Assembly (NCBI RefSeq): GCF_900141745.1
Contig: NZ_FSRM01000002.1
Coordinates: 2,604,001-2,668,000 of the forward strand
Source of the DNA: Paraburkholderia phenazinium
Lineage (GTDB): Bacteria > Pseudomonadota > Gammaproteobacteria > Burkholderiales > Burkholderiaceae
DNA length: 64,000 nt
Direction: 5' to 3'
Part shown: piece after piece, positions 1 through 64,000 of the stretch
How the letters are laid out: every line of letters starts with the position of its first letter
Numbering within the stretch: the first letter of the stretch is position 1
Notes under the pieces: model-generated
Database searches by the model: none
Seen by the model: only the letters and a program-made list of their open reading frames with translations
What the model was told of the DNA's origin: nothing
Translations under genes and position numbers: made by a program

Positions 1-249
1 CGCCGACTCGATCGCGGCCACCACGGCGGGTTCGCCGTCGATCGTACCGCGTGCGATCACACAGCCGTCGTCGGCCTGGCAGACGATGCCTTGCAGCGGC
101 AGCCACGGCGACTCGATCCGGTCGAACGGTCCTAGCAGTTCGCGAAACGTGCCGGCGTCGAGCAACGCACGGGCGCGCTCGCGTGCGGACAGTTCGATGA
201 AGCTGTCGTGCAGCACGGGCGCTGCTTGAGGAGTGGCAACGGTGCTCAT
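1..249 (-). CDS. mdcD: Malonate decarboxylase beta subunit, N-terminal part (cut by window edge)
   Basis: Only the first 83 codons are inside the window. MdcD is one of the two carboxyltransferase-like subunits of biotin-independent malonate decarboxylase and helps decarboxylate malonyl on the acyl carrier protein to acetyl. The visible part has the usual MdcD opening (SFIELSARERARALLDAGTF, then GPFDRIESPWLPLQG) and leads into the crotonase-like fold. The start ATG overlaps the mdcC stop codon in an ATGA arrangement, so the two are translationally coupled. The assignment rests on this motif run plus the mdcA-B-C order upstream; the catalytic part lies outside. Confidence 0.85.
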   Translation of the reverse strand, partial: MSTVATPQAAPVLHDSFIELSARERARALLDAGTFRELLGPFDRIESPWLPLQGIVCQADDGCVIARGTIDGEPAVVAAIESA

Positions 250-551
250 GCTTCACCTCCCTGTTCTGCTTCTTCGACCGCTTCGGCGAGCCGCAACGCC
301 ACCACGCCGGGCGTCGCGCCGAAGTCGTTGATCTCGATCTGCGCAGCGCCGTCGTAGCGCGTGAAGAAGCGGTCGAGCACGCTCTTCCAGATATGTCCGT
401 AGCCGTCGACGCTGGTGCGCACGATCACGTGCGCAGTCATTGCGGAGGCTGGCGACAACAGCACTTCGAGGTCGCCTGAGCCGACTACGCCGACGTGCGC
501 GCGGGCCGTCACGGCGCGTTGCGCCGGATAATCGAAGGTCAGATTTTCCAT
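246..551 (-). CDS. mdcC: Malonate decarboxylase acyl carrier protein (delta subunit)
   Basis: The product is 101 residues, the usual size of MdcC. This small protein carries the 2'-(5''-triphosphoribosyl)-3'-dephospho-CoA prosthetic group on a serine and shuttles malonyl and acetyl thioesters between the other subunits. The opening MENLTFDYPA, the GSGDLEVL stretch near residue 25 (its serine being the likely attachment site) and INDFGATPGVV near residue 75 fit the family. It overlaps the end of mdcB by 13 bases and the start of mdcD by 4, as expected of a tightly coupled operon. Confidence 0.9.
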   Translation of the reverse strand: MENLTFDYPAQRAVTARAHVGVVGSGDLEVLLSPASAMTAHVIVRTSVDGYGHIWKSVLDRFFTRYDGAAQIEINDFGATPGVVALRLAEAVEEAEQGGEA

Positions 552-1633
552 GAGGATTGGCTCCCGCCGGTGCTGTGATGCACCAGCTTGTCGATGAAAA
601 GGGTGGCGGCGAGCAGATCGGCTGCGCCGCCGGGGGATGCATTGAGCGTGAGCAGCGCGCGGTCGAGCTCATAAAGCGCGGCCCGACCCGCGACGCTGGC
701 GCTGCCGCCGAGTTCGAGCACCCGGCGCGCGCCTTGCTGGCCGGCGCGCAATCCGGGCAGGCCGGCGCGATGCAACAGGCACGTGTCGTCGAGCGAGGTC
801 ATGATCGTTAGCAGTGCGTCAAGCCGCGCTGATTCTTCGCTCACGCCATTGGCGCGGGCTGCCAGCAGCGCGGGAAGACCGATTGCCATGACGTGTGGAA
901 AGCCATCCTGCGCTTCGCGACGAGCACCGCCCACCTGGTAGCGTTGGCGCGCACGCTCGCCGTTGCTATCGGCAACTGCAGCGAAGCGATCGGGAAAGCA
1001 GGCAATCTGCGCGGCAAGCTTGCAGACTTTTACCGCGTGCGAGACACGGGTCGCTGAGGGCGCGTGTGCGTGGCAGTGACCTTCGGAGTTCGAATGAATT
1101 GAATCGCTCGCATGGTTTGTAGCGGCTTGCGCGTCGCGTTGCGCAAGTGCTGCGCCCGCGACCAGCAGTCCGACGATCCAGATGGCGCCACGATGCGCAT
1201 TGCTGCCGCCGGTGGCCCGCATCATCTCGCGTTCCCCAGTGCGGCCGATCTGCGCCAATTCTGCGCGCAAGGTAGCGGATGGCTCGCTGTGCCGCGCGGC
1301 GCGCGCTAGCGCAACGAACGTCGGCTCGAGTGCATGAGCGGAGCGCAGCATGATGTCCAGATCGAGATCGCGGTGCGCGCCGCTGCCGCGCTGATCTACC
1401 AGCGCGGGCTTGGGCGTCAGTTGCGCCTCTTCGATCAGCGCAGTGACGGCTAGCTGCGCCAACAGTGCGTCGGCTTCAAAGCTGCCTGAAACGCTTTCCG
1501 GTGTACGGAGTGATGGCGCCGTCGCGCGTGTTGTGCGCGTACCGACCGGCGACGCTTCAGTCCCGGACAGAAGCAGGCCAGAACCGCTCGAGATTCGCGC
1601 AGCCGTCACCGGCATTACCGCAGGCGTGGCCAT
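539..1633 (-). CDS. mdcB: Triphosphoribosyl-dephospho-CoA synthase
   Basis: This CitG/MdcB-family enzyme makes the prosthetic-group precursor that is attached to MdcC. Family motifs are clear: EAQLTPKPALVD followed by GSGAHRDLD, TGGSNAHRGAIW in the middle and DDTCLLHRAG near the end. The chosen ATG lies 2 bases after the mdcA stop. At 364 residues it is longer than the roughly 290 usual for the family. The excess is a Ser/Thr/Arg-rich N-terminal leader of about 60 residues and a His-rich insert around residues 180-205 (HSNSEGHCHAHAPSA). A later start would remove the leader but no good ribosome site was seen for one. Confidence 0.85.
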   Translation of the reverse strand: MATPAVMPVTAARISSGSGLLLSGTEASPVGTRTTRATAPSLRTPESVSGSFEADALLAQLAVTALIEEAQLTPKPALVDQRGSGAHRDLDLDIMLRSAHALEPTFVALARAARHSEPSATLRAELAQIGRTGEREMMRATGGSNAHRGAIWIVGLLVAGAALAQRDAQAATNHASDSIHSNSEGHCHAHAPSATRVSHAVKVCKLAAQIACFPDRFAAVADSNGERARQRYQVGGARREAQDGFPHVMAIGLPALLAARANGVSEESARLDALLTIMTSLDDTCLLHRAGLPGLRAGQQGARRVLELGGSASVAGRAALYELDRALLTLNASPGGAADLLAATLFIDKLVHHSTGGSQSSWKI

Positions 1634-1635
1634 GA

Positions 1636-3315
1636 TTACCAGCTCCGGAATTGCGCCGGCGGCACATACAGACCGCCCGACCATGTCACCAGATCGTCGA
1701 TGCTGCGCGCGGCCAGCAACGAGCGCTTCGCTTCACCGCGGCGGATGCCGAGATCCTCGGGATACGCGACGATGCCGCGCCGGCGCAGCTCCGCTGTTTT
1801 TTCCGGCTTCGCGCGCAAGCCGATTGGCGTGACGCCGGCTACCGCAGCAAGTGCCGCGCGCCGTTCGTCGATCCCTTCGGCCTTGTGCAAGTGGGCGATG
1901 CCTTCCTCAGTGACCACGTGGCTGACGTCGTCGCCGTAGATCATCACTGGGGCGATAGGCATGCCGCTCTTCGCGCCGACTGCAACCGCATCGAGCTCAT
2001 CGACGAAGGTCGGCTCGCCGCCTTTCTTGTACGTCTCGGCAAGCTGCACGACCAGCTTCTGACCGCGGGAGACCGGTCCTTGATCCTTGAGAAGCTTGAG
2101 CCACGCTTCGCTCGAATGACGCCGTCCGCGCGGATCGTGTCCCATGTTCGGGGCGCCGCCAAAACCAGCGAGCCGCCCACGCGTGACCGTCGACGAGTTC
2201 GCATCCGCGTCGATCTGCAGCGTGGAGCCGATAAACAGGTCGACGCCGTATTGCCCCGCCAACTGGCACAACACGCGGTTCGAACGCAGACTGCCGTCGC
2301 GTCCGGTGAAGAACACGTCGGGGCGTGCCTCGATGTACTGCTCCATGCCCACTTCGCTACCAAAGCAATGCACGCTTTCGACCCAGCCGGATTCGATGGC
2401 CGGAATCAAGGTGGGATGGGGATTGAGCGTCCAGTTGCGGCAAATCTTGCCCTTCAGCCCGAGCGACTCGCCATAGGTGGGCAACAACAGTTCGATGGCC
2501 GCCGTATCGAAGCCGATGCCGTGATTCAGCGCGGTCACACCGTACGCCTCGTAGATGCCGCGAATTACCATCATCGCGGTCAGCACCTGCAGGTCGCCGA
2601 TGTGGCGCGGATCGCGCGTAAACAGCGGCTCCACTGCGAAGGGCCGGTCGGCCTGCACGACCACGTCGACCCACGAGCCGGGAATGTCGACGCGTGGCAA
2701 TTCATCGACGATTTCGTTCACCTGAACAATCACGATGCCGTGCCGGAACGCAGCGGCTTCTGCGATGGTGGGCGTGTCTTCGGTGTTCGCCCCGGTGTAG
2801 AGATTGCCGTGACGGTCCGCTTTTTCTGCGCACAACAGCGCAACGTTCGGCGTCAGCTCCACGAACATCCGTGCGTACAGCTCGACGTAGGTGTGGATCG
2901 CGCCGATTTCGAGCTGGCCATCTTCCAGTAGTTGCGCGACGCGCAGGCTCTGCGGCCCCGCGAAGGCGAAGTCGACCTTGTGCGCGATGCCGCGCTCGAA
3001 CAGCGTCAGATGCTCGGGCCGGCTGATGCTCGAAATCAGCAGATGGACGTCGCGGACCTTTTGCGGATCCACCTTCGCGAACGAGCGCGACAGAAAATCG
3101 GCCTGCTTCTGATTGTCGCCTTCGAGCGCAACGCGGTCGCCTGGGCGGATCAGTGTTTCCAGCGCATCGACGATGCGCTCGCTGCGCAACACGCCGTCTT
3201 CGAGCCACGGCGCAATGGCGGCGAGGCGGCGCGCTTTCTCGTCGCGCATGGTGGTCCAGGACCGTGCTGCCGGTGCGGCGGCGGAGCGGGGGGATGGTTG
3301 GGCTTGTTGATTCAT
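1636..3315 (-). CDS. mdcA: Malonate decarboxylase alpha subunit (acetyl-ACP:malonate ACP transferase)
   Basis: The alpha subunit swaps malonate for acetate on the MdcC thioester and releases acetate. The 559-residue product matches the family length of about 550. Strong family stretches are GDNQKQADFLSRSF, NLYTGANTEDTPTIAEA, RGIYEAYGVTALNHGIGFDT and GFGGAPNMGHDPRGRRHSS. The start was placed at the ATG giving MNQQAQ, because the longer open frame runs antisense-like through the regulator gene upstream. The gene starts 8 bases after the GntR stop and ends 2 bases before mdcB, so regulator and structural genes probably share a transcript. Confidence 0.93.
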   Translation of the reverse strand: MNQQAQPSPRSAAAPAARSWTTMRDEKARRLAAIAPWLEDGVLRSERIVDALETLIRPGDRVALEGDNQKQADFLSRSFAKVDPQKVRDVHLLISSISRPEHLTLFERGIAHKVDFAFAGPQSLRVAQLLEDGQLEIGAIHTYVELYARMFVELTPNVALLCAEKADRHGNLYTGANTEDTPTIAEAAAFRHGIVIVQVNEIVDELPRVDIPGSWVDVVVQADRPFAVEPLFTRDPRHIGDLQVLTAMMVIRGIYEAYGVTALNHGIGFDTAAIELLLPTYGESLGLKGKICRNWTLNPHPTLIPAIESGWVESVHCFGSEVGMEQYIEARPDVFFTGRDGSLRSNRVLCQLAGQYGVDLFIGSTLQIDADANSSTVTRGRLAGFGGAPNMGHDPRGRRHSSEAWLKLLKDQGPVSRGQKLVVQLAETYKKGGEPTFVDELDAVAVGAKSGMPIAPVMIYGDDVSHVVTEEGIAHLHKAEGIDERRAALAAVAGVTPIGLRAKPEKTAELRRRGIVAYPEDLGIRRGEAKRSLLAARSIDDLVTWSGGLYVPPAQFRSW

Positions 3316-3323
3316 CGGCGGAT

Positions 3324-4103
3324 TCAGCTCCCGGAAGTTGGAGTGCGCGCGCGTCTCGCGCGCGGCTTGCGGCCGTTGGCATGCGCGGCTTCGGCCTGCG
3401 CGCGTTCGGTCAGGAAACGGTAGAGCAACTCGCCGGTGCCGAGCAGATGCGCGGTCAGCAGCGAGCGTGCAGCGGAGATGTCGGCGCGGCGCACCGCGTC
3501 GAGTATTTCCGCGTGTTCGCGATCGGACTCGTCCTTGTACAGCGGTAGTCCGAATTTGAGCCGTAAATAACGTTCGCCGCGCCGATGCAGCGTGGCAATC
3601 ATTTCCTCGAGTTGCGGTCGTGCGGCCGGCGCGTAGAGGCTCATATGAAACTCCTCGTTGCGGGTCACGTAGAGCGCCGGATCCATCTCTTTCTCCGCAG
3701 CGCGGCACAGCTTTTCCGACTCACGCAGCGTTGCAGCGGTGTGGTGCGGAATGGCGAGGCCGACGGCGAGACTCTCAAGCGCCGAGCGGATCTCGTAGAT
3801 TTCGCGGGCTTCGTCCGCCGACAGCGGCGCGACCGTCGCCCCCTTGTGGACGGTGACCTTCGCCCAGCCTTCGCCTTCCAGTTGGCGTAGCGCTTCGCGC
3901 ACGGGAATTGCGCTGACCGAGAAATGGCGGGCAATGGCGTCCTGCCGCAAGGGGGCACCGGGGGCCAGCGTGCCTTCGACGATCGCCGTACGCAAAGCGT
4001 CCGCGATCACGCGTGACGTGCTGGCCCGCGGCGTGGCCGCTACGGGCAGAAAGGGGACGCGCGCAGCGCTGTCCAGGGGAAAACCATCGGTTGCATCGTT
4101 CAT
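3324..4103 (-). CDS. GntR-family (FadR/FCD type) regulator of the malonate genes
   Basis: The 259-residue protein has an N-terminal winged helix (about residues 30-95, with ALRTAIVEGTLAPGAPLRQ, SVSAIPVREALRQLEGEGW and VTVHKGATV) and a C-terminal all-helical FCD ligand domain with the metal-type pattern EFHMSLY, then DREHAEILDAV and LLTAHL. It opens the malonate decarboxylase cluster and is separated from mdcA by 8 bases, so it is the likely local regulator, comparable to MdcY-type regulators. A palindrome overlapping its own -10 box suggests autoregulation. The tail is Arg-rich (KPRARRARTP). Malonate or malonyl-CoA as effector is inference. Confidence 0.85.
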   Translation of the reverse strand: MNDATDGFPLDSAARVPFLPVAATPRASTSRVIADALRTAIVEGTLAPGAPLRQDAIARHFSVSAIPVREALRQLEGEGWAKVTVHKGATVAPLSADEAREIYEIRSALESLAVGLAIPHHTAATLRESEKLCRAAEKEMDPALYVTRNEEFHMSLYAPAARPQLEEMIATLHRRGERYLRLKFGLPLYKDESDREHAEILDAVRRADISAARSLLTAHLLGTGELLYRFLTERAQAEAAHANGRKPRARRARTPTSGS

Positions 4104-4106
4104 AAG

Positions 4107-4125
4107 TTCAAATATTATATATGAA
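4107..4125 (-). promoter_or_regulatory. Promoter and palindromic operator of the GntR-mdc operon
   Basis: A 19-base imperfect palindrome reads TTCAAATATTATATATGAA, with 8 of 9 base pairs matching around a central T. On the minus strand it contains a consensus -10 hexamer TATAAT (4119 to 4114), with a poor -35 (TGCAAA-like) about 17 bases upstream. The regulator start codon at 4103 lies only about 11 bases past the -10, so the message would be nearly leaderless; no Shine-Dalgarno sequence is visible. An operator over the -10 fits repression by the GntR protein. Confidence 0.6.
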
Positions 4126-4301
4126 ATGACGCGTTTTGCACGAGGGAAATCCAGGGTCCAGGAAGCAAGCAGACTGTAGGGACCGCGTTCAGAAAGTGTC
4201 AGGGGGCTGTCTGGCGAAAGCCCATGTAGTCGCCGCACGCACGCTAACCCGTTGTTAAGAATAGGCAATTGGCAATCCAACCGTAGTATCGGAGGAGCAT
4301 G

Positions 4302-5600
4302 ATGAATTCAATCTCGGACCGCGCGCGTGTCGCGCGGCATCGCACGCCACTAAACCGCTCGCAGATCGCAGGGTTCTGGGGCGCATGGGCGGGCTGGACG
4401 CTGGACGGGATGGATTCGTTCATCTACGCGCTGGTTCTCACCCCGGCGCTCACCGAACTGTTGCCGCGCTCGGGCTATGCCGCGACGCCAGCCAACGTCG
4501 GGCTCGCCGGGTCGATCCTGTTTGCGCTGTTTCTGATCGGCTGGGGGCTGTCGTTTATCTGGGGGCCGCTCGCCGACCGCTTTGGCCGCACCAAGGTGCT
4601 GGCCGGTACGATCTTCACTTTTGCAATTTTTACGGGACTTTCGGCGATCTCGCAGAACGTCTGGGAACTGGCTATCTTCCGGTTTATTGCGGGCGTGGGG
4701 ATCGGCGGCGAATGGGCGCTGGCTGGCACCTATGTGGCCGAGGCGTGGCCGGAGGACCGTCGCAAGATGGGGGCGGGCTATCTGCAAACCGGTTACTACG
4801 CCGGCTTCTTTCTGGCCGCGGCGCTCAATTACACGGTCGGGGTTCACTACGGCTGGCGCGCGATGTTCCTGACCGGTGCAGTGCCGGTGGTCGTCGCAAT
4901 CCTGATCTTGTTGCGTGTGAAGGAGCCGGAAAAATGGCAGAAGGCGGAGCCGCAAGCCGTGCGTAGCAGGCCATTGCGCGAGATTCTCGGTCCCGTGTAC
5001 CGGCGCCGCACGTGGGTTGCCTGTGCGTTGTTGACGATTGCGATTATCGGTCTATGGGCGGGCGCGGTGTATGAGCCGTCGGCAGTGATCCAGCTTGCGA
5101 CGCGTGCAGGAATGGGTAAGCCGGATGCGATCCGCACGGCGTCGATCGCAACTGGCTTGCTGTCTATTTCGACGGTTCTCGGGTGTCTTGCGCTGCCGCC
5201 GCTAGCGGAACGGATCGGGCGTAAAAAGACTCTGGCGATTTACTTCGCCGGGATGGCGGTGGCAATCGCGGGCAGCTTTGGGTGGTCGTTTTATATGCCT
5301 AACGGACTGGTGCCGTTTATCGCGTGGTTGTGTGTGCTGGGGTTCTTCGGCGGCAACTTTGCGCTGTTCAGCCTGTGGCTGCCGGAGCAGTTCGAAACGC
5401 GTGTGCGGGCCACGGCGTTTGCGTTTTGTACGTCGTTCGGACGGTTTGTCGGGGCGGGCGTGAACTTCCTGTTGGGCGCGGCGGTGCTGCATATGCATAC
5501 GCTCGGTATTCCGGTCGCGCTGACCGCGGTGGCGTTTGTTATCGGGCTCTTCATCATCCCGTTTGCGCCGGAGACGAAAGGGGAAGTTTTGCCGCAGTGA
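4302..5600 (+). CDS. MFS transporter, probable malonate or small carboxylate importer
   Basis: This 12-segment major facilitator protein of about 432 residues belongs to the metabolite:H+ symporter (sialate/aromatic-acid) branch. Signature features are WTLDGMDSFIYAL in helix 1, the loop motif GPLADRFGRTKVL, RFIAGVGIGGEWALAGTYVAE in helix 4 and PPLAERIGRKK in the second half. Two ATGs stand side by side; the second is better spaced from GGAGGAG at 4291-4297. It is divergent from the GntR-mdc operon, so importing the decarboxylase substrate is a reasonable inference, replacing the MdcLM or MadLM carriers found with other mdc operons. The substrate is not proven by sequence. Confidence 0.85.
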   Translation: MNSISDRARVARHRTPLNRSQIAGFWGAWAGWTLDGMDSFIYALVLTPALTELLPRSGYAATPANVGLAGSILFALFLIGWGLSFIWGPLADRFGRTKVLAGTIFTFAIFTGLSAISQNVWELAIFRFIAGVGIGGEWALAGTYVAEAWPEDRRKMGAGYLQTGYYAGFFLAAALNYTVGVHYGWRAMFLTGAVPVVVAILILLRVKEPEKWQKAEPQAVRSRPLREILGPVYRRRTWVACALLTIAIIGLWAGAVYEPSAVIQLATRAGMGKPDAIRTASIATGLLSISTVLGCLALPPLAERIGRKKTLAIYFAGMAVAIAGSFGWSFYMPNGLVPFIAWLCVLGFFGGNFALFSLWLPEQFETRVRATAFAFCTSFGRFVGAGVNFLLGAAVLHMHTLGIPVALTAVAFVIGLFIIPFAPETKGEVLPQ

Positions 5601-5640
5601 GAAGCAGCGGAAAGCTGTCCTGCGCACGTCGATAGCCAAT

Positions 5641-5661
5641 CGGCCAGGTGGTGCCTGGCCG
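5641..5661 (+). terminator. GC-rich hairpin downstream of the MFS gene
   Basis: A perfect 8-base stem, CGGCCAGG paired with CCTGGCCG around a TGGTG loop, lies 40 bases after the MFS stop codon. No U-run follows, so it may be a transcript 3' end protector or a weak terminator rather than a classical intrinsic terminator. Confidence 0.45.
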
Positions 5662-5718
5662 TGATACACGGCATGCTTCTGATTGTTAGCGGGCGTGCAA
5701 CATCCTTGGCCATATGCT

Positions 5719-5746
5719 TGAGGTGTTGTACGAATTTCTGTACAAT
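5719..5746 (+). promoter_or_regulatory. Promoter with YefM-type operator
   Basis: A -35 like TTGAGG (5719-5724) and a -10 TACAAT (5741-5746) are 16 bases apart. Within them lies the inverted repeat TTGTAC-N8-GTACAA (5726-5745), which contains one perfect TGTACA (5739-5744). TGTACA is the core recognised by YefM and YefM-YoeB in Escherichia coli, so this is the expected autorepression site for the module downstream. Confidence 0.65.
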
Positions 5747-5852
5747 GAACTCCGGGTCGGGAGTTTCCGATTCGCGCTCGTCAGTGGACTTGCTCGCTTT
5801 GTCGCCGGGCTTTGTTCGCCGCAGGAAATACCGCTAACTTTTTTATCAGGAG

Positions 5853-5877
5853 CGGCCGGAGGCACGCCTTCGGGCCG
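5853..5877 (+). other. Hairpin in the yefM leader, just ahead of the start codon
   Basis: CGGCCGGAGG pairs with the following CCTTCGGGCCG (one bulged G, one G-U pair) around a CACG loop. It ends 8 bases before the yefM ATG and hides the only purine-rich GGAGG stretch nearby. The leader from the promoter is about 130 bases, long for such a module. Confidence 0.4.
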
Positions 5878-5885
5878 GATAAGCC

Positions 5886-6179
5886 ATGAACACCCTTACT
5901 TACAGCGAGGCCCGTGCTGGCTTTAAGCAAGCGATGGACGACGTCTGCCGCGACCACACGCCTATGCTGATAACCCGGCAAGGTGGCGAACATGTGGTGA
6001 TGGTTTCGCTCGAGGACTTCAGCGCCATGCAGGAAACCCTGTATCTGCTGAGCTCTCCGAAGAATGCCGAACGGCTTGTACGTTCTGTCGCCCAGATCAA
6101 TGCACGCAAGGGTACGCCGCGCACACTGCTAACAGATGAGCAAACAGAAAGCCCGAAACAAGGAGACCGTGAGGTCTGA
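5886..6179 (+). CDS. yefM: YefM-family antitoxin
   Basis: A 97-residue Phd/YefM antitoxin. The N-terminal half carries the family DNA-binding fold (MNTLTYSEARAGFKQAMDDV, then ITRQGGEHVVMVSLEDFSAMQETLYLLSSP), and the charged C-terminal tail should wrap and neutralise the toxin. It overlaps the toxin gene by 44 bases if the toxin starts at its ATG, or by 11 if it starts at a GTG. Antitoxin and complex should bind the TGTACA operator upstream. Identification is strong because the partner is a clear YoeB. Confidence 0.92.
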   Translation: MNTLTYSEARAGFKQAMDDVCRDHTPMLITRQGGEHVVMVSLEDFSAMQETLYLLSSPKNAERLVRSVAQINARKGTPRTLLTDEQTESPKQGDREV

Positions 6180-6441
6180 TAGTGTTTTTGTCTTTACGGA
6201 TGAAGCTTGGGAAGACTATTTGCATTGGCAGAGAGTCGATCCCAAGGTATTGCGGAAGGTCAACGAACTGCTTGAAGAATGCCGGCGTGACCCTTTCAAG
6301 GGCGCGGGCAAGCCGGAGCCCCTGGTTGGCAATCTGACGGGTTTCTGGTCACGCCGCGTGAGCCTTGCTGATCGCCTGGTCTATATGCCGCAGGACGGAT
6401 TGATCTACGTCGCCGCCTGCCGTTTTCACTACGACGATTGA
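6136..6441 (+). CDS. yoeB: YoeB-family ribosome-dependent mRNA interferase toxin
   Basis: YoeB cuts mRNA in the ribosomal A site. The product has the family core: FTDEAWEDYLHWQ, KVNELLEECRRDPFKGAGKPEPL, GFWSRRVSLADRLVY and the C-terminal ACRFHYDD containing the catalytic His-Tyr pair. The ATG start gives 101 residues with about 17 extra at the N terminus compared with typical YoeB (84). An internal GTG at 6169, preceded by AAGGAG at 6160-6165 with tight spacing, would give 90 residues and may be the true start. It is translationally coupled to yefM. Confidence 0.92.
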   Translation: MSKQKARNKETVRSDSVFVFTDEAWEDYLHWQRVDPKVLRKVNELLEECRRDPFKGAGKPEPLVGNLTGFWSRRVSLADRLVYMPQDGLIYVAACRFHYDD

Positions 6442-6448
6442 ATGGAAT

Positions 6449-6468
6449 CCGGGCGCCGCGCCGCCCGG
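6449..6468. terminator. Bidirectional hairpin between yoeB and the EamA gene
   Basis: CCGGGCG pairs with CGCCCGG around a 6-base loop and is followed on the plus strand by TTCTTTC. It sits between two convergent genes, ending 11 bases before the EamA stop codon. Confidence 0.6.
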
Positions 6469-6478
6469 TTCTTTCGTC

Positions 6479-7402
6479 TCAATCCGTCGAACGACTCGCC
6501 CTTACCCCACGCCGCAAAATCGACACGAGCGGCCACCCAAGATTGACGCCAAGGCTCGCCGTCACAATCAACGCCATCCCGGCCAGTTGCAATGGCGACA
6601 GCGCCCGCCCATAAACAACCGCATCCACGACGATCGCGGTTAGCGGATAAACAAACAGTAGTACCGCGATGATCGGCGTGGTCAGCTTGGGCAGCGCGCC
6701 GTAAATCAGCACATACGACAGCCCGGTATGCAGCACGCCCATGCCGACGAGCCAGAACCATTGCTTGGGCTCGATATGGGCCACCGAATGCAGCGGCGCA
6801 ATAAACGCCAGGCAAACCACACCAACCAGACACTGAGCGAGCGTCAGCAGATGCGGGCGCAACTGACCGAGACTCTTGGCGATCAGCGTCACGCTTGCAT
6901 AGAGCACTGAACCGGCCAGCGCTTCGCCCACACCGATCAGATAACCGGCATGCCCTTGCAGGTTTTCGCTGGTGGCCACGCCCGAAGCCAGCACGAGTCC
7001 GACAAACGCCGTCGCGATCCAGCCGAGCCGGTCGCCGCCGAGCCGCTCGTTGAAAAGCGCCGCACCCATCAGCACGACCCAGAACGGCTGCACATGAAAC
7101 ACCACGGTCGCGACCGCGATGCTGGTGCGGTGAATGGCATCGAAGAACCAGACCCATTGGGTCACCATCAGCGCACCGGACAGCACGGCGAGCAACACCA
7201 TGCGCAGCGTAAATTGCTGCGCCCTGAAAAACCCCTTCCACGCGCAATAACCCGCTAGCGCGAGAGATCCGAACAGGCAGCGAAAGAACACCATCGTCAT
7301 TGCATCGAGACGCGCTTCCTCGACGAAGATGCCGATCGTCCCCATCAGCAAACCACCGCTGGCGAGGGTGATGGCGCCTTGTTGACGCGAGGTGAGTGAC
7401 AT
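6479..7402 (-). CDS. EamA/DMT-family transporter (metabolite exporter)
   Basis: The 307-residue protein has ten predicted membrane helices in two EamA repeats, the first including MGTIGIFVEEARLDAMTMVFFRCLFGSLAL and the second ending in PLTAIVVDAVVYGRALSPLQLAGMALIV. Such proteins usually export amino acids or related metabolites. The start was set at MSLTSRQQ because GGAG precedes it at good distance; the longer open frame adds residues without support. It is divergent from a LysR gene, which is likely its regulator. The substrate cannot be told from sequence. Confidence 0.85.
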   Translation of the reverse strand: MSLTSRQQGAITLASGGLLMGTIGIFVEEARLDAMTMVFFRCLFGSLALAGYCAWKGFFRAQQFTLRMVLLAVLSGALMVTQWVWFFDAIHRTSIAVATVVFHVQPFWVVLMGAALFNERLGGDRLGWIATAFVGLVLASGVATSENLQGHAGYLIGVGEALAGSVLYASVTLIAKSLGQLRPHLLTLAQCLVGVVCLAFIAPLHSVAHIEPKQWFWLVGMGVLHTGLSYVLIYGALPKLTTPIIAVLLFVYPLTAIVVDAVVYGRALSPLQLAGMALIVTASLGVNLGWPLVSILRRGVRASRSTD

Positions 7403-7484
7403 GCAGAACGCTCCGTGACCGAGACCCTGGTCGAGTATCGGGGACTTGCGAGGCAACGACAAACGAATAAAATTGAGAAATCTG

Positions 7485-7499
7485 ATAAGCCGGGCTTAT
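7485..7499. promoter_or_regulatory. LysR-type operator between divergent EamA and LysR genes
   Basis: The 15-base sequence ATAAGCCGGGCTTAT is a perfect 7+1+7 palindrome and fits the LysR T-N11-A rule. It ends 5 bases before the LysR start codon and lies about 85 bases upstream of the EamA start, so one site could both repress lysR and activate the exporter. Confidence 0.65.
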
Positions 7500-7504
7500 A
7501 AATC

Positions 7505-8440
7505 ATGAACCCTGAATTCGACGTGGATCTGTTGCGTACCTTCGTCGCCGTGGTCGAGACGGGTAGTTTCACGAAGGCCGCGGCGACCGTGCATCGCTCG
7601 CAGGCGGCGGTCAGCATGCAGATCAAAAGGCTCGAAAGCATGCTCGGCACGACGCTGTTCACGCGTGACACCCGCAACCTGGCGCTGACGCGGCCAGGCC
7701 ACACGCTGCTCGAATACGCGCGGCGGGTGATCGATCTGCATGAGGAAGCGTGGTCGGCGATCGTACGGCCCGAGGTGACTGGGCGGGTCGTGCTGGGGGC
7801 GCCAGACGATTACGTGTCGTCGTTGTTGTCGCCTGTGCTCAGGCGCTTTTCGAATCTGTACCCGCAGGTCGAGATCGAGATTGTCTGCGCGCAAAGCACG
7901 GCACTCGCGCCGATGCTGGCCGACAACAAGATCGACCTCGCATTCGTCACCCGCGATCGCAAACTGCGCGGCGAATTTGTGCGCAGTGAGCCGATGGTGT
8001 GGGTGGGGGCGTCGGAAGATACGCCGGTGCTGGCGGCCTCACCATTGCCGGTGGGCTTATACGAGCCGGGCTGTGTAGCCCGTACGCATACACTGGCTGC
8101 GCTCGATAAAGCGCGGATTCGTTACCGTGCCGCATACAGCAGCGCCAGTCTGCTTGGCCTCGTGGCGACCGTGGATGCCGGATTGGCAGTCATCGCGCTG
8201 ACTCGCTGCAGCGTGCCGACACGTCTTGCCATCCTCGGCGACGCGCATGGCCTGCCGAAGATCGAGCCGCTGGAAATCGTGGTGGCGCGCAGCGCCAAGT
8301 CGGACCGCCCGACCTGCGACTATCTCGCGGCGCAGATGATTCAGGATTTGTCGGTGCGCTCGCAGTCTCGCGCCTCGGTGGCTGCGCCATCTGCCTTGAC
8401 GCGCGAGGACCGCGCGGCGGACGTTCAGGCGCGGGCGTAG
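7505..8440 (+). CDS. LysR-family transcriptional regulator
   Basis: The 311-residue protein has the LysR winged helix at residues 1-65 (LLRTFVAVVETGSFTKAAATVHRSQ, AVSMQIKRLESMLGTTLF) and an effector domain starting near residue 90 (GRVVLGAPDDYVSSLL). It resembles the branch that controls divergent DMT exporters. The region after residue 280 is a low-complexity tail. Its 3' end overlaps the convergent ferric ATPase gene by 16 bases. The effector is unknown. Confidence 0.85.
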   Translation: MNPEFDVDLLRTFVAVVETGSFTKAAATVHRSQAAVSMQIKRLESMLGTTLFTRDTRNLALTRPGHTLLEYARRVIDLHEEAWSAIVRPEVTGRVVLGAPDDYVSSLLSPVLRRFSNLYPQVEIEIVCAQSTALAPMLADNKIDLAFVTRDRKLRGEFVRSEPMVWVGASEDTPVLAASPLPVGLYEPGCVARTHTLAALDKARIRYRAAYSSASLLGLVATVDAGLAVIALTRCSVPTRLAILGDAHGLPKIEPLEIVVARSAKSDRPTCDYLAAQMIQDLSVRSQSRASVAAPSALTREDRAADVQARA

Positions 8441-9483
8441 GCGGTCACGTCGCCGTCGATGGCGAGCCTCACGCGCTCGCCCGGTTGCGGTGTCCGGTAG
8501 CCCGGCACGCGGGCGCGCACCACCGTCCGCGCCGCCGACTGCAACTGCAGCGCAACGCCGGCATCCTGTCCCTGGAAGGTCACGTCCTGCACGATGGCAT
8601 CGAACGAAGCGGTCCCATCCGGCGTGGTTTCGTTCGCGCGCCACAGACGGATCTGTTCGGGGCGAACCATTACGTCGACAGCGCCGTCCCGTGCCGGCGC
8701 CGATAGCGTCAACTCACCCAATTCACACGTAACGCGATCACGGGCGGCAACCCCCTGCAGCAACACCGCCTCGCCGATAAACGAGGCGAGTTCGCGCGTC
8801 ACCGGACGACGGTAGATCATCTCCGGCGTATCGGTCTGGATCAGCTTGCCTTGCCACAGCACTGCGACTTCGTGGCCCAACGAGAGCGCCTCGGATTGAT
8901 CGTGCGTCACCAGCACCGCAGTGGCGCCGGCCGCGGCCAATGCGCTGGCCACCGCCTGGCGCGTTTCGAGGCGCAGGGCGGCATCGAGCGAGGAGAACGG
9001 TTCATCGAGCATCACAAGCGTCGGCGATGGCGCCAGCGCGCGCGCCAACGCCACCCGTTGCTGCTGACCACCGGAAAGCTGCTGCGGCGCGCGGTCGGCA
9101 AACGTCGCCGGCAGGCCCACGAGCTCGAGCAGTTCGGAGACGCGATGCCGGACGCGCCGTTGCGTGCGCGGCAGACCGAAGACGATATTGTCCGCCACTG
9201 ACAGATGCGGAAACAGCGCGCCTTCCTGCGGCACATAGCCGATGCGGCGCTGCTCCGACGGCACATGCAACGCATCGCCGACAACCCGCCGGCCGTCGAT
9301 TTCCACGCTACCGTGGTCCGCGCGTTCGAAGCCGCACAACACGCGCAGCAAGGTAGTTTTGCCGCTGCCGGACGGACCGAGCAGGGCGAGCAGCGTGCCG
9401 CGCTCGACGGACAGATCGATGCCGTGCAGCACCGGGTTGCCGTCGAACGATTTTTGCAGGCCGCAGATACGAAGGTCGCTCAT
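8425..9483 (-). CDS. Ferric iron ABC transporter ATP-binding protein (FbpC/FutC-like)
   Basis: The 352-residue ATPase shows Walker A GPSGSGKTT near residue 40, signature [15 protein letters not shown], Walker B TLVMLDEPFSSLD and H-loop VLVTHDQSEA, followed by a C-terminal TOBE-like regulatory domain from about residue 240. This architecture is typical of the Fe3+, spermidine/putrescine and sulfate importer group. The start MSDLRICGL was chosen over a longer frame that runs through the permease gene. It is last in the minus-strand set with permease and binding protein, and powers their import. Confidence 0.88.
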   Translation of the reverse strand: MSDLRICGLQKSFDGNPVLHGIDLSVERGTLLALLGPSGSGKTTLLRVLCGFERADHGSVEIDGRRVVGDALHVPSEQRRIGYVPQEGALFPHLSVADNIVFGLPRTQRRVRHRVSELLELVGLPATFADRAPQQLSGGQQQRVALARALAPSPTLVMLDEPFSSLDAALRLETRQAVASALAAAGATAVLVTHDQSEALSLGHEVAVLWQGKLIQTDTPEMIYRRPVTRELASFIGEAVLLQGVAARDRVTCELGELTLSAPARDGAVDVMVRPEQIRLWRANETTPDGTASFDAIVQDVTFQGQDAGVALQLQSAARTVVRARVPGYRTPQPGERVRLAIDGDVTAYARA

Positions 9484-9521
9484 GAAAATCCGATGGGGAA
9501 AGCGGTAGATTCCACGCAGTC

Positions 9522-11126
9522 TTAGCTGCGTTCGCCAAGCAGCGCCGAGCGGCCGAGCAGCGCAAACAGCAGGCCCGAGGCGCACAGCGAAATGCCTGTG
9601 AGCAGCGCCGCATAGGGCGCAGCAGCGGCGAAGGCCATGGTCGATGTGTCGGACCAGACCTGGGTGGCGAGCGTCTGGGTGCCGATGGGGGAGAGTAGCA
9701 GTGTGGCGTTGAGTTCGGTGACCACCGAGATGAACACCATCGAAGCCGCTGCACCCAGACCTGGCCCAGCCAGCGGCAATAGCACGCGAACCAGAGTTTG
9801 TCCCCAACCGAGACCGAGCGCACGCGCCGTCTCTTCGAGCCGCGGTTGCGCCTGCATCAGCGCAGCGCGCACACTCACCAGCGCGAGCGGCAGGAACAGG
9901 ATGGCATAAGTGATGATCAGCAGCGTGGTGCTTTGGTACAGCGGCTGCAACGCGTGCACGGCGAGTGAGACGACTGCCAGCGCAATCACGAGACCGGGAA
10001 TGCCCTGCGCCAGAAACACGGTGCGTTCGAACAGCGTGGCGAGGCGTCCCGGATAGCGCACCAGCAGGAACGCCAGCGGCACGATCAGCAGGGTGGTGAG
10101 GACGGCCGCACCGAGGCCGAAGCCGAGCGACGAAAGCGTCGAGTCGAGCAGCAATTCGGGCGAGACGTCGGCCGGCGTGACAGCGGCGGCGCCGGGCTGC
10201 GTGAGCCAGTAGCCGATCATGCCGAGCGGCACGCCGAGCGTGGCGACGGTCAGCGCGGTAAAGCCAGCAACCACCAGCCAGCGCCAGAAGCCGAGGTCAT
10301 AGCGCAGCACCGCGCGGCGCGTGCCGCGATCGACGCGTTCGTAACGCGCGGCCCCGCGTACGCGGAATTCGAAGGCCAGCACAACGAGACACATCACGAT
10401 CAGCAGACAGGCCAGCAGCGATGCGCCGGGGCCGTCGAAACTCGTGCGATATTCGGCGTAGATCTCGGTTGTGAAGGTGCGAAAACGCAGCAGCGTGAAC
10501 GCGCCGAATTCGGACATCACACCGAGCGCGACCAGCAGCATGCCGCCGAGCAGAGCAGGGCGCAGTTGCGGCAGGATCACGCGAAAGAAAGTGTTCCAGC
10601 GGCCACAGCCGAGCGAGCGGGCGCTTTCTTCGAGAGCCGGGTCCATGCTGCGCAAGGCAGCTGCGACCGGCAGATAGACCAGCGGAAAATACGCGGACGT
10701 AATGACCAGCAACGCGCCGTTGAAGTCCTGCAGATCGAGACTGAACGATACCCACGCATAGCTCGTGATGAACGGCGGCATCGCGAGCGGCGCGGCCATC
10801 GCCACGGCCCAGAAGCGGCGGCCGGGCAGGCGGGTGCGTTCGATAAACCAGGCCGCAGCTGTACCGATCACAGCGCAGGCCAAAGTGGCCGACACCGTGA
10901 TCATCAACGTATTCACAAGCAGCTCGCCGACGAGCGGCCGGAACACCAGTTCGGCCGCCTCGGCGAAGCCAAAACTTGCCGCCCGCCACACGGTGAACGC
11001 GAGCGGCAACAACACCAGCAGAGCACTGACCGCGGCAGCAGCAAACAGACCACCAGGCGCGCGCTTGCGCGCACGCGCCGGTTCAGGGACAACAGCCGGC
11101 GCTGCGGCTGACACGGCGTCGCTCAT
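9522..11126 (-). CDS. Ferric iron ABC transporter permease, fused double permease (FbpB-like)
   Basis: This 534-residue protein has two binding-protein-dependent permease domains in one chain, about 12 membrane helices. Each domain carries the EAA loop that contacts the ATPase: EESARSLGCGRWNTFFRVILPQLRPALLGG near residue 180 and EETARALGLGWGQTLVRVLLPLAGPGLGA near residue 440. Fused permeases of this kind are characteristic of FbpB/FutB/SfuB ferric importers. The start codon abuts the stop codon of the binding-protein gene exactly, so the genes are co-translated. Confidence 0.9.
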   Translation of the reverse strand: MSDAVSAAAPAVVPEPARARKRAPGGLFAAAAVSALLVLLPLAFTVWRAASFGFAEAAELVFRPLVGELLVNTLMITVSATLACAVIGTAAAWFIERTRLPGRRFWAVAMAAPLAMPPFITSYAWVSFSLDLQDFNGALLVITSAYFPLVYLPVAAALRSMDPALEESARSLGCGRWNTFFRVILPQLRPALLGGMLLVALGVMSEFGAFTLLRFRTFTTEIYAEYRTSFDGPGASLLACLLIVMCLVVLAFEFRVRGAARYERVDRGTRRAVLRYDLGFWRWLVVAGFTALTVATLGVPLGMIGYWLTQPGAAAVTPADVSPELLLDSTLSSLGFGLGAAVLTTLLIVPLAFLLVRYPGRLATLFERTVFLAQGIPGLVIALAVVSLAVHALQPLYQSTTLLIITYAILFLPLALVSVRAALMQAQPRLEETARALGLGWGQTLVRVLLPLAGPGLGAAASMVFISVVTELNATLLLSPIGTQTLATQVWSDTSTMAFAAAAPYAALLTGISLCASGLLFALLGRSALLGERS

Positions 11127-12158
11127 TTACAGCAGTCCGGCCTGGCGCAGCAGCTTGCCAGCCTGGCTGTCGTCGCCGAGTTGCTGCACGGTCAGCGTCG
11201 GCGGGCTCAGTTCGTTGAACGGCTTGAGGATCGGGTCCGGAGCCACGCCGTTATGCAACGGGTACTCGAAGTCGACATGGCCCTTCGCCATCAGATCCTG
11301 AGCGCGTTCGCTGACCAGATAGGCCAGGAACTTCTGCGCGCCTTCCGCGTTGTGCGCCGACTTCAGCACTGCTGCGCCCGAGACGTTGACGAGTGCACCG
11401 GCGTCGCCGTTCGTGAAGTGATAAAGCGCGCTACGGGTGGACTTGTCGCCGATTTCGGCATGCAGACGCGCCCAGTAGTAGTTGTTGATGAGGCCGGTTG
11501 CAACCGCGCCGCGATTCACCGCCGCCACCACGCCTTCGTCGTCGTCGAAGATCTGCGAGTTGGCCTTCAGGCCCTTCAGCCAGTCGAGCGTCTGCGCTTC
11601 GCCCTTCAGCGCGATCACGGCGCTCACGAGCGGCAGGAAGTCGCCGTCGCTCGGGGCAATGCCGACCTTGCCTTTCCATTCCGGCTTGGCCAGATCGAAC
11701 AGCGATTGCGGCAACTGGCTCGGCTGAACCTTGTTCGTGTTGTAAGCCAGCACGTTTTCGCGTGCGGTCACGCCAACCCAAACGCCGGTCGGCGAATCGA
11801 AGCGTGCCGGCACGGCCGCGAGGGTCGACGCATCGACCTTGCCGAGCAGCCCCTTTTCCTCGAGCAGCATCAGTTCGGGCGAGTTTTCCGTGAAGTACAC
11901 GTCAGCCGGCGACGCCGCGCCTTCTGCAACGAGCTGGGCAGCCAGTGCCGGGCCTTCGCCGGTGCGGATCTTGACGGAGATGCCGGATTGATTCTGGAAG
12001 TCCTTCGCGAGCGCGTTGACCACCTGCTCGTGCTGCGCGCTATAGAGCGTGATCGATTCAGCGTGGGCGGCGAGCGGCGCTGCGCTCAACGTCGCCAACA
12101 GAAGAGCCGCCGCGCCGCTGATTGCGCGGACACGGTTGCCAAGCCAGGAATGAGTCAT
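11127..12158 (-). CDS. Periplasmic ferric iron-binding protein (FbpA/FutA-like)
   Basis: The 343-residue protein has a signal peptide ending near AAHA-ES (residue 33) and a type-II periplasmic binding fold beginning ITLYSAQHEQVV. The adjacent tyrosines in LINNYYWARL match the pair that coordinates Fe3+ in FbpA/FutA proteins. It delivers ferric ion to the fused permease gene directly downstream. A 152-base gap separates it from efeB, so it may have an extra promoter; an AAAGGAA ribosome site precedes the ATG. Confidence 0.88.
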   Translation of the reverse strand: MTHSWLGNRVRAISGAAALLLATLSAAPLAAHAESITLYSAQHEQVVNALAKDFQNQSGISVKIRTGEGPALAAQLVAEGAASPADVYFTENSPELMLLEEKGLLGKVDASTLAAVPARFDSPTGVWVGVTARENVLAYNTNKVQPSQLPQSLFDLAKPEWKGKVGIAPSDGDFLPLVSAVIALKGEAQTLDWLKGLKANSQIFDDDEGVVAAVNRGAVATGLINNYYWARLHAEIGDKSTRSALYHFTNGDAGALVNVSGAAVLKSAHNAEGAQKFLAYLVSERAQDLMAKGHVDFEYPLHNGVAPDPILKPFNELSPPTLTVQQLGDDSQAGKLLRQAGLL

Positions 12159-12310
12159 GATTCAGAATTCCTTTTGTGATGGTATTTGATCTTTGTTCAT
12201 ACGCGGCGCGCCGCGAGCGACACCGTTGCGGGTGCCGGTCGCGGCGCGAGTGGTGGTCCCGCGCATCCAGCCAAATCTGCTTCATGAGAGCCGCGTGTGG
12301 CTTTCACTGC

Positions 12311-13609
12311 TTACGTTTCGAACAGCCCAGCGCCGATGTACGAACCGGGCTTCGCTCCCGGCGGACAGGCAAACACCGCGCTGCCGACGTGCGTCGTGAA
12401 CTGGTTCATCATGTCGAACTTCGAGAGCTTCTCGTTGATCGGGATGAAGCCGGTACGTGGATCGCCCTGATACGCGATAAAAATCAGGCCTGCGTCGTAC
12501 TCGGTTTCCTGGCGCCATGGCGGCCAGCGCTCGATGTAGAAATTCGAGCCGTCGTTGTACGAATACGAGCGGCGCAGAATCTGCGCGCCGTTGTTGGTGG
12601 CCTGGTTCGACAGGCGGACGTGCGAGTTTTCCGGAATGACCGGATTGCCGTCCTTGTCCTGGGCGTCGAGATCGAGCGGCTCGAATTCGTTCTTCTTGCC
12701 GATCGGCGCACCGCTGTACTTGTGACGGCCGAACACCTGCTCCTGGAAATCCTCTTCCGTCATGTCCCAGTGTTCGAGCGTGATTCGGATACGGCGCACG
12801 ACGCTATACGAGCCGCCTTGCATCCATGCGGCATCCTTGCCGTCAGCCCAGACAAACTGGTTCATCAGCTCAGGCTTCTTGATAGACGGGTTGTTGGTGC
12901 CGTCCTTGAAGCCCATCAGGTTGCGCGGCGTCTGGCCGCGCGGACCCGACACGAAGCCGGCCTGCCCCCAGCGCATCGTCGCCGCGCCGTAGCACTGGCG
13001 CACCAGTTGGCGCACCGCATGGAAGGCTACTTGCGCGTCGTTCGCACAGGCCTGAATGAACAGGTCGCCGCCGGTCTTTTCCGGAATCAGCTGGTCGCCG
13101 TTGAAGCGCGGTAGATCGACGAGCGCAGCAGGGCGCCGATCGGCGATGCCGTATCGGTCCTTGCCGCCCGAGGTGAAGAGTCCAGGGCCGAAGCCGAAGG
13201 TCACCGTCAGGCCGGCCGCACCGAGGCCGAGCACGTCGCCGGAATCCGGCGCGGCCTTGCCGTCGGGGCCGGGCAGCGCGCCCGCGGGTTGCCCTTGGGT
13301 CATGCGCGCGGCCGAGTCGGTCCACGTGCGCAGCAGGGCAATCACATCTTCGCGCTTGGTCGTGGTGAGATCGAGTGCTGCGACGTAGATATGCGCCTGC
13401 TGCGGCGTGACGATGCCGCTCTGATGCTCGCCGAAGAACGGTTCGACCGCGAGGTACGGATCGGCGGCGTGCGGCGCTTGCGACTTGTTGAGCGCGGCGT
13501 GGGCGACGCCGGTCGCACCCAGGCTTGCGCCTGCGGCGACCGCCGCCCCCCCCGCTTTCAGAAAACCGCGCCGGGCAGGCCGCTTGGGGGGATTTGTATC
13601 GTTGGCCAT
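12311..13609 (-). CDS. efeB: Tat-exported Dyp-type heme peroxidase, EfeB-like
   Basis: The 432-residue protein starts with a twin-arginine signal (RRGFLKAGGAA, cleavage near AHA at about 39) and contains the Dyp signature GFKDGTNNP, plus the C-terminal GSAVFACPPGAKPG. EfeB proteins are periplasmic heme peroxidases of the EfeUOB iron system, proposed to oxidise ferrous iron or act on heme. Here no EfeU or EfeO is present; the gene stands between a beta-propeller gene (2 bases upstream) and an Fbp-type importer. Producing ferric ion for FbpA in the periplasm is a coherent inference. Confidence 0.9.
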   Translation of the reverse strand: MANDTNPPKRPARRGFLKAGGAAVAAGASLGATGVAHAALNKSQAPHAADPYLAVEPFFGEHQSGIVTPQQAHIYVAALDLTTTKREDVIALLRTWTDSAARMTQGQPAGALPGPDGKAAPDSGDVLGLGAAGLTVTFGFGPGLFTSGGKDRYGIADRRPAALVDLPRFNGDQLIPEKTGGDLFIQACANDAQVAFHAVRQLVRQCYGAATMRWGQAGFVSGPRGQTPRNLMGFKDGTNNPSIKKPELMNQFVWADGKDAAWMQGGSYSVVRRIRITLEHWDMTEEDFQEQVFGRHKYSGAPIGKKNEFEPLDLDAQDKDGNPVIPENSHVRLSNQATNNGAQILRRSYSYNDGSNFYIERWPPWRQETEYDAGLIFIAYQGDPRTGFIPINEKLSKFDMMNQFTTHVGSAVFACPPGAKPGSYIGAGLFET

Positions 13610-13611
13610 GA

Positions 13612-14778
13612 TTACTTCGCCAGTACCAAAGTGTTCACGTCGTCTTGCACGTAGTAAAAGCCATCGCCGGCCGGCGTCATGACGATGCCGAACAGGTCGC
13701 CGTTACCCGGGGGCGATTGCGCCTTGTCGGTGTCGATCCAGCGTGCGTAGATCTGCTTGCCGGTGGCGGGATCGATCTCGACGACCTGGCCGTTCAGCGC
13801 GTTCGTCACCAGCAGGTGGTTGTTCGGCGCCACGACCATTGCGAGCGGTCGGTGCAGCAGTCCGTCGGCGGTCAGCTGGCGGCCGACACCGGCGCTGGTG
13901 TCGCGCGTCATCGGATCTTCGATTGCGTTGACACGATTGCCGATAGCGTCCGAGACGTACAGCAGCTTCTGGTCGGGCGAGAGCGCGAGGCCCGTCGGTC
14001 CGATCAGGAACACGCCCTTGTCGGCCTGCGCGCCAAAGCCGCTGCCGACTACCGTTTCGCTCTTCACGACCGGCGGCTTGCCTTCGGGAATATCGAGTTC
14101 GAGACGCAGTACCGTCGCCTGCTTGAACACCGGCGGTTCGCCGTCCGGGCCGACCGCGGTTGCAGCACCCACGCCGAAGCCCGCGTTACTCACGAACAGG
14201 GTGGCGCTATTGCCGTTGTCGACAACCGCCATGTTGCCCCAGGGGTCGTTGATGTTCGGGCTGGAGATCGTCGAGACGATCTTGCCTTGCGGATCCAGCA
14301 CGATCAGGCAGCCGGCGCCCTTGGTGCCGGTGGTGCCGTCATTGCTCGGCGTGCTGCCGACGATGACCCAGCCCGACTTCAGCATGGTCATTGCCGTCGA
14401 CAGACCGACGCCGCCCGGGCATTCCTTCAGGTCGCGCGGAATCACCGCGAACAGCGACATCTGCCTCGTGTCCGGGTGGTAATCGACGATCGTGCTGCCG
14501 GTGCCCTGCAGGTTGGTCGAGTTGTTGAAATTGTCGACGAGCACGTCGTCTTTTTTCACCGTGCCGGCCGTAACCGGCGCGACCACGATCGCGTACGGAT
14601 TCTGGTCGCCGTTGTCGGGCACCGTGTTGATGAGCGTAGTGTGCTTGTGGACCGTCTCGAGGAATCCTTGCGGATCGGCGTACGCGGTGCCGGCCGCGAC
14701 CAGCGCAACGGCGCTCGCCGCTGCTGCCATCAGTGCCCGCGTAGCGCGTGGCAAATACTTGCGCCTGGGGTAGTTCAT
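13612..14778 (-). CDS. Secreted YncE/NHL-type beta-propeller protein
   Basis: The 388-residue product has a signal peptide (ALMAAAASAVALVAAGTAYA, cleavage near residue 34) and repeated propeller blades such as GLALSPDQKLLYVSDAIGNRV, AMVVAPNNHLLVTNALNGQVVEID and VVDNGNSATLFVSNAG. No catalytic site is recognisable; such periplasmic propellers often act as binding scaffolds. It lies 2 bases upstream of efeB and 78 bases after the porin gene, so it is part of the iron-regulated set. Its role there, perhaps docking or metal/heme binding, is unknown. Confidence 0.8.
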   Translation of the reverse strand: MNYPRRKYLPRATRALMAAAASAVALVAAGTAYADPQGFLETVHKHTTLINTVPDNGDQNPYAIVVAPVTAGTVKKDDVLVDNFNNSTNLQGTGSTIVDYHPDTRQMSLFAVIPRDLKECPGGVGLSTAMTMLKSGWVIVGSTPSNDGTTGTKGAGCLIVLDPQGKIVSTISSPNINDPWGNMAVVDNGNSATLFVSNAGFGVGAATAVGPDGEPPVFKQATVLRLELDIPEGKPPVVKSETVVGSGFGAQADKGVFLIGPTGLALSPDQKLLYVSDAIGNRVNAIEDPMTRDTSAGVGRQLTADGLLHRPLAMVVAPNNHLLVTNALNGQVVEIDPATGKQIYARWIDTDKAQSPPGNGDLFGIVMTPAGDGFYYVQDDVNTLVLAK

Positions 14779-14856
14779 GCTTGAGCCTCCGTGCCTGCGC
14801 ACAAAGCGTTGAATGCGGTCATGATCGAAAGCATAGTGTCTGGGTTATGAAAGCGG

Positions 14857-16383
14857 TCAGAACGTGATGTTGGTGCGCACGCCGACGACCAGCGTGTTAC
14901 GCAGCGGCTGGGTCGGATCCACCGGATTCTGGCCGGCGCCGGCGTTGAACGTGTATTGCGCGTCAGCCTGGATCTGCCACCACGGATTGACCTGATACTG
15001 ATAGGTCGCCTCCAGCGTGGTTTCCTGGGTGCGCACGCCGTACGGGCCGCCGCTGAACAGGCGGTTTTGCAGATCGAGATTTTCAACGCTGTTGCTGACC
15101 TTGATGTACGTCAGCGCGAGACCCACCGTGTCGTTGTCGCGGCCGGGAAGCGGATCCTTCATTACCACGCCGAGGTTGGCCGCGAAGCTAACGAGGTTGC
15201 GGTCGCCCGGCGCGCCCATCACGCGTGCAAACACATTGATGGCGCGTGGCTCGTCCGGATCGGGGCGCCAGACCATCTGGTCGGCCACGGCGTAGAAGCT
15301 GTAGTCGCCGCGATGCTGCGCGGCAATCCCCGTCGAGTTCGGGTTAGCCAGCGACAAGCCGGTGGTGTCGTAATACTCGTCGGCGAAGCTTTCGGTGTTG
15401 TACCAGAAGCCGATCTTGTAGCTGCCGGGCAGGCCGCTGTGACCGGCGCTGACCATTTCTCCATCGCCCGGCTGGTTCAGCGCGTACTGCAGTTCGCCGA
15501 TATAGAGTGCGCCGTTGTGCAGGTTGAAATTCGTGCCGCTGATGTTGTTCGGATTGTTGCCGAGCGGATCGGCGTCGAACACGCCCGCGAGTGCGGTCAC
15601 CGCCGGCGAGAGCTGGCCACGCACGCGCACGCCGAGATCCGAAAGCGGATACGCCGGGCCGCCCGAGGGCAAGTCGTACGACGGCAGGGCAGGCCAGCCG
15701 AACATCGTGTTGACGAACAGGCCCGCGCTCTGGCTGCCGATGAATTCCTGGTCGAGACTCTGCTGCCCGACCTTGACGTCCATCTTGTTGTTCAGGAAGG
15801 ATTGCTGGTACCACAGCTCCCACAGACGCGTCGTATCCTGGGCTTCGATCCCGCTCGCGGTGTTCAGCGTGCCGAGATTGTCCGCGCTCAGGTTCTGACC
15901 GTGGATGTTCAGTGCGCTGACGTTGAAAAGGCCGCCCTGCAGACCAAATGCCTTCTTCGTATCGACCTGGACCGTGGCCGTGGTCAGGCCGTCATAGGTG
16001 CCGCCGGTGTTCAGGCCGCCGCGCGCGTTGTAGAGGTATTCGCTGGTCTCGGTGAGGGCGAACGTGATGCCGTACTTGCCGAGCCAGGGACGCAGGCCGC
16101 CGATGTCGCCGAGCAGGTTGCCCCGGTTCCACACGCCGGTCCATTGGCTCGTGGGCTTTGCCTGAATGCTCAGGTCGGCCTCGGGCGCGTCGTTCGGCGT
16201 GGCGTCGGGGTTGGTCTCGGCCATCGCGGTGGCGGCCGTCAAAGAGGCCCATGCGAATGCCGTGTAAAGTGCCATGCGACGCATCGAGGGCAAACCTGGC
16301 GAGCGTACGGCGCGACCGCGCGGCGTGGCATTCCTGAACAGACGTACGCTTGACGCGAGTCCGGTGGGCTGGGCGAACTTCAT
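14857..16383 (-). CDS. OprB-family outer-membrane porin
   Basis: The 508-residue precursor has an unusually long leader: basic residues 1-36 before the hydrophobic core MALYTAFAWASLTAATAMA, with cleavage near residue 54. The start is supported by AAGGA six bases before the ATG. The mature part shows OprB features (TSQWTGVWNRGNLLGDIGGLRPWLGKYGI) and alternating beta strands ending in a terminal phenylalanine (VVGVRTNITF). OprB proteins are usually carbohydrate-selective, but here it leads an iron-uptake set behind a Fur-like site, suggesting a different cargo. Confidence 0.85.
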   Translation of the reverse strand: MKFAQPTGLASSVRLFRNATPRGRAVRSPGLPSMRRMALYTAFAWASLTAATAMAETNPDATPNDAPEADLSIQAKPTSQWTGVWNRGNLLGDIGGLRPWLGKYGITFALTETSEYLYNARGGLNTGGTYDGLTTATVQVDTKKAFGLQGGLFNVSALNIHGQNLSADNLGTLNTASGIEAQDTTRLWELWYQQSFLNNKMDVKVGQQSLDQEFIGSQSAGLFVNTMFGWPALPSYDLPSGGPAYPLSDLGVRVRGQLSPAVTALAGVFDADPLGNNPNNISGTNFNLHNGALYIGELQYALNQPGDGEMVSAGHSGLPGSYKIGFWYNTESFADEYYDTTGLSLANPNSTGIAAQHRGDYSFYAVADQMVWRPDPDEPRAINVFARVMGAPGDRNLVSFAANLGVVMKDPLPGRDNDTVGLALTYIKVSNSVENLDLQNRLFSGGPYGVRTQETTLEATYQYQVNPWWQIQADAQYTFNAGAGQNPVDPTQPLRNTLVVGVRTNITF

Positions 16384-16497
16384 CGAAATCCTTATTGTGT
16401 TGTATCGACTGTTCCGGCTATTTGCAGCGAGTGTCGATAGCCGGACTTTCCGCGCATTGCCGCTGCGGGTCGCGACGCCTCAGACAGCAATGCCGAG

Positions 16498-16526
16498 ATC
16501 GTACGCATGCGGAATAGGTGCGTCAA
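16498..16526 (-). promoter_or_regulatory. Sigma-70 promoter of the porin-efeB-fbp set
   Basis: On the minus strand TTGACG (16526 to 16521) and TACGAT (16503 to 16498) are separated by exactly 17 bases. Transcription would start near 16491, giving a leader of about 108 bases before the porin ATG. Confidence 0.6.
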
Positions 16527-16529
16527 TAC

Positions 16530-16550
16530 AAATGAGAACGATTCGCAACA
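16530..16550. promoter_or_regulatory. Fur-box-like site upstream of the porin promoter
   Basis: AAATGAGAACGATTCGCAAC resembles the Fur sites seen in Burkholderia-type genomes, built from NATWAT-like hexamers around a GAACGATTC centre. It lies immediately upstream of the -35 of the porin promoter, so iron-dependent control of the whole set is likely. The rest of the 437-base gap up to 16821 is AT-rich toward the N-acetyltransferase gene (TATGTAATTATTTTGTATGC at about 16626) and probably holds that gene's promoter. Confidence 0.6.
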
Positions 16551-16820
16551 ATATTACTGAGGTGTAATTCGAATTTTTACGGTTGCCGGAATTTATTTGA
16601 GGCTTTGTTATTTATAAGTAAACTATATGTAATTATTTTGTATGCTATTTGGGGCCTTTGATTTCGATCTACGTTCGTTGTGCATACCGCTTGTCAGCGG
16701 CTTGTCGCATGCGTCGCTCAACCTGTCACAACTGTCCGGCGGCGCCGTTCGCGTCGAGCCGTAAACGTTCGCGTCCCGCAGGCCGCTTCAGTCGTTCCAA
16801 CCGTTCCAGGATTCACTTTC

Positions 16821-17642
16821 ATGTCAAACGTGCTCGACCTCGATCTGTATTTCGCCCGTATTGGCTATCAGGGCCCGCGTGCTCCCACGCTCGCGGTGCT
16901 GAGCGAACTGCACCGCCTGCATCCGCTTGCGATCCCATTCGAAAATCTCGACTCGTTTAGCGGCCGGACGGTCGCGCTCGAACTGCCGGTGATCGTCAGC
17001 AAGCTGCTCGAGCGCCGGCGTGGCGGATATTGCTTCGAGCAGAACAAGCTGTTCGCCCATGTGCTGATGCAACTGGGCTTTCGCGTGACGCCGCTGATTG
17101 CGCGCGTATTGTGGGGCTGCGAGCCGGGTGCGGTCACGGCTCGCACGCACATGCTGACGCGCGTGGATATCGACGACACGGCATGGCTCGCCGACGTCGG
17201 TTTCGGCAGCATGACGCTGACCGCGCCGTTGCGTCTCGAGGCGGGCATGCCGCAAGGCACGCCACTGGAAACGTTCCGGCTCGCCGATGCGTCGCACGGT
17301 GCGCTTGACCTCGAAGTGCAGTTGGGCGATACCTGGGCGAAGACGTACCGCTTCGATCTGCAGCGCGCGGAATGGATCGACTATGAGGTGGCGAACTGGT
17401 ACACGTCGGCGTGGCCGCAGTCGAGGTTCGTCAATCATCTGATTGCCTGCCGGGTCTTGCCGCACGGCCGCCTTGCGCTGTTCGACCGGCGTCTGACCGA
17501 ACGCGGTGCGAATGGCGAAGTCGTCAGCGAGCAGGTGCTCGAGTCCGCCGCGGAGCTTGCGGCGTGCCTCGTCGAGCGGTTCGGCTTTATGCCTGGCGAG
17601 ATCGACGCGCCGCGTCTTTTCGAGCGGGTGCGGGAGCAATAG
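16821..17642 (+). CDS. nat: Arylamine N-acetyltransferase
   Basis: The 273-residue protein transfers acetyl from acetyl-CoA to arylamines and hydrazines. The full catalytic triad is visible: Cys71 in RRRGGYCFEQN, His110 in ARTHMLTRV and Asp125 in WLADVGFGS. Length and motif spacing match bacterial NATs. The start was set at MSNVLDLDLYF; the longer frame upstream is unsupported. It is followed 47 bases later by a methyltransferase-like membrane gene in the same direction and is divergent from the iron set, probably with its own AT-rich promoter. Confidence 0.93.
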   Translation: MSNVLDLDLYFARIGYQGPRAPTLAVLSELHRLHPLAIPFENLDSFSGRTVALELPVIVSKLLERRRGGYCFEQNKLFAHVLMQLGFRVTPLIARVLWGCEPGAVTARTHMLTRVDIDDTAWLADVGFGSMTLTAPLRLEAGMPQGTPLETFRLADASHGALDLEVQLGDTWAKTYRFDLQRAEWIDYEVANWYTSAWPQSRFVNHLIACRVLPHGRLALFDRRLTERGANGEVVSEQVLESAAELAACLVERFGFMPGEIDAPRLFERVREQ

Positions 17643-17689
17643 CGCGACACCGGCGCGACTTTGCAGGATCAATCCTGGAGCCTGATGCG

Positions 17690-18367
17690 ATGATCATGCG
17701 ACTGCTGGTTCAAATGGTGGCTTCGTCCGTCGTCATGGCGGGGCTGCTGTTCGGCGCGGCGGGCACGTTGCATTGGGCCGGCGCCTGGTGGTTTCTGCTC
17801 GAATGGGCGGTGCTCGGGACGTGGATCGGCCTGTGGCTCGCCCGGCACGATCCGGCGTTGCTGGCCGAGCGGCTCAAGCCGATCGTGCAGCGGCAACAGA
17901 GCCGCTGGGACCGCGTTTTCATGGCGTTCACCGGCGCGGTCTGGATCGGCTGGATGATCCTGATTGGGCTCGACGCCGGGCGTTTTCACTGGTCGGCTGT
18001 GCCGGGCTGGCTGAGCGTGATCGGCGCGCTCGGGATATTTCTCTGCCTCTACGGCTGCCGTTATGTATTCCGCGCCAACAGCTTCGCGGCGCCTGTCGTC
18101 AAGATTCAGTCCGAGCGCGGCCACACGGTCAGCGATACCGGCCCCTATGCCTACGTCCGGCATCCGATGTACGCGGCGGCGCTACTCTTCCTCGCCGGGA
18201 CACCGCTGCTGCTCGGGTCGTGGTGGGGGCTCCTGTGCGTGCCGCTGCTGATTGCCGGTATCGGTTATCGCGCCGTGCGGGAGGAGCGCATGCTCGCCGA
18301 GCAACTCGAAGGCTATGCCGACTACGCGGCGCGCGTGCGCTATCGGTTCGTGCCATATATCTGGTAG
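17690..18367 (+). CDS. Isoprenylcysteine carboxyl methyltransferase-like membrane protein
   Basis: The 225-residue integral membrane protein has about five helices and the C-terminal ICMT/PEMT-type SAM-binding pattern: GHTVSDTGPYAYVRHPMYAA followed by EERMLAEQLEGYADYAARVRYRFVPYIW. In bacteria such proteins have largely unknown small-molecule or lipid substrates. GGAG at 17677-17680 supports the ATG. It follows nat closely and probably shares its transcript. Confidence 0.8.
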   Translation: MIMRLLVQMVASSVVMAGLLFGAAGTLHWAGAWWFLLEWAVLGTWIGLWLARHDPALLAERLKPIVQRQQSRWDRVFMAFTGAVWIGWMILIGLDAGRFHWSAVPGWLSVIGALGIFLCLYGCRYVFRANSFAAPVVKIQSERGHTVSDTGPYAYVRHPMYAAALLFLAGTPLLLGSWWGLLCVPLLIAGIGYRAVREERMLAEQLEGYADYAARVRYRFVPYIW

Positions 18368-18479
18368 CCGGCGCCCAGTTCACATCTTCGGTCTCACATC
18401 TCCCGGTCAGATCTCCTGCTCGGACCACGTCGGCGCATCCGTGCACCAGCACGGCACATCTTGCGCCATCAGGTGAACC

Positions 18480-18489
18480 TGTCTAGACA
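18480..18489. promoter_or_regulatory. HutC-type operator, distal site
   Basis: TGTCTAGACA is a perfect palindrome matching the GTNTANAC core known for HutC-subfamily GntR regulators. It lies 228 bases ahead of the binding-protein gene of the first amino-acid importer. Between here and the second site the 349-base gap has no gene that I can support. Confidence 0.55.
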
Positions 18490-18638
18490 AAATGCACCGC
18501 GACGGCGCGTCTGACGGATACTTTTCAACATCTTCAGGCTTTTAAATATTCGCCTTTAGCCTTGTTTTATAGGGCTTACCCGAAGGTTTGAGAAAAATTT
18601 CATGATTCTGCTTGCGACGATTTTTTTACTCATGCAGA

Positions 18639-18652
18639 CTTGTCTAGTCAAT
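18639..18652. promoter_or_regulatory. HutC-type operator, proximal site
   Basis: CTTGTCTAGTCAAT repeats the distal site with one changed base (TTGTCTAG-TCAA). It lies 65 bases before the binding-protein start codon, close to where a promoter is expected. Two spaced copies suggest cooperative or looped binding by the regulator encoded at 23758. Confidence 0.55.
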
Positions 18653-18716
18653 TCAGGCGAGTGAATGGATCACTCGGCTAGCTGGATGGTGTTTCCTCAA
18701 TCAAAGGAGTTTCGAC

Positions 18717-19577
18717 GTGAAGGTAAAGCGCACTACGTTGGCTAAAGCATTGATTGGCGCCGTCCTCGGCGCAGCGACCATTCTCGCGGCGCCCGTGCAG
18801 GCGAAAGACTGGAAATCGGTGACCATCGCCCTGGAAGGCAGCTACGCGCCGTGGAATCTGACGCTCCCCGGCGGCAAGCTGGGCGGCTTCGAGCCCGAAC
18901 TGGTGGCGAACCTGTGCGCGCGCATCCAGTTGCAATGCAACCTGGTCGCCCAGGACTGGGACGGCATGATTCCGGGTCTGCAGGCAGGCAAGTTCGATGT
19001 GTTGATGGACGCCATCTCGATCACGCCGGAACGCGAAAAGATCATCGCCTTCTCGCGCCCTTATGCAGCCACGCCGGCCACCTTCGCCGTGACCGATACC
19101 AAGCTGTTGCCGAAGTCCGGGCCGACCAGCGCCGTGCTCAAGCTGACGGGCGACCCGAAAACCGACCAGCCGACCGTCGACGCGTTGCGTAAGGAACTGA
19201 AGGGCAAGACCATCGGTATCCAGTCCGGCACGGTCTACACCAAGTTCATCAACGACGGCTTCAAGGACGTGGCCACGATCCGCGTCTACAAGACCTCGCC
19301 GGAGCGCGACCTCGATCTCGCAAATGGCCGTATCGACGCCTCGTTCGACGACGTGACCTACTACGCCGGCAACGTCGACAAGAAAGAGACTGCGTCGATC
19401 GTGATGGCCGGACCGAAGATCGGCGGCCCGATCTGGGGTCCGGGCGAAGGCCTCGCGTTCCGCAAGCAGGACGCCGACCTGAGGGCGAAGTTCGACACCG
19501 CAATCGCCGCGGCACTCGCCGACGGCACCGTGAAGAAGCTCTCCATGAAGTGGTTCAAGACCGACGTCACGCCTTGA
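18717..19577 (+). CDS. Polar amino-acid ABC transporter, periplasmic binding protein
   Basis: The 286-residue SBP_bac_3 protein has a signal peptide (LAKALIGAVLGAATILAAPVQA, cleavage near residue 29) and typical stretches SVTIALEGSYAPWNL, FEPELVANLCARI, DWDGMIPGLQAGKFDVLMDAISITPERE and KTIGIQSGTVYTKFI. It is closest in layout to histidine/lysine/arginine/octopine-type binding proteins. It heads a five-gene operon with two permeases, an ATPase and a histidine-ammonia-lyase-like enzyme, so its ligand is probably that enzyme's substrate, an imidazole or betaine-like amino acid. Ligand identity is inference. Confidence 0.9.
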   Translation: MKVKRTTLAKALIGAVLGAATILAAPVQAKDWKSVTIALEGSYAPWNLTLPGGKLGGFEPELVANLCARIQLQCNLVAQDWDGMIPGLQAGKFDVLMDAISITPEREKIIAFSRPYAATPATFAVTDTKLLPKSGPTSAVLKLTGDPKTDQPTVDALRKELKGKTIGIQSGTVYTKFINDGFKDVATIRVYKTSPERDLDLANGRIDASFDDVTYYAGNVDKKETASIVMAGPKIGGPIWGPGEGLAFRKQDADLRAKFDTAIAAALADGTVKKLSMKWFKTDVTP

Positions 19578-19634
19578 GCGGCGAGTGCGCGAGCGCGGCG
19601 ACGCCGCCTCGCGGACGAAGCCGTGACCGCGTGC

Positions 19635-19664
19635 CTGCACGTGCGGTGAAGTTGGCACGTGCAG
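19635..19664 (+). other. Intercistronic hairpin after the binding-protein gene
   Basis: CTGCACGTGC and GCACGTGCAG form a perfect 10-base stem around a 10-base loop in the 123-base gap between the binding protein and the first permease. Such hairpins commonly stabilise the upstream message so that the binding protein is made in excess. No U-run follows. Confidence 0.6.
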
Positions 19665-19700
19665 CGTGACTGATACAACGGATAGGACGAGGAGTAGGGT

Positions 19701-20423
19701 ATGACTCTTATCGGGATGCTCGGCTTCGGGCCGGATGGCTGGGGCGGCGTCGTGCTGCTGGCAGCCTTGATGACCGTCGCGCTGACGCTCGCGGCGCTCG
19801 CTGTCGGCGCGGTGTTTGGCGCACTGGTGGCGGCGGCCAAGCTGTCGCGTTTTCGCAGCTTGCGCATCGTCGGCGATTTCTACACGACGGTGTTTCGCGG
19901 CGTACCCGAACTGCTCGTGATCTATCTGTTCTATTTCGGCGGTTCGACGCTGGTGACGACCATCGGTCAGTGGTTCGGCGCCGACGGTTTTGTCGGCGTA
20001 CCGCCTTTCGTCATCGGCGCGCTCGCGGTAGGGATGATTTCCGGTGCGTATCAGGCCGAGGTTTACCGCGCGGCCGTGCTGGCGGTCTCCCGCGGCGAGC
20101 TTGAGGCGGCCCGTTCGATCGGCATGTCCACGCTGACGATGGCCCGTCGCATTCTGATTCCGCAGGTGTTGCGCTTCGCATTGCCAGGCATCGGCAATGT
20201 ATGGCAACTGAGCTTGAAGGATTCCGCGCTGATCTCGGTCACCGGCCTTGCCGAACTGCTGCGCGCGAGCCAGATAGCGGCAGGCTCGACCCATCAGTAT
20301 TTCACCTTCTTCGTCGTGGGCGGCGGCTTGTATCTGCTGATGACGAGCATCTCCAACCGGATCTTCAATCACGCGGAAGCGCGTGTGGGCCGGTCCTTCC
20401 GCCGCAATTTCGCGCGCAACTGA
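19701..20423 (+). CDS. Amino-acid ABC transporter permease (HisQ-like)
   Basis: The 240-residue inner-membrane protein has about five helices, the family entry FYTTVFRGVPELLVIYLFYF and the ATPase-contacting EAA loop ELEAARSIGMSTLTMARRILIPQVLRFALPG. It is the HisQ/ArtQ-type partner of the second permease, whose gene starts 15 bases later. AGGAG-rich sequence precedes the ATG. Confidence 0.9.
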   Translation: MTLIGMLGFGPDGWGGVVLLAALMTVALTLAALAVGAVFGALVAAAKLSRFRSLRIVGDFYTTVFRGVPELLVIYLFYFGGSTLVTTIGQWFGADGFVGVPPFVIGALAVGMISGAYQAEVYRAAVLAVSRGELEAARSIGMSTLTMARRILIPQVLRFALPGIGNVWQLSLKDSALISVTGLAELLRASQIAAGSTHQYFTFFVVGGGLYLLMTSISNRIFNHAEARVGRSFRRNFARN

Positions 20424-20438
20424 CGAGGCCGGGTCATC

Positions 20439-21200
20439 ATGCATATCGACTTCGATTTCCTGCTCGACACGCTGCGCCAGTTGTTTGCCGCGGTGCCGAC
20501 CACGCTCGGACTGTTCTTTTCTTCGCTGGTGCTGGGCGGTCTGCTGTCGCTCGTGATCGTCACGATGCGTGTGTCGCCGCACTGGCTGCCGAACCGCTTT
20601 GCGCGTGCTTACATCCTTGTGTTTCGCGGCTCGCCACTGCTGATCCAGATGTTCCTTGTGTATTACGGGCTCGGCCAGTTCGGTGTGATCCGCGAGAGCT
20701 TCCTGTGGCCGGTGCTGCGCGAACCGTATATGTGTGCGGTGCTGTCACTGGCATTGTGTACGGCCGGCTACACCGCCGAGATCATCCGTGGCGGCCTGAT
20801 GGCCGTGCCGGTCGGACAGATCGAAGCGGGTTATGCGATCGGCCTGTCGGGCTTCGCATTGCTGCGCAGGGTGATCGGCCCGATTGCGTTGCGGCAGTGT
20901 CTCCCTGCGTATTCGACCGAGGCCGTGCTGCTCGTGAAGTCGACCGCGCTCGCGAGTCTCGTCACCGTGTGGGAAGTGACCGGCGTCGCGCAGCAGATCA
21001 TCCAGCAGACCTATCGGACTACTGAGGTGTTTATCTGCGCTGCGTTGATCTATCTGTTCCTGAATTTCATCATTGTGCGTCTGCTGGGGCTGCTCGAAGT
21101 ACGGCTGTCGCGCCATCTGCGCGCGGCGCCCGCTCAAGCCGCAACGCGCCCGGTTCCGGCCGCCACCGAAGCACGCCAAACCCCTCGGGCGGCACCTTGA
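20439..21200 (+). CDS. Amino-acid ABC transporter permease (HisM-like)
   Basis: The 253-residue partner permease shows [22 protein letters not shown] and the EAA loop [32 protein letters not shown]. It should form a heterodimer with the preceding permease. The C-terminal 25 residues are Ala/Pro/Arg-rich and not part of the transport fold. The ATPase gene starts 34 bases downstream. Confidence 0.9.
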
Positions 21201-21234
21201 ACGGCCACTCGTCCTGGATAGTCTGGAGAATCAA

Positions 21235-22026
21235 ATGAACGCTACGGCACCCGTTGCATTGTCGGTCAAGAACATTCACAAGTCGTTCGGCGAGCATCAC
21301 GTTCTGAAGGGCATCTCGCTCGACGCGCATGAAGGCGACGTGGTCTCGATCCTTGGCGCCAGCGGCTCCGGCAAGAGCACTTTCCTGCGCTGCCTGAACC
21401 TGCTGGAGACACCGGACGACGGTTCGGTCGCGCTGGCCGGTGAAGAACTGAAAATGAAGCGCCGTGGCGACGGCAAGCTGCAACCAAGCGACCGCCGCCA
21501 GGTGGACCGCATCCGTTCGCAACTTGGCATGGTGTTCCAGAACTTCAATCTCTGGTCGCATATGACAGTCCTCGACAATCTGATCGAAGGTCCGATGCGC
21601 GTGCAAAAGCGCAGCCGCGCGGAAGCCGTCGAAGAGGCCGAAGCGTTGCTCGCCAAAGTCGGTCTGGCGGAAAAGCGCGGCCACTATCCTGCGCACCTGT
21701 CGGGCGGTCAGCAGCAGCGCGTGGCGATCGCCCGGGCGCTGGCCATGCATCCGAAGGTCATGCTGTTCGATGAACCGACTTCGGCGCTCGATCCGGAACT
21801 GGTGGGCGAAGTCTTGCGGGTGATGCGCTCGCTGGCGGAGGAGGGCCGCACGATGCTGGTGGTCACGCACGAGATGGGCTTTGCCCGCCATGTGTCGAAC
21901 CGCGTGATGTTCCTGCATCAGGGCGAAGTCGAAGCTGACGGCACGCCGGACGAGGTGTTCGGCGATCTCAAGTCCGATCGCTTCAGGCAATTCGTCTCGA
22001 GCCACCACCATCGCACTACGAACTGA
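21235..22026 (+). CDS. Amino-acid ABC transporter ATP-binding protein (HisP/GlnQ-like)
   Basis: The 263-residue ATPase has Walker [11 protein letters not shown]-loop [14 protein letters not shown], signature [16 protein letters not shown], Walker [17 protein letters not shown] and H-loop [12 protein letters not shown], all as in HisP. The start MNATAPVAL replaces a longer frame overlapping the permease. It ends 8 bases before the lyase-like gene, so importer and enzyme are one transcription unit. Confidence 0.93.
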
Positions 22027-22034
22027 GTATCGTC

Positions 22035-23660
22035 ATGGCCGTTATCCGTTCCGATCGTCCTCTGGACTGGCGTCAGATCGCGGCGGTCGCCGCGGGTGAG
22101 CCGCTTGAGCTTTCCGCCGATGCGCGCGCGCGCATTTCGGCGGCCCACGTGCTTGTCGAACAGATCGTCGAACGCGGCATTCGCGCCTATGGCGTGAACA
22201 CCGGCGTGGGCGCGCTGTGCGATGTGATCGTTTCGCCATCCGAACAACGCACCCTGTCGCGCAACATCCTGATGAGTCATGCCGTGGGTGTCGGCACGCC
22301 GCTCGGCGCCGCGGAAACGCGGGCGATTATCGCTGCGGCCGTCAACAACTTTGCTCACGGACATTCGGGTATCCGGCTTGCCGTCGCAGAGCGGCTGGTG
22401 ACGCTGCTCGACGCCGGCTGCCTGCCCGAGGTGCCGGCGTTCGGCTCGGTCGGCTACCTGAGCCATATGGCGCATATCGCGCTCGTGTGTATCGGCGAGG
22501 GTCATGCGCACTACCGCGGCGAGCGTCTCAGCGGGCGTGAAGCGCTACAGCGGCTCGGACTCGAACCGCTCGTGCTCGACGCAAAAGAGGGGCTCAGCCT
22601 GGTCAACGGTACGCCCTGCGTGACAGGACTTGCGGCGCTGGCGCTTGCGCGCGCCGGGCGGCTGCTCGACTGGACCGACGTGGTCGCGGCCATGAGCTTC
22701 GAAAACCTGCGCGGCCAACTGGTTGCTTTTGATGCCGAATCGTTGGCGTTGAGGATTTCACCGGGCCTGAGTCTGGTCGGCGAAAGAATGCGCAGCGCGC
22801 TTGCCGATAGCGGCATACTCGCAGCGGCGATCGGGCGGCGCACCCAGGACCCGCTCAGCATGCGCACCATTCCCCATGTGCATGGCGCGGCCCGCGACGT
22901 CTTCAGCGCAACCGCGGAAGTCGTCAATCGCGAACTCGCTTCAATCACCGACAATCCGATCGTTGCCGGCACGCCCGAAGAGCCGCGCGTCTATTCGCAG
23001 GCCCATGCCGTTGGCGCTTCGATTGCGCTGGCGATGGATAGCCTTGCTACGGCTATCGCGCAGGTGGCGGCGATGGCGGAGCGGCGGCTCGACCGCCTCG
23101 TCAATCCGCTGGTGAGCGGCTTGCCGGCGTTTCTTGCCGAGCCGGGCGGCACCTGTTCGGGCTTCATGATTGCGCAGTACACCGCGGCTTCGCTGGTGGC
23201 GCAGAACCGGCGCCTCGCCATGCCCGCTAGCCTCGACGGCGGGATCACATCCGGCCTGCAGGAAGACCATTTGTGTCACGCGACGCCGGCGGCGCTCAAG
23301 GCGCTGGAGATCGTCGACAACGCTGGCCGTATCGTCGCCATCGAACTGCTGGCAGCGGCTCAGGCTTACGATCTGCAAATGCTCGATGCCCCGCGCGCGC
23401 CGTACACCGATTCCTTGTGGCGACGCGTGCGCAGCGCCGTGCCGACCTATCGCGACGACCGGCCGCTCGCCGAGGACATGGCGCTGGCATTCCGTATCAT
23501 TGCCGACACAGCGCCGCCGCCGCTACCGGACCCGGGTAAGATGCGGCCTGCAACCGTTGGCACCGGAGCGGACACTGCCTATCCACCGGTTGCCGGCGCG
23601 AGCCCTGCAGCACCCACGACGGTTGCGATCGCTGCTTGCGATCTGCAATCGGCGGCGTGA
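22035..23660 (+). CDS. Histidine/phenylalanine ammonia-lyase-like protein lacking the MIO triad
   Basis: The 541-residue protein is clearly of the HAL/PAL fold: YGVNTGVG at 52-59, SHAVGVG at 81-87, HSGIR at 110-114, EGLSLVNGT at 185-193, QDPLSMR at 271-277 and LQEDH at 408-412. However, where active lyases have GSVGASGDLAPL, whose Ala-Ser-Gly cyclises to the MIO cofactor, this protein has GSVGYLSHMAH (137-147): the triad is absent and about three residues are lost. The tyrosine after QDP is also replaced by Leu274. It therefore cannot use the normal mechanism. MIO-less HAL-fold lyases are known (ergothionase, which eliminates trimethylamine from ergothioneine), so a lyase acting on a betaine or histidine derivative is plausible. 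The last 45 residues are a Pro/Ala-rich tail. Confidence 0.75.
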   Translation: MAVIRSDRPLDWRQIAAVAAGEPLELSADARARISAAHVLVEQIVERGIRAYGVNTGVGALCDVIVSPSEQRTLSRNILMSHAVGVGTPLGAAETRAIIAAAVNNFAHGHSGIRLAVAERLVTLLDAGCLPEVPAFGSVGYLSHMAHIALVCIGEGHAHYRGERLSGREALQRLGLEPLVLDAKEGLSLVNGTPCVTGLAALALARAGRLLDWTDVVAAMSFENLRGQLVAFDAESLALRISPGLSLVGERMRSALADSGILAAAIGRRTQDPLSMRTIPHVHGAARDVFSATAEVVNRELASITDNPIVAGTPEEPRVYSQAHAVGASIALAMDSLATAIAQVAAMAERRLDRLVNPLVSGLPAFLAEPGGTCSGFMIAQYTAASLVAQNRRLAMPASLDGGITSGLQEDHLCHATPAALKALEIVDNAGRIVAIELLAAAQAYDLQMLDAPRAPYTDSLWRRVRSAVPTYRDDRPLAEDMALAFRIIADTAPPPLPDPGKMRPATVGTGADTAYPPVAGASPAAPTTVAIAACDLQSAA

Positions 23661-23757
23661 AACGGTCAATGGACCCACGAGCCGGTGCGGCCGGCCTACC
23701 CGCCGGACGCATTGGCGCATTTGCGTATTGCGTGCCACCCACGAGGTCGACGTGAAT

Positions 23758-24540
23758 ATGAACATAGACAACGCGCCATTCGAAACGACCGAGGGCAGTC
23801 CTCGCCAGGTTGCCGAAGCGTCAGCAAAAAATAACGCACAGGAACCTGCAAAAGCGACGCCGGCCTATCAGCAGATCAAGCGCTACGTCGTGAAGCGGAT
23901 TGCCGAAGGCGACTGGAAACCGGGGGGGCTGATTCCATCGGAGACCGAACTGGTCAAGGAGTTCGGCGTGGCGCGCATGACCGTGTCGCGCGCGCTGCGC
24001 GAGCTGACCACCGAGCGGGTATTGACCCGCGTGCAAGGGTCCGGCACGTTCGTTGCGCCGCAGCGCTACGAATCGACGGTACTCGAGATTCGCAATATCG
24101 CGGACGAGATTGCTGCGCGCGGCCATCGGCATATGGCGCGCGTGCTGACGCTCGAACCGAGCGACGATCCGGAGGCGCTCGATGCACTCGGTCTGTCTGC
24201 TGGACCGGCGTTTCATTCGCGCATCGTGCACTGCGAAGAAGGCGAGCCGATTCAGTACGAAGACCGCTACGTCAATCCCAAGGTATTCCCCGAGTATCTG
24301 CAACAGGACTTCACGGCCGAAACGCCGAATCACTACATGGTGCGGCTCGCGCCGATCCAGCGCGCCGAGTTTCGCATCTATGCGCAAAAGCCTGACGCGC
24401 ACGTGCGCAAGCATCTGCTGATGGAGATCGGCGAGCCGTGCCTGCTGTTGTGGCGCCGCACCTGGGTGGGCGTTGCGGTGGCGACCTCGGTGCGGTTGTG
24501 GCATCCGGCGTCGCGCTTCCATCTGGCGGGTAACGTTTGA
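23758..24540 (+). CDS. GntR-family regulator, HutC subfamily (first)
   Basis: The 260-residue protein has a winged helix at about residues 30-100 (YQQIKRYVVKRIAEGDWKPG, SETELVKEFGVARMTVSRAL, VLTRVQGSGTFVA) and a UTRA ligand domain with the HutC-type EDRYVNPKVFPEYLQQDF. It follows the lyase-like gene by 97 bases on the same strand and probably controls that operon through the GTCTAGAC sites upstream of it. A GTG two codons earlier (23752), with GAGG at 23743-23746, is an alternative start. The effector may be an imidazole acid such as urocanate or thiourocanate. Confidence 0.88.
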   Translation: MNIDNAPFETTEGSPRQVAEASAKNNAQEPAKATPAYQQIKRYVVKRIAEGDWKPGGLIPSETELVKEFGVARMTVSRALRELTTERVLTRVQGSGTFVAPQRYESTVLEIRNIADEIAARGHRHMARVLTLEPSDDPEALDALGLSAGPAFHSRIVHCEEGEPIQYEDRYVNPKVFPEYLQQDFTAETPNHYMVRLAPIQRAEFRIYAQKPDAHVRKHLLMEIGEPCLLLWRRTWVGVAVATSVRLWHPASRFHLAGNV

Positions 24541-24567
24541 GTCTGATCCAGGACTGCGGCTTGTTCA

Positions 24568-24587
24568 GGCGGCCCGTCCAGGCCGCC
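24568..24587. terminator. Hairpin between convergent GntR genes
   Basis: GGCGGCC pairs with GGCCGCC around a 6-base loop in the 51-base gap between the two convergent regulator genes. No clear U-run follows on either strand, so termination strength is uncertain. Confidence 0.45.
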
Positions 24588-24591
24588 GTAT

Positions 24592-25437
24592 TCACCCCTG
24601 GCGCTGCGAGATGTCCGGCGTGAACCGGCAGCCCAGCCGGTAGCGTGAGCCCGGATGAACGAAGCGGGCGAACGTCACGGCTACGCCGCTCGTCCACGTG
24701 CGGCGCACCAGCGTCAGACACGGCTCTTCGACGCGGATTTCCAGCAGCGCGGCTTCGGCAGGCGTCGAGAGGCCTGCATCCACGACATGTTCGACGTCAT
24801 GCGCCGGCACGACGTTGTAGAGATACTCGGATGGGCGGATCGCCGCGAAGTCCTGCTGCAAAAACTCCGGCGCGGTGGCCGGATTGACGTAGCGGTCCTC
24901 GAGTTGCACCGGCAGGCCGTTCTCGCGATGTACGCAGATCACATGAAACACCGAAGCACCCGGCGCCAGCCCCAATGCATTGGATACCACCACAGGCGCG
25001 GTTTCGCGTTGCTTCAGCAGCGTTTCGTAGGTGTACTCATGACCGCGCGAGCGGATCTCGTCGCCGATATGGGCGATCATCAGCAGGGTGGATTGCGGTT
25101 TCGCCTCGGCGACGAAAGTGCCCACGCCCGACACCCGCGTGACGAGCCCTTCGTCGGCGAGCTCGCGCAGCGCGCGGTTGACTGTCATGCGCGAGACGCC
25201 CAGTTCGGCGACGAGGTCGAGTTCGGACGGGATGCGGTCGCCGGGTTGCCGCGCACCTGATTCGATGGTGCGGCGAATATGGCTTTTGACCTGTTCGTAG
25301 CGCGCAGTCGGATGGTCGGGCATGTCGAGCGCACTGCCAGCCGCGCCAGCCGCAGCGCTGGCGGTCGCGGCAGCGGCGCTCGCAGAAACGCGCGTTGCCG
25401 GCATACGGCCAGTACCGCGGGCGGCGCGCGCGGTCAT
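24592..25437 (-). CDS. GntR-family regulator, HutC subfamily (second)
   Basis: The 281-residue protein has an Ala/Ser-rich leader (residues 1-40), a winged helix ([54 protein letters not shown]) and a UTRA domain with [19 protein letters not shown] and [19 protein letters not shown], close to bona fide HutC. Its ATG overlaps the ATPase stop codon (ATGA), so it is the last gene of the second importer operon. The GTATATAC sites at 28661 and 28771 are its likely operators. It shares the UTRA family with the first regulator but the two read different operators. Confidence 0.88.
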
Positions 25438-26306
25438 GCTGGGTCCGCCTCGCCAGCGTCCTGGGTCCAGAAGGCGTTGCGGTCGAAGTAATTCTGCAGG
25501 AACTGGCGCAGGCGCGGCTGGCCCGCATCGTGAAAGACGTCGCGCGGTTTGCCTTCCACGGCAATGCGGCCCTGATCGATAAACACGACCTTGTCGGCCA
25601 CCTGGGCGGCAAAGCCCATTTCGTGCGTGACGACGGCCATCGTCATGCCGTCGCGTGCGAGTTGTTTCATTACCTGCAGCACCTCGCCGACCAGTTCAGG
25701 ATCGAGCGCCGAGGTGGGTTCGTCGAACAGCATGATGTGCGGCTCCATGGCGAGCGCTCGCGCAATCGCCACGCGTTGCTGCTGGCCGCCCGACAGTTTG
25801 GCCGGATGCGCATCCGCCTTGTGCGCAAGCCCGACCGTCTCCAGCATGGTATTGGCGCGACGCCGCGCATCGTCGCGCGAAAGATGCTGCACTCGCAACA
25901 ACGCCTCCATCACATTGCCGAGCGCTGTCATATGCGGCCACAGGTTGAACTGCTGGAACACCATGCCGACATTGCGCCGCACGCGGTTGATTTCGCCCTG
26001 CGATGCGCGTACGCGTTTGCCGTTGCGCTCGGTATAGCCGAGCAGTTCGCCTTCGATGCGTACGTCACCCTGATCGTAGGTTTCAAGCGCGGCGAGACAG
26101 CGTAATAGCGTACTTTTGCCTGAACCCGACGGTCCGATGATGCAGACCACCTCGGAGCGGGCAATCTGCAGGTCGACACCGCGCAGGACTTCGACTTCGC
26201 CGAAGCGTTTGCGCAGGTCGCGCACGTCGATCAGCGATGCGCTGTTCGCGTGTCCTGCAGCGGCGGCGGTGGGGGCGGAGGTCGGCATATCGGCAAGGGC
26301 GTTCAT
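25434..26306 (-). CDS. Second amino-acid ABC transporter, ATP-binding protein
   Basis: The 290-residue ATPase has Walker [11 protein letters not shown]-loop [14 protein letters not shown], signature [16 protein letters not shown], Walker [17 protein letters not shown] and H-loop [12 protein letters not shown]. It starts with a 25-residue Ala-rich leader not found in the first ATPase. It belongs to the HisP/GlnQ group and energises the two permeases upstream in the operon (spacing 19 bases to the nearer one). The chosen start is MNALADMP. Confidence 0.92.
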
Positions 26307-26325
26307 CGATCGGTCCAATGTGGGG

Positions 26326-26988
26326 TCATGCCATGAAGCGCGCAATCCGGGCTTCGGCCCACATGCCGGCGCGCGAGGTGATCTCGACCAGTGCGAGATA
26401 GCAGACGCACAGCGCCAGCAGCGTTTCGACAAATGCGAAGGTGGCCGAACCGATACCGGTCAGGACAAAGGTAAGTTCAGGCACGGTGACGATCGACAGC
26501 ACGGCGGTCTCCTTGCTGAGCACGATGATCAGATTGGTGAGCGCCGGGACGATCAGCACGAGCATCTGCGGCACCTGAATGCGTAGCACGGCTTGCCAGC
26601 GCGACAGCCCGAGACAGGACGCCGCTTCCAGGTGGCCGCGCGGCACGGACTGGAAGCCGGAGCGGAACGCCTCGGCAAAATACGCGCTGCCGTACAGGCC
26701 GAGGCCGAGCACACCGGCGGTCATCGGTTCAAGCGTGAGGCCGAACGAAGGGCCGCCGTAATACAGCAGAAATAGCTGCACGAGAAACGGCGTGCCGCGA
26801 AAGAGTTCGATATAGAAGCGCAGCAGCCCGCGCACCCAGCGTCCGCAAAACAGCTGCAGCACCGCGATCAGAAAGCCGATCAGCATGCCGATGACGACAC
26901 CCGCCACCCACGTGCCGATGGTCGTCGCGAGACCCGCTGCAATCGGCTGCAGGTTGTGGGTGATGACGGTGGGATCGAATTGCTGCAT
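26326..26988 (-). CDS. Second amino-acid ABC transporter, permease A
   Basis: The 220-residue permease shows [23 protein letters not shown] and the EAA loop [25 protein letters not shown]. About five membrane helices are predicted. It is the second permease gene of the operon, 45 bases after permease B, and the pair should form the transmembrane channel for the second importer. Confidence 0.9.
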
Positions 26989-27033
26989 CGCTGGGGGCTC
27001 GGGCTTGGTTTCAGTGCTGTCGCGGTGGCATCT

Positions 27034-27693
27034 TCAGGCGTGCTGCAAGCGGTGCTCGGCACCGTGCGCAACCAGCGCGAGCGCGCCGCAGATGACGAAA
27101 TAGATCAGTCCCGCAGCAACATATGCTTCTAGCGGCCGATAAGTGCTGGCGGCAATGTTCTGCGCGGTGCGTGTGAGTTCCGCCACGCCGACCACCGAGA
27201 TCAGCGACGACGCCTTGATCAGCAGCACCATCTCGTTGACGAGCGACGGCAGTGTGAGGCGGAACGCCTGCGGCACCTGGATCCGGCGCAGCATGTCGAA
27301 GGGCGACATGCCGAGCATGCGCGCTGCTTCGATGTGCCCAGGTGGAATGCTCAGAAAACCGCCTCGCAGAATCTCGGCGATATACGAGGCCGAGCACAAC
27401 GACACCGCGCTGATCGCTGCAGCGAGCGGCGATACGTTGATGCCGACGAACGGCAGCAGGTAGTAGACGAGCAGCAGTTGCACGAGCATCGGCACGCCGC
27501 GAAAGAAAAACACGTACGCACCGCCGAACATGCGCGCGGCACGATGCGCCGAGAGCCGGGCCGAGCACACGGCGATCGCGACAAAGAAGCCGATCACGAG
27601 CCCCGTCAGCGAAATGCCGACCGTGGCGATGGCCGCGTGCAGCAGCAGCGGCAGCCCCTGCAGAAAGACAGTCATGCTGAACATGTGGTGCAC
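27034..27693 (-). CDS. Second amino-acid ABC transporter, permease B
   Basis: The 219-residue permease has AYVFFFRGVPMLVQLLLVYYLL and the EAA loop HIEAARMLGMSPFDMLRRIQVPQAFRLTLPS, typical of polar amino-acid importers. It follows the binding-protein gene by 64 bases on the same strand. Either of two Met codons near the start (MHHM) could be used. Confidence 0.9.
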   Translation of the reverse strand: MHHMFSMTVFLQGLPLLLHAAIATVGISLTGLVIGFFVAIAVCSARLSAHRAARMFGGAYVFFFRGVPMLVQLLLVYYLLPFVGINVSPLAAAISAVSLCSASYIAEILRGGFLSIPPGHIEAARMLGMSPFDMLRRIQVPQAFRLTLPSLVNEMVLLIKASSLISVVGVAELTRTAQNIAASTYRPLEAYVAAGLIYFVICGALALVAHGAEHRLQHA

Positions 27694-27757
27694 CCGCTAG
27701 AAGAGCCGGCGAACCGCTGCGGCATGACGCGTGTCCGGCAGCGGTTCGCTCAGTTCA

Positions 27758-28582
27758 TCAGTAGTTCGGCGTGGGCAGCGTGGTCGGCGCATCCATCGCG
27801 ACGCCGAACCACTTCTTCTGCAACGCGGCGAGACGTCCATCGTCGTGCATCTTGATCAGCGCGGCGTTGAAGGCGTCGTCGAGCGACTTGCTGTCCGGGT
27901 CTTTGCGCATGCAGTAAGCAAAGTACACCTTGGCGCCGAACGGCGGCTGCACAACCGCAAAGGTCTCGGGCCGCTGTTTCGCCACATAGGCGATGTTCGT
28001 CATCGAGTTCGCCACGGCGGCAATCCGGCCGGCAGCGAGGTCGGCGTACGCCTGGTTGTTGTCGACGTATTCGCGGACTTCAGGCGGCTTGGGCAGCGTC
28101 GCGATATAGGCCTTCAACTGATCGAGTTGCGCCGAGCCCTTGCCGGCGCCCACGGTCTTGCCGGCGATGTCCGACGATTGCTTCAGCGACGTGTCGTTGG
28201 CGCGCTTGAGCAGCGCGTCGGTGGCGTCGGCGATGGGCAGTGTGTACGTATAGCGTTCCATACGCGCTTTCGTCACGGTCAGCGGCCCGCCCACCATGTC
28301 GAACTTGCCGGCTTCGAGACCGGGCAACACGCTCGGCCAGGGCAGATCGATAAAGCGGACCTTCACGCCCAGTTCCTTCCCGATCTCGGCGAACAGGTCC
28401 TTGTTGAAACCGGCTTGCTGGCCGTTCTCGAGAAAGTCGAACGGCGCGAACTGCATTTCTGTACCGACGACAAGCTCGCCCGCCTGCTTGACCTTGGCGA
28501 GCTGATCCGCGTGGGCAGCAACGCTTGCTGTACACAATGCCAACATCACTAAACGACACTTCCAGCCTGCAAGGATGCTCAT
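27758..28582 (-). CDS. Second amino-acid ABC transporter, periplasmic binding protein
   Basis: The 274-residue SBP_bac_3 protein has a signal peptide (CRLVMLALCTASVAAHA, cleavage near residue 25) and the fold markers LVVGTEMQFAPFDFLENGQ, LPWPSVLPGLEAGKFDMVGGPLTVTKAR and YVDNNQAYADLAAGRIAAV. It differs strongly from the first binding protein, so a different ligand is likely. It heads the minus-strand operon and is divergent from the dioxygenase and FAD-oxidase genes, with an operator on each side of the shared promoter region. Confidence 0.9.
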   Translation of the reverse strand: MSILAGWKCRLVMLALCTASVAAHADQLAKVKQAGELVVGTEMQFAPFDFLENGQQAGFNKDLFAEIGKELGVKVRFIDLPWPSVLPGLEAGKFDMVGGPLTVTKARMERYTYTLPIADATDALLKRANDTSLKQSSDIAGKTVGAGKGSAQLDQLKAYIATLPKPPEVREYVDNNQAYADLAAGRIAAVANSMTNIAYVAKQRPETFAVVQPPFGAKVYFAYCMRKDPDSKSLDDAFNAALIKMHDDGRLAALQKKWFGVAMDAPTTLPTPNY

Positions 28583-28660
28583 ACGATTCTCCGGTTGGCA
28601 AAGCGGTGTCGCGCGGCACGCAATGGAGCAGGCGCGCGCTATTGATCGGTATGCGAGGCA

Positions 28661-28668
28661 GTATATAC
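28661..28668. promoter_or_regulatory. HutC-type operator near the second importer
   Basis: GTATATAC is a perfect palindrome of the GTNTANAC class, 79 bases before the binding-protein start. It is the importer-side copy of a pair. Confidence 0.55.
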
Positions 28669-28770
28669 CGCACCTTTTGCGCGAAATAAATAATCGCATT
28701 GTGCACTGCAAGGCAAGCCTGACAATGGTGAGTCCGAGCAGAAACGTCGCTTGCGAAGGTGCTTTTGGCG

Positions 28771-28778
28771 GTATATAC
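28771..28778. promoter_or_regulatory. HutC-type operator near the dioxygenase
   Basis: An identical GTATATAC palindrome, 110 bases from the first copy and 106 bases before the dioxygenase start codon. The 301-base divergent gap (28583-28883) holds these two sites and no gene. The likely ligand is the second GntR regulator. Confidence 0.55.
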
Positions 28779-28883
28779 AACTGAGAACGCGCGTAGCGCC
28801 CGGCTCGCTTTGCAAGGTGTTCGAAGTAAAGGCCGTGCCCGCATTCCTCAGTCATATCCATCTTGCTCACCAGGAGCATTGCG

Positions 28884-29868
28884 ATGCCACCTGTCACCCG
28901 CATTCCGATCATCGACTTTGCCGGGGTGCGCGCCGGCGATCCCGCGGCCCTGCAGCGCGTCGGCCGTGAGATTCACGACGCCTGCACCACGATCGGGTTT
29001 TTCTACATCGTCAACCACGGCGTGCCGCAGGCGGTGATCGATGCCGCGGAGCACGCGGCCCGCAGTTTTTTTGCGTATCCGGTCGAGACCAAGCGGCGCG
29101 TGGCGGTGAATCAGCGGCATCGAGGCTTCAATGCGCTCGGCGACGCCACCATGTACCAGGCGAAGCGGCCCGACTACAAGGAATTTTTCAGCGTCGGACT
29201 GGAGTTGCCGGAGGACGATCCCGATGTGCTCGCCGGTCAGGCATTACGCGGGCCGAACAACTGGCCGGACTTTATGCCAGCGTTACGCCCGGCGCTGTAT
29301 GGCTACTACGAAGCAGTGGCATCGTGCGGCGCGGACCTGTTGCGCGCAGTAGCGGCGGGTCTCGGCGTCGACGAACAGTTTTTTCGCGCCGCGCTATACC
29401 AAGCGGATGCAGCGTACGCAGATGGTTTATTACCCGCCGCAGCCGCCGCAATCGGATGCCGGGCAGTTCGGCGTCGCGCCGCACACCGACTACGGTTGCA
29501 TCACGTTGCTCTGGCAGGATCAGGTGGGCGGCCTGCAGGTGCGCGAAATCGCCAACGACACATGGGTGGACGCGCCGCCCGTACCCGGCAGCTTCGTCGT
29601 CAACGTTGGCGATCTGCTGGCGCGCTGGACCAATGACCGGTTTCGCTCGACGCTGCACCGCGTGATCAACGCGTCGGGCCGCGAGCGTTATTCGATCGCG
29701 ACGTTCTACGATCCGACTTACGGTGCGCTAGTCGACCCACGCGAACTCGGCACCAGCGAAGCCGACCTCAAGTATCAGCCAGTCGCGGCGGGAGACTACA
29801 TCCTCGGTCGTATCAACGACTCCATGGGTTATCGAAAGAAACTGGCGGCCCAGGGGACGACGGCATGA
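28884..29868 (+). pseudogene. Isopenicillin-N-synthase-like Fe(II) oxygenase, interrupted by a frameshift
   Basis: The reading begins at MPPVTRIPIIDF (AGGAG seven bases upstream) and follows the family through GFFYIVNHGVPQAVID and RPDYKEFFSVGLELPEDD to about 29397. The rest continues in the +1-shifted frame from RMQRTQMVYYPPQPP, through the iron ligands HTD (VAPHTDYGCITLLW) and His in STLHRVIN, to the 2-oxoglutarate-type RYSIATF. The joined protein would be about 328 residues, normal for the family. A single extra base, or two missing, around CTATACC explains the break. It may be a real mutation or a sequencing error. The stop overlaps the next gene's ATG by 4 bases, showing the operon was intact. 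Confidence 0.8.
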
Positions 29869-31265
29869 CCGTAAGTACTCCCGCGGAGTTTTTCAGTACG
29901 CTGGCTGCCTTGCGCGATGCGCTGGGTGCGGACGCAGTGCGCGTTGGTGAGCAGATCGGCGAGCGATCAATGACCGATTGGACCCGTCACGAACCAACCC
30001 GCGCAGCAGCGTTGCTCTTGCCACGCACGACGGAACAGGTGTCGCAGGCACTGGCGATCTGCCATGCAGCGCATCAACCGGTGGTGCCGCAGGGCGGTAT
30101 GACGGGCCTCGCGGGCGGGGCGATCCCACGCGCCGCCGATATCGCGCTATCGCTCGAGCGTATGACGGGCGTTGAAGAGATCGATCCGGCCTCAGCGACC
30201 ATGACGGTGCTGGCCGGCACCACCTTGCAGACCGCACAGGAAGCGGCCGCGCAGGCGGGTTTCGAACTGGCGCTCGATCTCGGCGCACGCGGCTCGTGCC
30301 AGATCGGCGGCAATCTCGCCACCAACGCCGGCGGTAATCGCGTGATCCAGTCGGGCACGGCACGCGATCAGGTGCTCGGCCTCGAAGTGGTGCTCGCGAA
30401 CGGCGCGGTGTTGAGCTCGCTCGGCAAGATGGTCAAGAACAATACCGGCTATGACCTGAAGCACTGGTTTATCGGTTCGGAAGGTACGCTCGGCGTCATC
30501 ACGCGGGCGGTATTGCGGCTGCATCCGCAACGCGCGGCGCGGCATACCGCACTGGTTGCGCTAAACAATTACGATGCTGCGGTAAGTCTGTTGCGGCGGC
30601 TGTCGACGCGCTTTGGCAACGATATCGGTGCGTTCGAAATCATGTGGCCTGACTTCTATGACTTCGGTGTTGCATTGACTGGCGCACGCTCGCCATTCGC
30701 CGAAGCGCATCCGCTGTATGCATTGATCGAGCACGCCAGCTTCGATGCGGCGGACGACGGCGAGCGCTTCGCTGCAGCGCTTGCCGAAGCGCTCGACACA
30801 CAGGTCATTCGCGACGCAGTGATTGCGCAATCGGTGGCCGACGCGCGGGCTCTATGGGCGGTGCGCGAATGCACGGCCGAATTCCCGGTACGGCTCGATC
30901 CGATCAATTTCGACGTCAGCCTGCCAATTGGTGAGATCGGCACATTCGTCGAGCGTTGCCGCGCGGCACTCGATCGTCAGTGGCCCGGCAACGAGTCGTA
31001 TTTCTTCGGGCACATCGGCGATTCGAATCTGCACCTCACCGTGGACGGCCGTTCGCTCCCGGGCATCGATCATCACGCCGTGTACGCGTTCGTCTACGAG
31101 ATGCTGGGACCGCTGCACGGCTCGGTGTCGGCGGAGCATGGCATCGGTTTATTGAAGCGCGAGTTCTTGCCGATTTCACGCTCGCCCGAGGAGTTGGCTG
31201 CCATGGCCGCGATCAGGCAGGCGCTCGATCCGCACGGAATTCTGAATCCGGGCAAGCTGTTTTGA
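29865..31265 (+). CDS. FAD-linked oxidase, D-2-hydroxyacid dehydrogenase type
   Basis: The 466-residue flavoprotein has the FAD_binding_4 (PCMH) domain (PQGGMTGLAGGA, QIGGNLATNAGG, LKHWFIGSEGTLGVIT) and the C-terminal FAD-oxidase domain with the metal-site GHIGDSNLH and the EHGIG signature, ending DPHGILNPGKLF. This is the layout of D-2-hydroxyglutarate and D-lactate dehydrogenases. It overlaps the dioxygenase gene by 4 bases, so both probably act in one pathway on a compound brought in by the divergent importer. The precise hydroxyacid is unknown. Confidence 0.88.
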   Translation: MTVSTPAEFFSTLAALRDALGADAVRVGEQIGERSMTDWTRHEPTRAAALLLPRTTEQVSQALAICHAAHQPVVPQGGMTGLAGGAIPRAADIALSLERMTGVEEIDPASATMTVLAGTTLQTAQEAAAQAGFELALDLGARGSCQIGGNLATNAGGNRVIQSGTARDQVLGLEVVLANGAVLSSLGKMVKNNTGYDLKHWFIGSEGTLGVITRAVLRLHPQRAARHTALVALNNYDAAVSLLRRLSTRFGNDIGAFEIMWPDFYDFGVALTGARSPFAEAHPLYALIEHASFDAADDGERFAAALAEALDTQVIRDAVIAQSVADARALWAVRECTAEFPVRLDPINFDVSLPIGEIGTFVERCRAALDRQWPGNESYFFGHIGDSNLHLTVDGRSLPGIDHHAVYAFVYEMLGPLHGSVSAEHGIGLLKREFLPISRSPEELAAMAAIRQALDPHGILNPGKLF

Positions 31266-31306
31266 AGGCGAGTGGGGCGGACATGGACACCATGCCGCCC
31301 GGCATC

Positions 31307-32095
31307 TCAGTAGGCGGAGTAGTCCAGCAGTTCGTTGGCGTAACGCCGGTAAAGCCAGGACAGGACCGAGGCGGCAAGTCCTATGAAGACGGTGTTGATG
31401 AACCCGAATCCCAACGCGAATGCAATCGAGCCCTGCCCACCGGACATTAACAGCCTCGGGCCGAGCACGGCAAATGTGATTGTCCAGATGAGCGTTAGCG
31501 GCAGGTGGGCGACGAAACCGACGCCGAGGATGCTCCAGAAATGACCGCGGCTGTCTTTCCATGCCGCTCGCAGCGTAAGCGGGCTACCTAGAGAGACAGC
31601 CGGGTAGATCAGGCATAGACGGCAGACTGCATACAGATACGCTAGCGAAATGAGTAACGCGAACAGGAAGAAGCCGCCCGCGCCCATGTGGCGCATGACC
31701 GGGATCAGGAGCATGACAAGCAGAACCGTCACCACAACCAGGACCACCGCGAGACCCAGCGAGAAGAGCATGTAGCGGCCGAGCGGTTCGCCGTTGAGGG
31801 GCAGGAGAGGCTGGGTGCCTTCGCCGAGTAGCAGGAACCGGTTGACCTTGATGATCACGCACCCGTAGACGACGAGCTGCAGCACCGAGCAAACCAGCTT
31901 GACGAGAGGATGACCGGCCCTCGCTGCGAAATCGAGTTCAGCGCCTGGGGCGAGATGCTGAAAGGGAGCGGAGAGCAGGGTGGTGCAGGTGAGGACTGCA
32001 AATATGCAGAGGAAGAATCCAGGCATCCGGACGATGGCTTGCCAGGTGCTGATCCAGCTATTCTTGACGCAGTTACCGAAGGTCAATTCTTCCAT
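31307..32095 (-). CDS. Multi-pass membrane protein of unknown function
   Basis: The 262-residue protein has about six hydrophobic segments, including GFFLCIFAVLTCTTLL, LVCSVLQLVVYGCVIIKV, LAVVLVVVTVLLVMLLIPV, LFALLISLAYLYAV and FVAHLPLTLIWTITFAVL. I do not recognise a catalytic motif. It is a single minus-strand gene between convergent FAD oxidase and the fusion-oxidoreductase operon, with no partner visible. The layout resembles uncharacterised bacterial membrane proteins of the glycerophosphodiester-regulator-like type, but that is weak. Confidence 0.75.
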   Translation of the reverse strand: MEELTFGNCVKNSWISTWQAIVRMPGFFLCIFAVLTCTTLLSAPFQHLAPGAELDFAARAGHPLVKLVCSVLQLVVYGCVIIKVNRFLLLGEGTQPLLPLNGEPLGRYMLFSLGLAVVLVVVTVLLVMLLIPVMRHMGAGGFFLFALLISLAYLYAVCRLCLIYPAVSLGSPLTLRAAWKDSRGHFWSILGVGFVAHLPLTLIWTITFAVLGPRLLMSGGQGSIAFALGFGFINTVFIGLAASVLSWLYRRYANELLDYSAY

Positions 32096-32207
32096 GGCGT
32101 TTGCCGTAGCTGTTAGGGTTTATTGGAGTGATTCGGATCATAAATGAATTTGCAGGCGCGGTCTGCAGGATGATCGAGTCATTCGGATACCGGAGGCACA
32201 TAGCGCT

Positions 32208-35200
32208 TCAATGCTCATCCAGATAGCGCAATATCACCGGGTACACGTCCGCCGCCGCGTTCTTGCCGAAGATGCAGTCGAGATGTCCATACCCCGGAAT
32301 TACATGCCGTTCGTAGTGTTCGGCACCGAAGCGCTCCACCAGCAGATTGAAGGTGGTTTCAGTGCTCACCGGCAGATAGCACCGGTTCTCTGAACCGTGA
32401 ATGAAGCCGATCGGCAGACGCATGCCCTCCAGATTGGGCAGATAAACGTCCTTGCCGTGAGCGTCCACCACGTGTCCCGCACGCACCATCGTTGCCAGCT
32501 GACTGAAAAGCTCGACGTCATGCACGCCGAATAGCTCCTGCAGATTGGCGTGAAGCTGCTCGCCGAGTTGAGCGTGTTCATAGAGGAGACCGTACAAAAA
32601 CGTCGCGCGATGGCAGAGCGCATTGCCACAGCCTTCGTCGTGTCCAACCGGATAGAGGCGCAGCGCCTCGTCGAGCAGATTGTGTGGCCAGTCATGAGCC
32701 CGCGTAAATACCGTCAAGTCCCTGACGCCCAGGTGTTCGAGTATTTCCGGCATGTGCAGACCGGCCTTGATCCGCTGCAATGCACCCGGAACCGGATGGG
32801 CCGATACCTGGGACAGCAGGGCCGAGCGCACGCCCTTGAGCCCCGAGAGCAAAGACATGGTGACGGCCATTGCGCCGAAACAATGCGCCACTACCTGGAT
32901 CTGCTGCGCGCCCGTGATCCGCCTGACCTGCGCGACAGCGGCGGGGATGTCCTCATGTGCGATTGCGTCCGCCGTAGTGGATTCGAGCGCGGTCGGCAGT
33001 TCGATGCTCACCCGCAGGTCGACGAGCCATACGTCATAACCGGCGGCGCATAAAAACTCGACAAGGTTGGTGTCGACCAGGTCCGTCGAGAAGATCCGGC
33101 TCGACGTCCCCGAGCCGTGCACAAGCAGCACCGGTCCCTTGTTGCCAGCGTGATAGCGCGTCAGTTTTAGTGTCTTGCCGTCCGCTCCGGATGTATTGAA
33201 CCAGTTCAGTTCCGGCGCCGGCGCGCGTAGGGTGCGCTTCACGCGCGGTGCGGAGGTGTCCTCCGAATCCAGAAACTGCAGCGGCGCCGCGACGCCGCCA
33301 TATTCAGTGAACAGCACCCCGCCGAAGAACTTGCCGAATTTCAGCGTCCATTCAAGCCGTGTCGCGAGGTCAGGTGTGTGCGTGACTTCGATGGTGCGCA
33401 TCTGCCTGAGGAAATTCTCGGGCGTGATGATCAGGGTTGCTTTGCCGATCACGGGGGCATCGACGACGTCGGAAGCGCGGATCTGCGCGTACAAAGTATT
33501 CGTCTGCGGCCACAGTTCGAGTAGCGACGAACGCGTGATGATCTTCTGTCCTGAGAGGTAGTAACGCGAGCCTTCCACCGTCTCGAGCGTCATCTGGTAG
33601 TTCATGTCGCGTCGGTCGACTTCGGTCTGATCGACGACGAACAGGTTGAAATGGCCATCCACGATGGTCATTGGCTGGGCCGACAACGCCGGGCACGTCA
33701 GCGTGCCGACTGCGCGTGCAGCGTGCTGAGGGTTGTCGAGCATGTCGGCCAGATCGTCGGATTCGACCGTGAGCGTAAAGCTGATCGGAATGGTGCTCTG
33801 AGACGCGCCTGGCTGCGCTGCATCAGGCTCGTAGGTGCCGATCATGGTTTCGGTGAAGCGCAGGCCGATCTTTTGCGGTGGCGGTGGCGCGACGTCGCCG
33901 CGCGTTGTGTAGTCGATTTGCCAGCCATGCGCCGCAGCCAGTTGTGCGCAGTTGCGTTCGGCTAGTGCCGAGATCGTCAGCAGTGGATTCACGCCGAGCG
34001 AGATCGGCATGACCGCGCCGTCCATCACATACAGGCCGTCATGAACCGCAGCCCCTGTCGTGCCCGAGAACACACGGCCGGCCTGATCGACGCCGCCGTT
34101 TTCGGCACTATCCGCCATTGCGCAACCGCCCAATGGGTGCACGGTCACGAGGCGCTCGCCAAGCAGATTCGCGGAGATCGGGTCGCGCACATAGTCGCCG
34201 CCCAGTGCGCGCGTCGCCGCTTCGAGCGTCTTTTCGATGGTGGCGTAAATCGGCTGCTTGCCGGCGTTGGGCCAGCGGATGCGTGGCCGCCCATGCTCGA
34301 CCGTGATCTGTCCGCTTTCGTCGTCGTGCGCCATCACGAGGTACGTCTGCGTGTGGTTCATGGCGCCGTGGTACGGCCCGCGCAACAGGCTCTCGGCGAT
34401 GCGCGCGTCGGCATCCAGCGTGGCGAGTGTCGACGACGGAGGCTCGGGCATCTTCACGCCTTCGGCCGGCGCGGCGATCCCCATCACGCCCATCATGGCT
34501 ACTCCGACCGGCCCGGCCAGCGAGCCTTCCTCGATCACGAAGCCATCGCGGACGTCCGGTGTATTGCGGTGATCGATCAGGCCGCAGATCGTGGGTCCGA
34601 CCGGCGGAATTTCACCGGCCTTGTGCGCGCCCCAGCCGATGCCGTTGATTGGCTCATCGGTGTTGTAGGCAAAGGCGAGCACATCGCCATTGCCGGTGAA
34701 GTGCTCGCCGAGTTGCGAGGACACAGATAGCCCGGCGTCACGTGAGCGCAACAGGATGGCGGTCGAACCGAGCGTGCCCGCCGACAGGATGACGATATCC
34801 GCAGTGACCGCCAGATCCGGCGCGTCATAGATTTCGCGGCCGAGGTCCACCGGTTGATAGCGCACGAGCCACTTCCGGGTGGCCTCGTCGCGCACCACGG
34901 AATGCACGGCTACGCCCGTGAAAATCTGCGCGCCGTGCGCGACCGCGTCCGGCAGATAATTCATGTGGGTCGAATTCTTCGACTCATGGTTGCAGCCTGC
35001 ATTGCAGTCGCCGCAGCCGATACAGCGTTTCTGTCCGATACCGGCTGCGTTCGGGCCGTCCTTGAAGGTGACCGTGATGGGCGGTCGCGAGAAGCGATCC
35101 TGCATGCCGAGTGCCTGCGCCGAGCGCGCGAGCGCATTGAGCTTCGGCAGCGAAGGGAAGTCAGCGGGCACGGGCGACGGTTGCAACATTGCTTCGGCGC

Positions 35201-35612
35201 GTGCGTACCCAGCGGCAAGGCCGGCCTCGTCGACGCGCACCGCTGCGGGCCAGCGTGGGTCCTGCCATAAGCGCGGATCGGGCCTGAGCGCCACGTTCGC
35301 GTTGATCAGCGAGGTACCTCCGAGTCCGCAGCCGACCACCGCATTGACCTCGGCATTGACGTGCACTTCGAGCAAGGCCAGCGGCGAGCCGATCTGCGCA
35401 AGCTTAGTGTTGTATTGCACCTGGCTCGCACCCTCGAGTTGCGTGGCGGGAAACTCGCCCGCCATGAATTCGCGGCCGCGTTCGAGCAGGCACACCTTGC
35501 GGCCCGCCCGCGCCATCCGGCTGGCCGCGATGGCGCCACCATAGCCCGAGCCCACTACCACGATTTCGTAGTGCGGCTGCATTGCCTGAATGGCGCTGGA
35601 CAAGCGATCCAT
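32208..35612 (-). CDS. GMC oxidoreductase / alpha-beta hydrolase fusion protein
   Basis: The 1134-residue protein has three parts. Residues 1-560 form a cholesterol-oxidase-like GMC flavoprotein with FAD motif VVVGSGYGGAIAASRMA, a cysteine cluster CIGCGDCNAGC near residue 205 and VHPLGGCAMAD near 510. About 570-790 is a beta-rich linker (with LTVESDDLADML). About 800-1134 is an alpha/beta hydrolase (LLVHGSGTSSRIF, a VVAHCFGAMAV nucleophile elbow with Cys in place of the usual Ser, and GYGHLD with the C-terminal His). The ATG at 35612 is preferred to a GTG nine bases earlier because GAGG precedes it. It lies 5 bases after a sigma-like gene. Sterol, polyester or lipid-like substrates are likely but not shown. 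Confidence 0.82.
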   Translation of the reverse strand: MDRLSSAIQAMQPHYEIVVVGSGYGGAIAASRMARAGRKVCLLERGREFMAGEFPATQLEGASQVQYNTKLAQIGSPLALLEVHVNAEVNAVVGCGLGGTSLINANVALRPDPRLWQDPRWPAAVRVDEAGLAAGYARAEAMLQPSPVPADFPSLPKLNALARSAQALGMQDRFSRPPITVTFKDGPNAAGIGQKRCIGCGDCNAGCNHESKNSTHMNYLPDAVAHGAQIFTGVAVHSVVRDEATRKWLVRYQPVDLGREIYDAPDLAVTADIVILSAGTLGSTAILLRSRDAGLSVSSQLGEHFTGNGDVLAFAYNTDEPINGIGWGAHKAGEIPPVGPTICGLIDHRNTPDVRDGFVIEEGSLAGPVGVAMMGVMGIAAPAEGVKMPEPPSSTLATLDADARIAESLLRGPYHGAMNHTQTYLVMAHDDESGQITVEHGRPRIRWPNAGKQPIYATIEKTLEAATRALGGDYVRDPISANLLGERLVTVHPLGGCAMADSAENGGVDQAGRVFSGTTGAAVHDGLYVMDGAVMPISLGVNPLLTISALAERNCAQLAAAHGWQIDYTTRGDVAPPPPQKIGLRFTETMIGTYEPDAAQPGASQSTIPISFTLTVESDDLADMLDNPQHAARAVGTLTCPALSAQPMTIVDGHFNLFVVDQTEVDRRDMNYQMTLETVEGSRYYLSGQKIITRSSLLELWPQTNTLYAQIRASDVVDAPVIGKATLIITPENFLRQMRTIEVTHTPDLATRLEWTLKFGKFFGGVLFTEYGGVAAPLQFLDSEDTSAPRVKRTLRAPAPELNWFNTSGADGKTLKLTRYHAGNKGPVLLVHGSGTSSRIFSTDLVDTNLVEFLCAAGYDVWLVDLRVSIELPTALESTTADAIAHEDIPAAVAQVRRITGAQQIQVVAHCFGAMAVTMSLLSGLKGVRSALLSQVSAHPVPGALQRIKAGLHMPEILEHLGVRDLTVFTRAHDWPHNLLDEALRLYPVGHDEGCGNALCHRATFLYGLLYEHAQLGEQLHANLQELFGVHDVELFSQLATMVRAGHVVDAHGKDVYLPNLEGMRLPIGFIHGSENRCYLPVSTETTFNLLVERFGAEHYERHVIPGYGHLDCIFGKNAAADVYPVILRYLDEH

Positions 35613-35626
35613 CGTGAACACCTCGA

Positions 35627-36418
35627 TTAGGCGGCCACTTCATTCATTTCGCTGTCGGTCGATTCGGCGGCGAGCAGGTTCAGCGCGATCAGGATCGCCG
35701 CGCGATTTTCGACGTCGATCTCGATGCCCAGTACGTCGACCAGCCAGCGGCCGATCTTGGTATTGGAAAAATCGGCGGCGTCGTCCGTCTTTTTCATTGT
35801 GACGCCGAGTTTGATGGCGCGATAGTGATAAGAGGGAACGCGATGCTGTGCCGCCACGGCCGAAAGTCCGCCTTTGCATTCCGAGCACCAGCCGAGGCTG
35901 CCTGCCAGCACGATCCGCTCCGGTTCGTCGAGGCCGTCGATGAAGGCCCGCGCTGCGAAGCGCACGCGTGCTTCGTCGAGACCGTATTGCAGCAGCACGC
36001 TTTCGACCGGGTCTTCGAGCGCGTGAGCGTGCAGGTCGATTTCCTGCGCCATGCCCTCGTTTTCCATCGAGACGTTGCGCTGATGGCCGGCGCTGCGCAG
36101 GCAGTCGATCAGATAGCGGCGGAAGTATGCGCACAGCGCGTAGCCGTTGGACGGCGCGCTTTCGGCGCAGGCGTTCGTGTCGGAATGGCCGGGGGTGAGG
36201 CGCAAAACCCGGGAAAAGATGAACTGCGCGACCAGTTCTTCCTTGTCCTCGCCGAGCGCCTGCAGTTCGAGCGGATGGTAGGTCCGCAGCGCCCGTTTCA
36301 CCAGATCCACCATCGAAACCATTTCGTCACCGGACAGTTGGGTGCGACGGCGCCACAGATCAGGCAGGATCGCATTGTCCAGATTGCGGACGAACTCGCG
36401 GCTCGGTACAGCGCCCAT
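35627..36418 (-). CDS. Putative sigma-factor-like protein
   Basis: The 263-residue protein has no close family that I recognise. Two stretches resemble sigma-70 regions: a region-2-like segment (EELVAQFIFSRVLRL, then ALCAYFRRYLIDCLRSAGHQ at about 75-115) and a region-4-like helix-turn-helix (ARAFIDGLDEPERIVLAG, LSAVAAQHRVPSYHYRAIKLG at about 165-215). The chosen start has GGAGG five bases upstream. It is the first gene of a two-gene operon with the GMC/hydrolase fusion. A dedicated ECF-like regulator of that gene would fit, but it could also be a diverged adaptor. The function is inference. Confidence 0.55.
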   Translation of the reverse strand: MGAVPSREFVRNLDNAILPDLWRRRTQLSGDEMVSMVDLVKRALRTYHPLELQALGEDKEELVAQFIFSRVLRLTPGHSDTNACAESAPSNGYALCAYFRRYLIDCLRSAGHQRNVSMENEGMAQEIDLHAHALEDPVESVLLQYGLDEARVRFAARAFIDGLDEPERIVLAGSLGWCSECKGGLSAVAAQHRVPSYHYRAIKLGVTMKKTDDAADFSNTKIGRWLVDVLGIEIDVENRAAILIALNLLAAESTDSEMNEVAA

Positions 36419-36571
36419 GAAAACCTCCGTCGAAGGATGGGTCAAGCGCGCGGTAGGCCCCAGTGCGGGGCGGCGAGGGCTGTGTGAACCGGCCCGGTGC
36501 CGCGCTGGAAAGTGATCCCAGTATGGTTTTTGCGCGCGGCTTCGCCTATATGGATTAAGTGATAGCTGACA

Positions 36572-36590
36572 GGTAAACTGCCGGGTAAAC
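36572..36590 (+). repeat. Tandem GGTAAAC repeat upstream of the hybrid kinase
   Basis: GGTAAAC occurs twice with a 12-base period (36572-36578 and 36584-36590) in the 335-base divergent gap between the sigma-like gene and the kinase. About one helical turn separates them, as in response-regulator binding sites. Nothing else clear is seen in this gap. Confidence 0.35.
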
Positions 36591-36753
36591 CAACGGCGCC
36601 GATGGTCTCAAACGGCCCGCTGGCGCTAGCGCCGCCTGATGCCATGCACCATTTCGGTCATCCAAAGCGGCTGAAGGCCGCCTCTTGCCCGCAGCACTTC
36701 ACCATCGAAATAGCTGGACCCGGCAGCAATAACCTTGCATGGGAGACCGCACG

Positions 36754-38571
36754 ATGCGGGCCGATCCTGTCCAGCGAGCGATCGACGAGGACCTGGTGCG
36801 GGTGCTGTACGCCCAGAATCCGATAGCGTTCTTCACTCACTGGTTCGCCATAGCGGTGCTCGTGTCGATCTACTGGGTCGACATGCCGTATCCGCACCTG
36901 TTCGCCGCGTGCTTTGGTTTTTACGCGGTGGCTAACTTTGCCGCCCTGGGGCTGTGGCTCTGCAGGCGCCGCTGGCCCAACGCCATGACGGCGCGCAACT
37001 GGATCAGGCTGCACGCGGTGCGTGGCGTGTTGCTGTACAGCGCGCCGGGGCTGGCGATCTGGTTCGCGTTCCACAGCCGGCAAGCGGATCTGCCGGTGTT
37101 GCACACCGTCATGCTGGTAACGCTGGCGGCGGGCGTGTTCATGTCGAATGGCTTCGACCTGCTCAACTTTTCGACCGGCATCATCTTCGTGCTGCTGCCG
37201 GCCATCGTGCTGCTGTTCGGCAGCCACAACTTCGATCGCACCATCCTGGCGATCGTCCTCGCGTTCTTCTTTTGCGCCATCAACGTCTATGCGATCAGCT
37301 ATCGCAAGCTGTTCCAGCGGGTCGTGCAGGCGCGCGTCGATCAGCAGCAACTGGCGGAGTCGCTCGCCGCGCAGAAGCATGTCGCGGAAGAGGCGAGTCT
37401 CGCCAAGACGCGCTTCTTCGCCGCGGCGAGCCACGACCTGCGCCAGCCGCTGCACGCAATCGGCCTGCTGGCGGCGTCGCTGAATGACGTTGCCGTGACA
37501 CAGGCGCAGCACGGTAAAACCGCCGCTCACATCGTTCATAACGTGGAGGCTCTCAACCAGCTGTTCAACCAGGTCCTCGATCTGGCGCGGCTCGAGAGCG
37601 GTGTCACTCAGGTTATCCGGCTGCATTTCCGGCTGGACGAACTGTTCGAGCGGGTTGGCAGCCAGTACCGGCCGCAGGCGGCGGCGAAAGGGCTGGCGCT
37701 GCGCATCGCGCCCACCACGATGGTGGTGCACGACGATCCGGTGCTGCTCGAACGGGTGCTGAGCAACCTGCTGTCGAATGCGGTGCGCTATACCGAGGAG
37801 GGGGCGATATGGGTGGGCCTGCGGCGCGGCGGGCGGCGTGACGGCGGCTACATCGAGGTGCGCGATTCGGGTATCGGCATTCCGGCAGTCGAGCAGGAGC
37901 GCATCTTTGAGGAGTTCTACCAGGTCGCCAACCCGCAGCGAGACGCGCGCCAGGGACATGGCCTCGGCCTGCCGACGGTGAGGCGTCTGGTCGAGCTGCT
38001 GGGCGGCGAGTTGCGCCTGCGTTCGGCGCCGGGCCGTGGCTCGGTGTTCCGCTTTCCGGTTCGGGTCGGCGACCCCGGCGGGATTGTGACCAGCCTGAGC
38101 GACACGGTGGTGACTGGCCCTTCGGCGCAGGGGCGGCGCGTGCTCTGCATCGACGACGACCCTTCGATTCTCGAAGGCCTGACGAGACTGCTGGGGCGTT
38201 GGGGCTGCATCGTGCGGGGTGCGCGCGACGAAACGCTGGCGTTGCAGGCGTTGAGCGAGGGCTTTGTGCCAGACGCGGTGTTGTGCGACTTCCAGCTGGC
38301 GAACCATCGCACGGGGGCGCAGGCGCTCACTGCAGTGCGCGAGGCGCTGCGGCGTAGCGGCCACGAAGGGGCTGTGATGCTGCTGATTACCGGCGATATG
38401 GCGTCCGGTGAACTGGCGACGCTCGCTGCGCAAGGCATTCCCGTATTACATAAGCCGGTCACGCCGGCACGCCTGCGCCGTACGTTGGAGATCTTGTGGC
38501 AGCAGGCGGAGCGGGACGGCGCAGCCGGCAACCTGGCTACAGCGTCCTGCCCGCTTCCAGCCAGCCGTTGA
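36754..38571 (+). CDS. Hybrid sensor histidine kinase with C-terminal receiver
   Basis: The 605-residue protein begins with about six membrane helices (residues 25-185), no periplasmic sensor domain, then a coiled linker, an HisKA domain with phospho-His in ASHDLRQPLHA near residue 227, an HATPase_c domain (NLLSNAVRYTEEG, DSGIGIP, GHGLGLPTVRRLVELLGG) and a receiver domain (LCIDDDPS, phosphoacceptor Asp in VLCDFQL near 511, Lys in LHKPVTP). The ATG at 36754 is preferred to one 15 bases earlier because GGGAG lies between them. Its 3' end overlaps the convergent response-regulator gene by 35 bases, and the two are probable partners. Confidence 0.9.
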   Translation: MRADPVQRAIDEDLVRVLYAQNPIAFFTHWFAIAVLVSIYWVDMPYPHLFAACFGFYAVANFAALGLWLCRRRWPNAMTARNWIRLHAVRGVLLYSAPGLAIWFAFHSRQADLPVLHTVMLVTLAAGVFMSNGFDLLNFSTGIIFVLLPAIVLLFGSHNFDRTILAIVLAFFFCAINVYAISYRKLFQRVVQARVDQQQLAESLAAQKHVAEEASLAKTRFFAAASHDLRQPLHAIGLLAASLNDVAVTQAQHGKTAAHIVHNVEALNQLFNQVLDLARLESGVTQVIRLHFRLDELFERVGSQYRPQAAAKGLALRIAPTTMVVHDDPVLLERVLSNLLSNAVRYTEEGAIWVGLRRGGRRDGGYIEVRDSGIGIPAVEQERIFEEFYQVANPQRDARQGHGLGLPTVRRLVELLGGELRLRSAPGRGSVFRFPVRVGDPGGIVTSLSDTVVTGPSAQGRRVLCIDDDPSILEGLTRLLGRWGCIVRGARDETLALQALSEGFVPDAVLCDFQLANHRTGAQALTAVREALRRSGHEGAVMLLITGDMASGELATLAAQGIPVLHKPVTPARLRRTLEILWQQAERDGAAGNLATASCPLPASR

Positions 38572-39268
38572 TCACGGCAATCGCGGTGGACCGGTTGTGG
38601 ACGCCGAGCGCCCGGAAGATCACCGAAAGATGCACCTTGATCGTTCCTTCCGCCACACCCAGCTCGCGCGCAATCATCTTGTTGGTCCAGCCGCGGTGCA
38701 CCAGACGCATGATGTCCTGTTGGCGCGGCGCGAGATTTTCAAGCAGATGCTGCTGATGCGGCTGCAAGGCCTCGACGTGAACAATGGGCTCGGTCACGGA
38801 TGGCGCGCCCGGCGAACTCCCCGCGCCGCCCGGTGCTGCCTGTGCAGCTTGCGCCGTTTCGCGTACGCCGAGCAGACTCAACGCTTCCATCGGCACATAC
38901 GCGCCGCCCGATAACACCAGTTCGATGGCCTTCAGCATGACGCTGGCCGGCTGGCGTTTCGGAACGAAGCCAAGCGCGCCGGCCGCGAGGACCGCGCGCA
39001 TTTCGTCAGGTGATTCTTCAGCGGAAAGCACGACCACCGGTAGCGCCGGGTGTTCCTTGAGCAGGATTTCGAGTGACGCCGCGCCGCTCATGCCGGGCAT
39101 ATGCAGATCGACAATCGCCAGATCGTGATCGGCGTCGGGCCGCGCGGCGGCGGCGAGGGTGTCCCAGGTGTCGGCCTCGTCGAACTGGGCATCCGGGTCG
39201 AGTCCGCGCAGCATTCCTTTGACGCCCTGGCGGATCAGTTCATGGTCATCGGCCACAAGAAACTTCAT
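38537..39268 (-). CDS. NarL/FixJ-type response regulator (LuxR-family HTH)
   Basis: The 243-residue protein has a receiver domain (FLVADDHELIRQGV, phosphoacceptor Asp in AIVDLHMPGMSG near residue 56, VLSAEES, FVPKRQP) and a C-terminal LuxR helix-turn-helix (LAPRQQDIMRLVHRGWTNKMIARELGVAEGTIKVHL). An Ala/Gly/Pro-rich linker of about 30 residues joins them. The start is MKFLVADD. It faces the hybrid kinase gene tail to tail, so a phosphorelay between them is likely. The input signal is unknown. Confidence 0.9.
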   Translation of the reverse strand: MKFLVADDHELIRQGVKGMLRGLDPDAQFDEADTWDTLAAAARPDADHDLAIVDLHMPGMSGAASLEILLKEHPALPVVVLSAEESPDEMRAVLAAGALGFVPKRQPASVMLKAIELVLSGGAYVPMEALSLLGVRETAQAAQAAPGGAGSSPGAPSVTEPIVHVEALQPHQQHLLENLAPRQQDIMRLVHRGWTNKMIARELGVAEGTIKVHLSVIFRALGVHNRSTAIAVINGWLEAGRTL

Positions 39269-39846
39269 GATGTCTCCGCGTGTCGGCACTGCGCGCTCGT
39301 ATTTCCCACCATTATTCCGCCGATGCCGGACGCGGATGGCACCTCCCCAAGATACGCCATCCGTCCCGTCAGGCCACCTGCGCGAGCGTGGCCGCGTCTA
39401 TCGCGTGCCTCGTCGAACGCGAGGCTATGCTGTTGTGTCGCACTGCTGATGCTTCATCATCTTCATCGCCTCACGCCGCGATCATATGCTTGATCGTCGG
39501 CCATGAGGCATTCCCCAGGTGGCCAGCGATGCGACCGGTGAGGGCGCATGCGTGGCGCATTCATTTTTATGGTGTTGATCCCCGGCGGGCTGCGGACAGT
39601 GTCGGCGATGGATTGGTCTCCTGCGCTGCCGGCTCTGCGGCACGGTCGTGCGTTTTGCACGCCGTTTTGTTTCCATGCGCCGGACGACTGTCTTTGCTGC
39701 GGCCTGCAACATAGACGCATGAAGCGGCGCAATTTTGAAGCACAGCATGAGAGGTTTAACAATTGACGCCGTGTGGCCTTGTTTGGCCCGGTGTGACCTC
39801 GTCTGGGCCAAGCTGACCGGCGGAGCAAATGGCCGCCGGCCACAAG
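39269..39846. other. Long intergenic region without a supported gene
   Basis: This 578-base stretch lies between the divergently placed response regulator and the end of the oxidase operon. Open frames exist on both strands but none has family motifs, a good ribosome site or coding-like composition. Near its right edge TGGCC-GCC-GGCCA (39830-39842) could form a small hairpin after the oxidase genes. I see nothing else. Confidence 0.5.
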
Positions 39847-40023
39847 TCAATTCACAGCGAACAGCGTCAGGTTCATCAGGATCCGGAATGCGAAACCGAG
39901 CAACATCGCGCCGCCCACGCCCAGACACCAAAGCGCGATAAACCAGAGCCAGCCGGGCAGCACTCGCTGCGTGGGCGCGGCGGCCGGCTGCCCGGACTTA
40001 GTGATAGTGATGTTGGTCGTCAT
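39847..40023 (-). CDS. Small membrane subunit of the cyanide-insensitive oxidase (DUF2474/CydX-like)
   Basis: A 58-residue protein starts within the last codons of cioB (26-base overlap). It has a polar N terminus (MTTNITITKSGQPAAAPTQR), then WLWFIALWCLGVGGAMLLGF as a single membrane helix, followed by AFRILMNLTLF. The pattern of an aromatic-rich helix and a following basic R-x-x-M matches the small DUF2474-type proteins encoded after cioAB operons, analogous to CydX of cytochrome bd. It probably stabilises the oxidase complex. Confidence 0.75.
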   Translation of the reverse strand: MTTNITITKSGQPAAAPTQRVLPGWLWFIALWCLGVGGAMLLGFAFRILMNLTLFAVN

Positions 40024-41002
40024 GGCGCACCTTGCCGCGAAATACCCAATAACCCATCGTCGTATAGCTGATGATGACTGGAATGATCACCGCTGCGCCC
40101 ACCAGCGTGAACATCTGGCTCGAACGCGGCGCGGCGGCCTCCCACAGGGTCATGCTCGACGGAATGGCATACGGCCACAAGCTCACCAGCAAGCCGAGAT
40201 AACCGATCAGCACGAGCGCGAGCGCCAGCACGAACGGCGTCGTGTGATGCCGGTCGCGCACGGCACGCCGCATGAACAACGCACAGATGGCAACGAGGAA
40301 CGGCACCGGCAACAAGCGATAGAACAGACCCGAGTCGAACCAGCGCTGGGCGATATTCGGGTCTTGCAGCGGGGTCCAGAGACTGACCACCGCGATGAAG
40401 CCGAGCAACACGATCGTCAGCGGCCACACGACGCGATGCAGGCGGCGTTGCAGATCGCCTTCGGTTTTGGCGACCAGCCAGCAGCAGCCGAGCAGCGCAT
40501 AGGTGACGACGAGGCCAAGACCGGTCAACAGGCTGAACGGCGTGAGCCAGCCAAACGCCGAGCCTGCATAGCTGCCGTCCACGACTGGAATGCCTTGCAG
40601 GAAGGCCCCCAGCACGATGCCCTGGAAGAACGACGCGCCTGCCGAGCCGCCGATAAACGCCAGATCCCACAGATGCTTCGTACGATTTGCCTTGGCGCGC
40701 AGCTCGAACGACACGCCACGGAAGATCAGGCAGGCGAGCATGAAAATCAGCGGCAGATACAGCGCCGACAACACGGTTGAGTAAACCACCGGAAACACCG
40801 CAAACAGACCGGCGCCACCGAGTACGAGCCACGTCTCGTTGCCGTCCCAGACGGGCGCGACGGTGTTCATCATCAGATTGCGTTCTTTCTCATCGGGAAA
40901 GAAAGGAAACACGATGCCGATGCCCAGATCGAAGCCGTCGAGCACCACATACATGAAGAGGCCCAGCGCGATGATCGCGGCCCACACTACGGTGACATCC
41001 AT
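39998..41002 (-). CDS. cioB: Cyanide-insensitive terminal quinol oxidase subunit II
   Basis: The 334-residue CydB-family protein has about eight membrane helices and the family opening WAAIIALGLFMYVVLDGFDLGIG, WDGNETWLVLGGAGLFAVFP and FRGVSFELRAKA. Together with CioA it forms a bd-type quinol oxidase that reduces oxygen to water with high affinity and cyanide resistance. It follows cioA by 24 bases and overlaps the small third-subunit gene. The end is polar and His-rich (HDDQHHYH). Confidence 0.93.
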   Translation of the reverse strand: MDVTVVWAAIIALGLFMYVVLDGFDLGIGIVFPFFPDEKERNLMMNTVAPVWDGNETWLVLGGAGLFAVFPVVYSTVLSALYLPLIFMLACLIFRGVSFELRAKANRTKHLWDLAFIGGSAGASFFQGIVLGAFLQGIPVVDGSYAGSAFGWLTPFSLLTGLGLVVTYALLGCCWLVAKTEGDLQRRLHRVVWPLTIVLLGFIAVVSLWTPLQDPNIAQRWFDSGLFYRLLPVPFLVAICALFMRRAVRDRHHTTPFVLALALVLIGYLGLLVSLWPYAIPSSMTLWEAAAPRSSQMFTLVGAAVIIPVIISYTTMGYWVFRGKVRHDDQHHYH

Positions 41003-41026
41003 TTTTTAACCTCGTTACGGTGCGGT

Positions 41027-42445
41027 TCAGGCTACGTCGGCCAGCTGCTCGGCGGCCGGCATGGGGAGACGCGCGGGGCGGCCGGGTGGCGTTTCCGGCG
41101 TGCCGTGGGGCGTCTGGCCGGGCAACGCGGGACCCGAGCGCATCAGCTTGAGCATGTAGTAGATGCCAGTGCCGAACACGAGGAAGTAGACGATCACGAA
41201 CGCCATCAGCGAGATACCCACTTGCTGCGTGGTAAGCGGAGACACCGCCTGCGAGGTGCGCAGCACGCCGTAGACCACCCACGGCTGACGGCCTGCTTCG
41301 GTCGTCACCCAACCGGCCAGCAACGTGATGAAGCCAGTGGGGCCCATCGCCACGGCGAGCTTCTGGAACCACCTGGCGTCATAGAGCCTGCCGCGCCGGC
41401 GTACTACCCATGCGGTGATCGACATCACGATCATCAGCACGCCGAGTCCCGCCATCACGCGGAAGCTCCAGAACACGATGGTCGAATCCGGCCGGTCCTG
41501 TGGCGGGAATTCCTTCAGGCCGCGGATCTCGCCGTCCCAGCTATGCGTGAGAATCAGGCTGCCCAGATGCGGAATCGACACCGCGTAGCGAGTGGTCTCC
41601 GCCTTCATGTCGGGGATGCCGAACAGGTTGAGCGCCGTGCCGCCTTTCTCGGTGTTCCACAGGCCTTCGATCGCCGCGATCTTGGCCGGCTGATACTTTC
41701 GGGTGTTCAGGCCGTGCTGGTCGCCGACAAAGGCCTGGATGGGCGTGAGGATCAACAGCATCCACAGCGCCATGGAGAACATCGTCTTGACCGCGGGATC
41801 GCGCCGCCCCTTCAGCAGATGCCATGCGCCGACGGCCGCGACTACCAGAGCGGCGACGATAAACGCGGCGAGCGCCATATGTGCGAGGCGGTAAGGGAAC
41901 GACGGATTGAAGATGATCTTGAACCAGTCGAGCGGCACGACGTGACCATTTTCGACAGCGAAGCCTTGCGGCGTCTGCATCCAGCTATTGGAGGCGAGAA
42001 TCCAGAAGGTGGAGATCAGCGTGCCGATGGCGACCATCAGAGTCGCACCAAAATGCGCGCGCCGACTGACGCGCTGCCAGCCGAACAGCATGATGCCGAG
42101 GAAGCCCGCTTCGAGGAAGAACGCGGTCATGACCTCGTACATCAGCAGCGGTCCGGTGATCGCCCCGGCGAAGCTGGAGAAGCCCGACCAGTTGGTACCG
42201 AACTCGTAGCTCATGACGACGCCGGAGACGACACCCATGCCGAAAGCCACTGCAAAGATCTTCGACCAGAACAGACACAAATCTTTGTAGTAGGCCTTAC
42301 CGGTCTTGAGCCAACGCCATTCGAGGACGGCGATGAAACTGGCGAGCCCGATGCTCAGTGCGGGGAAAACGATATGAAACGAAACCGTGAACGCGAACTG
42401 GATGCGCGCCAGGTCGAATGCGGAGATTGTGGATGCGGGATTCAT
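41027..42445 (-). CDS. cioA: Cyanide-insensitive terminal quinol oxidase subunit I
   Basis: The 472-residue CydA-family protein carries the heme-binding features of bd oxidases: FTVSFHIVFPALSIG with a heme-ligand His near residue 24, SYEFGTNW, the EVMTAFFLEAGFLGIM stretch with conserved Glu residues, and GWVTTEAGRQPWVVYG. The short Q-loop (NLFGIPDMKAETT region) marks the Cio rather than the long CydA type. It is the first gene of the cioAB operon. An Anr/FNR box lies 167 bases upstream, so oxygen limitation likely controls it. Confidence 0.94.
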   Translation of the reverse strand: MNPASTISAFDLARIQFAFTVSFHIVFPALSIGLASFIAVLEWRWLKTGKAYYKDLCLFWSKIFAVAFGMGVVSGVVMSYEFGTNWSGFSSFAGAITGPLLMYEVMTAFFLEAGFLGIMLFGWQRVSRRAHFGATLMVAIGTLISTFWILASNSWMQTPQGFAVENGHVVPLDWFKIIFNPSFPYRLAHMALAAFIVAALVVAAVGAWHLLKGRRDPAVKTMFSMALWMLLILTPIQAFVGDQHGLNTRKYQPAKIAAIEGLWNTEKGGTALNLFGIPDMKAETTRYAVSIPHLGSLILTHSWDGEIRGLKEFPPQDRPDSTIVFWSFRVMAGLGVLMIVMSITAWVVRRRGRLYDARWFQKLAVAMGPTGFITLLAGWVTTEAGRQPWVVYGVLRTSQAVSPLTTQQVGISLMAFVIVYFLVFGTGIYYMLKLMRSGPALPGQTPHGTPETPPGRPARLPMPAAEQLADVA

Positions 42446-42611
42446 GATCTTGATACCGGAGACAACCTACGCGCATCGACCGATGTCGACGCGCACTGCC
42501 GTAAGCAGATGGCGCAAGCGTAGGGGAATGCGCGGTGTTTTGCTGCGTCGCGACGTGCGTCGAAAAGACGCGCGGAGAACGGTGGTCTAGCGATTTTTAG
42601 ATGCTAAACCC

Positions 42612-42625
42612 TTGATCGGTATCAA
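42612..42625 (-). promoter_or_regulatory. Anr/FNR box upstream of cioA
   Basis: TTGATCGGTATCAA is a perfect TTGAT-N4-ATCAA site. The only gene it can serve is cioA on the minus strand, since the toxin-antitoxin genes to the right end before it. If centred at -41.5, transcription would begin near 42577 and the leader would be about 130 bases. A weak -10 such as GCTAGA lies at the right place. Confidence 0.7.
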
Positions 42626-42731
42626 GTTTATATAAGGTTTCGTGAGCGCTGATGCGGCCCCGGAAATTAAAAACTGCGTCAATACACCGCGCTGCAGCAG
42701 AGCGCCGGTGACGCCCGTGCTGAACAGTGAA

Positions 42732-43019
42732 TCACGCGATCGAAATGACGAGTTTCTTGCCGCACGCGGCCGCATATTTGCGCAGCGTGTCGATGGACGG
42801 CGAGTGCTGTCCTGACGCAAGTGCGCGCTCGAGTCGCGTTACAGCGGGTGCCTTGGTGCCCATGCGCTCAGCGACTTGCGCCTGACTCAGCCCGGCGGCG
42901 TGACGCGCTGCGAGCATCTGGTCGAGGAGGGCGAATTCTTCGCGGTTCAGCCGTTCGTATTCGGCGCGGACTTCGGGGTCCGCGAGGGCGTGGGTGCGTA
43001 ATTCCTTATACGTTGTCAC
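42732..43019 (-). CDS. HTH-type antitoxin (HigA-like, XRE family)
   Basis: The 95-residue protein has an XRE helix-turn-helix in its second half (HAAGLSQAQVAERMGTKAPAVTRLERAL) preceded by a charged N terminus (DPEVRAEYERLNREEF) typical of antitoxins paired with Gp49-like toxins. It overlaps the toxin gene by 14 bases and follows it, the inverted HigBA gene order. It should both neutralise the toxin and bind the palindrome upstream of it. Confidence 0.88.
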   Translation of the reverse strand: MTTYKELRTHALADPEVRAEYERLNREEFALLDQMLAARHAAGLSQAQVAERMGTKAPAVTRLERALASGQHSPSIDTLRKYAAACGKKLVISIA

Positions 43020-43338
43020 GTTTGATCTCCAGCAGTCTTTTGCGAGCTATGTCCAGCTCGTTTCGGGGCGTCTCTTGCGACTTCTTCACGAACGCATGCA
43101 GCATGACGACGCGGCGTTCGACGACCGTGCAAAAGAACACTCTGGCAATGCCCTCCGCTCCCTTCAGACGCATTTCGAAAAGGCCGCCGCCCATGGATTG
43201 GGTGTGCGGTTCTCCAAGGTTCGGACCATATGTTTCCATGCGATCCGCCAGTGCGATAAATCGCGCCAGTAGCGTCTTGGGCAGCGAAGCGACCTGGACT
43301 TTGACCTTCTCGTTGTAAAAGTCGATCAGAAATGCCAT
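43006..43338 (-). CDS. HigB/RelE-type toxin (phage-derived Gp49-like family)
   Basis: The 110-residue protein shows the family pattern: FLIDFYNEKVKVQVASLPKT, GPNLGEPHTQSMGGGLFEMR with the conserved EMR/ELR core, ARVFFCTVVERRVVMLHAF and KKSQETPRNELDIARKR. Such toxins cleave mRNA on the ribosome. The start MAFLIDF is preceded by GGAG and gives the usual length. It is the first gene of the module, with a palindrome 13 bases upstream. Confidence 0.88.
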   Translation of the reverse strand: MAFLIDFYNEKVKVQVASLPKTLLARFIALADRMETYGPNLGEPHTQSMGGGLFEMRLKGAEGIARVFFCTVVERRVVMLHAFVKKSQETPRNELDIARKRLLEIKRDNV

Positions 43339-43350
43339 TGGACTCCAATA

Positions 43351-43364
43351 TAACAAATATGTTA
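43351..43364. promoter_or_regulatory. Palindromic operator of the HigBA-like module
   Basis: TAACAAATATGTTA has perfect 5-base arms around AATA. It begins 13 bases upstream of the toxin ATG, and on the minus strand a TATATT -10-like hexamer overlaps its promoter-proximal edge. This placement fits autorepression by the antitoxin or the complex. Confidence 0.6.
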
Positions 43365-43603
43365 CTAAAATGCAAGCAGAAAACTACCGGTCGGGACCGG
43401 TCCGGCATCGCCTTCGATCAGGCAATACCGGTAGCTTCGCGAACTCGGATGGGGCGACAGGACAGCGAGCGAGAGCAGGGGCGCGACGAACGGCTACGGT
43501 AACGTTCAGGATAACGGAGCGAATTGCTCGTGAGAATCTGCCGAATGGTCAGGTCAATTCGGCCGTGTCGTACAAGGCCGTAATAAGTGTTTGAATCTGT
43601 AAA

Positions 43604-43633
43604 TTGACAATCTGGATGATTGAACCAGCTAAA
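43604..43633 (+). promoter_or_regulatory. Promoter of a structured RNA
   Basis: A consensus -35 TTGACA (43604-43609) is followed after 18 bases by GCTAAA (43628-43633). Transcription would begin near 43640, just ahead of the first hairpin of the RNA below. Confidence 0.5.
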
Positions 43634-43639
43634 GCGATG

Positions 43640-43842
43640 AGAGCTTGACGCGGCGGGGGAATGCGAGAAAGCGTTTTCTCGAGACCCGTAAGAGCTACCT
43701 GGCCGGTCGTTACAAAGGAAGGTTTTTCATCTTGAGACGCGGCCGGGTAGCGGATACTGTCGGGTTCTCGTGTGATCGACCCCGACATGCGAGTGTGGTC
43801 CTAGCGGCGTCCCGCCTTCAAAGCGAAGACGCCGTCTTTTTT
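43640..43842 (+). ncRNA. Candidate structured small RNA or regulatory leader, class unknown
   Basis: Four successive stems fill the interval. CGAGAAA-GCGT-TTTCTCG lies at 43664-43681. GCTACCTGGCCG at 43694-43705 pairs with CGGCCGGGTAGC at 43740-43751 in a 12-base stem with one U-G pair, closing a 34-base loop. TGTCGGG at 43758-43764 pairs with CCCGACA at 43781-43787. A terminator stem ends it. Together with a promoter in front this outlines a transcript of about 200 bases. No open frame with family features fits. It could be a trans-acting RNA, or a terminating leader for the gene at 43937. I do not recognise the class. Confidence 0.6.
43804..43842 (+). terminator. Intrinsic terminator of the structured RNA
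   Basis: CGGCGTC pairs with GACGCCG across a 16-base apical region that can add a CGC/GCG pairing, followed directly by TCTTTTTT. This is the best rho-independent terminator in the window. Confidence 0.75.
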
Positions 43843-43936
43843 ATGCCTCGTTTTCCGGCGTTTTTTTGCTCGGGTCAGCTCTCAGACGTTATAAGCTGGC
43901 GAATCCGCAGCCAGCATTTTCGAAAGGAGGCAGGCC

Positions 43937-44491
43937 ATGCGCGATATACGTTGGGTATCGGAGGAAGGCGACGGCATCGAACATCTCGCGTTCGATGCAC
44001 GTGACGACGGTTTCCACGTCGAGAGCGCGCTCGTAGGACAGCGTTACGGAAAGGGTTATGGGCTTTACTACCGGATGCATTGCGATCCGCGTTGGCGTGT
44101 GACCTATGCGTTTCTCAAGATCATGGGCGGCGGCGAGCTGGAGATGCACGGCGACGGCGAGGGCCATTGGCGCGATGGCGATGGCAAGACGCTCGGCATG
44201 ATCGAAGGCTGCATCGACATCGATATTGCCGCTACGCCGTTCACCAACACGCTGCCCATCCGGCGTCTGCAACTAACCGAGGGCGAGCGCCGGCCGATTG
44301 CAGTGGCTTACATCTCGACGCCAGAGCTTCAGGTTACTCGCGCCGAGCAGGCCTACACATGCCTCGCGTTGAACCGCGAGTATCGCTACGAAGGCATCTT
44401 TCGCAACTTCACCGCCGACATGCAAGTGGACGAAGATGGTCTCGTGATCGACTATCCGACGCTCTTCACGCGCTTGCCGCGAACGCGCTGA
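43937..44491 (+). CDS. Putative glycolipid-binding family protein
   Basis: The 184-residue protein has no signal peptide or membrane segment. It shows the pattern of the bacterial putative glycolipid-binding family: IEHLAFDARDDGFHVESALVG, YGLYYRMHCDPRWRVTYAFL, DGEGHWRDGDGKTLGMIEGCIDIDIAATPFTNTLPIRR split into short beta strands, and YEGIFRNFTADMQVDEDGLVIDYP. AAAGGAGG lies before the ATG. A small hairpin (GCTGGC/GCCAGC, 43893-43913) and the terminated RNA precede it. Its 3' end overlaps the convergent hydrolase by 26 bases. The true ligand is unknown. Confidence 0.7.
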   Translation: MRDIRWVSEEGDGIEHLAFDARDDGFHVESALVGQRYGKGYGLYYRMHCDPRWRVTYAFLKIMGGGELEMHGDGEGHWRDGDGKTLGMIEGCIDIDIAATPFTNTLPIRRLQLTEGERRPIAVAYISTPELQVTRAEQAYTCLALNREYRYEGIFRNFTADMQVDEDGLVIDYPTLFTRLPRTR

Positions 44492-45446
44492 CGCCGTTCA
44501 CCCGGCTTGGCGACGGATGCTGTGAGGCAAACCGGTCGATCCGGGTGGCGATACCGACGGGATCGCGCAGCACGACCCAGTGGCCGGCGTCGATCGTCTC
44601 GCGCGTATAGTTGCCGAGCCACGCCTCGAGCCCCAATGAAAGGGCGGGCCCCACATAACGGTCGCGCAACGGCACAACGAATTGCACCGGCGCGTGAGCC
44701 GGGCGGTTGCGTGGATGAAACAGCCGGTCGACGAAGTTGGCGCGGTACAAATTCAAACCGTTGATCGCATTGCGTAGCTGGGCAGGATCTGGCGCACGGC
44801 GGATGCGCTCGGTGAGCCGCAACCACAGCGGCCATGCGCGTGCGCCGCCGCAACGCCACACCAGTTCGGGCACGAGCGGCACATGAAACAGGAAGATGTA
44901 CCAGGACTTCAGCGTTTGGCGCAGGCCACCGGCGAACCGCTGCGTAGAACTGTGCGTGCGGGGTTTGTCCGGGGACGACACGCCGTGGCTGCTATCGCTG
45001 CTGCGGTTACCAGGGCCACTCAGGTTACGTAGACCCAACGCGGCGTGATCAAGACACGGCCCCGAAATTGATGTGAACGAAGCGATGCGGCCTTCGAACG
45101 CGGGGCTCGTTACCGCTTCCCAGCTCTGGATTGAGCCCCAGTCGTGGCCCACCAGATGAAAGGCCTGTCCGCCACAGGTAGCGTCGACCACGGCGGCCAG
45201 GTCAGAGGCCAGCCGTTCCAGCCGATACGCGGCCCCGCCAGACGGCGCTTCCGACGCGCCGGCGCCGCGCACGTCGTAGGTAATCACACGATAGCGCCCG
45301 TCCAGTTGCGCCCGAACCGGCTCCCATACCGCCGCCGAATCCGGATAGCCGTGTACGAGCACCAACGGCGGCGCTTCGCGCGGTCCGCTGACGTACACGG
45401 CAAGGCGTACGTCGCCGGCTTCGACGACGAGCGTATCGCGGATCAC
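44466..45446 (-). CDS. Alpha/beta hydrolase, epoxide-hydrolase/haloalkane-like
   Basis: The 326-residue protein has the oxyanion region LVLVHGYPDSAAVWEPV, YDVRGAGASEAP, the nucleophile elbow VGHDWGS with Asp as nucleophile (as in epoxide hydrolases and dehalogenases), and the catalytic His in IDAGHWVVLRDP. A Ser/Arg-rich insert (SGPGNRSSDSSHG) lies after strand 6. It is the last gene of a four-gene operon with a Baeyer-Villiger-type monooxygenase, an SDR and a metal-dependent hydrolase, overlapping the preceding gene by 4 bases. Confidence 0.85.
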   Translation of the reverse strand: MIRDTLVVEAGDVRLAVYVSGPREAPPLVLVHGYPDSAAVWEPVRAQLDGRYRVITYDVRGAGASEAPSGGAAYRLERLASDLAAVVDATCGGQAFHLVGHDWGSIQSWEAVTSPAFEGRIASFTSISGPCLDHAALGLRNLSGPGNRSSDSSHGVSSPDKPRTHSSTQRFAGGLRQTLKSWYIFLFHVPLVPELVWRCGGARAWPLWLRLTERIRRAPDPAQLRNAINGLNLYRANFVDRLFHPRNRPAHAPVQFVVPLRDRYVGPALSLGLEAWLGNYTRETIDAGHWVVLRDPVGIATRIDRFASQHPSPSRVNGVSAFAASA

Positions 45447-46321
45447 GCCACCGCCCGCACGCCGCGGCGGCTCGCCTTCAGCGCCGCGGGATTCGCGGCA
45501 TTGGCCGAGTCAACGGCGGCCACGAGGCCATCGATTCGCGCCAGTTGTGCGCGGTTATCGTGATCCCACGGATGGAAGCTGGGTTTGAAAAAACGCAGCC
45601 ACTCGAGCGCGATGCCCGGGAACACACCGTGTTTTGGCCCGTACAGGAATTTGACGACGCGCCACATGCCGCGCAGATGTCCGCCGCGTTTGCGATCGGA
45701 GATCAGCAGACGCACGTGATAATCGAACACGATCAGCCAGAACGCCAGCGTCACTGTCAGCATGGTGCCGGTGCGCAGCAGATAGCGCGCCGGCCCGGGT
45801 TTGATCACAGTGTTCCACACGTCGAACGAGACGGCCTTGTGCTCGGTCTCTTCGAGTGCATGCCAGGTCCACATCTGCGCATAGCCTTGCACCGATCCGC
45901 CCACCCGCGTGTCGTCCTCCAGAAGCAGACCGGCCAGCATCGCTGTGTAATGCTCCAGCGCGACGGTCATCGCGAGCTGGAACGACTTAGGCATCTTGCG
46001 ATTGACGTTGAGGAACCACGTGAGACGCCGATCGAGCTTGTGCGCGGGCAGCCTCGCGTTTTGCAGCAGATCGTTGTACTCGATGTGCTCGCGGGTATGC
46101 ATCGCTTCCTGGCCGATAAAACCGAGTACCTGCTTCTTCAGGACGGGGTCGTCGATGCGGTCGCGGTAGTTGCGCACGCTGTCCATGAAGAAACGCTCGC
46201 CCGCTGGAAACAGCAGCGAAAGCGCATTGAAAAAGTGCGTCACATGCGAGCCTTCCTGATGCCAGTCGCAGGCACGCTCAGGAGGTAAAACGAAACGAAG
46301 GTCGCGGCGAATCGGCATCAT
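45443..46321 (-). CDS. Predicted metal-dependent hydrolase (PF10118-type)
   Basis: The 292-residue helical protein has the family's acidic and histidine motifs: GQEAMHTREHIEYND near residue 95, MTVALEHYTAML and WHALEETEHKAVSFDVW, which together look like a ferritin-like dinuclear metal site. A hydrophobic segment (TMLTVTLAFWLIVFDYHV) is near residue 210. The family is annotated as a metal hydrolase but without characterised members that I can name. It is often next to monooxygenases and SDRs, as here. Two adjacent Met codons at the start are equally possible. Confidence 0.8.
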   Translation of the reverse strand: MMPIRRDLRFVLPPERACDWHQEGSHVTHFFNALSLLFPAGERFFMDSVRNYRDRIDDPVLKKQVLGFIGQEAMHTREHIEYNDLLQNARLPAHKLDRRLTWFLNVNRKMPKSFQLAMTVALEHYTAMLAGLLLEDDTRVGGSVQGYAQMWTWHALEETEHKAVSFDVWNTVIKPGPARYLLRTGTMLTVTLAFWLIVFDYHVRLLISDRKRGGHLRGMWRVVKFLYGPKHGVFPGIALEWLRFFKPSFHPWDHDNRAQLARIDGLVAAVDSANAANPAALKASRRGVRAVA

Positions 46322-46350
46322 GGCCTTTCTCTCCCTATGATCTTTGATGT

Positions 46351-47262
46351 TCACGCGCGCCGTCCGGCGGCTTCTGCGTCGGCAGCGCGGGCGCGCTTAT
46401 GCGCAATGCGGTGTAGGCGGCGCGTCTGCATCACGACGAGCGCCTGATAGGCGGCCGGCAACGTGCGGGCGAGCCAGTCGGCAGCCCGCGCATCGCGGCC
46501 GATCAGCACGCGCCGTTTGTTCCTGCGCACGCCGTCGAGAATCGTGCGGGCGGCTTCGTCGGCCGTTGTGATGAAGAACTTTTCGAAATCGTCCTTACCT
46601 TGCTGTTCGCTCTCGATCATGAAACCGACCATGTTCGAGGCGATCCGGCTCGACTGCGCGATGCTGGTTCGGATGCCGCCCGGGTGCACGCAGGTGGCCG
46701 AGACGCCGCATTTCATCAGATCGAGCTCTTGCCGCAGCGCTTCGGTGAAGCCGCGCACAGCGAACTTGGTCGCGTTGTAGCCGCTCATGCCAGGTTGTGC
46801 GAACAAACCGAATACGCTCGAGGTGTTGACGATATGCCCTTCACCTGACGCCTTCAGATGCGGGAGGAACGCTTTCGTACCATGCACGACGCCCCAGAAG
46901 TTGATGCCGACGATCCATTCGAGATCGGCATAGTCCATGCCGTCGATCGTGCTGGACAGCGCCACGCCTGCGTTGTTGAAGACGAGATTGATGCGGTCGT
47001 GCTGGGCGGCGGTTTCGGCGGCCCAGTCGAACATCGCCGCGCGATCCGCCACGTCGAGTACGCGGGTCGTCACACGTAGCGGCGCACCGACGATCTGCGG
47101 TGCTGCGCCCTCGGCGAGCAGCGCGGTTTCGGCAAGGCTTGCGGTGTTGCGATCGGCGAGCGCCAGGTGGCAGCCTTCGCGCGCCAGCTGGATCGCCAGC
47201 GAGCGGCCCATACCCGAGCCGGCGCCGGTAATGGCGGCAACACGGTCTGTGAAATTCTTCAT
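46351..47262 (-). CDS. Short-chain dehydrogenase/reductase
   Basis: The 303-residue SDR has the cofactor motif TGAGSGMGRSLA, the NNAG motif (VFNNAGVAL), and catalytic Ser in VNTSSVFG and Tyr/Lys in GYNATK. Asp in LALADRN suggests NAD(H) preference. A basic C-terminal tail extends about 40 residues past the core. It is the second gene of the monooxygenase operon, probably oxidising an alcohol to the ketone for the monooxygenase. Confidence 0.88.
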   Translation of the reverse strand: MKNFTDRVAAITGAGSGMGRSLAIQLAREGCHLALADRNTASLAETALLAEGAAPQIVGAPLRVTTRVLDVADRAAMFDWAAETAAQHDRINLVFNNAGVALSSTIDGMDYADLEWIVGINFWGVVHGTKAFLPHLKASGEGHIVNTSSVFGLFAQPGMSGYNATKFAVRGFTEALRQELDLMKCGVSATCVHPGGIRTSIAQSSRIASNMVGFMIESEQQGKDDFEKFFITTADEAARTILDGVRRNKRRVLIGRDARAADWLARTLPAAYQALVVMQTRRLHRIAHKRARAADAEAAGRRA

Positions 47263-47351
47263 CGTACTGTCCTCTCTGAGCGGTGCCTTGTTGTTTTGTC
47301 TGTGCGTGCGACGTGTTCGCTTGACGGCATGGCGTTAGTGCGTGCTGCGTC

Positions 47352-48965
47352 TCAAGTTGCCTCTGCCGACGATGCAGCCGAAGAAGCGGACCCGGCTGAA
47401 GCCGTTGACGCGCCGCCCTGCGTCGACCTGGCCGTGTGCGCGTTCAATCCCGCCTCGGTTTGAGCCGCAGGCACATATGCAAAGTAATCACCCATGCTGA
47501 AGCTGCGGGTAGCCTGGCGGAAACGGAACGCGAATCCAGGCCACAGCGTCGTGTTCTTGCCGGTCCGCGGATCGAGGTACCAGCTCTTGCAGCCGCCTGT
47601 GGACCAGATGGCGCGGCTTAGCTTCTGCTGGATCTGCTCGTTGTAGGCACGCTCGACATGCGGCCGCACCTCGATCGCGGCAGCGCGTTCGCGTTGCATG
47701 GTTTGCAGCGCGCGCAGGATGTACTCGACCTGCGACTCGATCATGTACACCATCGAGTTGTGGCCGAGCCCCGTGTTCGGGCCGACGACCATAAAGAAGT
47801 TCGGATAGCCAGGCAACGTGGTGCCGAGGTACGCGTGCGCACCGTTGTGCCAGGTATCGACGATATCGACCCCGCCTTTGCCCCGCACTACGCCGCGCGG
47901 GAACGGATCCGCGATCTGGAAGCCGGTGCCGAAGATCAGGCAGTCGGCGGGATGACGCACGCCATCGGTCGTGATCACGGCGTCTTCTTCGACGCGCGCG
48001 ATCTCGCTCGTGATGACCGCCACATTCTGGCGCGACACCGCCGGGAAATAGTCGTTCGAAATGAGGATACGCTTGCAGCCCATCGTGTAATCGGGCGTGA
48101 GTGTGGCGCGCAGTTGCGGGTCGGTCACCTGACGATGCAGATGACGCACCGCGACTTTCTGCGCCGTCTTCATCAGCGATGGATGAATCGCAAAGCCAAA
48201 CGCCCGCGATTCCAGCATGCAATAGAGACCCGCGCGCCACATCTTCTGGGTGAACGGCAGGTGCCGGAACAGCCACTGTTCGAACGGTTTCACGGCGCGG
48301 TCGGCCTTCGGCATGATCCACGGCGGCGTGCGCTGGAACAGGTCGAGCTGTGCGACACGCGGAGCAATCTGCGGCACGAACTGAATGGCGCTCGCGCCGG
48401 TGCCGATCACGGCGACGCGTTTACCTTCCAGCGAATAGCTGTGGTCCCACTGCTGCGAATGGAAGGTCTTGCCCTTGAAGGTATCGAGCCCGGGAATATC
48501 CGGCACCGCCGCACGCGACAGGCCGCCCATGCCCGATACCAGCACCCGCGCCGACCAGCGTTGGCCGTTGGCGAACAGCATGTGCCAGCGATGACGCGTT
48601 TCGTCGTAGATGGCGCTCACCAGTTCGTGACCAAAGCGAATGTGCCGTTGCACGCCGAAGCGCTGGGTGCACGCTTCCAGATACGCGCGAATTTCCGGCT
48701 GGCGCGCGAACATGCGAGTCCAGCGCGGGTTCGGCGCGAACGAGAAGGAATAGACGTGCGATTGCACGTCGCAGGCGCAACCCGGGTAGTGATTGTCGCG
48801 CCAGGTGCCGCCGACGGAGTCGGCCTTTTCGGCGACCATGAAGTCGGTCATGCCGGCCTGGCGGAGCCGGATCGCCATGCCGAGTCCGGCGAAGCCCGAA
48901 CCGATGATAGCGACATCGGTTTCGAGGGGCGCCAGAGCGTCGGGGGGCATCGTGCGTGCGTTCAT
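47352..48965 (-). CDS. Flavin-containing (Baeyer-Villiger type) monooxygenase
   Basis: The 537-residue enzyme has an N-terminal FAD site (VAIIGSGFAGLGMAIRL, GGTWRDNHYPGCACD) and an NADP site (VAVIGTGASAIQFVPQI). The BVMO fingerprint is recognisable as FKGKTFHSQQW near residue 165. It likely converts a ketone to an ester, using NADPH and oxygen, which the two hydrolases downstream could cleave. The C-terminal 35 residues are Ala/Ser-rich. It is the first gene of the operon; the 163-base gap upstream should hold the promoter, but none is obvious. Confidence 0.88.
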   Translation of the reverse strand: MNARTMPPDALAPLETDVAIIGSGFAGLGMAIRLRQAGMTDFMVAEKADSVGGTWRDNHYPGCACDVQSHVYSFSFAPNPRWTRMFARQPEIRAYLEACTQRFGVQRHIRFGHELVSAIYDETRHRWHMLFANGQRWSARVLVSGMGGLSRAAVPDIPGLDTFKGKTFHSQQWDHSYSLEGKRVAVIGTGASAIQFVPQIAPRVAQLDLFQRTPPWIMPKADRAVKPFEQWLFRHLPFTQKMWRAGLYCMLESRAFGFAIHPSLMKTAQKVAVRHLHRQVTDPQLRATLTPDYTMGCKRILISNDYFPAVSRQNVAVITSEIARVEEDAVITTDGVRHPADCLIFGTGFQIADPFPRGVVRGKGGVDIVDTWHNGAHAYLGTTLPGYPNFFMVVGPNTGLGHNSMVYMIESQVEYILRALQTMQRERAAAIEVRPHVERAYNEQIQQKLSRAIWSTGGCKSWYLDPRTGKNTTLWPGFAFRFRQATRSFSMGDYFAYVPAAQTEAGLNAHTARSTQGGASTASAGSASSAASSAEAT

Positions 48966-49128
48966 CCGATCCGTCTCCTTTTATTCACTCTTAACTGTGA
49001 CATTGAGTAATGTAACGATAGAGGCTGAGAAGGAATGACGCAAGCAGACGTTTAGGTTGGGGACTCTATGGGTGGGAAAGAACCGGCGGCGGTCAGAGGC
49101 CGCCGGCCGATGACCGCCTGGCGGTGCG

Positions 49129-50028
49129 TTACTGGGTAACAGCCCTCGGACGGGATACCGCGCGATCCATCACCGGCTCGCCTGGTTCAGCGCTTTGCAC
49201 GATGTGCAATTCCCGCGTCCGAACCGGCAGCCCGCATTGCGCGTCGTTGAGTGTCTGGCGCACCTGGCGGGCGAGATCCCAGCGCATGTCCCAGAAAACA
49301 TCGATCTTCGCCCACACGCGGATATTGAGCACCACCGTGCTGTCGTCGAAGCGGGTCACCATGACTTGCGGCGCGGGCGTTTGCAGTGCGCGCGGATCGG
49401 CGGCGGCGAGGGCGCGCAGTGCGGCGAGCGCGTGATCCACATCGTCTCGCACGGAGATTTCCACTTCGAGATCGAGGCGGCGGGTCGGATTGCGGTTGTA
49501 ATTTCGGATCGAGTTGCTCCAAAGCGCGCTATTCGGCACGTACTCGCAGATGCCGTCGGATTTGGTCAGGCGCGTGGTGAACAGGCTGATTTCTTCGACG
49601 GTGCCGGCGACAGTACCCGTGCCCGCTTCGATCGAATCGCCCACCTTGAACGGGCGTAGCAGCAACAGCATGATGCCGGCTGCGATGTTCTGCATCGTAC
49701 CTTGCAGCGCAAGACCGATCGCGAGACCGGCAGCGCCGAGCACCGCGACGATGCTCGCGGTCTGAATACCCAACTGGGACAGCCCGCCGATGATGGCGAC
49801 CACGCGAATGCCCCACAGGCTGGTGTCGCAGAGGATGGGGCGCAGCGTGGCGTCCATGCGCGACTGGTTGGTAAGCAAACGGTGGAGCGAGCGCGAGACG
49901 CGCCGCGCCACCCACCAGCCGACCACGAGGATCAGCGCGGCGGCGCACAGGTGCATTGAGATGGCGGTGAGCGAATCCCAGAGAAAGGTCCACCGGTTCG
50001 GGTGGATCTGGGCGAGAAGGTTCTGCAT
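49129..50028 (-). CDS. Small-conductance mechanosensitive channel (MscS family)
   Basis: The 299-residue protein has three N-terminal membrane helices, the pore helix with the Ala/Gly pattern AGLAIGLALQGTMQNIAAGI, then RPFKVGDSIE and the beta domain with FTTRLTKSDGICEYVPNSALW. It releases solutes under hypo-osmotic stress. It stands alone on the minus strand. Confidence 0.92.
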   Translation of the reverse strand: MQNLLAQIHPNRWTFLWDSLTAISMHLCAAALILVVGWWVARRVSRSLHRLLTNQSRMDATLRPILCDTSLWGIRVVAIIGGLSQLGIQTASIVAVLGAAGLAIGLALQGTMQNIAAGIMLLLLRPFKVGDSIEAGTGTVAGTVEEISLFTTRLTKSDGICEYVPNSALWSNSIRNYNRNPTRRLDLEVEISVRDDVDHALAALRALAAADPRALQTPAPQVMVTRFDDSTVVLNIRVWAKIDVFWDMRWDLARQVRQTLNDAQCGLPVRTRELHIVQSAEPGEPVMDRAVSRPRAVTQ

Positions 50029-50289
50029 GGCCGTGACGGTCCTGGTTTTTCAGGCGACGGCGAGCGAGCGCCGTCGTGATGGTTCATAAGAGGCAATGGG
50101 TGCCGGCGCGCTCGCGCGAGGCGAGCGGCCAGTCCGCAAGAGCGGAGCAACCCGGAGAATGACGCGTGGAAGCGTGCGGAGAAGGGACCGCAGCGAAAGG
50201 CGAAAGTTCTAGTGATTCAACGTTTTTGACAGTTTGCTTTTGCGAGATGCGGGACGGCGGGACTGTGTGAAGTCGGTCCCGCGGCCCGC

Positions 50290-51333
50290 TTATTTCGCTG
50301 CGAGACTCACCGCTACTTGCTGGTTTTGCCAGACGTTGTCGCGCACGGTGATCTTCTGCGGAATCAGATGGGCGCCATAGAACGCGTCGGCGACGCCTTG
50401 TTGAGAGTGGACGATTTCGTCGGTGACGGCTGTGGTGCCGTAGGGGTAGCGGCGCACCCAGGTTTCGACCAGCTTTTGATCGAGGCCGACCTTCGGCGCA
50501 ATCAGTGCAGCGGTTTCTTCGGGATGCTGGGTGACCCACCGGCCCGTCGAGCGTAATTGACCGAGAACCGCACCGATGACATCAGGGTGTTGCTGGGCGA
50601 AATCACGGGTCGCCTCGTAGAAGCTGTAGGCCGTATCGAGATTCGTATAATCCGCCAGCGTGCGCGCCTTGAGCGCTTCTTGCGCGGCGGCATAGTAAGG
50701 ATCCCAGATTACCCATGCATCGACGTCGCCGTTTTCGAATGCGGCGCGAGCGTCCGCGGGGGCGAGGTACACCGGATGAATATCTTCGTAGCGCAAGCCC
50801 GCCTTCTGCAGTGCTTCGAGTAGCAGGAAGTTCGAGCTGGAGCCCTTTTGCAGGGCGACGCGTTTGCCTTTCAGATCGGCGACCGTTTGTAACGGCGAAC
50901 CGGGCTTGACGATGACCGCCTCGGTATGACGTCCTCCGGGTTCGGCACCCACGTACACGAAGCCCACGCCCGCGGCTTGCGCGAACACCGGTGGCGGCGA
51001 ACCCGTGTAGCCGAAGTCGATGCTGTGCGCGTTCAACGCTTCGAGCAGTTGCGGACCGGCCGGAAATTCAAACCACTTCACGCTGTAGCCAAGCGGCTTG
51101 AGCTTTTGCTCCAGCGAGCCTTGTACCTTGAGGACTGCGAGCAAACCGGCTTTCTGATAGCCGATGCGCAGGACTTTCTCGGTTGCACTGGAAGCATCTT
51201 GCGCGAGCGCGCTGCTGGTGGGAAGCAGCGTCGCCGCAGCGAACACAGCGCATGCGGCGAGCGCGGTGAATGCGCTAAACGTGGCGGCGATCGGTGCAGC
51301 CAGACGAGGGCGGCGGCTCGGGTTGCGTGTCAT
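50290..51333 (-). CDS. Aliphatic sulfonate-binding protein, orphan (SsuA-like)
   Basis: The 347-residue periplasmic protein has a long signal region (residues 1-43, cleavage near SALA-QD) and the SsuA fold: LRIGYQKAGLLAVLKVQGSLE, ALNAHSIDFGYTGSPPPVFAQAAG, LKGKRVALQKGSSSNFLLLEAL and DAWVIWDPYYAAAQ. It binds alkanesulfonates or sulfate esters for an ABC importer. No SsuB or SsuC gene is adjacent, so it must feed a permease elsewhere. The start MTRNPSRR is preceded by GGAG. Confidence 0.85.
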   Translation of the reverse strand: MTRNPSRRPRLAAPIAATFSAFTALAACAVFAAATLLPTSSALAQDASSATEKVLRIGYQKAGLLAVLKVQGSLEQKLKPLGYSVKWFEFPAGPQLLEALNAHSIDFGYTGSPPPVFAQAAGVGFVYVGAEPGGRHTEAVIVKPGSPLQTVADLKGKRVALQKGSSSNFLLLEALQKAGLRYEDIHPVYLAPADARAAFENGDVDAWVIWDPYYAAAQEALKARTLADYTNLDTAYSFYEATRDFAQQHPDVIGAVLGQLRSTGRWVTQHPEETAALIAPKVGLDQKLVETWVRRYPYGTTAVTDEIVHSQQGVADAFYGAHLIPQKITVRDNVWQNQQVAVSLAAK

Positions 51334-51560
51334 TCGAAAACTCTCCATGCGTGCGGTCAAGGCAGCGGCCGTGCACGTCCATCCCCGACAGGCGTGCGCG
51401 ATCGTATGCCGATGCTGCGGGAAGGATGCTGCTGCTGCGGTCAACGGATCGTCGCATGGACGTGCTATACCGCAAACCAAGCAATGGAGATTTGGATATG
51501 ACGCGCACGGGGAATATGTCTGGTGCGTGGTACGCAGTGCGCTATGCGCGTGGGGTGGGC

Positions 51561-52451
51561 TTACTTCTTTGCTTTGGCTTTTGTGTTGCGCGTCGGCTGT
51601 GCAGCTTTAGTTTCGGCGTGAGCGTCCGCGTCAGCGTGAGACGCCGCCGACGGCTTGCCGACAGACGCATTACCGAGCCGCTTTTCCATGATCGCAGCGA
51701 CGCGGTCGCCGAGATAGTCGCCGGCGGCGTCTTCGAGTGCGCGGTTCATCTCGGTTTCGACCAGCACCATGGCCAACGGACGCACCCGCCAGATTGCGTC
51801 GACCAGCGCGGGTACATCGGCGGGCGGCGGCAGTGCATCGGCTTCGTAACGATCGAGCTGACGCACCACGAGATCGACCATCGCCTTGGCGACGGCATTG
51901 AAATGCGGACGGGAGATCCGTACCGCGTCGAGCAGATCGGCAAGCGGAATGCCTTCATTCGCCATGGTCGCGCCGGCCGACAGCGCGGCGGGGCTGTCGG
52001 CCACGAACGACAATCCCTTGCGCTCGAGCAGGCCCAGGTCGACCGCTTTGGACAGAGCGCCAGGCGAGGCCTTGTCGCCGAACATCTGCAGCAATTCGAG
52101 CATCGAATATTTCCTGGGCCGCTCGCGCGACCAGCGGCTGCCGATGGCCGTCTCCAGACCGAGGATCGAGCGCAGGTCGTGGCCTTCGTCGACGGCCTTG
52201 ATCAGATCCTGGATATTGGCCAGCGTGTAGCCGCGCGCGAGCAGGTGATTAATGAGCTTGAGCCGCGAAACATGCGTGTCGTCGTACACGCCGACCCGGC
52301 CTCGCTTCTCCGGCGGCGCGAGCAGACCGCGGTCCTGATAGGCGCGCACGTTGCGCACGGTGCTGTCCGTCACGCGCGCGAGTTCGTCGACGGTGTATTC
52401 GTTGCGCGGCGCGGCGGGCGCTGGGGACGGGGAGGGGAGCGTTTTCGGCAT
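51561..52451 (-). CDS. MerR-family transcriptional regulator
   Basis: The 296-residue protein has a MerR winged helix at residues 18-85 (YTVDELARVTDSTVRNVRAYQDRGLL, RVGVYDDTHVSRLKLINHLLARGYTLANIQDLI). It is followed by a long helical C-terminal domain rather than a metal-binding tail, and ends in an Ala/Lys-rich stretch (TKAAQPTRNTKAKAKK). No cysteine cluster is present, so it is not a metal sensor of the classical type. The target is unknown. Confidence 0.85.
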   Translation of the reverse strand: MPKTLPSPSPAPAAPRNEYTVDELARVTDSTVRNVRAYQDRGLLAPPEKRGRVGVYDDTHVSRLKLINHLLARGYTLANIQDLIKAVDEGHDLRSILGLETAIGSRWSRERPRKYSMLELLQMFGDKASPGALSKAVDLGLLERKGLSFVADSPAALSAGATMANEGIPLADLLDAVRISRPHFNAVAKAMVDLVVRQLDRYEADALPPPADVPALVDAIWRVRPLAMVLVETEMNRALEDAAGDYLGDRVAAIMEKRLGNASVGKPSAASHADADAHAETKAAQPTRNTKAKAKK

Positions 52452-52568
52452 GGGGGGATTTTAGCGCGGTGGCGTAGGGGAACGTCCGCGGTTATTTTCA
52501 GTGAGATACGGAACGATGGCGAAACACAAACGGGTTGGCCGGGCTAGTATGGACTTGGTACTTACCGT

Positions 52569-53159
52569 CTAGTCAGGCCAATCCTCGGGCAACGCTTTAT
52601 CCCCCACACCCAGCGCACGCTGCATCAGCGTGGTATCGAGCCAGCGCCCGTGTTTGAATCCGACCGCTTTTAGCGTACCGGCCATCTCGAAGCCGAGGCT
52701 GCGATGCAGCGACAACGATCCGCCGCTGCCGCCGTCCGCGATCACGGCCACCATTTGCCGCCATGGTCCGGTTTCGCAGCGTTCGATCAACGCCTTCAGC
52801 AGAACACGGCCAATGCCGCGCCCGCGAAACGCGTCGTCGATATAGATCGAGTCCTCGATCGTGTTCCGATACGCCGCTCGCGGCCGGTATGGCGTTGCGT
52901 AGCAATAGCCGGCAATCGCGCCGTCGATCTCGGCCACCATATACGGCAGACCATGGCTCAACACGGATGCGAGCCGGCCGTGCAGATCGTCGATGGAGGG
53001 CGGTGTCTCCTCAAATGAGGCGACGCCGTGCAGCACGTGATGCGCGTAGATCGCCTGAATCGCCGGCAGGTCACTTTCCGTTGCATCGCGCACCTCCAGC
53101 TGTAGGGCCGGGAAAGCGTTCGTCGAGGTGTTGGCTGGGGTTTGCGTGAAGGTGCTCAT
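52569..53159 (-). CDS. GNAT acetyltransferase, phosphinothricin/methionine-sulfoximine type
   Basis: The 196-residue protein matches the Pat/MddA-like group: VRDATESDLPAIQAIYAHHV, SFEETPPSIDDLHGRL, YRPRAAYRNTIEDSIYID, the acetyl-CoA loop RGRGIGRVLLKALIE and ADGGSGGSLSLHRSLGFEMAG. Members acetylate phosphinothricin, methionine sulfone or similar amino-acid analogues. AGGAT precedes the chosen ATG. It is a single gene. Confidence 0.88.
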   Translation of the reverse strand: MSTFTQTPANTSTNAFPALQLEVRDATESDLPAIQAIYAHHVLHGVASFEETPPSIDDLHGRLASVLSHGLPYMVAEIDGAIAGYCYATPYRPRAAYRNTIEDSIYIDDAFRGRGIGRVLLKALIERCETGPWRQMVAVIADGGSGGSLSLHRSLGFEMAGTLKAVGFKHGRWLDTTLMQRALGVGDKALPEDWPD

Positions 53160-53284
53160 GCCTGATCCTGTTGCTGGCCCGGAGCTTCTCCGGAAACACA
53201 TCACTATGCCCCCGGTCTACGAGGAATTGAAGCCGTGCAAAATTGTCCGCGGGGTGGCCGTGACGGGGCCGCCCCGCGCGCAGA

Positions 53285-53503
53285 TCAGCCGCGCGAATAG
53301 AGATTCACGTTCGATGCTTGAGGCGGCTGGCGCTTCTGGTGCGCCGCCTGGTGCTTCGGTTTGGTCTTATGCTGCGGGGGCCGCGCATTGGCGGCGTGTG
53401 GCGTGGTCTGGCCTTCGCCGAAGTTAAACGTCTGCGAGGTTTGGGCATACGCGCCGACGGATACGAGCAGCGCGGCGCATCCCAGACAGGTCGAAAATTT
53501 CAT
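53285..53503 (-). CDS. Small secreted basic protein of unknown function
   Basis: The 72-residue product starts with a clear signal peptide (CLGCAALLVSVGAYA, cleavage near residue 20) and continues as a short polar chain rich in Gln, Lys, His and Pro (HKTKPKHQAAHQKRQPPQ). AAGGAGG precedes the ATG at ideal distance, so it is very likely translated. No family is recognised. It lies between the GNAT gene and an EamA exporter gene on the same strand. Confidence 0.65.
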   Translation of the reverse strand: MKFSTCLGCAALLVSVGAYAQTSQTFNFGEGQTTPHAANARPPQHKTKPKHQAAHQKRQPPQASNVNLYSRG

Positions 53504-53571
53504 GGATCCTCCTTCTGAACACAAGCGCGTGAGCATACCGCAATGCGGCGCGGGGGAGGAAAGCAGCGCCG

Positions 53572-54501
53572 CTAGCCCGCTGGTCGGACGGGCGCGGCCC
53601 TGGCAAACCGGCGCGCCCCGGCGACGCAAGCCACCACGACGACCGTGACGAGAATCATCACTGGCGGCACCTGCTCGTGCAGCAGGAGACCTGCGAGCAG
53701 CAACCCGAAGAATGGCTGCAGCAACTGCAGTTGTCCGACGCTGGCGATGCCGCCCAAAGCCAGCCCGCGATACCAGAACACAAAGCCGATCAGCATGCTG
53801 AACAGCGATACATACGCGAGTCCCCACCAGGCTGCCTGACTGACGCCGTCGAACGAGGCCGGGCACGTCCACCAGGTGAGCGGCACCATCAGCGGCAGCG
53901 ACAGCACGAGCGCCCAGGAAATCACCTGCCAGCCGCCGAGGTGTCGCGACAGCCGCGCGCCTTCCGCGTAGCCAAGTCCGCAGACGATGATCGCCGCCAG
54001 CATCAGCGCGTCGCCGAGTGGCGATGCCTGGAGCCCGTTGCGCACCGCGAAGGCGACCACCGCGCAACTGCCGAGCGCCGAGAATAGCCAGAACGCCGCT
54101 TGCGGACGCTCGCCGCCGCGCAGCACGCCGAAGATCGCTGTCGAGAGCGGCAGTAGGCCGACGAACACCACCGCGTGGGCCGAGGTGATATGACGCAAGG
54201 CGAGGGCGGTCAGCAACGGAAAGCCGACCACCACGCCGAGCGCGACGATCAGCAACGGCAGCAGGTCGCGACGCGCGGGGCGCGCCTCGCGAAACACCAG
54301 CAGCAGGAGCAAGCCGAGCGTGCCGGCAATCGTCGCGCGGGCGACGGTCAGAAAGATTGGATCGAGCCCCTGCACAGCGATGCGGGTGGCCGGCAGCGAA
54401 CCGCTGAAGATCAGCACGCCTAGCATGCCGCTAACCCAGCCGTTCGCGGCCCGAGCATTGGTGGCCCGGCCGTCTTTGGACTTTTCCATTGCGATTTCCA
54501 T
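53572..54501 (-). CDS. EamA/DMT-family transporter
   Basis: The 309-residue protein has ten membrane helices in two EamA repeats (GMLGVLIFSGSLPATRIAV and FWYRGLALGGIASVGQLQLLQPFFGLLLAG). It is divergent from a MocR regulator, whose CAGTAC sites lie between them, so export of a pyridoxal-related or amine compound under that regulator is possible. Either of two Met codons four residues apart could start it. Confidence 0.82.
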   Translation of the reverse strand: MEIAMEKSKDGRATNARAANGWVSGMLGVLIFSGSLPATRIAVQGLDPIFLTVARATIAGTLGLLLLLVFREARPARRDLLPLLIVALGVVVGFPLLTALALRHITSAHAVVFVGLLPLSTAIFGVLRGGERPQAAFWLFSALGSCAVVAFAVRNGLQASPLGDALMLAAIIVCGLGYAEGARLSRHLGGWQVISWALVLSLPLMVPLTWWTCPASFDGVSQAAWWGLAYVSLFSMLIGFVFWYRGLALGGIASVGQLQLLQPFFGLLLAGLLLHEQVPPVMILVTVVVVACVAGARRFARAAPVRPAG

Positions 54502-54557
54502 GTGCAAGCTAAAGCCGTCAGCATCCTCCTGTCTGGCAAAAAGGGTAAGCTACGGAG

Positions 54558-54598
54558 CAGTACAATTCACAGAAACTGTACCTATCGAGGAACAGTAC
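54558..54598. promoter_or_regulatory. Three CAGTAC/CTGTAC half-sites in the EamA-MocR intergenic region
   Basis: CAGTAC (54558-54563), its complement-oriented CTGTAC (54576-54581) and CAGTAC again (54593-54598) are spaced 18 and 17 bases apart, ending 2 bases before the MocR ATG. Mixed direct and inverted repeats of this kind are typical MocR/PdxR binding sites. Confidence 0.6.
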
Positions 54599-54600
54599 AG

Positions 54601-56031
54601 ATGATGGAAACCGCCAAGGACAATCCGGACAATGTTGTTTTAGCACGCACGCGGGTCGACGTCGTGATGGACGCCTTGCGCGAACGCATTGCCGGCCGCT
54701 CGCTGATGCCTGGCGCTCGCGTCCCATCGATCCGAGCTATGACGGAAACGCTTGGCGTGTCGAAGTCGACGGTCGTCGAGGCATATGACCGGCTCGTGGC
54801 GGAAGGTACGATCGTCGCGCGACGCGGCTCGGGGTTTTTTGTCTCCGGTCATGCGCCGCCGCTGGCTCTGGCCGATCTGGGGCCGCGGCTCGATCGCCAG
54901 GTGGATCCTCTGTGGCTCACGCGGCAGTCGCTCGAAACCGGGCAGAAGGCGCTGAAACCCGGTTGCGGCTGGCTGCCCGCCTCGTGGTTGCCGGAAGACG
55001 GCGTGCGGCGTGCCCTGCGCGCGGTAGCGCGCGATCCGCATGCCGCGCTGGCCGATTACGCCACGCCGCCCGGTTTGCCCGCCCTGCGCCAGCAACTCGC
55101 GTGGCGGCTCGCCCAGCATGGCGTCGACGCACCTCCCGAGCAGATCATCCTGACCGACGGCGGCACCCACGCGCTCGATCTGGTGTGCCGCTTCCTGCTC
55201 GAACCAGGCGACACCGTGCTGATCGACGACCCCTGCTATTTCAACTTCCAGGCCTTGCTGCGCGCCCACCGCGCGCGCATCGTCAGCGTGCCGTACACAC
55301 CGTCCGGGCCGGATCTCGCCGCGTTCGAGCGGGTGCTTGTCGAACATCGCCCGCGCCTGTATGTGACCAATTCGGCCATCCATAATCCCACCGGCGCAAC
55401 GTTGGCGCCCGCGGTTGCGCATCGTCTGTTGAAGCTGGCTGGCGAGCACAAGCTGCTGATTGTGGAGGACGACATCTTCGCGGACTTCGAGGACGAGGCT
55501 GCGCCGCGTCTGGCCGCGTTCGACGGACTCGCTCGCGTCGTATCGATCGGCAGCTTTTCGAAGACGTTGTCCGCGGCCGTGCGTTGCGGTTTCATCGCGG
55601 CACGTGCGGACTGGGTGGAGCCGCTAATCGATCTGAAGCTCGCCACGTCGTTCGGTAACGGTCAACTGGCGGCGAGTGTCGTGCACCGACTGCTGGTGGA
55701 CGGCACCTATCGGCGGCATCTCGAAGGCATGCGCGCGAAGCTTGCCGATTCGATGGGCGAGACCATCCGTCGCCTGACCCAGGCCGGTCTCGATATCTGG
55801 ACCCGGCCGCGCGCCGGCATGTTCGTGTGGGCACGTTTGCCGGGCGGCCTGGATGGCGCGGAGATCGCCCGTCACGCGCTCGTCGACAATGTGGTGCTGG
55901 CGCCGGGCAACGTGTTTAGTGCTTCGCATTCGGCGGCGGGATTCCTGCGCTTCAATGTCTCGCAGTGCAACCGGCCAAAAGCCTACGAAGCGCTGCAACG
56001 TGCGATGGATCTTGCCCAGGCGCCAGTGTGA
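54601..56031 (+). CDS. MocR/PdxR-family regulator (GntR helix fused to aminotransferase fold)
   Basis: The 476-residue protein has a GntR winged helix (residues 15-85: VVMDALRERIAGRSLMPG, MTETLGVSKSTVVEAYDRL, GTIVARRGSGFFVSG) and a fold-type-I PLP aminotransferase domain with the cofactor lysine in SIGSFSKTLSAAVRCGF and the Asp/Tyr contacts LIDDPCYFNF and NSAIHNPTG. Such regulators bind pyridoxal phosphate and a ligand amine. It ends one base before the convergent TAXI gene. The start at the first of two ATGs follows the operator directly. Confidence 0.9.
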   Translation: MMETAKDNPDNVVLARTRVDVVMDALRERIAGRSLMPGARVPSIRAMTETLGVSKSTVVEAYDRLVAEGTIVARRGSGFFVSGHAPPLALADLGPRLDRQVDPLWLTRQSLETGQKALKPGCGWLPASWLPEDGVRRALRAVARDPHAALADYATPPGLPALRQQLAWRLAQHGVDAPPEQIILTDGGTHALDLVCRFLLEPGDTVLIDDPCYFNFQALLRAHRARIVSVPYTPSGPDLAAFERVLVEHRPRLYVTNSAIHNPTGATLAPAVAHRLLKLAGEHKLLIVEDDIFADFEDEAAPRLAAFDGLARVVSIGSFSKTLSAAVRCGFIAARADWVEPLIDLKLATSFGNGQLAASVVHRLLVDGTYRRHLEGMRAKLADSMGETIRRLTQAGLDIWTRPRAGMFVWARLPGGLDGAEIARHALVDNVVLAPGNVFSASHSAAGFLRFNVSQCNRPKAYEALQRAMDLAQAPV

Positions 56032-56032
56032 T

Positions 56033-57109
56033 TCACTTGCACAGCATCAACACCCGTGCCTCATCCGTGCAATTCGATTTGGGAAGCGCCTTGTCCGCCG
56101 TCTGCGCGGGCGCTTCAGTTGTCACGGCCGCCGCACGACGGGCGACGCAACTGCGCAGACGCCTTTCGACAGGCGGATAGTATTGCCAGCCCTTGCCGAG
56201 ACTCGGCAGCTCCATCTTCACCTGCTTCCACTTCGGATGACCGTGCTCCTGCAGGTTGTCGAAGTTAGTGCACAGCGAATCCGCGAAGTGATCGAGGTTG
56301 TTGACCGTATCGCGCAGCCCGAAATCGTACGTGACCAGAAATGCCTTGACGGTGAAAGTCGGCACATCTTCCTTCAGCCAGGTCGGATAGCTCGTGGTGT
56401 GGATGATGGCCGGAAAGTAGGTCTGCTTGGCGCGCGCCGTTTCAGGCGCGTTCGGATCGACGCGCAGCAGGCGAAGCTGTTGCAGCAGTTCCGGATTCAT
56501 ATCGGTAAAGAGCTTCGCGGGCTGACCGACCACCACGACGGCCACGTCGATCTTCTTGACGATCAGCGCGGCGAGGGCGTCCTCGTTGCTCAGATGCTGC
56601 GCGTTCTGATCGGCAATCGGCTGGCCGAACATCAGGCGATAAATGGTGTTAGCCGATTGTGCAGTACCGCTGCCGAGCAGGCCGACGCTGATGTTCTTGT
56701 CCTTGATCTCGTTGATGGTCTTGATAGGCGAGTCGGCGCGCACGACGAAATTTATTTCTTCATCGTAAAGCGGCATGATGAGCCGCAAGGGCCGGATCGC
56801 CTGGCCGGCGTCGGGGTTGCCGGCATTGGCCATATCCACATAGGCCTGGTAGACATCGGATTGCACCAGCGCGAGTTTTACGCCCGGTTCGAAGCGCATG
56901 CGCTGGACGTTTTCCGCGGAACCCTTCGACGGCATGACTTCCAGATCGATACCGGCCGGTTCGGCCACCCATTTCGCGAGATCCGCGCCGATCTGGATGT
57001 AGGTGCCTCGTTCGGGGCCGGTGACGATCTTGTAGTGAGCGTTATCGGCAAGCGCGGGCGAACACGCCAGCACCAGCCCGAGCCACCCCGCCAGAATTGT
57101 CTTGAGCAT
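56033..57109 (-). CDS. TAXI-family TRAP solute-binding protein
   Basis: The 358-residue periplasmic protein has a signal peptide (LKTILAGWLGLVLACSPALA) and TAXI features: YKIVTGPERGTYIQIGADLAKWV, LALVQSDVYQAYVDMA and VGLLGSGTAQSANTIYRL. It would feed a TRAP permease, but none is adjacent. The C-terminal 60 residues are unusual: cysteines in LRSCVARRAAAV and SNCTDEARVLMLCK beyond the usual fold. The start is preceded by GGAG. Confidence 0.85.
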   Translation of the reverse strand: MLKTILAGWLGLVLACSPALADNAHYKIVTGPERGTYIQIGADLAKWVAEPAGIDLEVMPSKGSAENVQRMRFEPGVKLALVQSDVYQAYVDMANAGNPDAGQAIRPLRLIMPLYDEEINFVVRADSPIKTINEIKDKNISVGLLGSGTAQSANTIYRLMFGQPIADQNAQHLSNEDALAALIVKKIDVAVVVVGQPAKLFTDMNPELLQQLRLLRVDPNAPETARAKQTYFPAIIHTTSYPTWLKEDVPTFTVKAFLVTYDFGLRDTVNNLDHFADSLCTNFDNLQEHGHPKWKQVKMELPSLGKGWQYYPPVERRLRSCVARRAAAVTTEAPAQTADKALPKSNCTDEARVLMLCK

Positions 57110-57242
57110 GGTCTTCTCCGCCTATCCCTGTGGTTTTAATGAACTTCGCGGCGAACCGCGTGAAGCATCGGTGAGTCAGGTTTTGCACTTCCAGATATTT
57201 GCGTCCTTCGAGGTGCTAACGACTTCTGTGGCTGCGTTTCGC

Positions 57243-58271
57243 TCAATGGGCCGGCGCCGCGGCTGAGGCCGGCGTGGTTCGCCAGCCGGATTGCGCGATG
57301 GCCCGTTCCTGAGCGTCGATGCTGTTGGGGGCAGGCGTCGCAGTGACGATCTGTGCGGTTCGTGCGGATGGCGGCGGTTGAGGTACCTGAGAGGGTAACG
57401 GGACAGTCTTCGCAGCCGGTGCCGCGTGGCCGCCAAGCGGCACCCACCCGGTCTCGACGATCGCCCGCTGCAGCAACGTCTTCGCCTCGGGACTGCCGCT
57501 GTCGACTGCGAGCGCATCGCTGGCGCTGTGCTCAACACAGTTCCACAGGCGATCCTTTATGCACACGTGCGCCGTCTGCAATGCCGCGTCGCGCCGTTGC
57601 TCGAGTGGCGTGATTTCATGCTGGATCTGCAGCGCGTCGGCGTTGCCGGAATCCATCGAAAGCGCGGCGTTAACCGCAGCCTGTGCGCCCGACAGATCGT
57701 GAGCGTCCTCGTGCGCATGCGCTGCACGCAAGCTCTCGGAGAGATCGCGATAGTGCGGAACGGCAACTGGTGCGGCCGCTCCTCGCGGCGGTGCCAAAGA
57801 TGCGTTGACGGTGCCCGCGCTGGCCGGCGAGTTTGCTGCCTGTTCTGCCGTATAAGGTGCGATCGAACCGGCCGTTGATTTGGCGTCCTGTTCATCATAG
57901 GTGGGCGGGGCAGTACGATGGTCGCCGAATAGTGTGTAAGCGCCATAACCTAGTATCAATACGACAAGCGCGATCAGCCCGCGTGTGAGCAGCCATCGCG
58001 AGCCCACAGGCGCGCCCAGGGGAAGATGCTTGAGCGGGGGAATCGACGCTTTCGGCGTTGCCAGTTCCGGTGCCGCCGACTTGAGATCAGCATCTGTCTG
58101 CGTGGGAGGGTGGCGCAGGCCATGGACACCCGCGAAGCGCAGAGGCGACGGCGTGGCTATCGGACGCCGGGTGCCGCAATACGGGCACAGGTCGGCGGGC
58201 TGATACAGCAAGCCGCCGCAACGTTTGCAAGGCGCTGGGAAACTTTGGCCAGGAGTAGTCTGGGTGGACAT
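57243..58271 (-). CDS. Zinc-ribbon, membrane-anchored protein with TPR-like domain
   Basis: The 342-residue protein starts with a zinc ribbon (CKRCGGLLYQPADLCPYCG at residues 15-33), then a single membrane helix (LIALVVLILGYGAYTLFG near residue 105), then a Pro/Ala-rich linker and a helical repeat region (SLRAAHAHEDAHDLSGAQAAV, ALQIQHEITPLEQRR, KDRLWNCVEHSASDALAV) resembling tetratricopeptide repeats. Such proteins are uncharacterised sensors or scaffolds. The Met of MSTQTT was chosen; a longer frame upstream is unsupported. Confidence 0.7.
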   Translation of the reverse strand: MSTQTTPGQSFPAPCKRCGGLLYQPADLCPYCGTRRPIATPSPLRFAGVHGLRHPPTQTDADLKSAAPELATPKASIPPLKHLPLGAPVGSRWLLTRGLIALVVLILGYGAYTLFGDHRTAPPTYDEQDAKSTAGSIAPYTAEQAANSPASAGTVNASLAPPRGAAAPVAVPHYRDLSESLRAAHAHEDAHDLSGAQAAVNAALSMDSGNADALQIQHEITPLEQRRDAALQTAHVCIKDRLWNCVEHSASDALAVDSGSPEAKTLLQRAIVETGWVPLGGHAAPAAKTVPLPSQVPQPPPSARTAQIVTATPAPNSIDAQERAIAQSGWRTTPASAAAPAH

Positions 58272-58635
58272 TCTGTGGACCCACCTGCGAAAGGCTATGC
58301 TGCTACGGCATGCACCAGATCGTGCTTGAGGCAGTCCGCACTCTCTGCGTGAAACACGATCCACATGCGCTGAAGAGTAGCGTCTGCGATGCAAGTGCAG
58401 GCGACGCCACCATGAACAATATGTGAGCTTTCGGAGCGAACGTCAATCGCCGTTCGTACCTACCATGTGTGCCGAAACACACATAATGGCGGGACGAATC
58501 GTTGCACTTGTCGGCAGAACGAATGAATGGGGAGTTTTTTGCACGCTGCCGGTAGCGTGCAGCGTGCGGGGAACATTGATTGGATGAAATGCTTCGCGAG
58601 GCCGTTGTCGTAAACAGCCAGGCGAATGGCGGAAT

Positions 58636-60203
<1,568 letters not shown>

Positions 60204-60240
60204 ATATGCGATATCTCACAATTGGTCAAATGGAAAGGAA

Positions 60241-60957
60241 ATGAGTACTGCACCAGCCGATGAGCTCGCGGCCAAAGAGGCGTCAACAGAACCGGTCGTG
60301 GAACAGGCCGCCACGCGCCGGCCCGGTCGGCCGAGCGGCAGCGCGCGCGGCCCGGAGCAGCGTGCCCGTCTGCTCGACGCGGCGCTGAACCTGTTTGCGC
60401 GTCAGGGCATCGTCGATACGACACTTGGCGCCATTGCACGGGAGGCCGGTTTCACGCCGGCGATGGTCCATTACTACTTCAAGACCCGCGACCAGTTGCT
60501 CGACGTGCTGATCGACGAACGTTTTCTGCCGCTGCGCACGGCGATCGGTGGTGCGTTCGAAGCCAATTCCGACGACCCGGTGGCCGCAATTACGCAGGTT
60601 GCGCGAGGCTTCGTGCAAATCGCCGAACAGAATCCGTGGTTTCCGCCGTTATGGGTGCGCGAAGTGATCAGCGAAGGTGGTCTGTTGCGGCAGCGCATGC
60701 ACGAGCGTTTCGGCCATACCCATCACAAGGCCTCGGTGGCGCGGATCGAGCAGTGGCAAAAGGAGGGGCGTCTCAACCCGGATCTTGAACCTTCGCTGGT
60801 GTTTCTGACGCTGCTGGGATTGACCATCCTGCCGCTCGCCACCTCGAAGATGTGGCGCAACGATCCGGTGCGACGCAGTTTGAGCTCCGACGACATCGCC
60901 CGCCACGCGGTGGCAATGCTGGTACATGGGGTGGGGCCGCAGCGCGGGAAGGACTAA
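60241..60957 (+). CDS. TetR-family repressor of the adjacent exporter
   Basis: The 238-residue protein has a Glu/Ala-rich leader and a TetR helix-turn-helix at about residues 38-85 (RARLLDAALNLFARQGIVDTT, IAREAGFTPAMVHYYFKTRDQLL). The remaining all-helical part is a ligand domain of the CecR/TetR_C kind. It is divergent from the DHA2 exporter and should sense an exported compound. Confidence 0.88.
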   Translation: MSTAPADELAAKEASTEPVVEQAATRRPGRPSGSARGPEQRARLLDAALNLFARQGIVDTTLGAIAREAGFTPAMVHYYFKTRDQLLDVLIDERFLPLRTAIGGAFEANSDDPVAAITQVARGFVQIAEQNPWFPPLWVREVISEGGLLRQRMHERFGHTHHKASVARIEQWQKEGRLNPDLEPSLVFLTLLGLTILPLATSKMWRNDPVRRSLSSDDIARHAVAMLVHGVGPQRGKD

Positions 60958-60966
60958 GGCGTTGAT

Positions 60967-60989
60967 GGCGCCGGTTTGTCGCCGGCGCC
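60967..60989 (+). terminator. Hairpin downstream of tetR
   Basis: GGCGCCGG pairs with CCGGCGCC around a 7-base loop, 10 bases after the TetR stop codon. No U-run follows. The rest of the gap to 61200 holds nothing I can support. Confidence 0.45.
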
Positions 60990-61199
60990 AGGTGGGTCCG
61001 GATAGAGCGCGAGCTTGGCAGTGGCCCGCGTCGTTCGTGAGATGAACCCGCCGCTGCAATAGGGCGTGCGGGCGCCGGACATTACGTGGTGGTATCCACG
61101 CGGATGTCGCGCCTATGCCCCGGTCCTAAGCGTGTGGTGACGCCGAGAAACATCCGGAAAGAGTTTTGCGCTGCCAGCCGATGCAGCGCTGCCTCGCTC

Positions 61200-61919
61200 T
61201 CAAACCTGACGCGTCTTTTTCCACGCCTCGTACGCGGCCTTCGTCGCGTCGTTCGGCGGGTAGGTACCCGGCAGCGGCGCACCGTCGCGAATTCGCCCGG
61301 TCAGAAACTCCTCCTGCAGTTCCTGTTCCGCGGCGGCCTTGGCAACGTCCGCGGCCATTTCGCGCGGAATCACCACAATGCCGTCGGCATCTCCGACGAT
61401 CACGTCACCGGGAAACACCGCAACACCGCCGCAGCCGATCGGCACGTTGATATCGATCGCATGATGGCGGATCAGATTCGGCGGCGCGCTTGCACCGGCG
61501 CAGAACACTGGCAGGCCGAGCGCGGCAATCGTCGTGCTGTCGCGCACCGGGCCGTCCGAGACCATGCCGGCGACGCCGCGCACCTGCAGACGCTGCGTCA
61601 GGATCGAACCGAACGACGCGCTGCTGCGCTCGCCGCGGCAGTCTTGCACGAGGACGTGTCCGGCGGGGATCGTTTCGACGCATTTGCGCTGTGCGTACTC
61701 GGGGTTCGCAAACAGTTCGAGGACGTCGATGTCCTCGCGCGACGGGATATTGCGCAGCGTGAACGCCGGCCCGACGAGGTTGGGACCGCTATGACCCGCC
61801 AGCGGCGCGACGCCCTGCATGAACGTGTTGCGCAAGCCTCGCTTGAACAGCTGGGTGGTGAGCGTGGCCGTGCTGACCTGACGGAGGGCTTCGAGCGTAG
61901 CGGGATCGAGTTCTTGCAT
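61200..61919 (-). CDS. RraA-like protein, probable 4-hydroxy-4-methyl-2-oxoglutarate aldolase type
   Basis: The 239-residue protein has the RraA/HMG-aldolase fold: TATLTTQLFKRGLRN, AGHVLVQDCRGERSSASFGSILTQRLQVRGVAGMV split as two stretches, the GPVRDST motif (SDGPVRDSTTIAAL) and VFPGDVIVGDADGIVVIP. These carry the Arg/Asp metal-binding residues of bacterial HMG/CHA aldolases. It follows a KdgT-type permease gene on the same strand by 46 bases, so it may cleave a keto-acid that the permease imports. Confidence 0.82.
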   Translation of the reverse strand: MQELDPATLEALRQVSTATLTTQLFKRGLRNTFMQGVAPLAGHSGPNLVGPAFTLRNIPSREDIDVLELFANPEYAQRKCVETIPAGHVLVQDCRGERSSASFGSILTQRLQVRGVAGMVSDGPVRDSTTIAALGLPVFCAGASAPPNLIRHHAIDINVPIGCGGVAVFPGDVIVGDADGIVVIPREMAADVAKAAAEQELQEEFLTGRIRDGAPLPGTYPPNDATKAAYEAWKKTRQV

Positions 61920-61965
61920 CTTGAGATCAGGTGTTGAGAGTTGGAAAAGAGCCTGGTTCAAAGCC

Positions 61966-63018
61966 TCACTTCGCTGGATGATGAAGCGTGGGCTTGAGTC
62001 CAGGCTTGAGTGTCTCATTGTCCGGCAGCGGATCCGAGGAAGCTGGGTGCGTGCGCCGGTAATTCGCCGACAGCACACCCCAGCGGCGCGCCCAGATAGC
62101 CGTGAGAATCGGCGTGAGCAGCGAGGTCACCACCACCGAGGTGGCGACCAGTGCCGTGGCAGCCGGAGCGACCGCAGCATAGCGCGGTTCGATGCCGGCG
62201 ATGATCTGCGGCACCGCGACCGCCGCGCCGGCGGTCGATGCCGCGCCGATGCCCGCCGTGCCGTTGCCGCGCGCGAGAAAGATATCGGCCAGCACGAGCG
62301 TCGTGCCGGTCACCACGATGACACAGAGCCCGATCAGCACGCCGAGCAGGCCCGTGTCGAGGATGACACGGAAGTCGAGATTATTGCCGAGCGCGAACGC
62401 AAAGAACGGCACCATCACCGCCACTGCCTGACCGAAGAACTGCCGCAGATCGCTATCCAGATTGCCGAGGGCAAAGCCGATCAGGAACGGCAGCAGCGCG
62501 CCGAGCAGTGTGGCGTAAGGGAAACTCGCGAGTCCGGCGATACCGAGCGTCACCATGGTCATGAACGGGCCTGACTCGAGCGACATCAGGCAGAACGCGC
62601 CGGCTTCTTCCGGCGTGCCGTACTGCTGCATGAGCGCCATATACAGGCCGCCGTTGCTCTCGTTCATCACGCAGATCACGGTGAGGACCGACAGACCCGT
62701 GAGAAAGCCGGAGGTGATGCCGCCCGGCGGCAGGAAATGCGAGGCGATCACCCCTGCGACCGCCGCGGTCAGCACCTTGGTGACGACCAGCACACCGCTT
62801 TTGCGCAGCACGACGGGCGTGGCCTTGAGACTGATGCTCGCGCCCATGCAAAAGAACCACACGGCGAGAATCGGCAGTGTGCCGGTAATCAGGGCATTGG
62901 AGAACGAACCCAGAAATTTGCCGGCATGCGGGGCGAACGTATGCACGCACGCCCCGAGCAGCAGCGGGACCAGCATCAGCCCACCGGGAATACGGTCGAT
63001 CGCCTTTTTGATTTTCAT
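61966..63018 (-). CDS. kdgT: 2-keto-3-deoxygluconate permease family transporter
   Basis: The 350-residue protein has about ten membrane helices and KdgT features: [69 protein letters not shown] and [18 protein letters not shown]. The family imports 2-keto-3-deoxygluconate from pectin or related sugar acids by proton symport. GGAGGAG precedes the chosen ATG. The RraA-like gene follows it. Regulation was not visible. Confidence 0.88.
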
Positions 63019-63506
63019 GCCGGGTGCTCCTCCGCGGTCATCGTCTCGACCGAAATTTAGCACTCGGAGGTCGGCCCGCCCGCGAAATCGTGGTCCTTTG
63101 AAGTCATCGTTTACACCTAAGGTGGGGAAGATAGAAATGGCATGACGCCTGGCAGATTTTGCACACCCGAGGTGCATTCTGGCGTGTTGTCAATCGATAG
63201 ACGGTGACTTGGCTGTGCAGCCTTTTGCGCCCCGCCCGACGGGCGCAAGCCTTATGCGACGGCGCTGTGCGGCCCACTCACGAGCAAGCGCCGCACCCCT
63301 CGCGCAGACAAGGCACGTGATGTGCTATTACCGGATCACCCGGACGAGCCCGTATTTGCCGGAAGAATGCAACTCGTCGTGCGAAACCGAGTCGGAACTT
63401 GCGAGCGATGCATGCGATGTACGCCCGCGTCACCAAGGCCGCGGCAAAGCGCGCGATACAATGGCTGCCTTATCGGGCCTAACCTGCTTTATAGCAACAA
63501 CGCAAA
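63019..63506. other. Divergent intergenic region, nothing assigned
   Basis: The 488-base gap separates the KdgT gene from a response-regulator gene. Short open frames here have no family features. A GGCA-N4-TTGCA stretch near 63150 recalls a sigma-54 promoter but its GG-GC spacing is 8 rather than 10. No operator stands out. Confidence 0.45.
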
Positions 63507-63917
63507 ATGAACGGAGTGTTGAGACTCGATCAGGCAACGATCGTGCTCGTCGAGGATGACCTGCAAAGCAGGGAATCGTTGACGCACCTGCTTGAATCGG
63601 AGGGCGCGCATGTCGTCGCAGTGGCGGATGCGGAAGAGGGCGTCGAAGCGGCGCTGCGATTGTTACCCGATGCGGTGGTTTGCGATCTCGAACTGCCCTG
63701 TATGGATGGTTTCTATCTGATCCAGCGGCTTCGCGATCACGAGATTCGCGGCGATCATTCGCCGGCGGTTGCGGTGGCGCTGACCGGCCACACTGACGAT
63801 ACCTACCGCTTGCGCAGCATCGGTGAAGGCTTCCAGCATTTCATGACCAAACCGGCCCGGCCGGATGATCTGGTCGAATTGCTACACGATGCGATAGACG
63901 CCCGCGCGGCAGGCTGA
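63507..63917 (+). CDS. Single-domain response regulator (receiver only)
   Basis: The 136-residue protein is one CheY-like receiver domain: acidic pair in IVLVEDDLQS, phosphoacceptor Asp in AVVCDLELPCMDG near residue 60, Thr in VALTGHTDD and Lys in HFMTKPARPDD. There is no output domain, so it acts through protein contacts or in a phosphorelay. No kinase is adjacent in the window; the hybrid kinase at 36754 is far away. Confidence 0.88.
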   Translation: MNGVLRLDQATIVLVEDDLQSRESLTHLLESEGAHVVAVADAEEGVEAALRLLPDAVVCDLELPCMDGFYLIQRLRDHEIRGDHSPAVAVALTGHTDDTYRLRSIGEGFQHFMTKPARPDDLVELLHDAIDARAAG

Positions 63918-63923
63918 GCGCTT

Positions 63924-64000
63924 TCAGACGCCGCTGCCGCTTACTGCTGCCGCGGCGGCGCCGGCTTCGGCGGCCTGACAGTCGGAGCACAGACCTTTCA
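63924..64000 (-). CDS. 3' end of a minus-strand gene with a Cys-X2-Cys motif
   Basis: The last 24 codons before a TGA read KGLCSDCQAAEAGAAAA and on. The paired cysteines suggest a zinc-ribbon or redox motif close to the C terminus, followed by an Ala-rich tail. The start lies beyond the window. The family is not recognisable from so little, and the frame itself is only moderately supported. Confidence 0.35.
   Translation of the reverse strand, partial: KGLCSDCQAAEAGAAAAAVSGSGV

Follow-up and report, generated by a model that had tools for sequence, protein, structure and literature searches.

Gene Organization of the Locus

The 64-kb window, i.e., the whole stretch of DNA that was analyzed, harbors a forward-strand gene cluster in which an ABC importer of the polar amino-acid type precedes a lyase gene. 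The importer comprises a solute-binding protein (SBP_bac_3; 18717..19577), two permeases (19701..20423 and 20439..21200), and an ATPase (21235..22026), whose start was picked by eye within an open reading frame at 21073-22026 and whose best NCBIfam model was HisP, with a score below the cut-off. Among solved sequences, the binding protein came closest to those that bind nopaline (217 bits) and octopine (207 bits). The lyase reading frame (22035..23660) was intact and started 8 bp past the ATPase gene, with which it would be co-transcribed. It encodes 541 aa, consisting of a core of approximately residues 1-497 and a variable tail, which the 497-aa Burkholderia members lack.

Downstream of the lyase, two HutC-family repressors are encoded, one on the forward strand (23758..24540, start set by eye) and one on the reverse strand (24592..25437). 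Both scored above the TIGR02018 cut-off of 220 bits (279 and 296 bits), which bears out the HutC-type regulator named in the original prediction, and they were 57% and 44% identical, respectively, to HutC of the main hut operon, which lies on a different contig of the window genome than the lyase gene. Directly beside this cluster, a second importer of the polar amino-acid type occupies the reverse strand (25434..28912). Its ATPase (25434-26432) and binding protein (27758-28912) were found by a Pfam scan, and its permeases (26326-26988 and 27034-27693) were named by position and visual inspection. A CGGTATATACAA site within it (28769-28780) also occurs in many Paraburkholderia relatives. The second importer is adjoined by a forward-strand gene of a 2OG-Fe(II) oxygenase (PF03171; 28863-29868) that is split across two frames, while its counterparts at L004, L008, and L023 are open frames of 375-427 aa.

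A HAL-Fold Lyase Without the MIO Motif

With 504 bits to PF00221, the lyase protein has the HAL/PAL fold, and the histidine ammonia-lyase (HAL) landmarks YGVNTGVG, SHAVG, NGT, QDPLSMR, and QEDH were all recovered as predicted. At residues 137-147 (codons 22443..22475), where MIO enzymes carry GSVGASGDLAP, the protein reads GSVGYLSHMAH. While this part of the original prediction stood, the implied residue-by-residue replacement did not, as the alignment revealed a three-residue deletion through which GSVG-ASGD-LAPLAH of HutH is reduced to GSVG-Y---LSHMAH, with Tyr141 in place of ASGD. Relatives were compared as the best 80 of at least 514 confirmed matches; all of these 80 showed a GS[VA]GY loop, and ASG was absent from them as well as from the window protein, so that the suspected loss of MIO proved real. 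Across 80 rows (the window protein and 79 relatives; the fragment L064, which has the same loop, was left out of this count), G137, S138, G140, Y141, L142, H144, L274, and Y382 were invariant, and V139 was replaced by alanine in four rows (L080-L083). Given this invariance across 80 rows, the missing ASG is no sequencing accident. The clade is under purifying selection, with dN/dS values of 0.04-0.15 over the first 1440 bases in six comparisons with relatives. Judged from its sequence, the window protein should be unable to form MIO.

Compared with HutH of Pseudomonas putida (PDB 1b8f), the window protein not only lacks ASG/MIO through the three-residue deletion, but also carries Leu274 (codon 22854..22856) at the site of the catalytic Tyr280, in agreement with what had been claimed, and Ala325 in place of Phe329. 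The P. putida HAL residues Tyr53, His83, Asn195, Gln277, Arg283, Met382, and Glu414 align with Tyr52, His82, Asn191, Gln271, Arg277, Met378, and Glu410, respectively; for Tyr53, His83, Arg283, Glu414, and the others, we take the catalytic roles to be those assigned in HAL. All 23 clade rows retain the counterparts of the HAL base, arginine, and glutamate. A tyrosine at the HAL 280 site was found in all 18 MIO rows (17 with ASG and L147 with TSG) and in the MIO-less L100, which was excluded from these 18.

The window protein remained below the cut-off of the NCBIfam hutH equivalog TIGR01225 (456 vs. 539 bits). The window genome also encodes two proteins that do have ASG, namely its ordinary HutH (L001) and a further paralogue (L002). 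One MIO-less relative (L091; 4893-6419, reverse strand) passes the same cut-off (547 vs. 539 bits) although it lacks ASG, and the model therefore cannot tell MIO from MIO-less proteins.

Comparison with Ergothionase

The ergothionase of Treponema denticola (PDB 6s7j) is likewise a HAL-fold enzyme without MIO, and ergothionases are described in Burkholderia (PMC13405746). The window protein is 25-28% identical to 6s7j and has the positions Tyr53, His83, Leu277, Arg280, and Glu411 (T. denticola numbering) in common with it. However, the MIO-site loop is EGD in 6s7j and Y in the window protein, Lys383 and Phe326 are replaced by Tyr382 (codon 23178..23180) and Ala325, and Ser194 corresponds to Asn191. 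In the second tree, the Lys383 column was occupied by lysine in all 11 rows on the ergothionase side and by tyrosine in all 23 rows of the window clade; the long L120 sequence, an ergothionase-side member left out of this tree, has tyrosine there within a gappy stretch. Furthermore, the match to 6s7j was weaker than those to HALs and aminomutases, both directly (178 vs. 287 bits) and by profile (255 vs. 413 bits). In both free trees, calculated with and without the MIO-loop columns, 6s7j was placed on a separate branch, and the window clade joined the MIO enzymes at 100/99. The partial rows L123 and L124 were not part of the first tree, and the second was calculated without L120, L111, and another 18 rows that were near-duplicates or incomplete. 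A single joint MIO-less clade was not rejected by AU tests (p values of 0.189 and 0.138); a loss of MIO separate from that of ergothionase would nevertheless be the favored scenario.

A survey of 150 genomes of the phylum yielded matches in 44, with 34 places below 562 bits outside the window genome. These were MIO enzymes, the window type, L100, several other MIO-less lineages (GAADL, GAGDL, CADI, and EGDL loops), and the partial L123 and L124, which were left unclassified. The other MIO-less lineages (L113-L122, L126, and L127, three of them in genome G055) carry the ergothionase-like lysine, save for the EGDL type (L120), and 6s7j was the best PDB match for the three that were searched (L113, L116, and L121). 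Four Burkholderiaceae proteins (L125, L138, L139, and L140) were 34-35% identical to 6s7j. The B. ambifaria member among them (L139) adjoins genes whose products scored as thiourocanate hydratase (1050 bits against a cut-off of 930) and thiohydantoin desulfurase (606 bits against 440), and its locus served as a positive control for an ergothionase-type neighborhood. The same contig (G219:C14) also carries L150, a gene of the window type with the same sequence as L055 of B. ambifaria; its longer matched stretch includes one TGA, and its frame of 521 aa is open. In the window genome, the model search gave no match for the desulfurase and no thiourocanate hydratase above the cut-off, the single match (690 vs. 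930 bits) lying in the main hut operon. The proposed membership in the ergothionase family was thus not upheld, given scores nearer to MIO-containing HALs, the absence of the lysine found in all 11 ergothionase-side rows, and the pathway genes without a match above cut-off.

Hut Genes and Transporters Around the Relatives

Unlike the B. ambifaria relative of 6s7j with its thiourocanate-pathway neighbors, the window clade is linked to the hut regulon by its surroundings. Of 80 loci (best 80 of at least 514), 71 had one or more hut genes in the fetched flanks and the other nine had none, with HutC in 63, HutU in 12, HutF in 12, HutI in nine, HutG in eight, and HutH in two of the 80. In Caballeronia, the order is lyase-hutU-hutI-hutF-hutG, and hutU, hutI, hutF, and hutG are found downstream of the lyase at L044, L047, and L052; in Kaistia, it is hutU-hutC-hutF-importer-lyase-hutI-hutH-hutG. 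Similar contexts occur in Labrys, in rhizobia, and in a Pseudomonas-like hut operon; the R. leguminosarum lyase, for instance, lies near hutH, hutI, hutF, and hutC. The HutU proteins adjoining the lyase at L044 and L099 reached 946 and 986 bits for the hutU model (cut-off 375), but only 663 and 685 bits for thiourocanate hydratase (cut-off 930), and are by these scores urocanate hydratases. That HutC regulons often contain several HutH paralogues was noted earlier (PMC5343134).

A binding protein of the polar amino-acid type lies near the lyase in the window and in 72 of the 80 relatives (best 80 of at least 514). Other arrangements have OpuAC-type transporters beside the lyase (L078, L084, L091, L092, L093, and L096, with Pfam run on L084 and L091), and at L099 a BCCT carrier (391 bits) is encoded between hutU and the lyase. 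The glycine-betaine type binding proteins (OpuAC) of S. meliloti and of the Pseudomonas-like operon scored 210 and 205 bits. The S. meliloti protein, annotated as a histidine ammonia-lyase (LZK74_30615 on pSymB), belongs to the same clade, has the motif GSVGYLTHAAA, and is encoded beside hutC and hutF, but with a glycine-betaine type ABC importer of the OpuAC type instead of the SBP_bac_3 type of the window. In six rhizobial-type loci (L080, L082, L083, L086, L088, and L110), the lyase is directly followed by a gene annotated as solA, N-methyl-L-tryptophan oxidase (Pfam DAO).

A similar arrangement is known from Pseudomonas fluorescens SBW25, whose hut operon is described as holding hutTu, hutXWV, and, between hutU and hutH, a hutH1 that is dispensable for growth on histidine (PMC8871633). 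The order at L091 (hutU, NCS1 permease, OpuAC-type ABC transporter, MIO-less gene, hutH) equals this description (PMC8871633). Since L091 has an MIO-less gene in the place of hutH1, we infer that hutH1 of SBW25 also lacks MIO. The likeness is one of gene order, and the window gene itself falls in the sister subclade and is accompanied by another type of importer.

Candidate HutC Operators

Two candidate HutC-type operators, TGTCTAGACA (18480..18489) and TGTCTAGTCA (18641..18650), precede the importer genes. Across the 64-kb window, the pattern TGTMTAKWCA, which was composed after the sites had been seen, matched these two sites and no others; both are upstream of the lyase operon. All 67 Burkholderiaceae loci, the window included, contained a site that differs by at most one letter from TTGTCTAGACAA, TTGTATATACAA, or TTGTCTATACAA at 3300-3720 bp before the lyase, i.e., upstream of the importer; as close relatives, however, these loci are not independent. 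With two mismatches allowed, shuffled loci gave 0.07-0.13 matches per 17.5 kb. The exact TTGTATATACAA was found in six of the 67 loci and precedes the window genome's own hutH, whose promoter carries TTGTATATACAAG and GTGTATATACAAG; TGTCTAGACA and TGTCTAGTCA are the window's variants at the place of the exact TTGTATATACAA in six relatives. In the Caballeronia-type loci L044, L047, L048, and L050, the exact form stands before the importer and again before the following hutU. In nine loci outside the Burkholderiaceae, no exact-form sites were found near the importer at up to two mismatches, and rhizobial loci have TTCCATATACAA in common instead. A Pseudomonas HutC site is given as TGTA-N2-TACA, with urocanate weakening the binding (PMC12977541), whereas a quite different HutC site is reported for P. 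aeruginosa (PMC12772324).

Proposed Function

Judged from sequence and context, the window protein is somewhat more likely than not an MIO-independent trimethylamine-lyase of hercynine (N-alpha-trimethylhistidine, histidine betaine). The loss of MIO would be tolerable because the leaving group is already good, as in ergothionase, and the original suggestion that trimethylamine as leaving group would account for a HAL fold managing without MIO is supported. Of the two substrates then put forward, hercynine and ergothioneine, only the former agrees with the context. Urocanate as the product is suggested by the HutC-type control and the hut neighbors, and hercynine as the substrate by the quaternary-amine type transporters, the N-methyl-handling neighbors, and the histidine-like pocket. 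In the proposed mechanism, hercynine would be taken up by the importer encoded just upstream, Tyr52 (HAL Tyr53) would abstract the beta proton, and Arg277 and Glu410/His82 would hold the carboxylate and the imidazole, so that trimethylamine could depart without the MIO electrophile. Tyr141, His144, Leu274, Ala325, and Tyr382 may rebuild the space of MIO, Tyr280, and Phe329 for the trimethylammonium group. The urocanate formed would be degraded by the ordinary hut enzymes and would relieve the HutC-type repression of the operon.

This assignment is further favored by EgtD, the hercynine synthase, which was detected in the window genome (312 bits, cut-off 291), and by the retained base, arginine, and glutamate sites despite the lack of ASG and Tyr280. 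Against it, the nopaline/octopine-like binding protein and the HisP-like ATPase would fit histidine or a histidine opine equally well, and HutXWV of P. fluorescens is reported to take part in histidine uptake (PMC8871633). The deviating P. aeruginosa HutC site (PMC12772324) and the nine of 80 loci (best 80 of at least 514) without a hut gene also count against it, as do the separation of the gene and the hut operon onto different contigs in the window genome, the occurrence of Tyr382 outside the clade, namely in L100 and in the ASG-bearing L145, and a pLDDT below 50 for residues 367-413 of the active site in the predicted structure.

In the likeliest alternative, the enzyme would act on a histidine with a different N-substituent (N-mono- or N,N-dimethylhistidine, or the histidine opine histopine) and would likewise yield urocanate. 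The similarity of the binding protein to nopaline- and octopine-binding proteins, the solA-annotated oxidase in six loci, and the related MIO-less L100, whose co-directional neighbors include genes for a Rieske oxygenase and an S-(hydroxymethyl)glutathione dehydrogenase, would suit it. On chemical reasoning, however, secondary and tertiary amines and alanine leave less readily when MIO is absent, and the betaine-type transporters in three other arrangements suggest a quaternary amine; we regard this reading as unlikely. We give still less credence to an ergothionase that converts ergothioneine to thiourocanate and trimethylamine. It would agree with the MIO-less fold and the leucine at the Tyr280 site common to the T. 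denticola enzyme, with the Burkholderia ergothionases, and with the unrejected joint clade; the free trees, the invariant tyrosine instead of Lys383, and the hut rather than thiourocanate neighbors speak against it, as do the window genome, with no desulfurase match and no hydratase above the cut-off, and B. ambifaria, where a single contig carries a gene of either kind and hydratase and desulfurase accompany the one from the ergothionase side.

That the protein is a degenerate, non-eliminating HutH paralogue, which regulates or assembles with HutH or acts as a sensor, is very unlikely in view of the low dN/dS values, the base, arginine, and glutamate kept throughout the clade, and an importer binding protein near 72 of 80 loci compared with hutH near two (best 80 of at least 514). 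An MIO-independent ammonia-lyase of histidine itself appears highly improbable; the histidine-like pocket residues and the hut context would match it, but ammonia departs poorly unless MIO assists. Moreover, in the window genome and in all seven others searched, a HAL-fold protein scored above 600 bits, in the range of ordinary HutH (ASG was read in the window genome and, among the seven, in L128 and L129).

Returning to hercynine, a wider proposal, to which we attach an even chance, is a second entry into the hut pathway, in which hercynine imported by betaine- or polar-amino-acid-type carriers would be split to trimethylamine and urocanate by a separately arisen, widespread, and mis-annotated MIO-less HutH paralogue. 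If true, the orphan hutH1 of a model operon would gain a testable function, the glycine-betaine-type transporters in hut operons would be explained, and hercynine, an intermediate of ergothioneine synthesis, would have a bacterial route into central metabolism. Clade members annotated as histidine ammonia-lyases in Paraburkholderia, Burkholderia, Caballeronia, Pseudomonas, Sinorhizobium, and Rhizobium would then be wrongly named. The protein may also represent a second HAL-fold enzyme that gave up MIO because its substrate brings its own leaving group.

Apart from the window clade, an MIO-less HAL-fold variant with the loop GSVGYLGPEGH was observed at L100 (4884-6449, reverse strand) and L151 (1548-2609, reverse strand), which retains the Tyr280 and Phe329 positions. 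At L100, it shares one strand with the Rieske oxygenase (164 bits for VanA_C), an FAD/2Fe-2S reductase (for which no NCBIfam model, GbcB included, reached its cut-off), importer genes whose binding protein and permeases resemble those of the window type, and the S-(hydroxymethyl)glutathione dehydrogenase (711 vs. 544 bits for the cut-off), which is of the formaldehyde-detoxification type. Judging from these neighbors, the variant is possibly a lyase for partly demethylated histidine.
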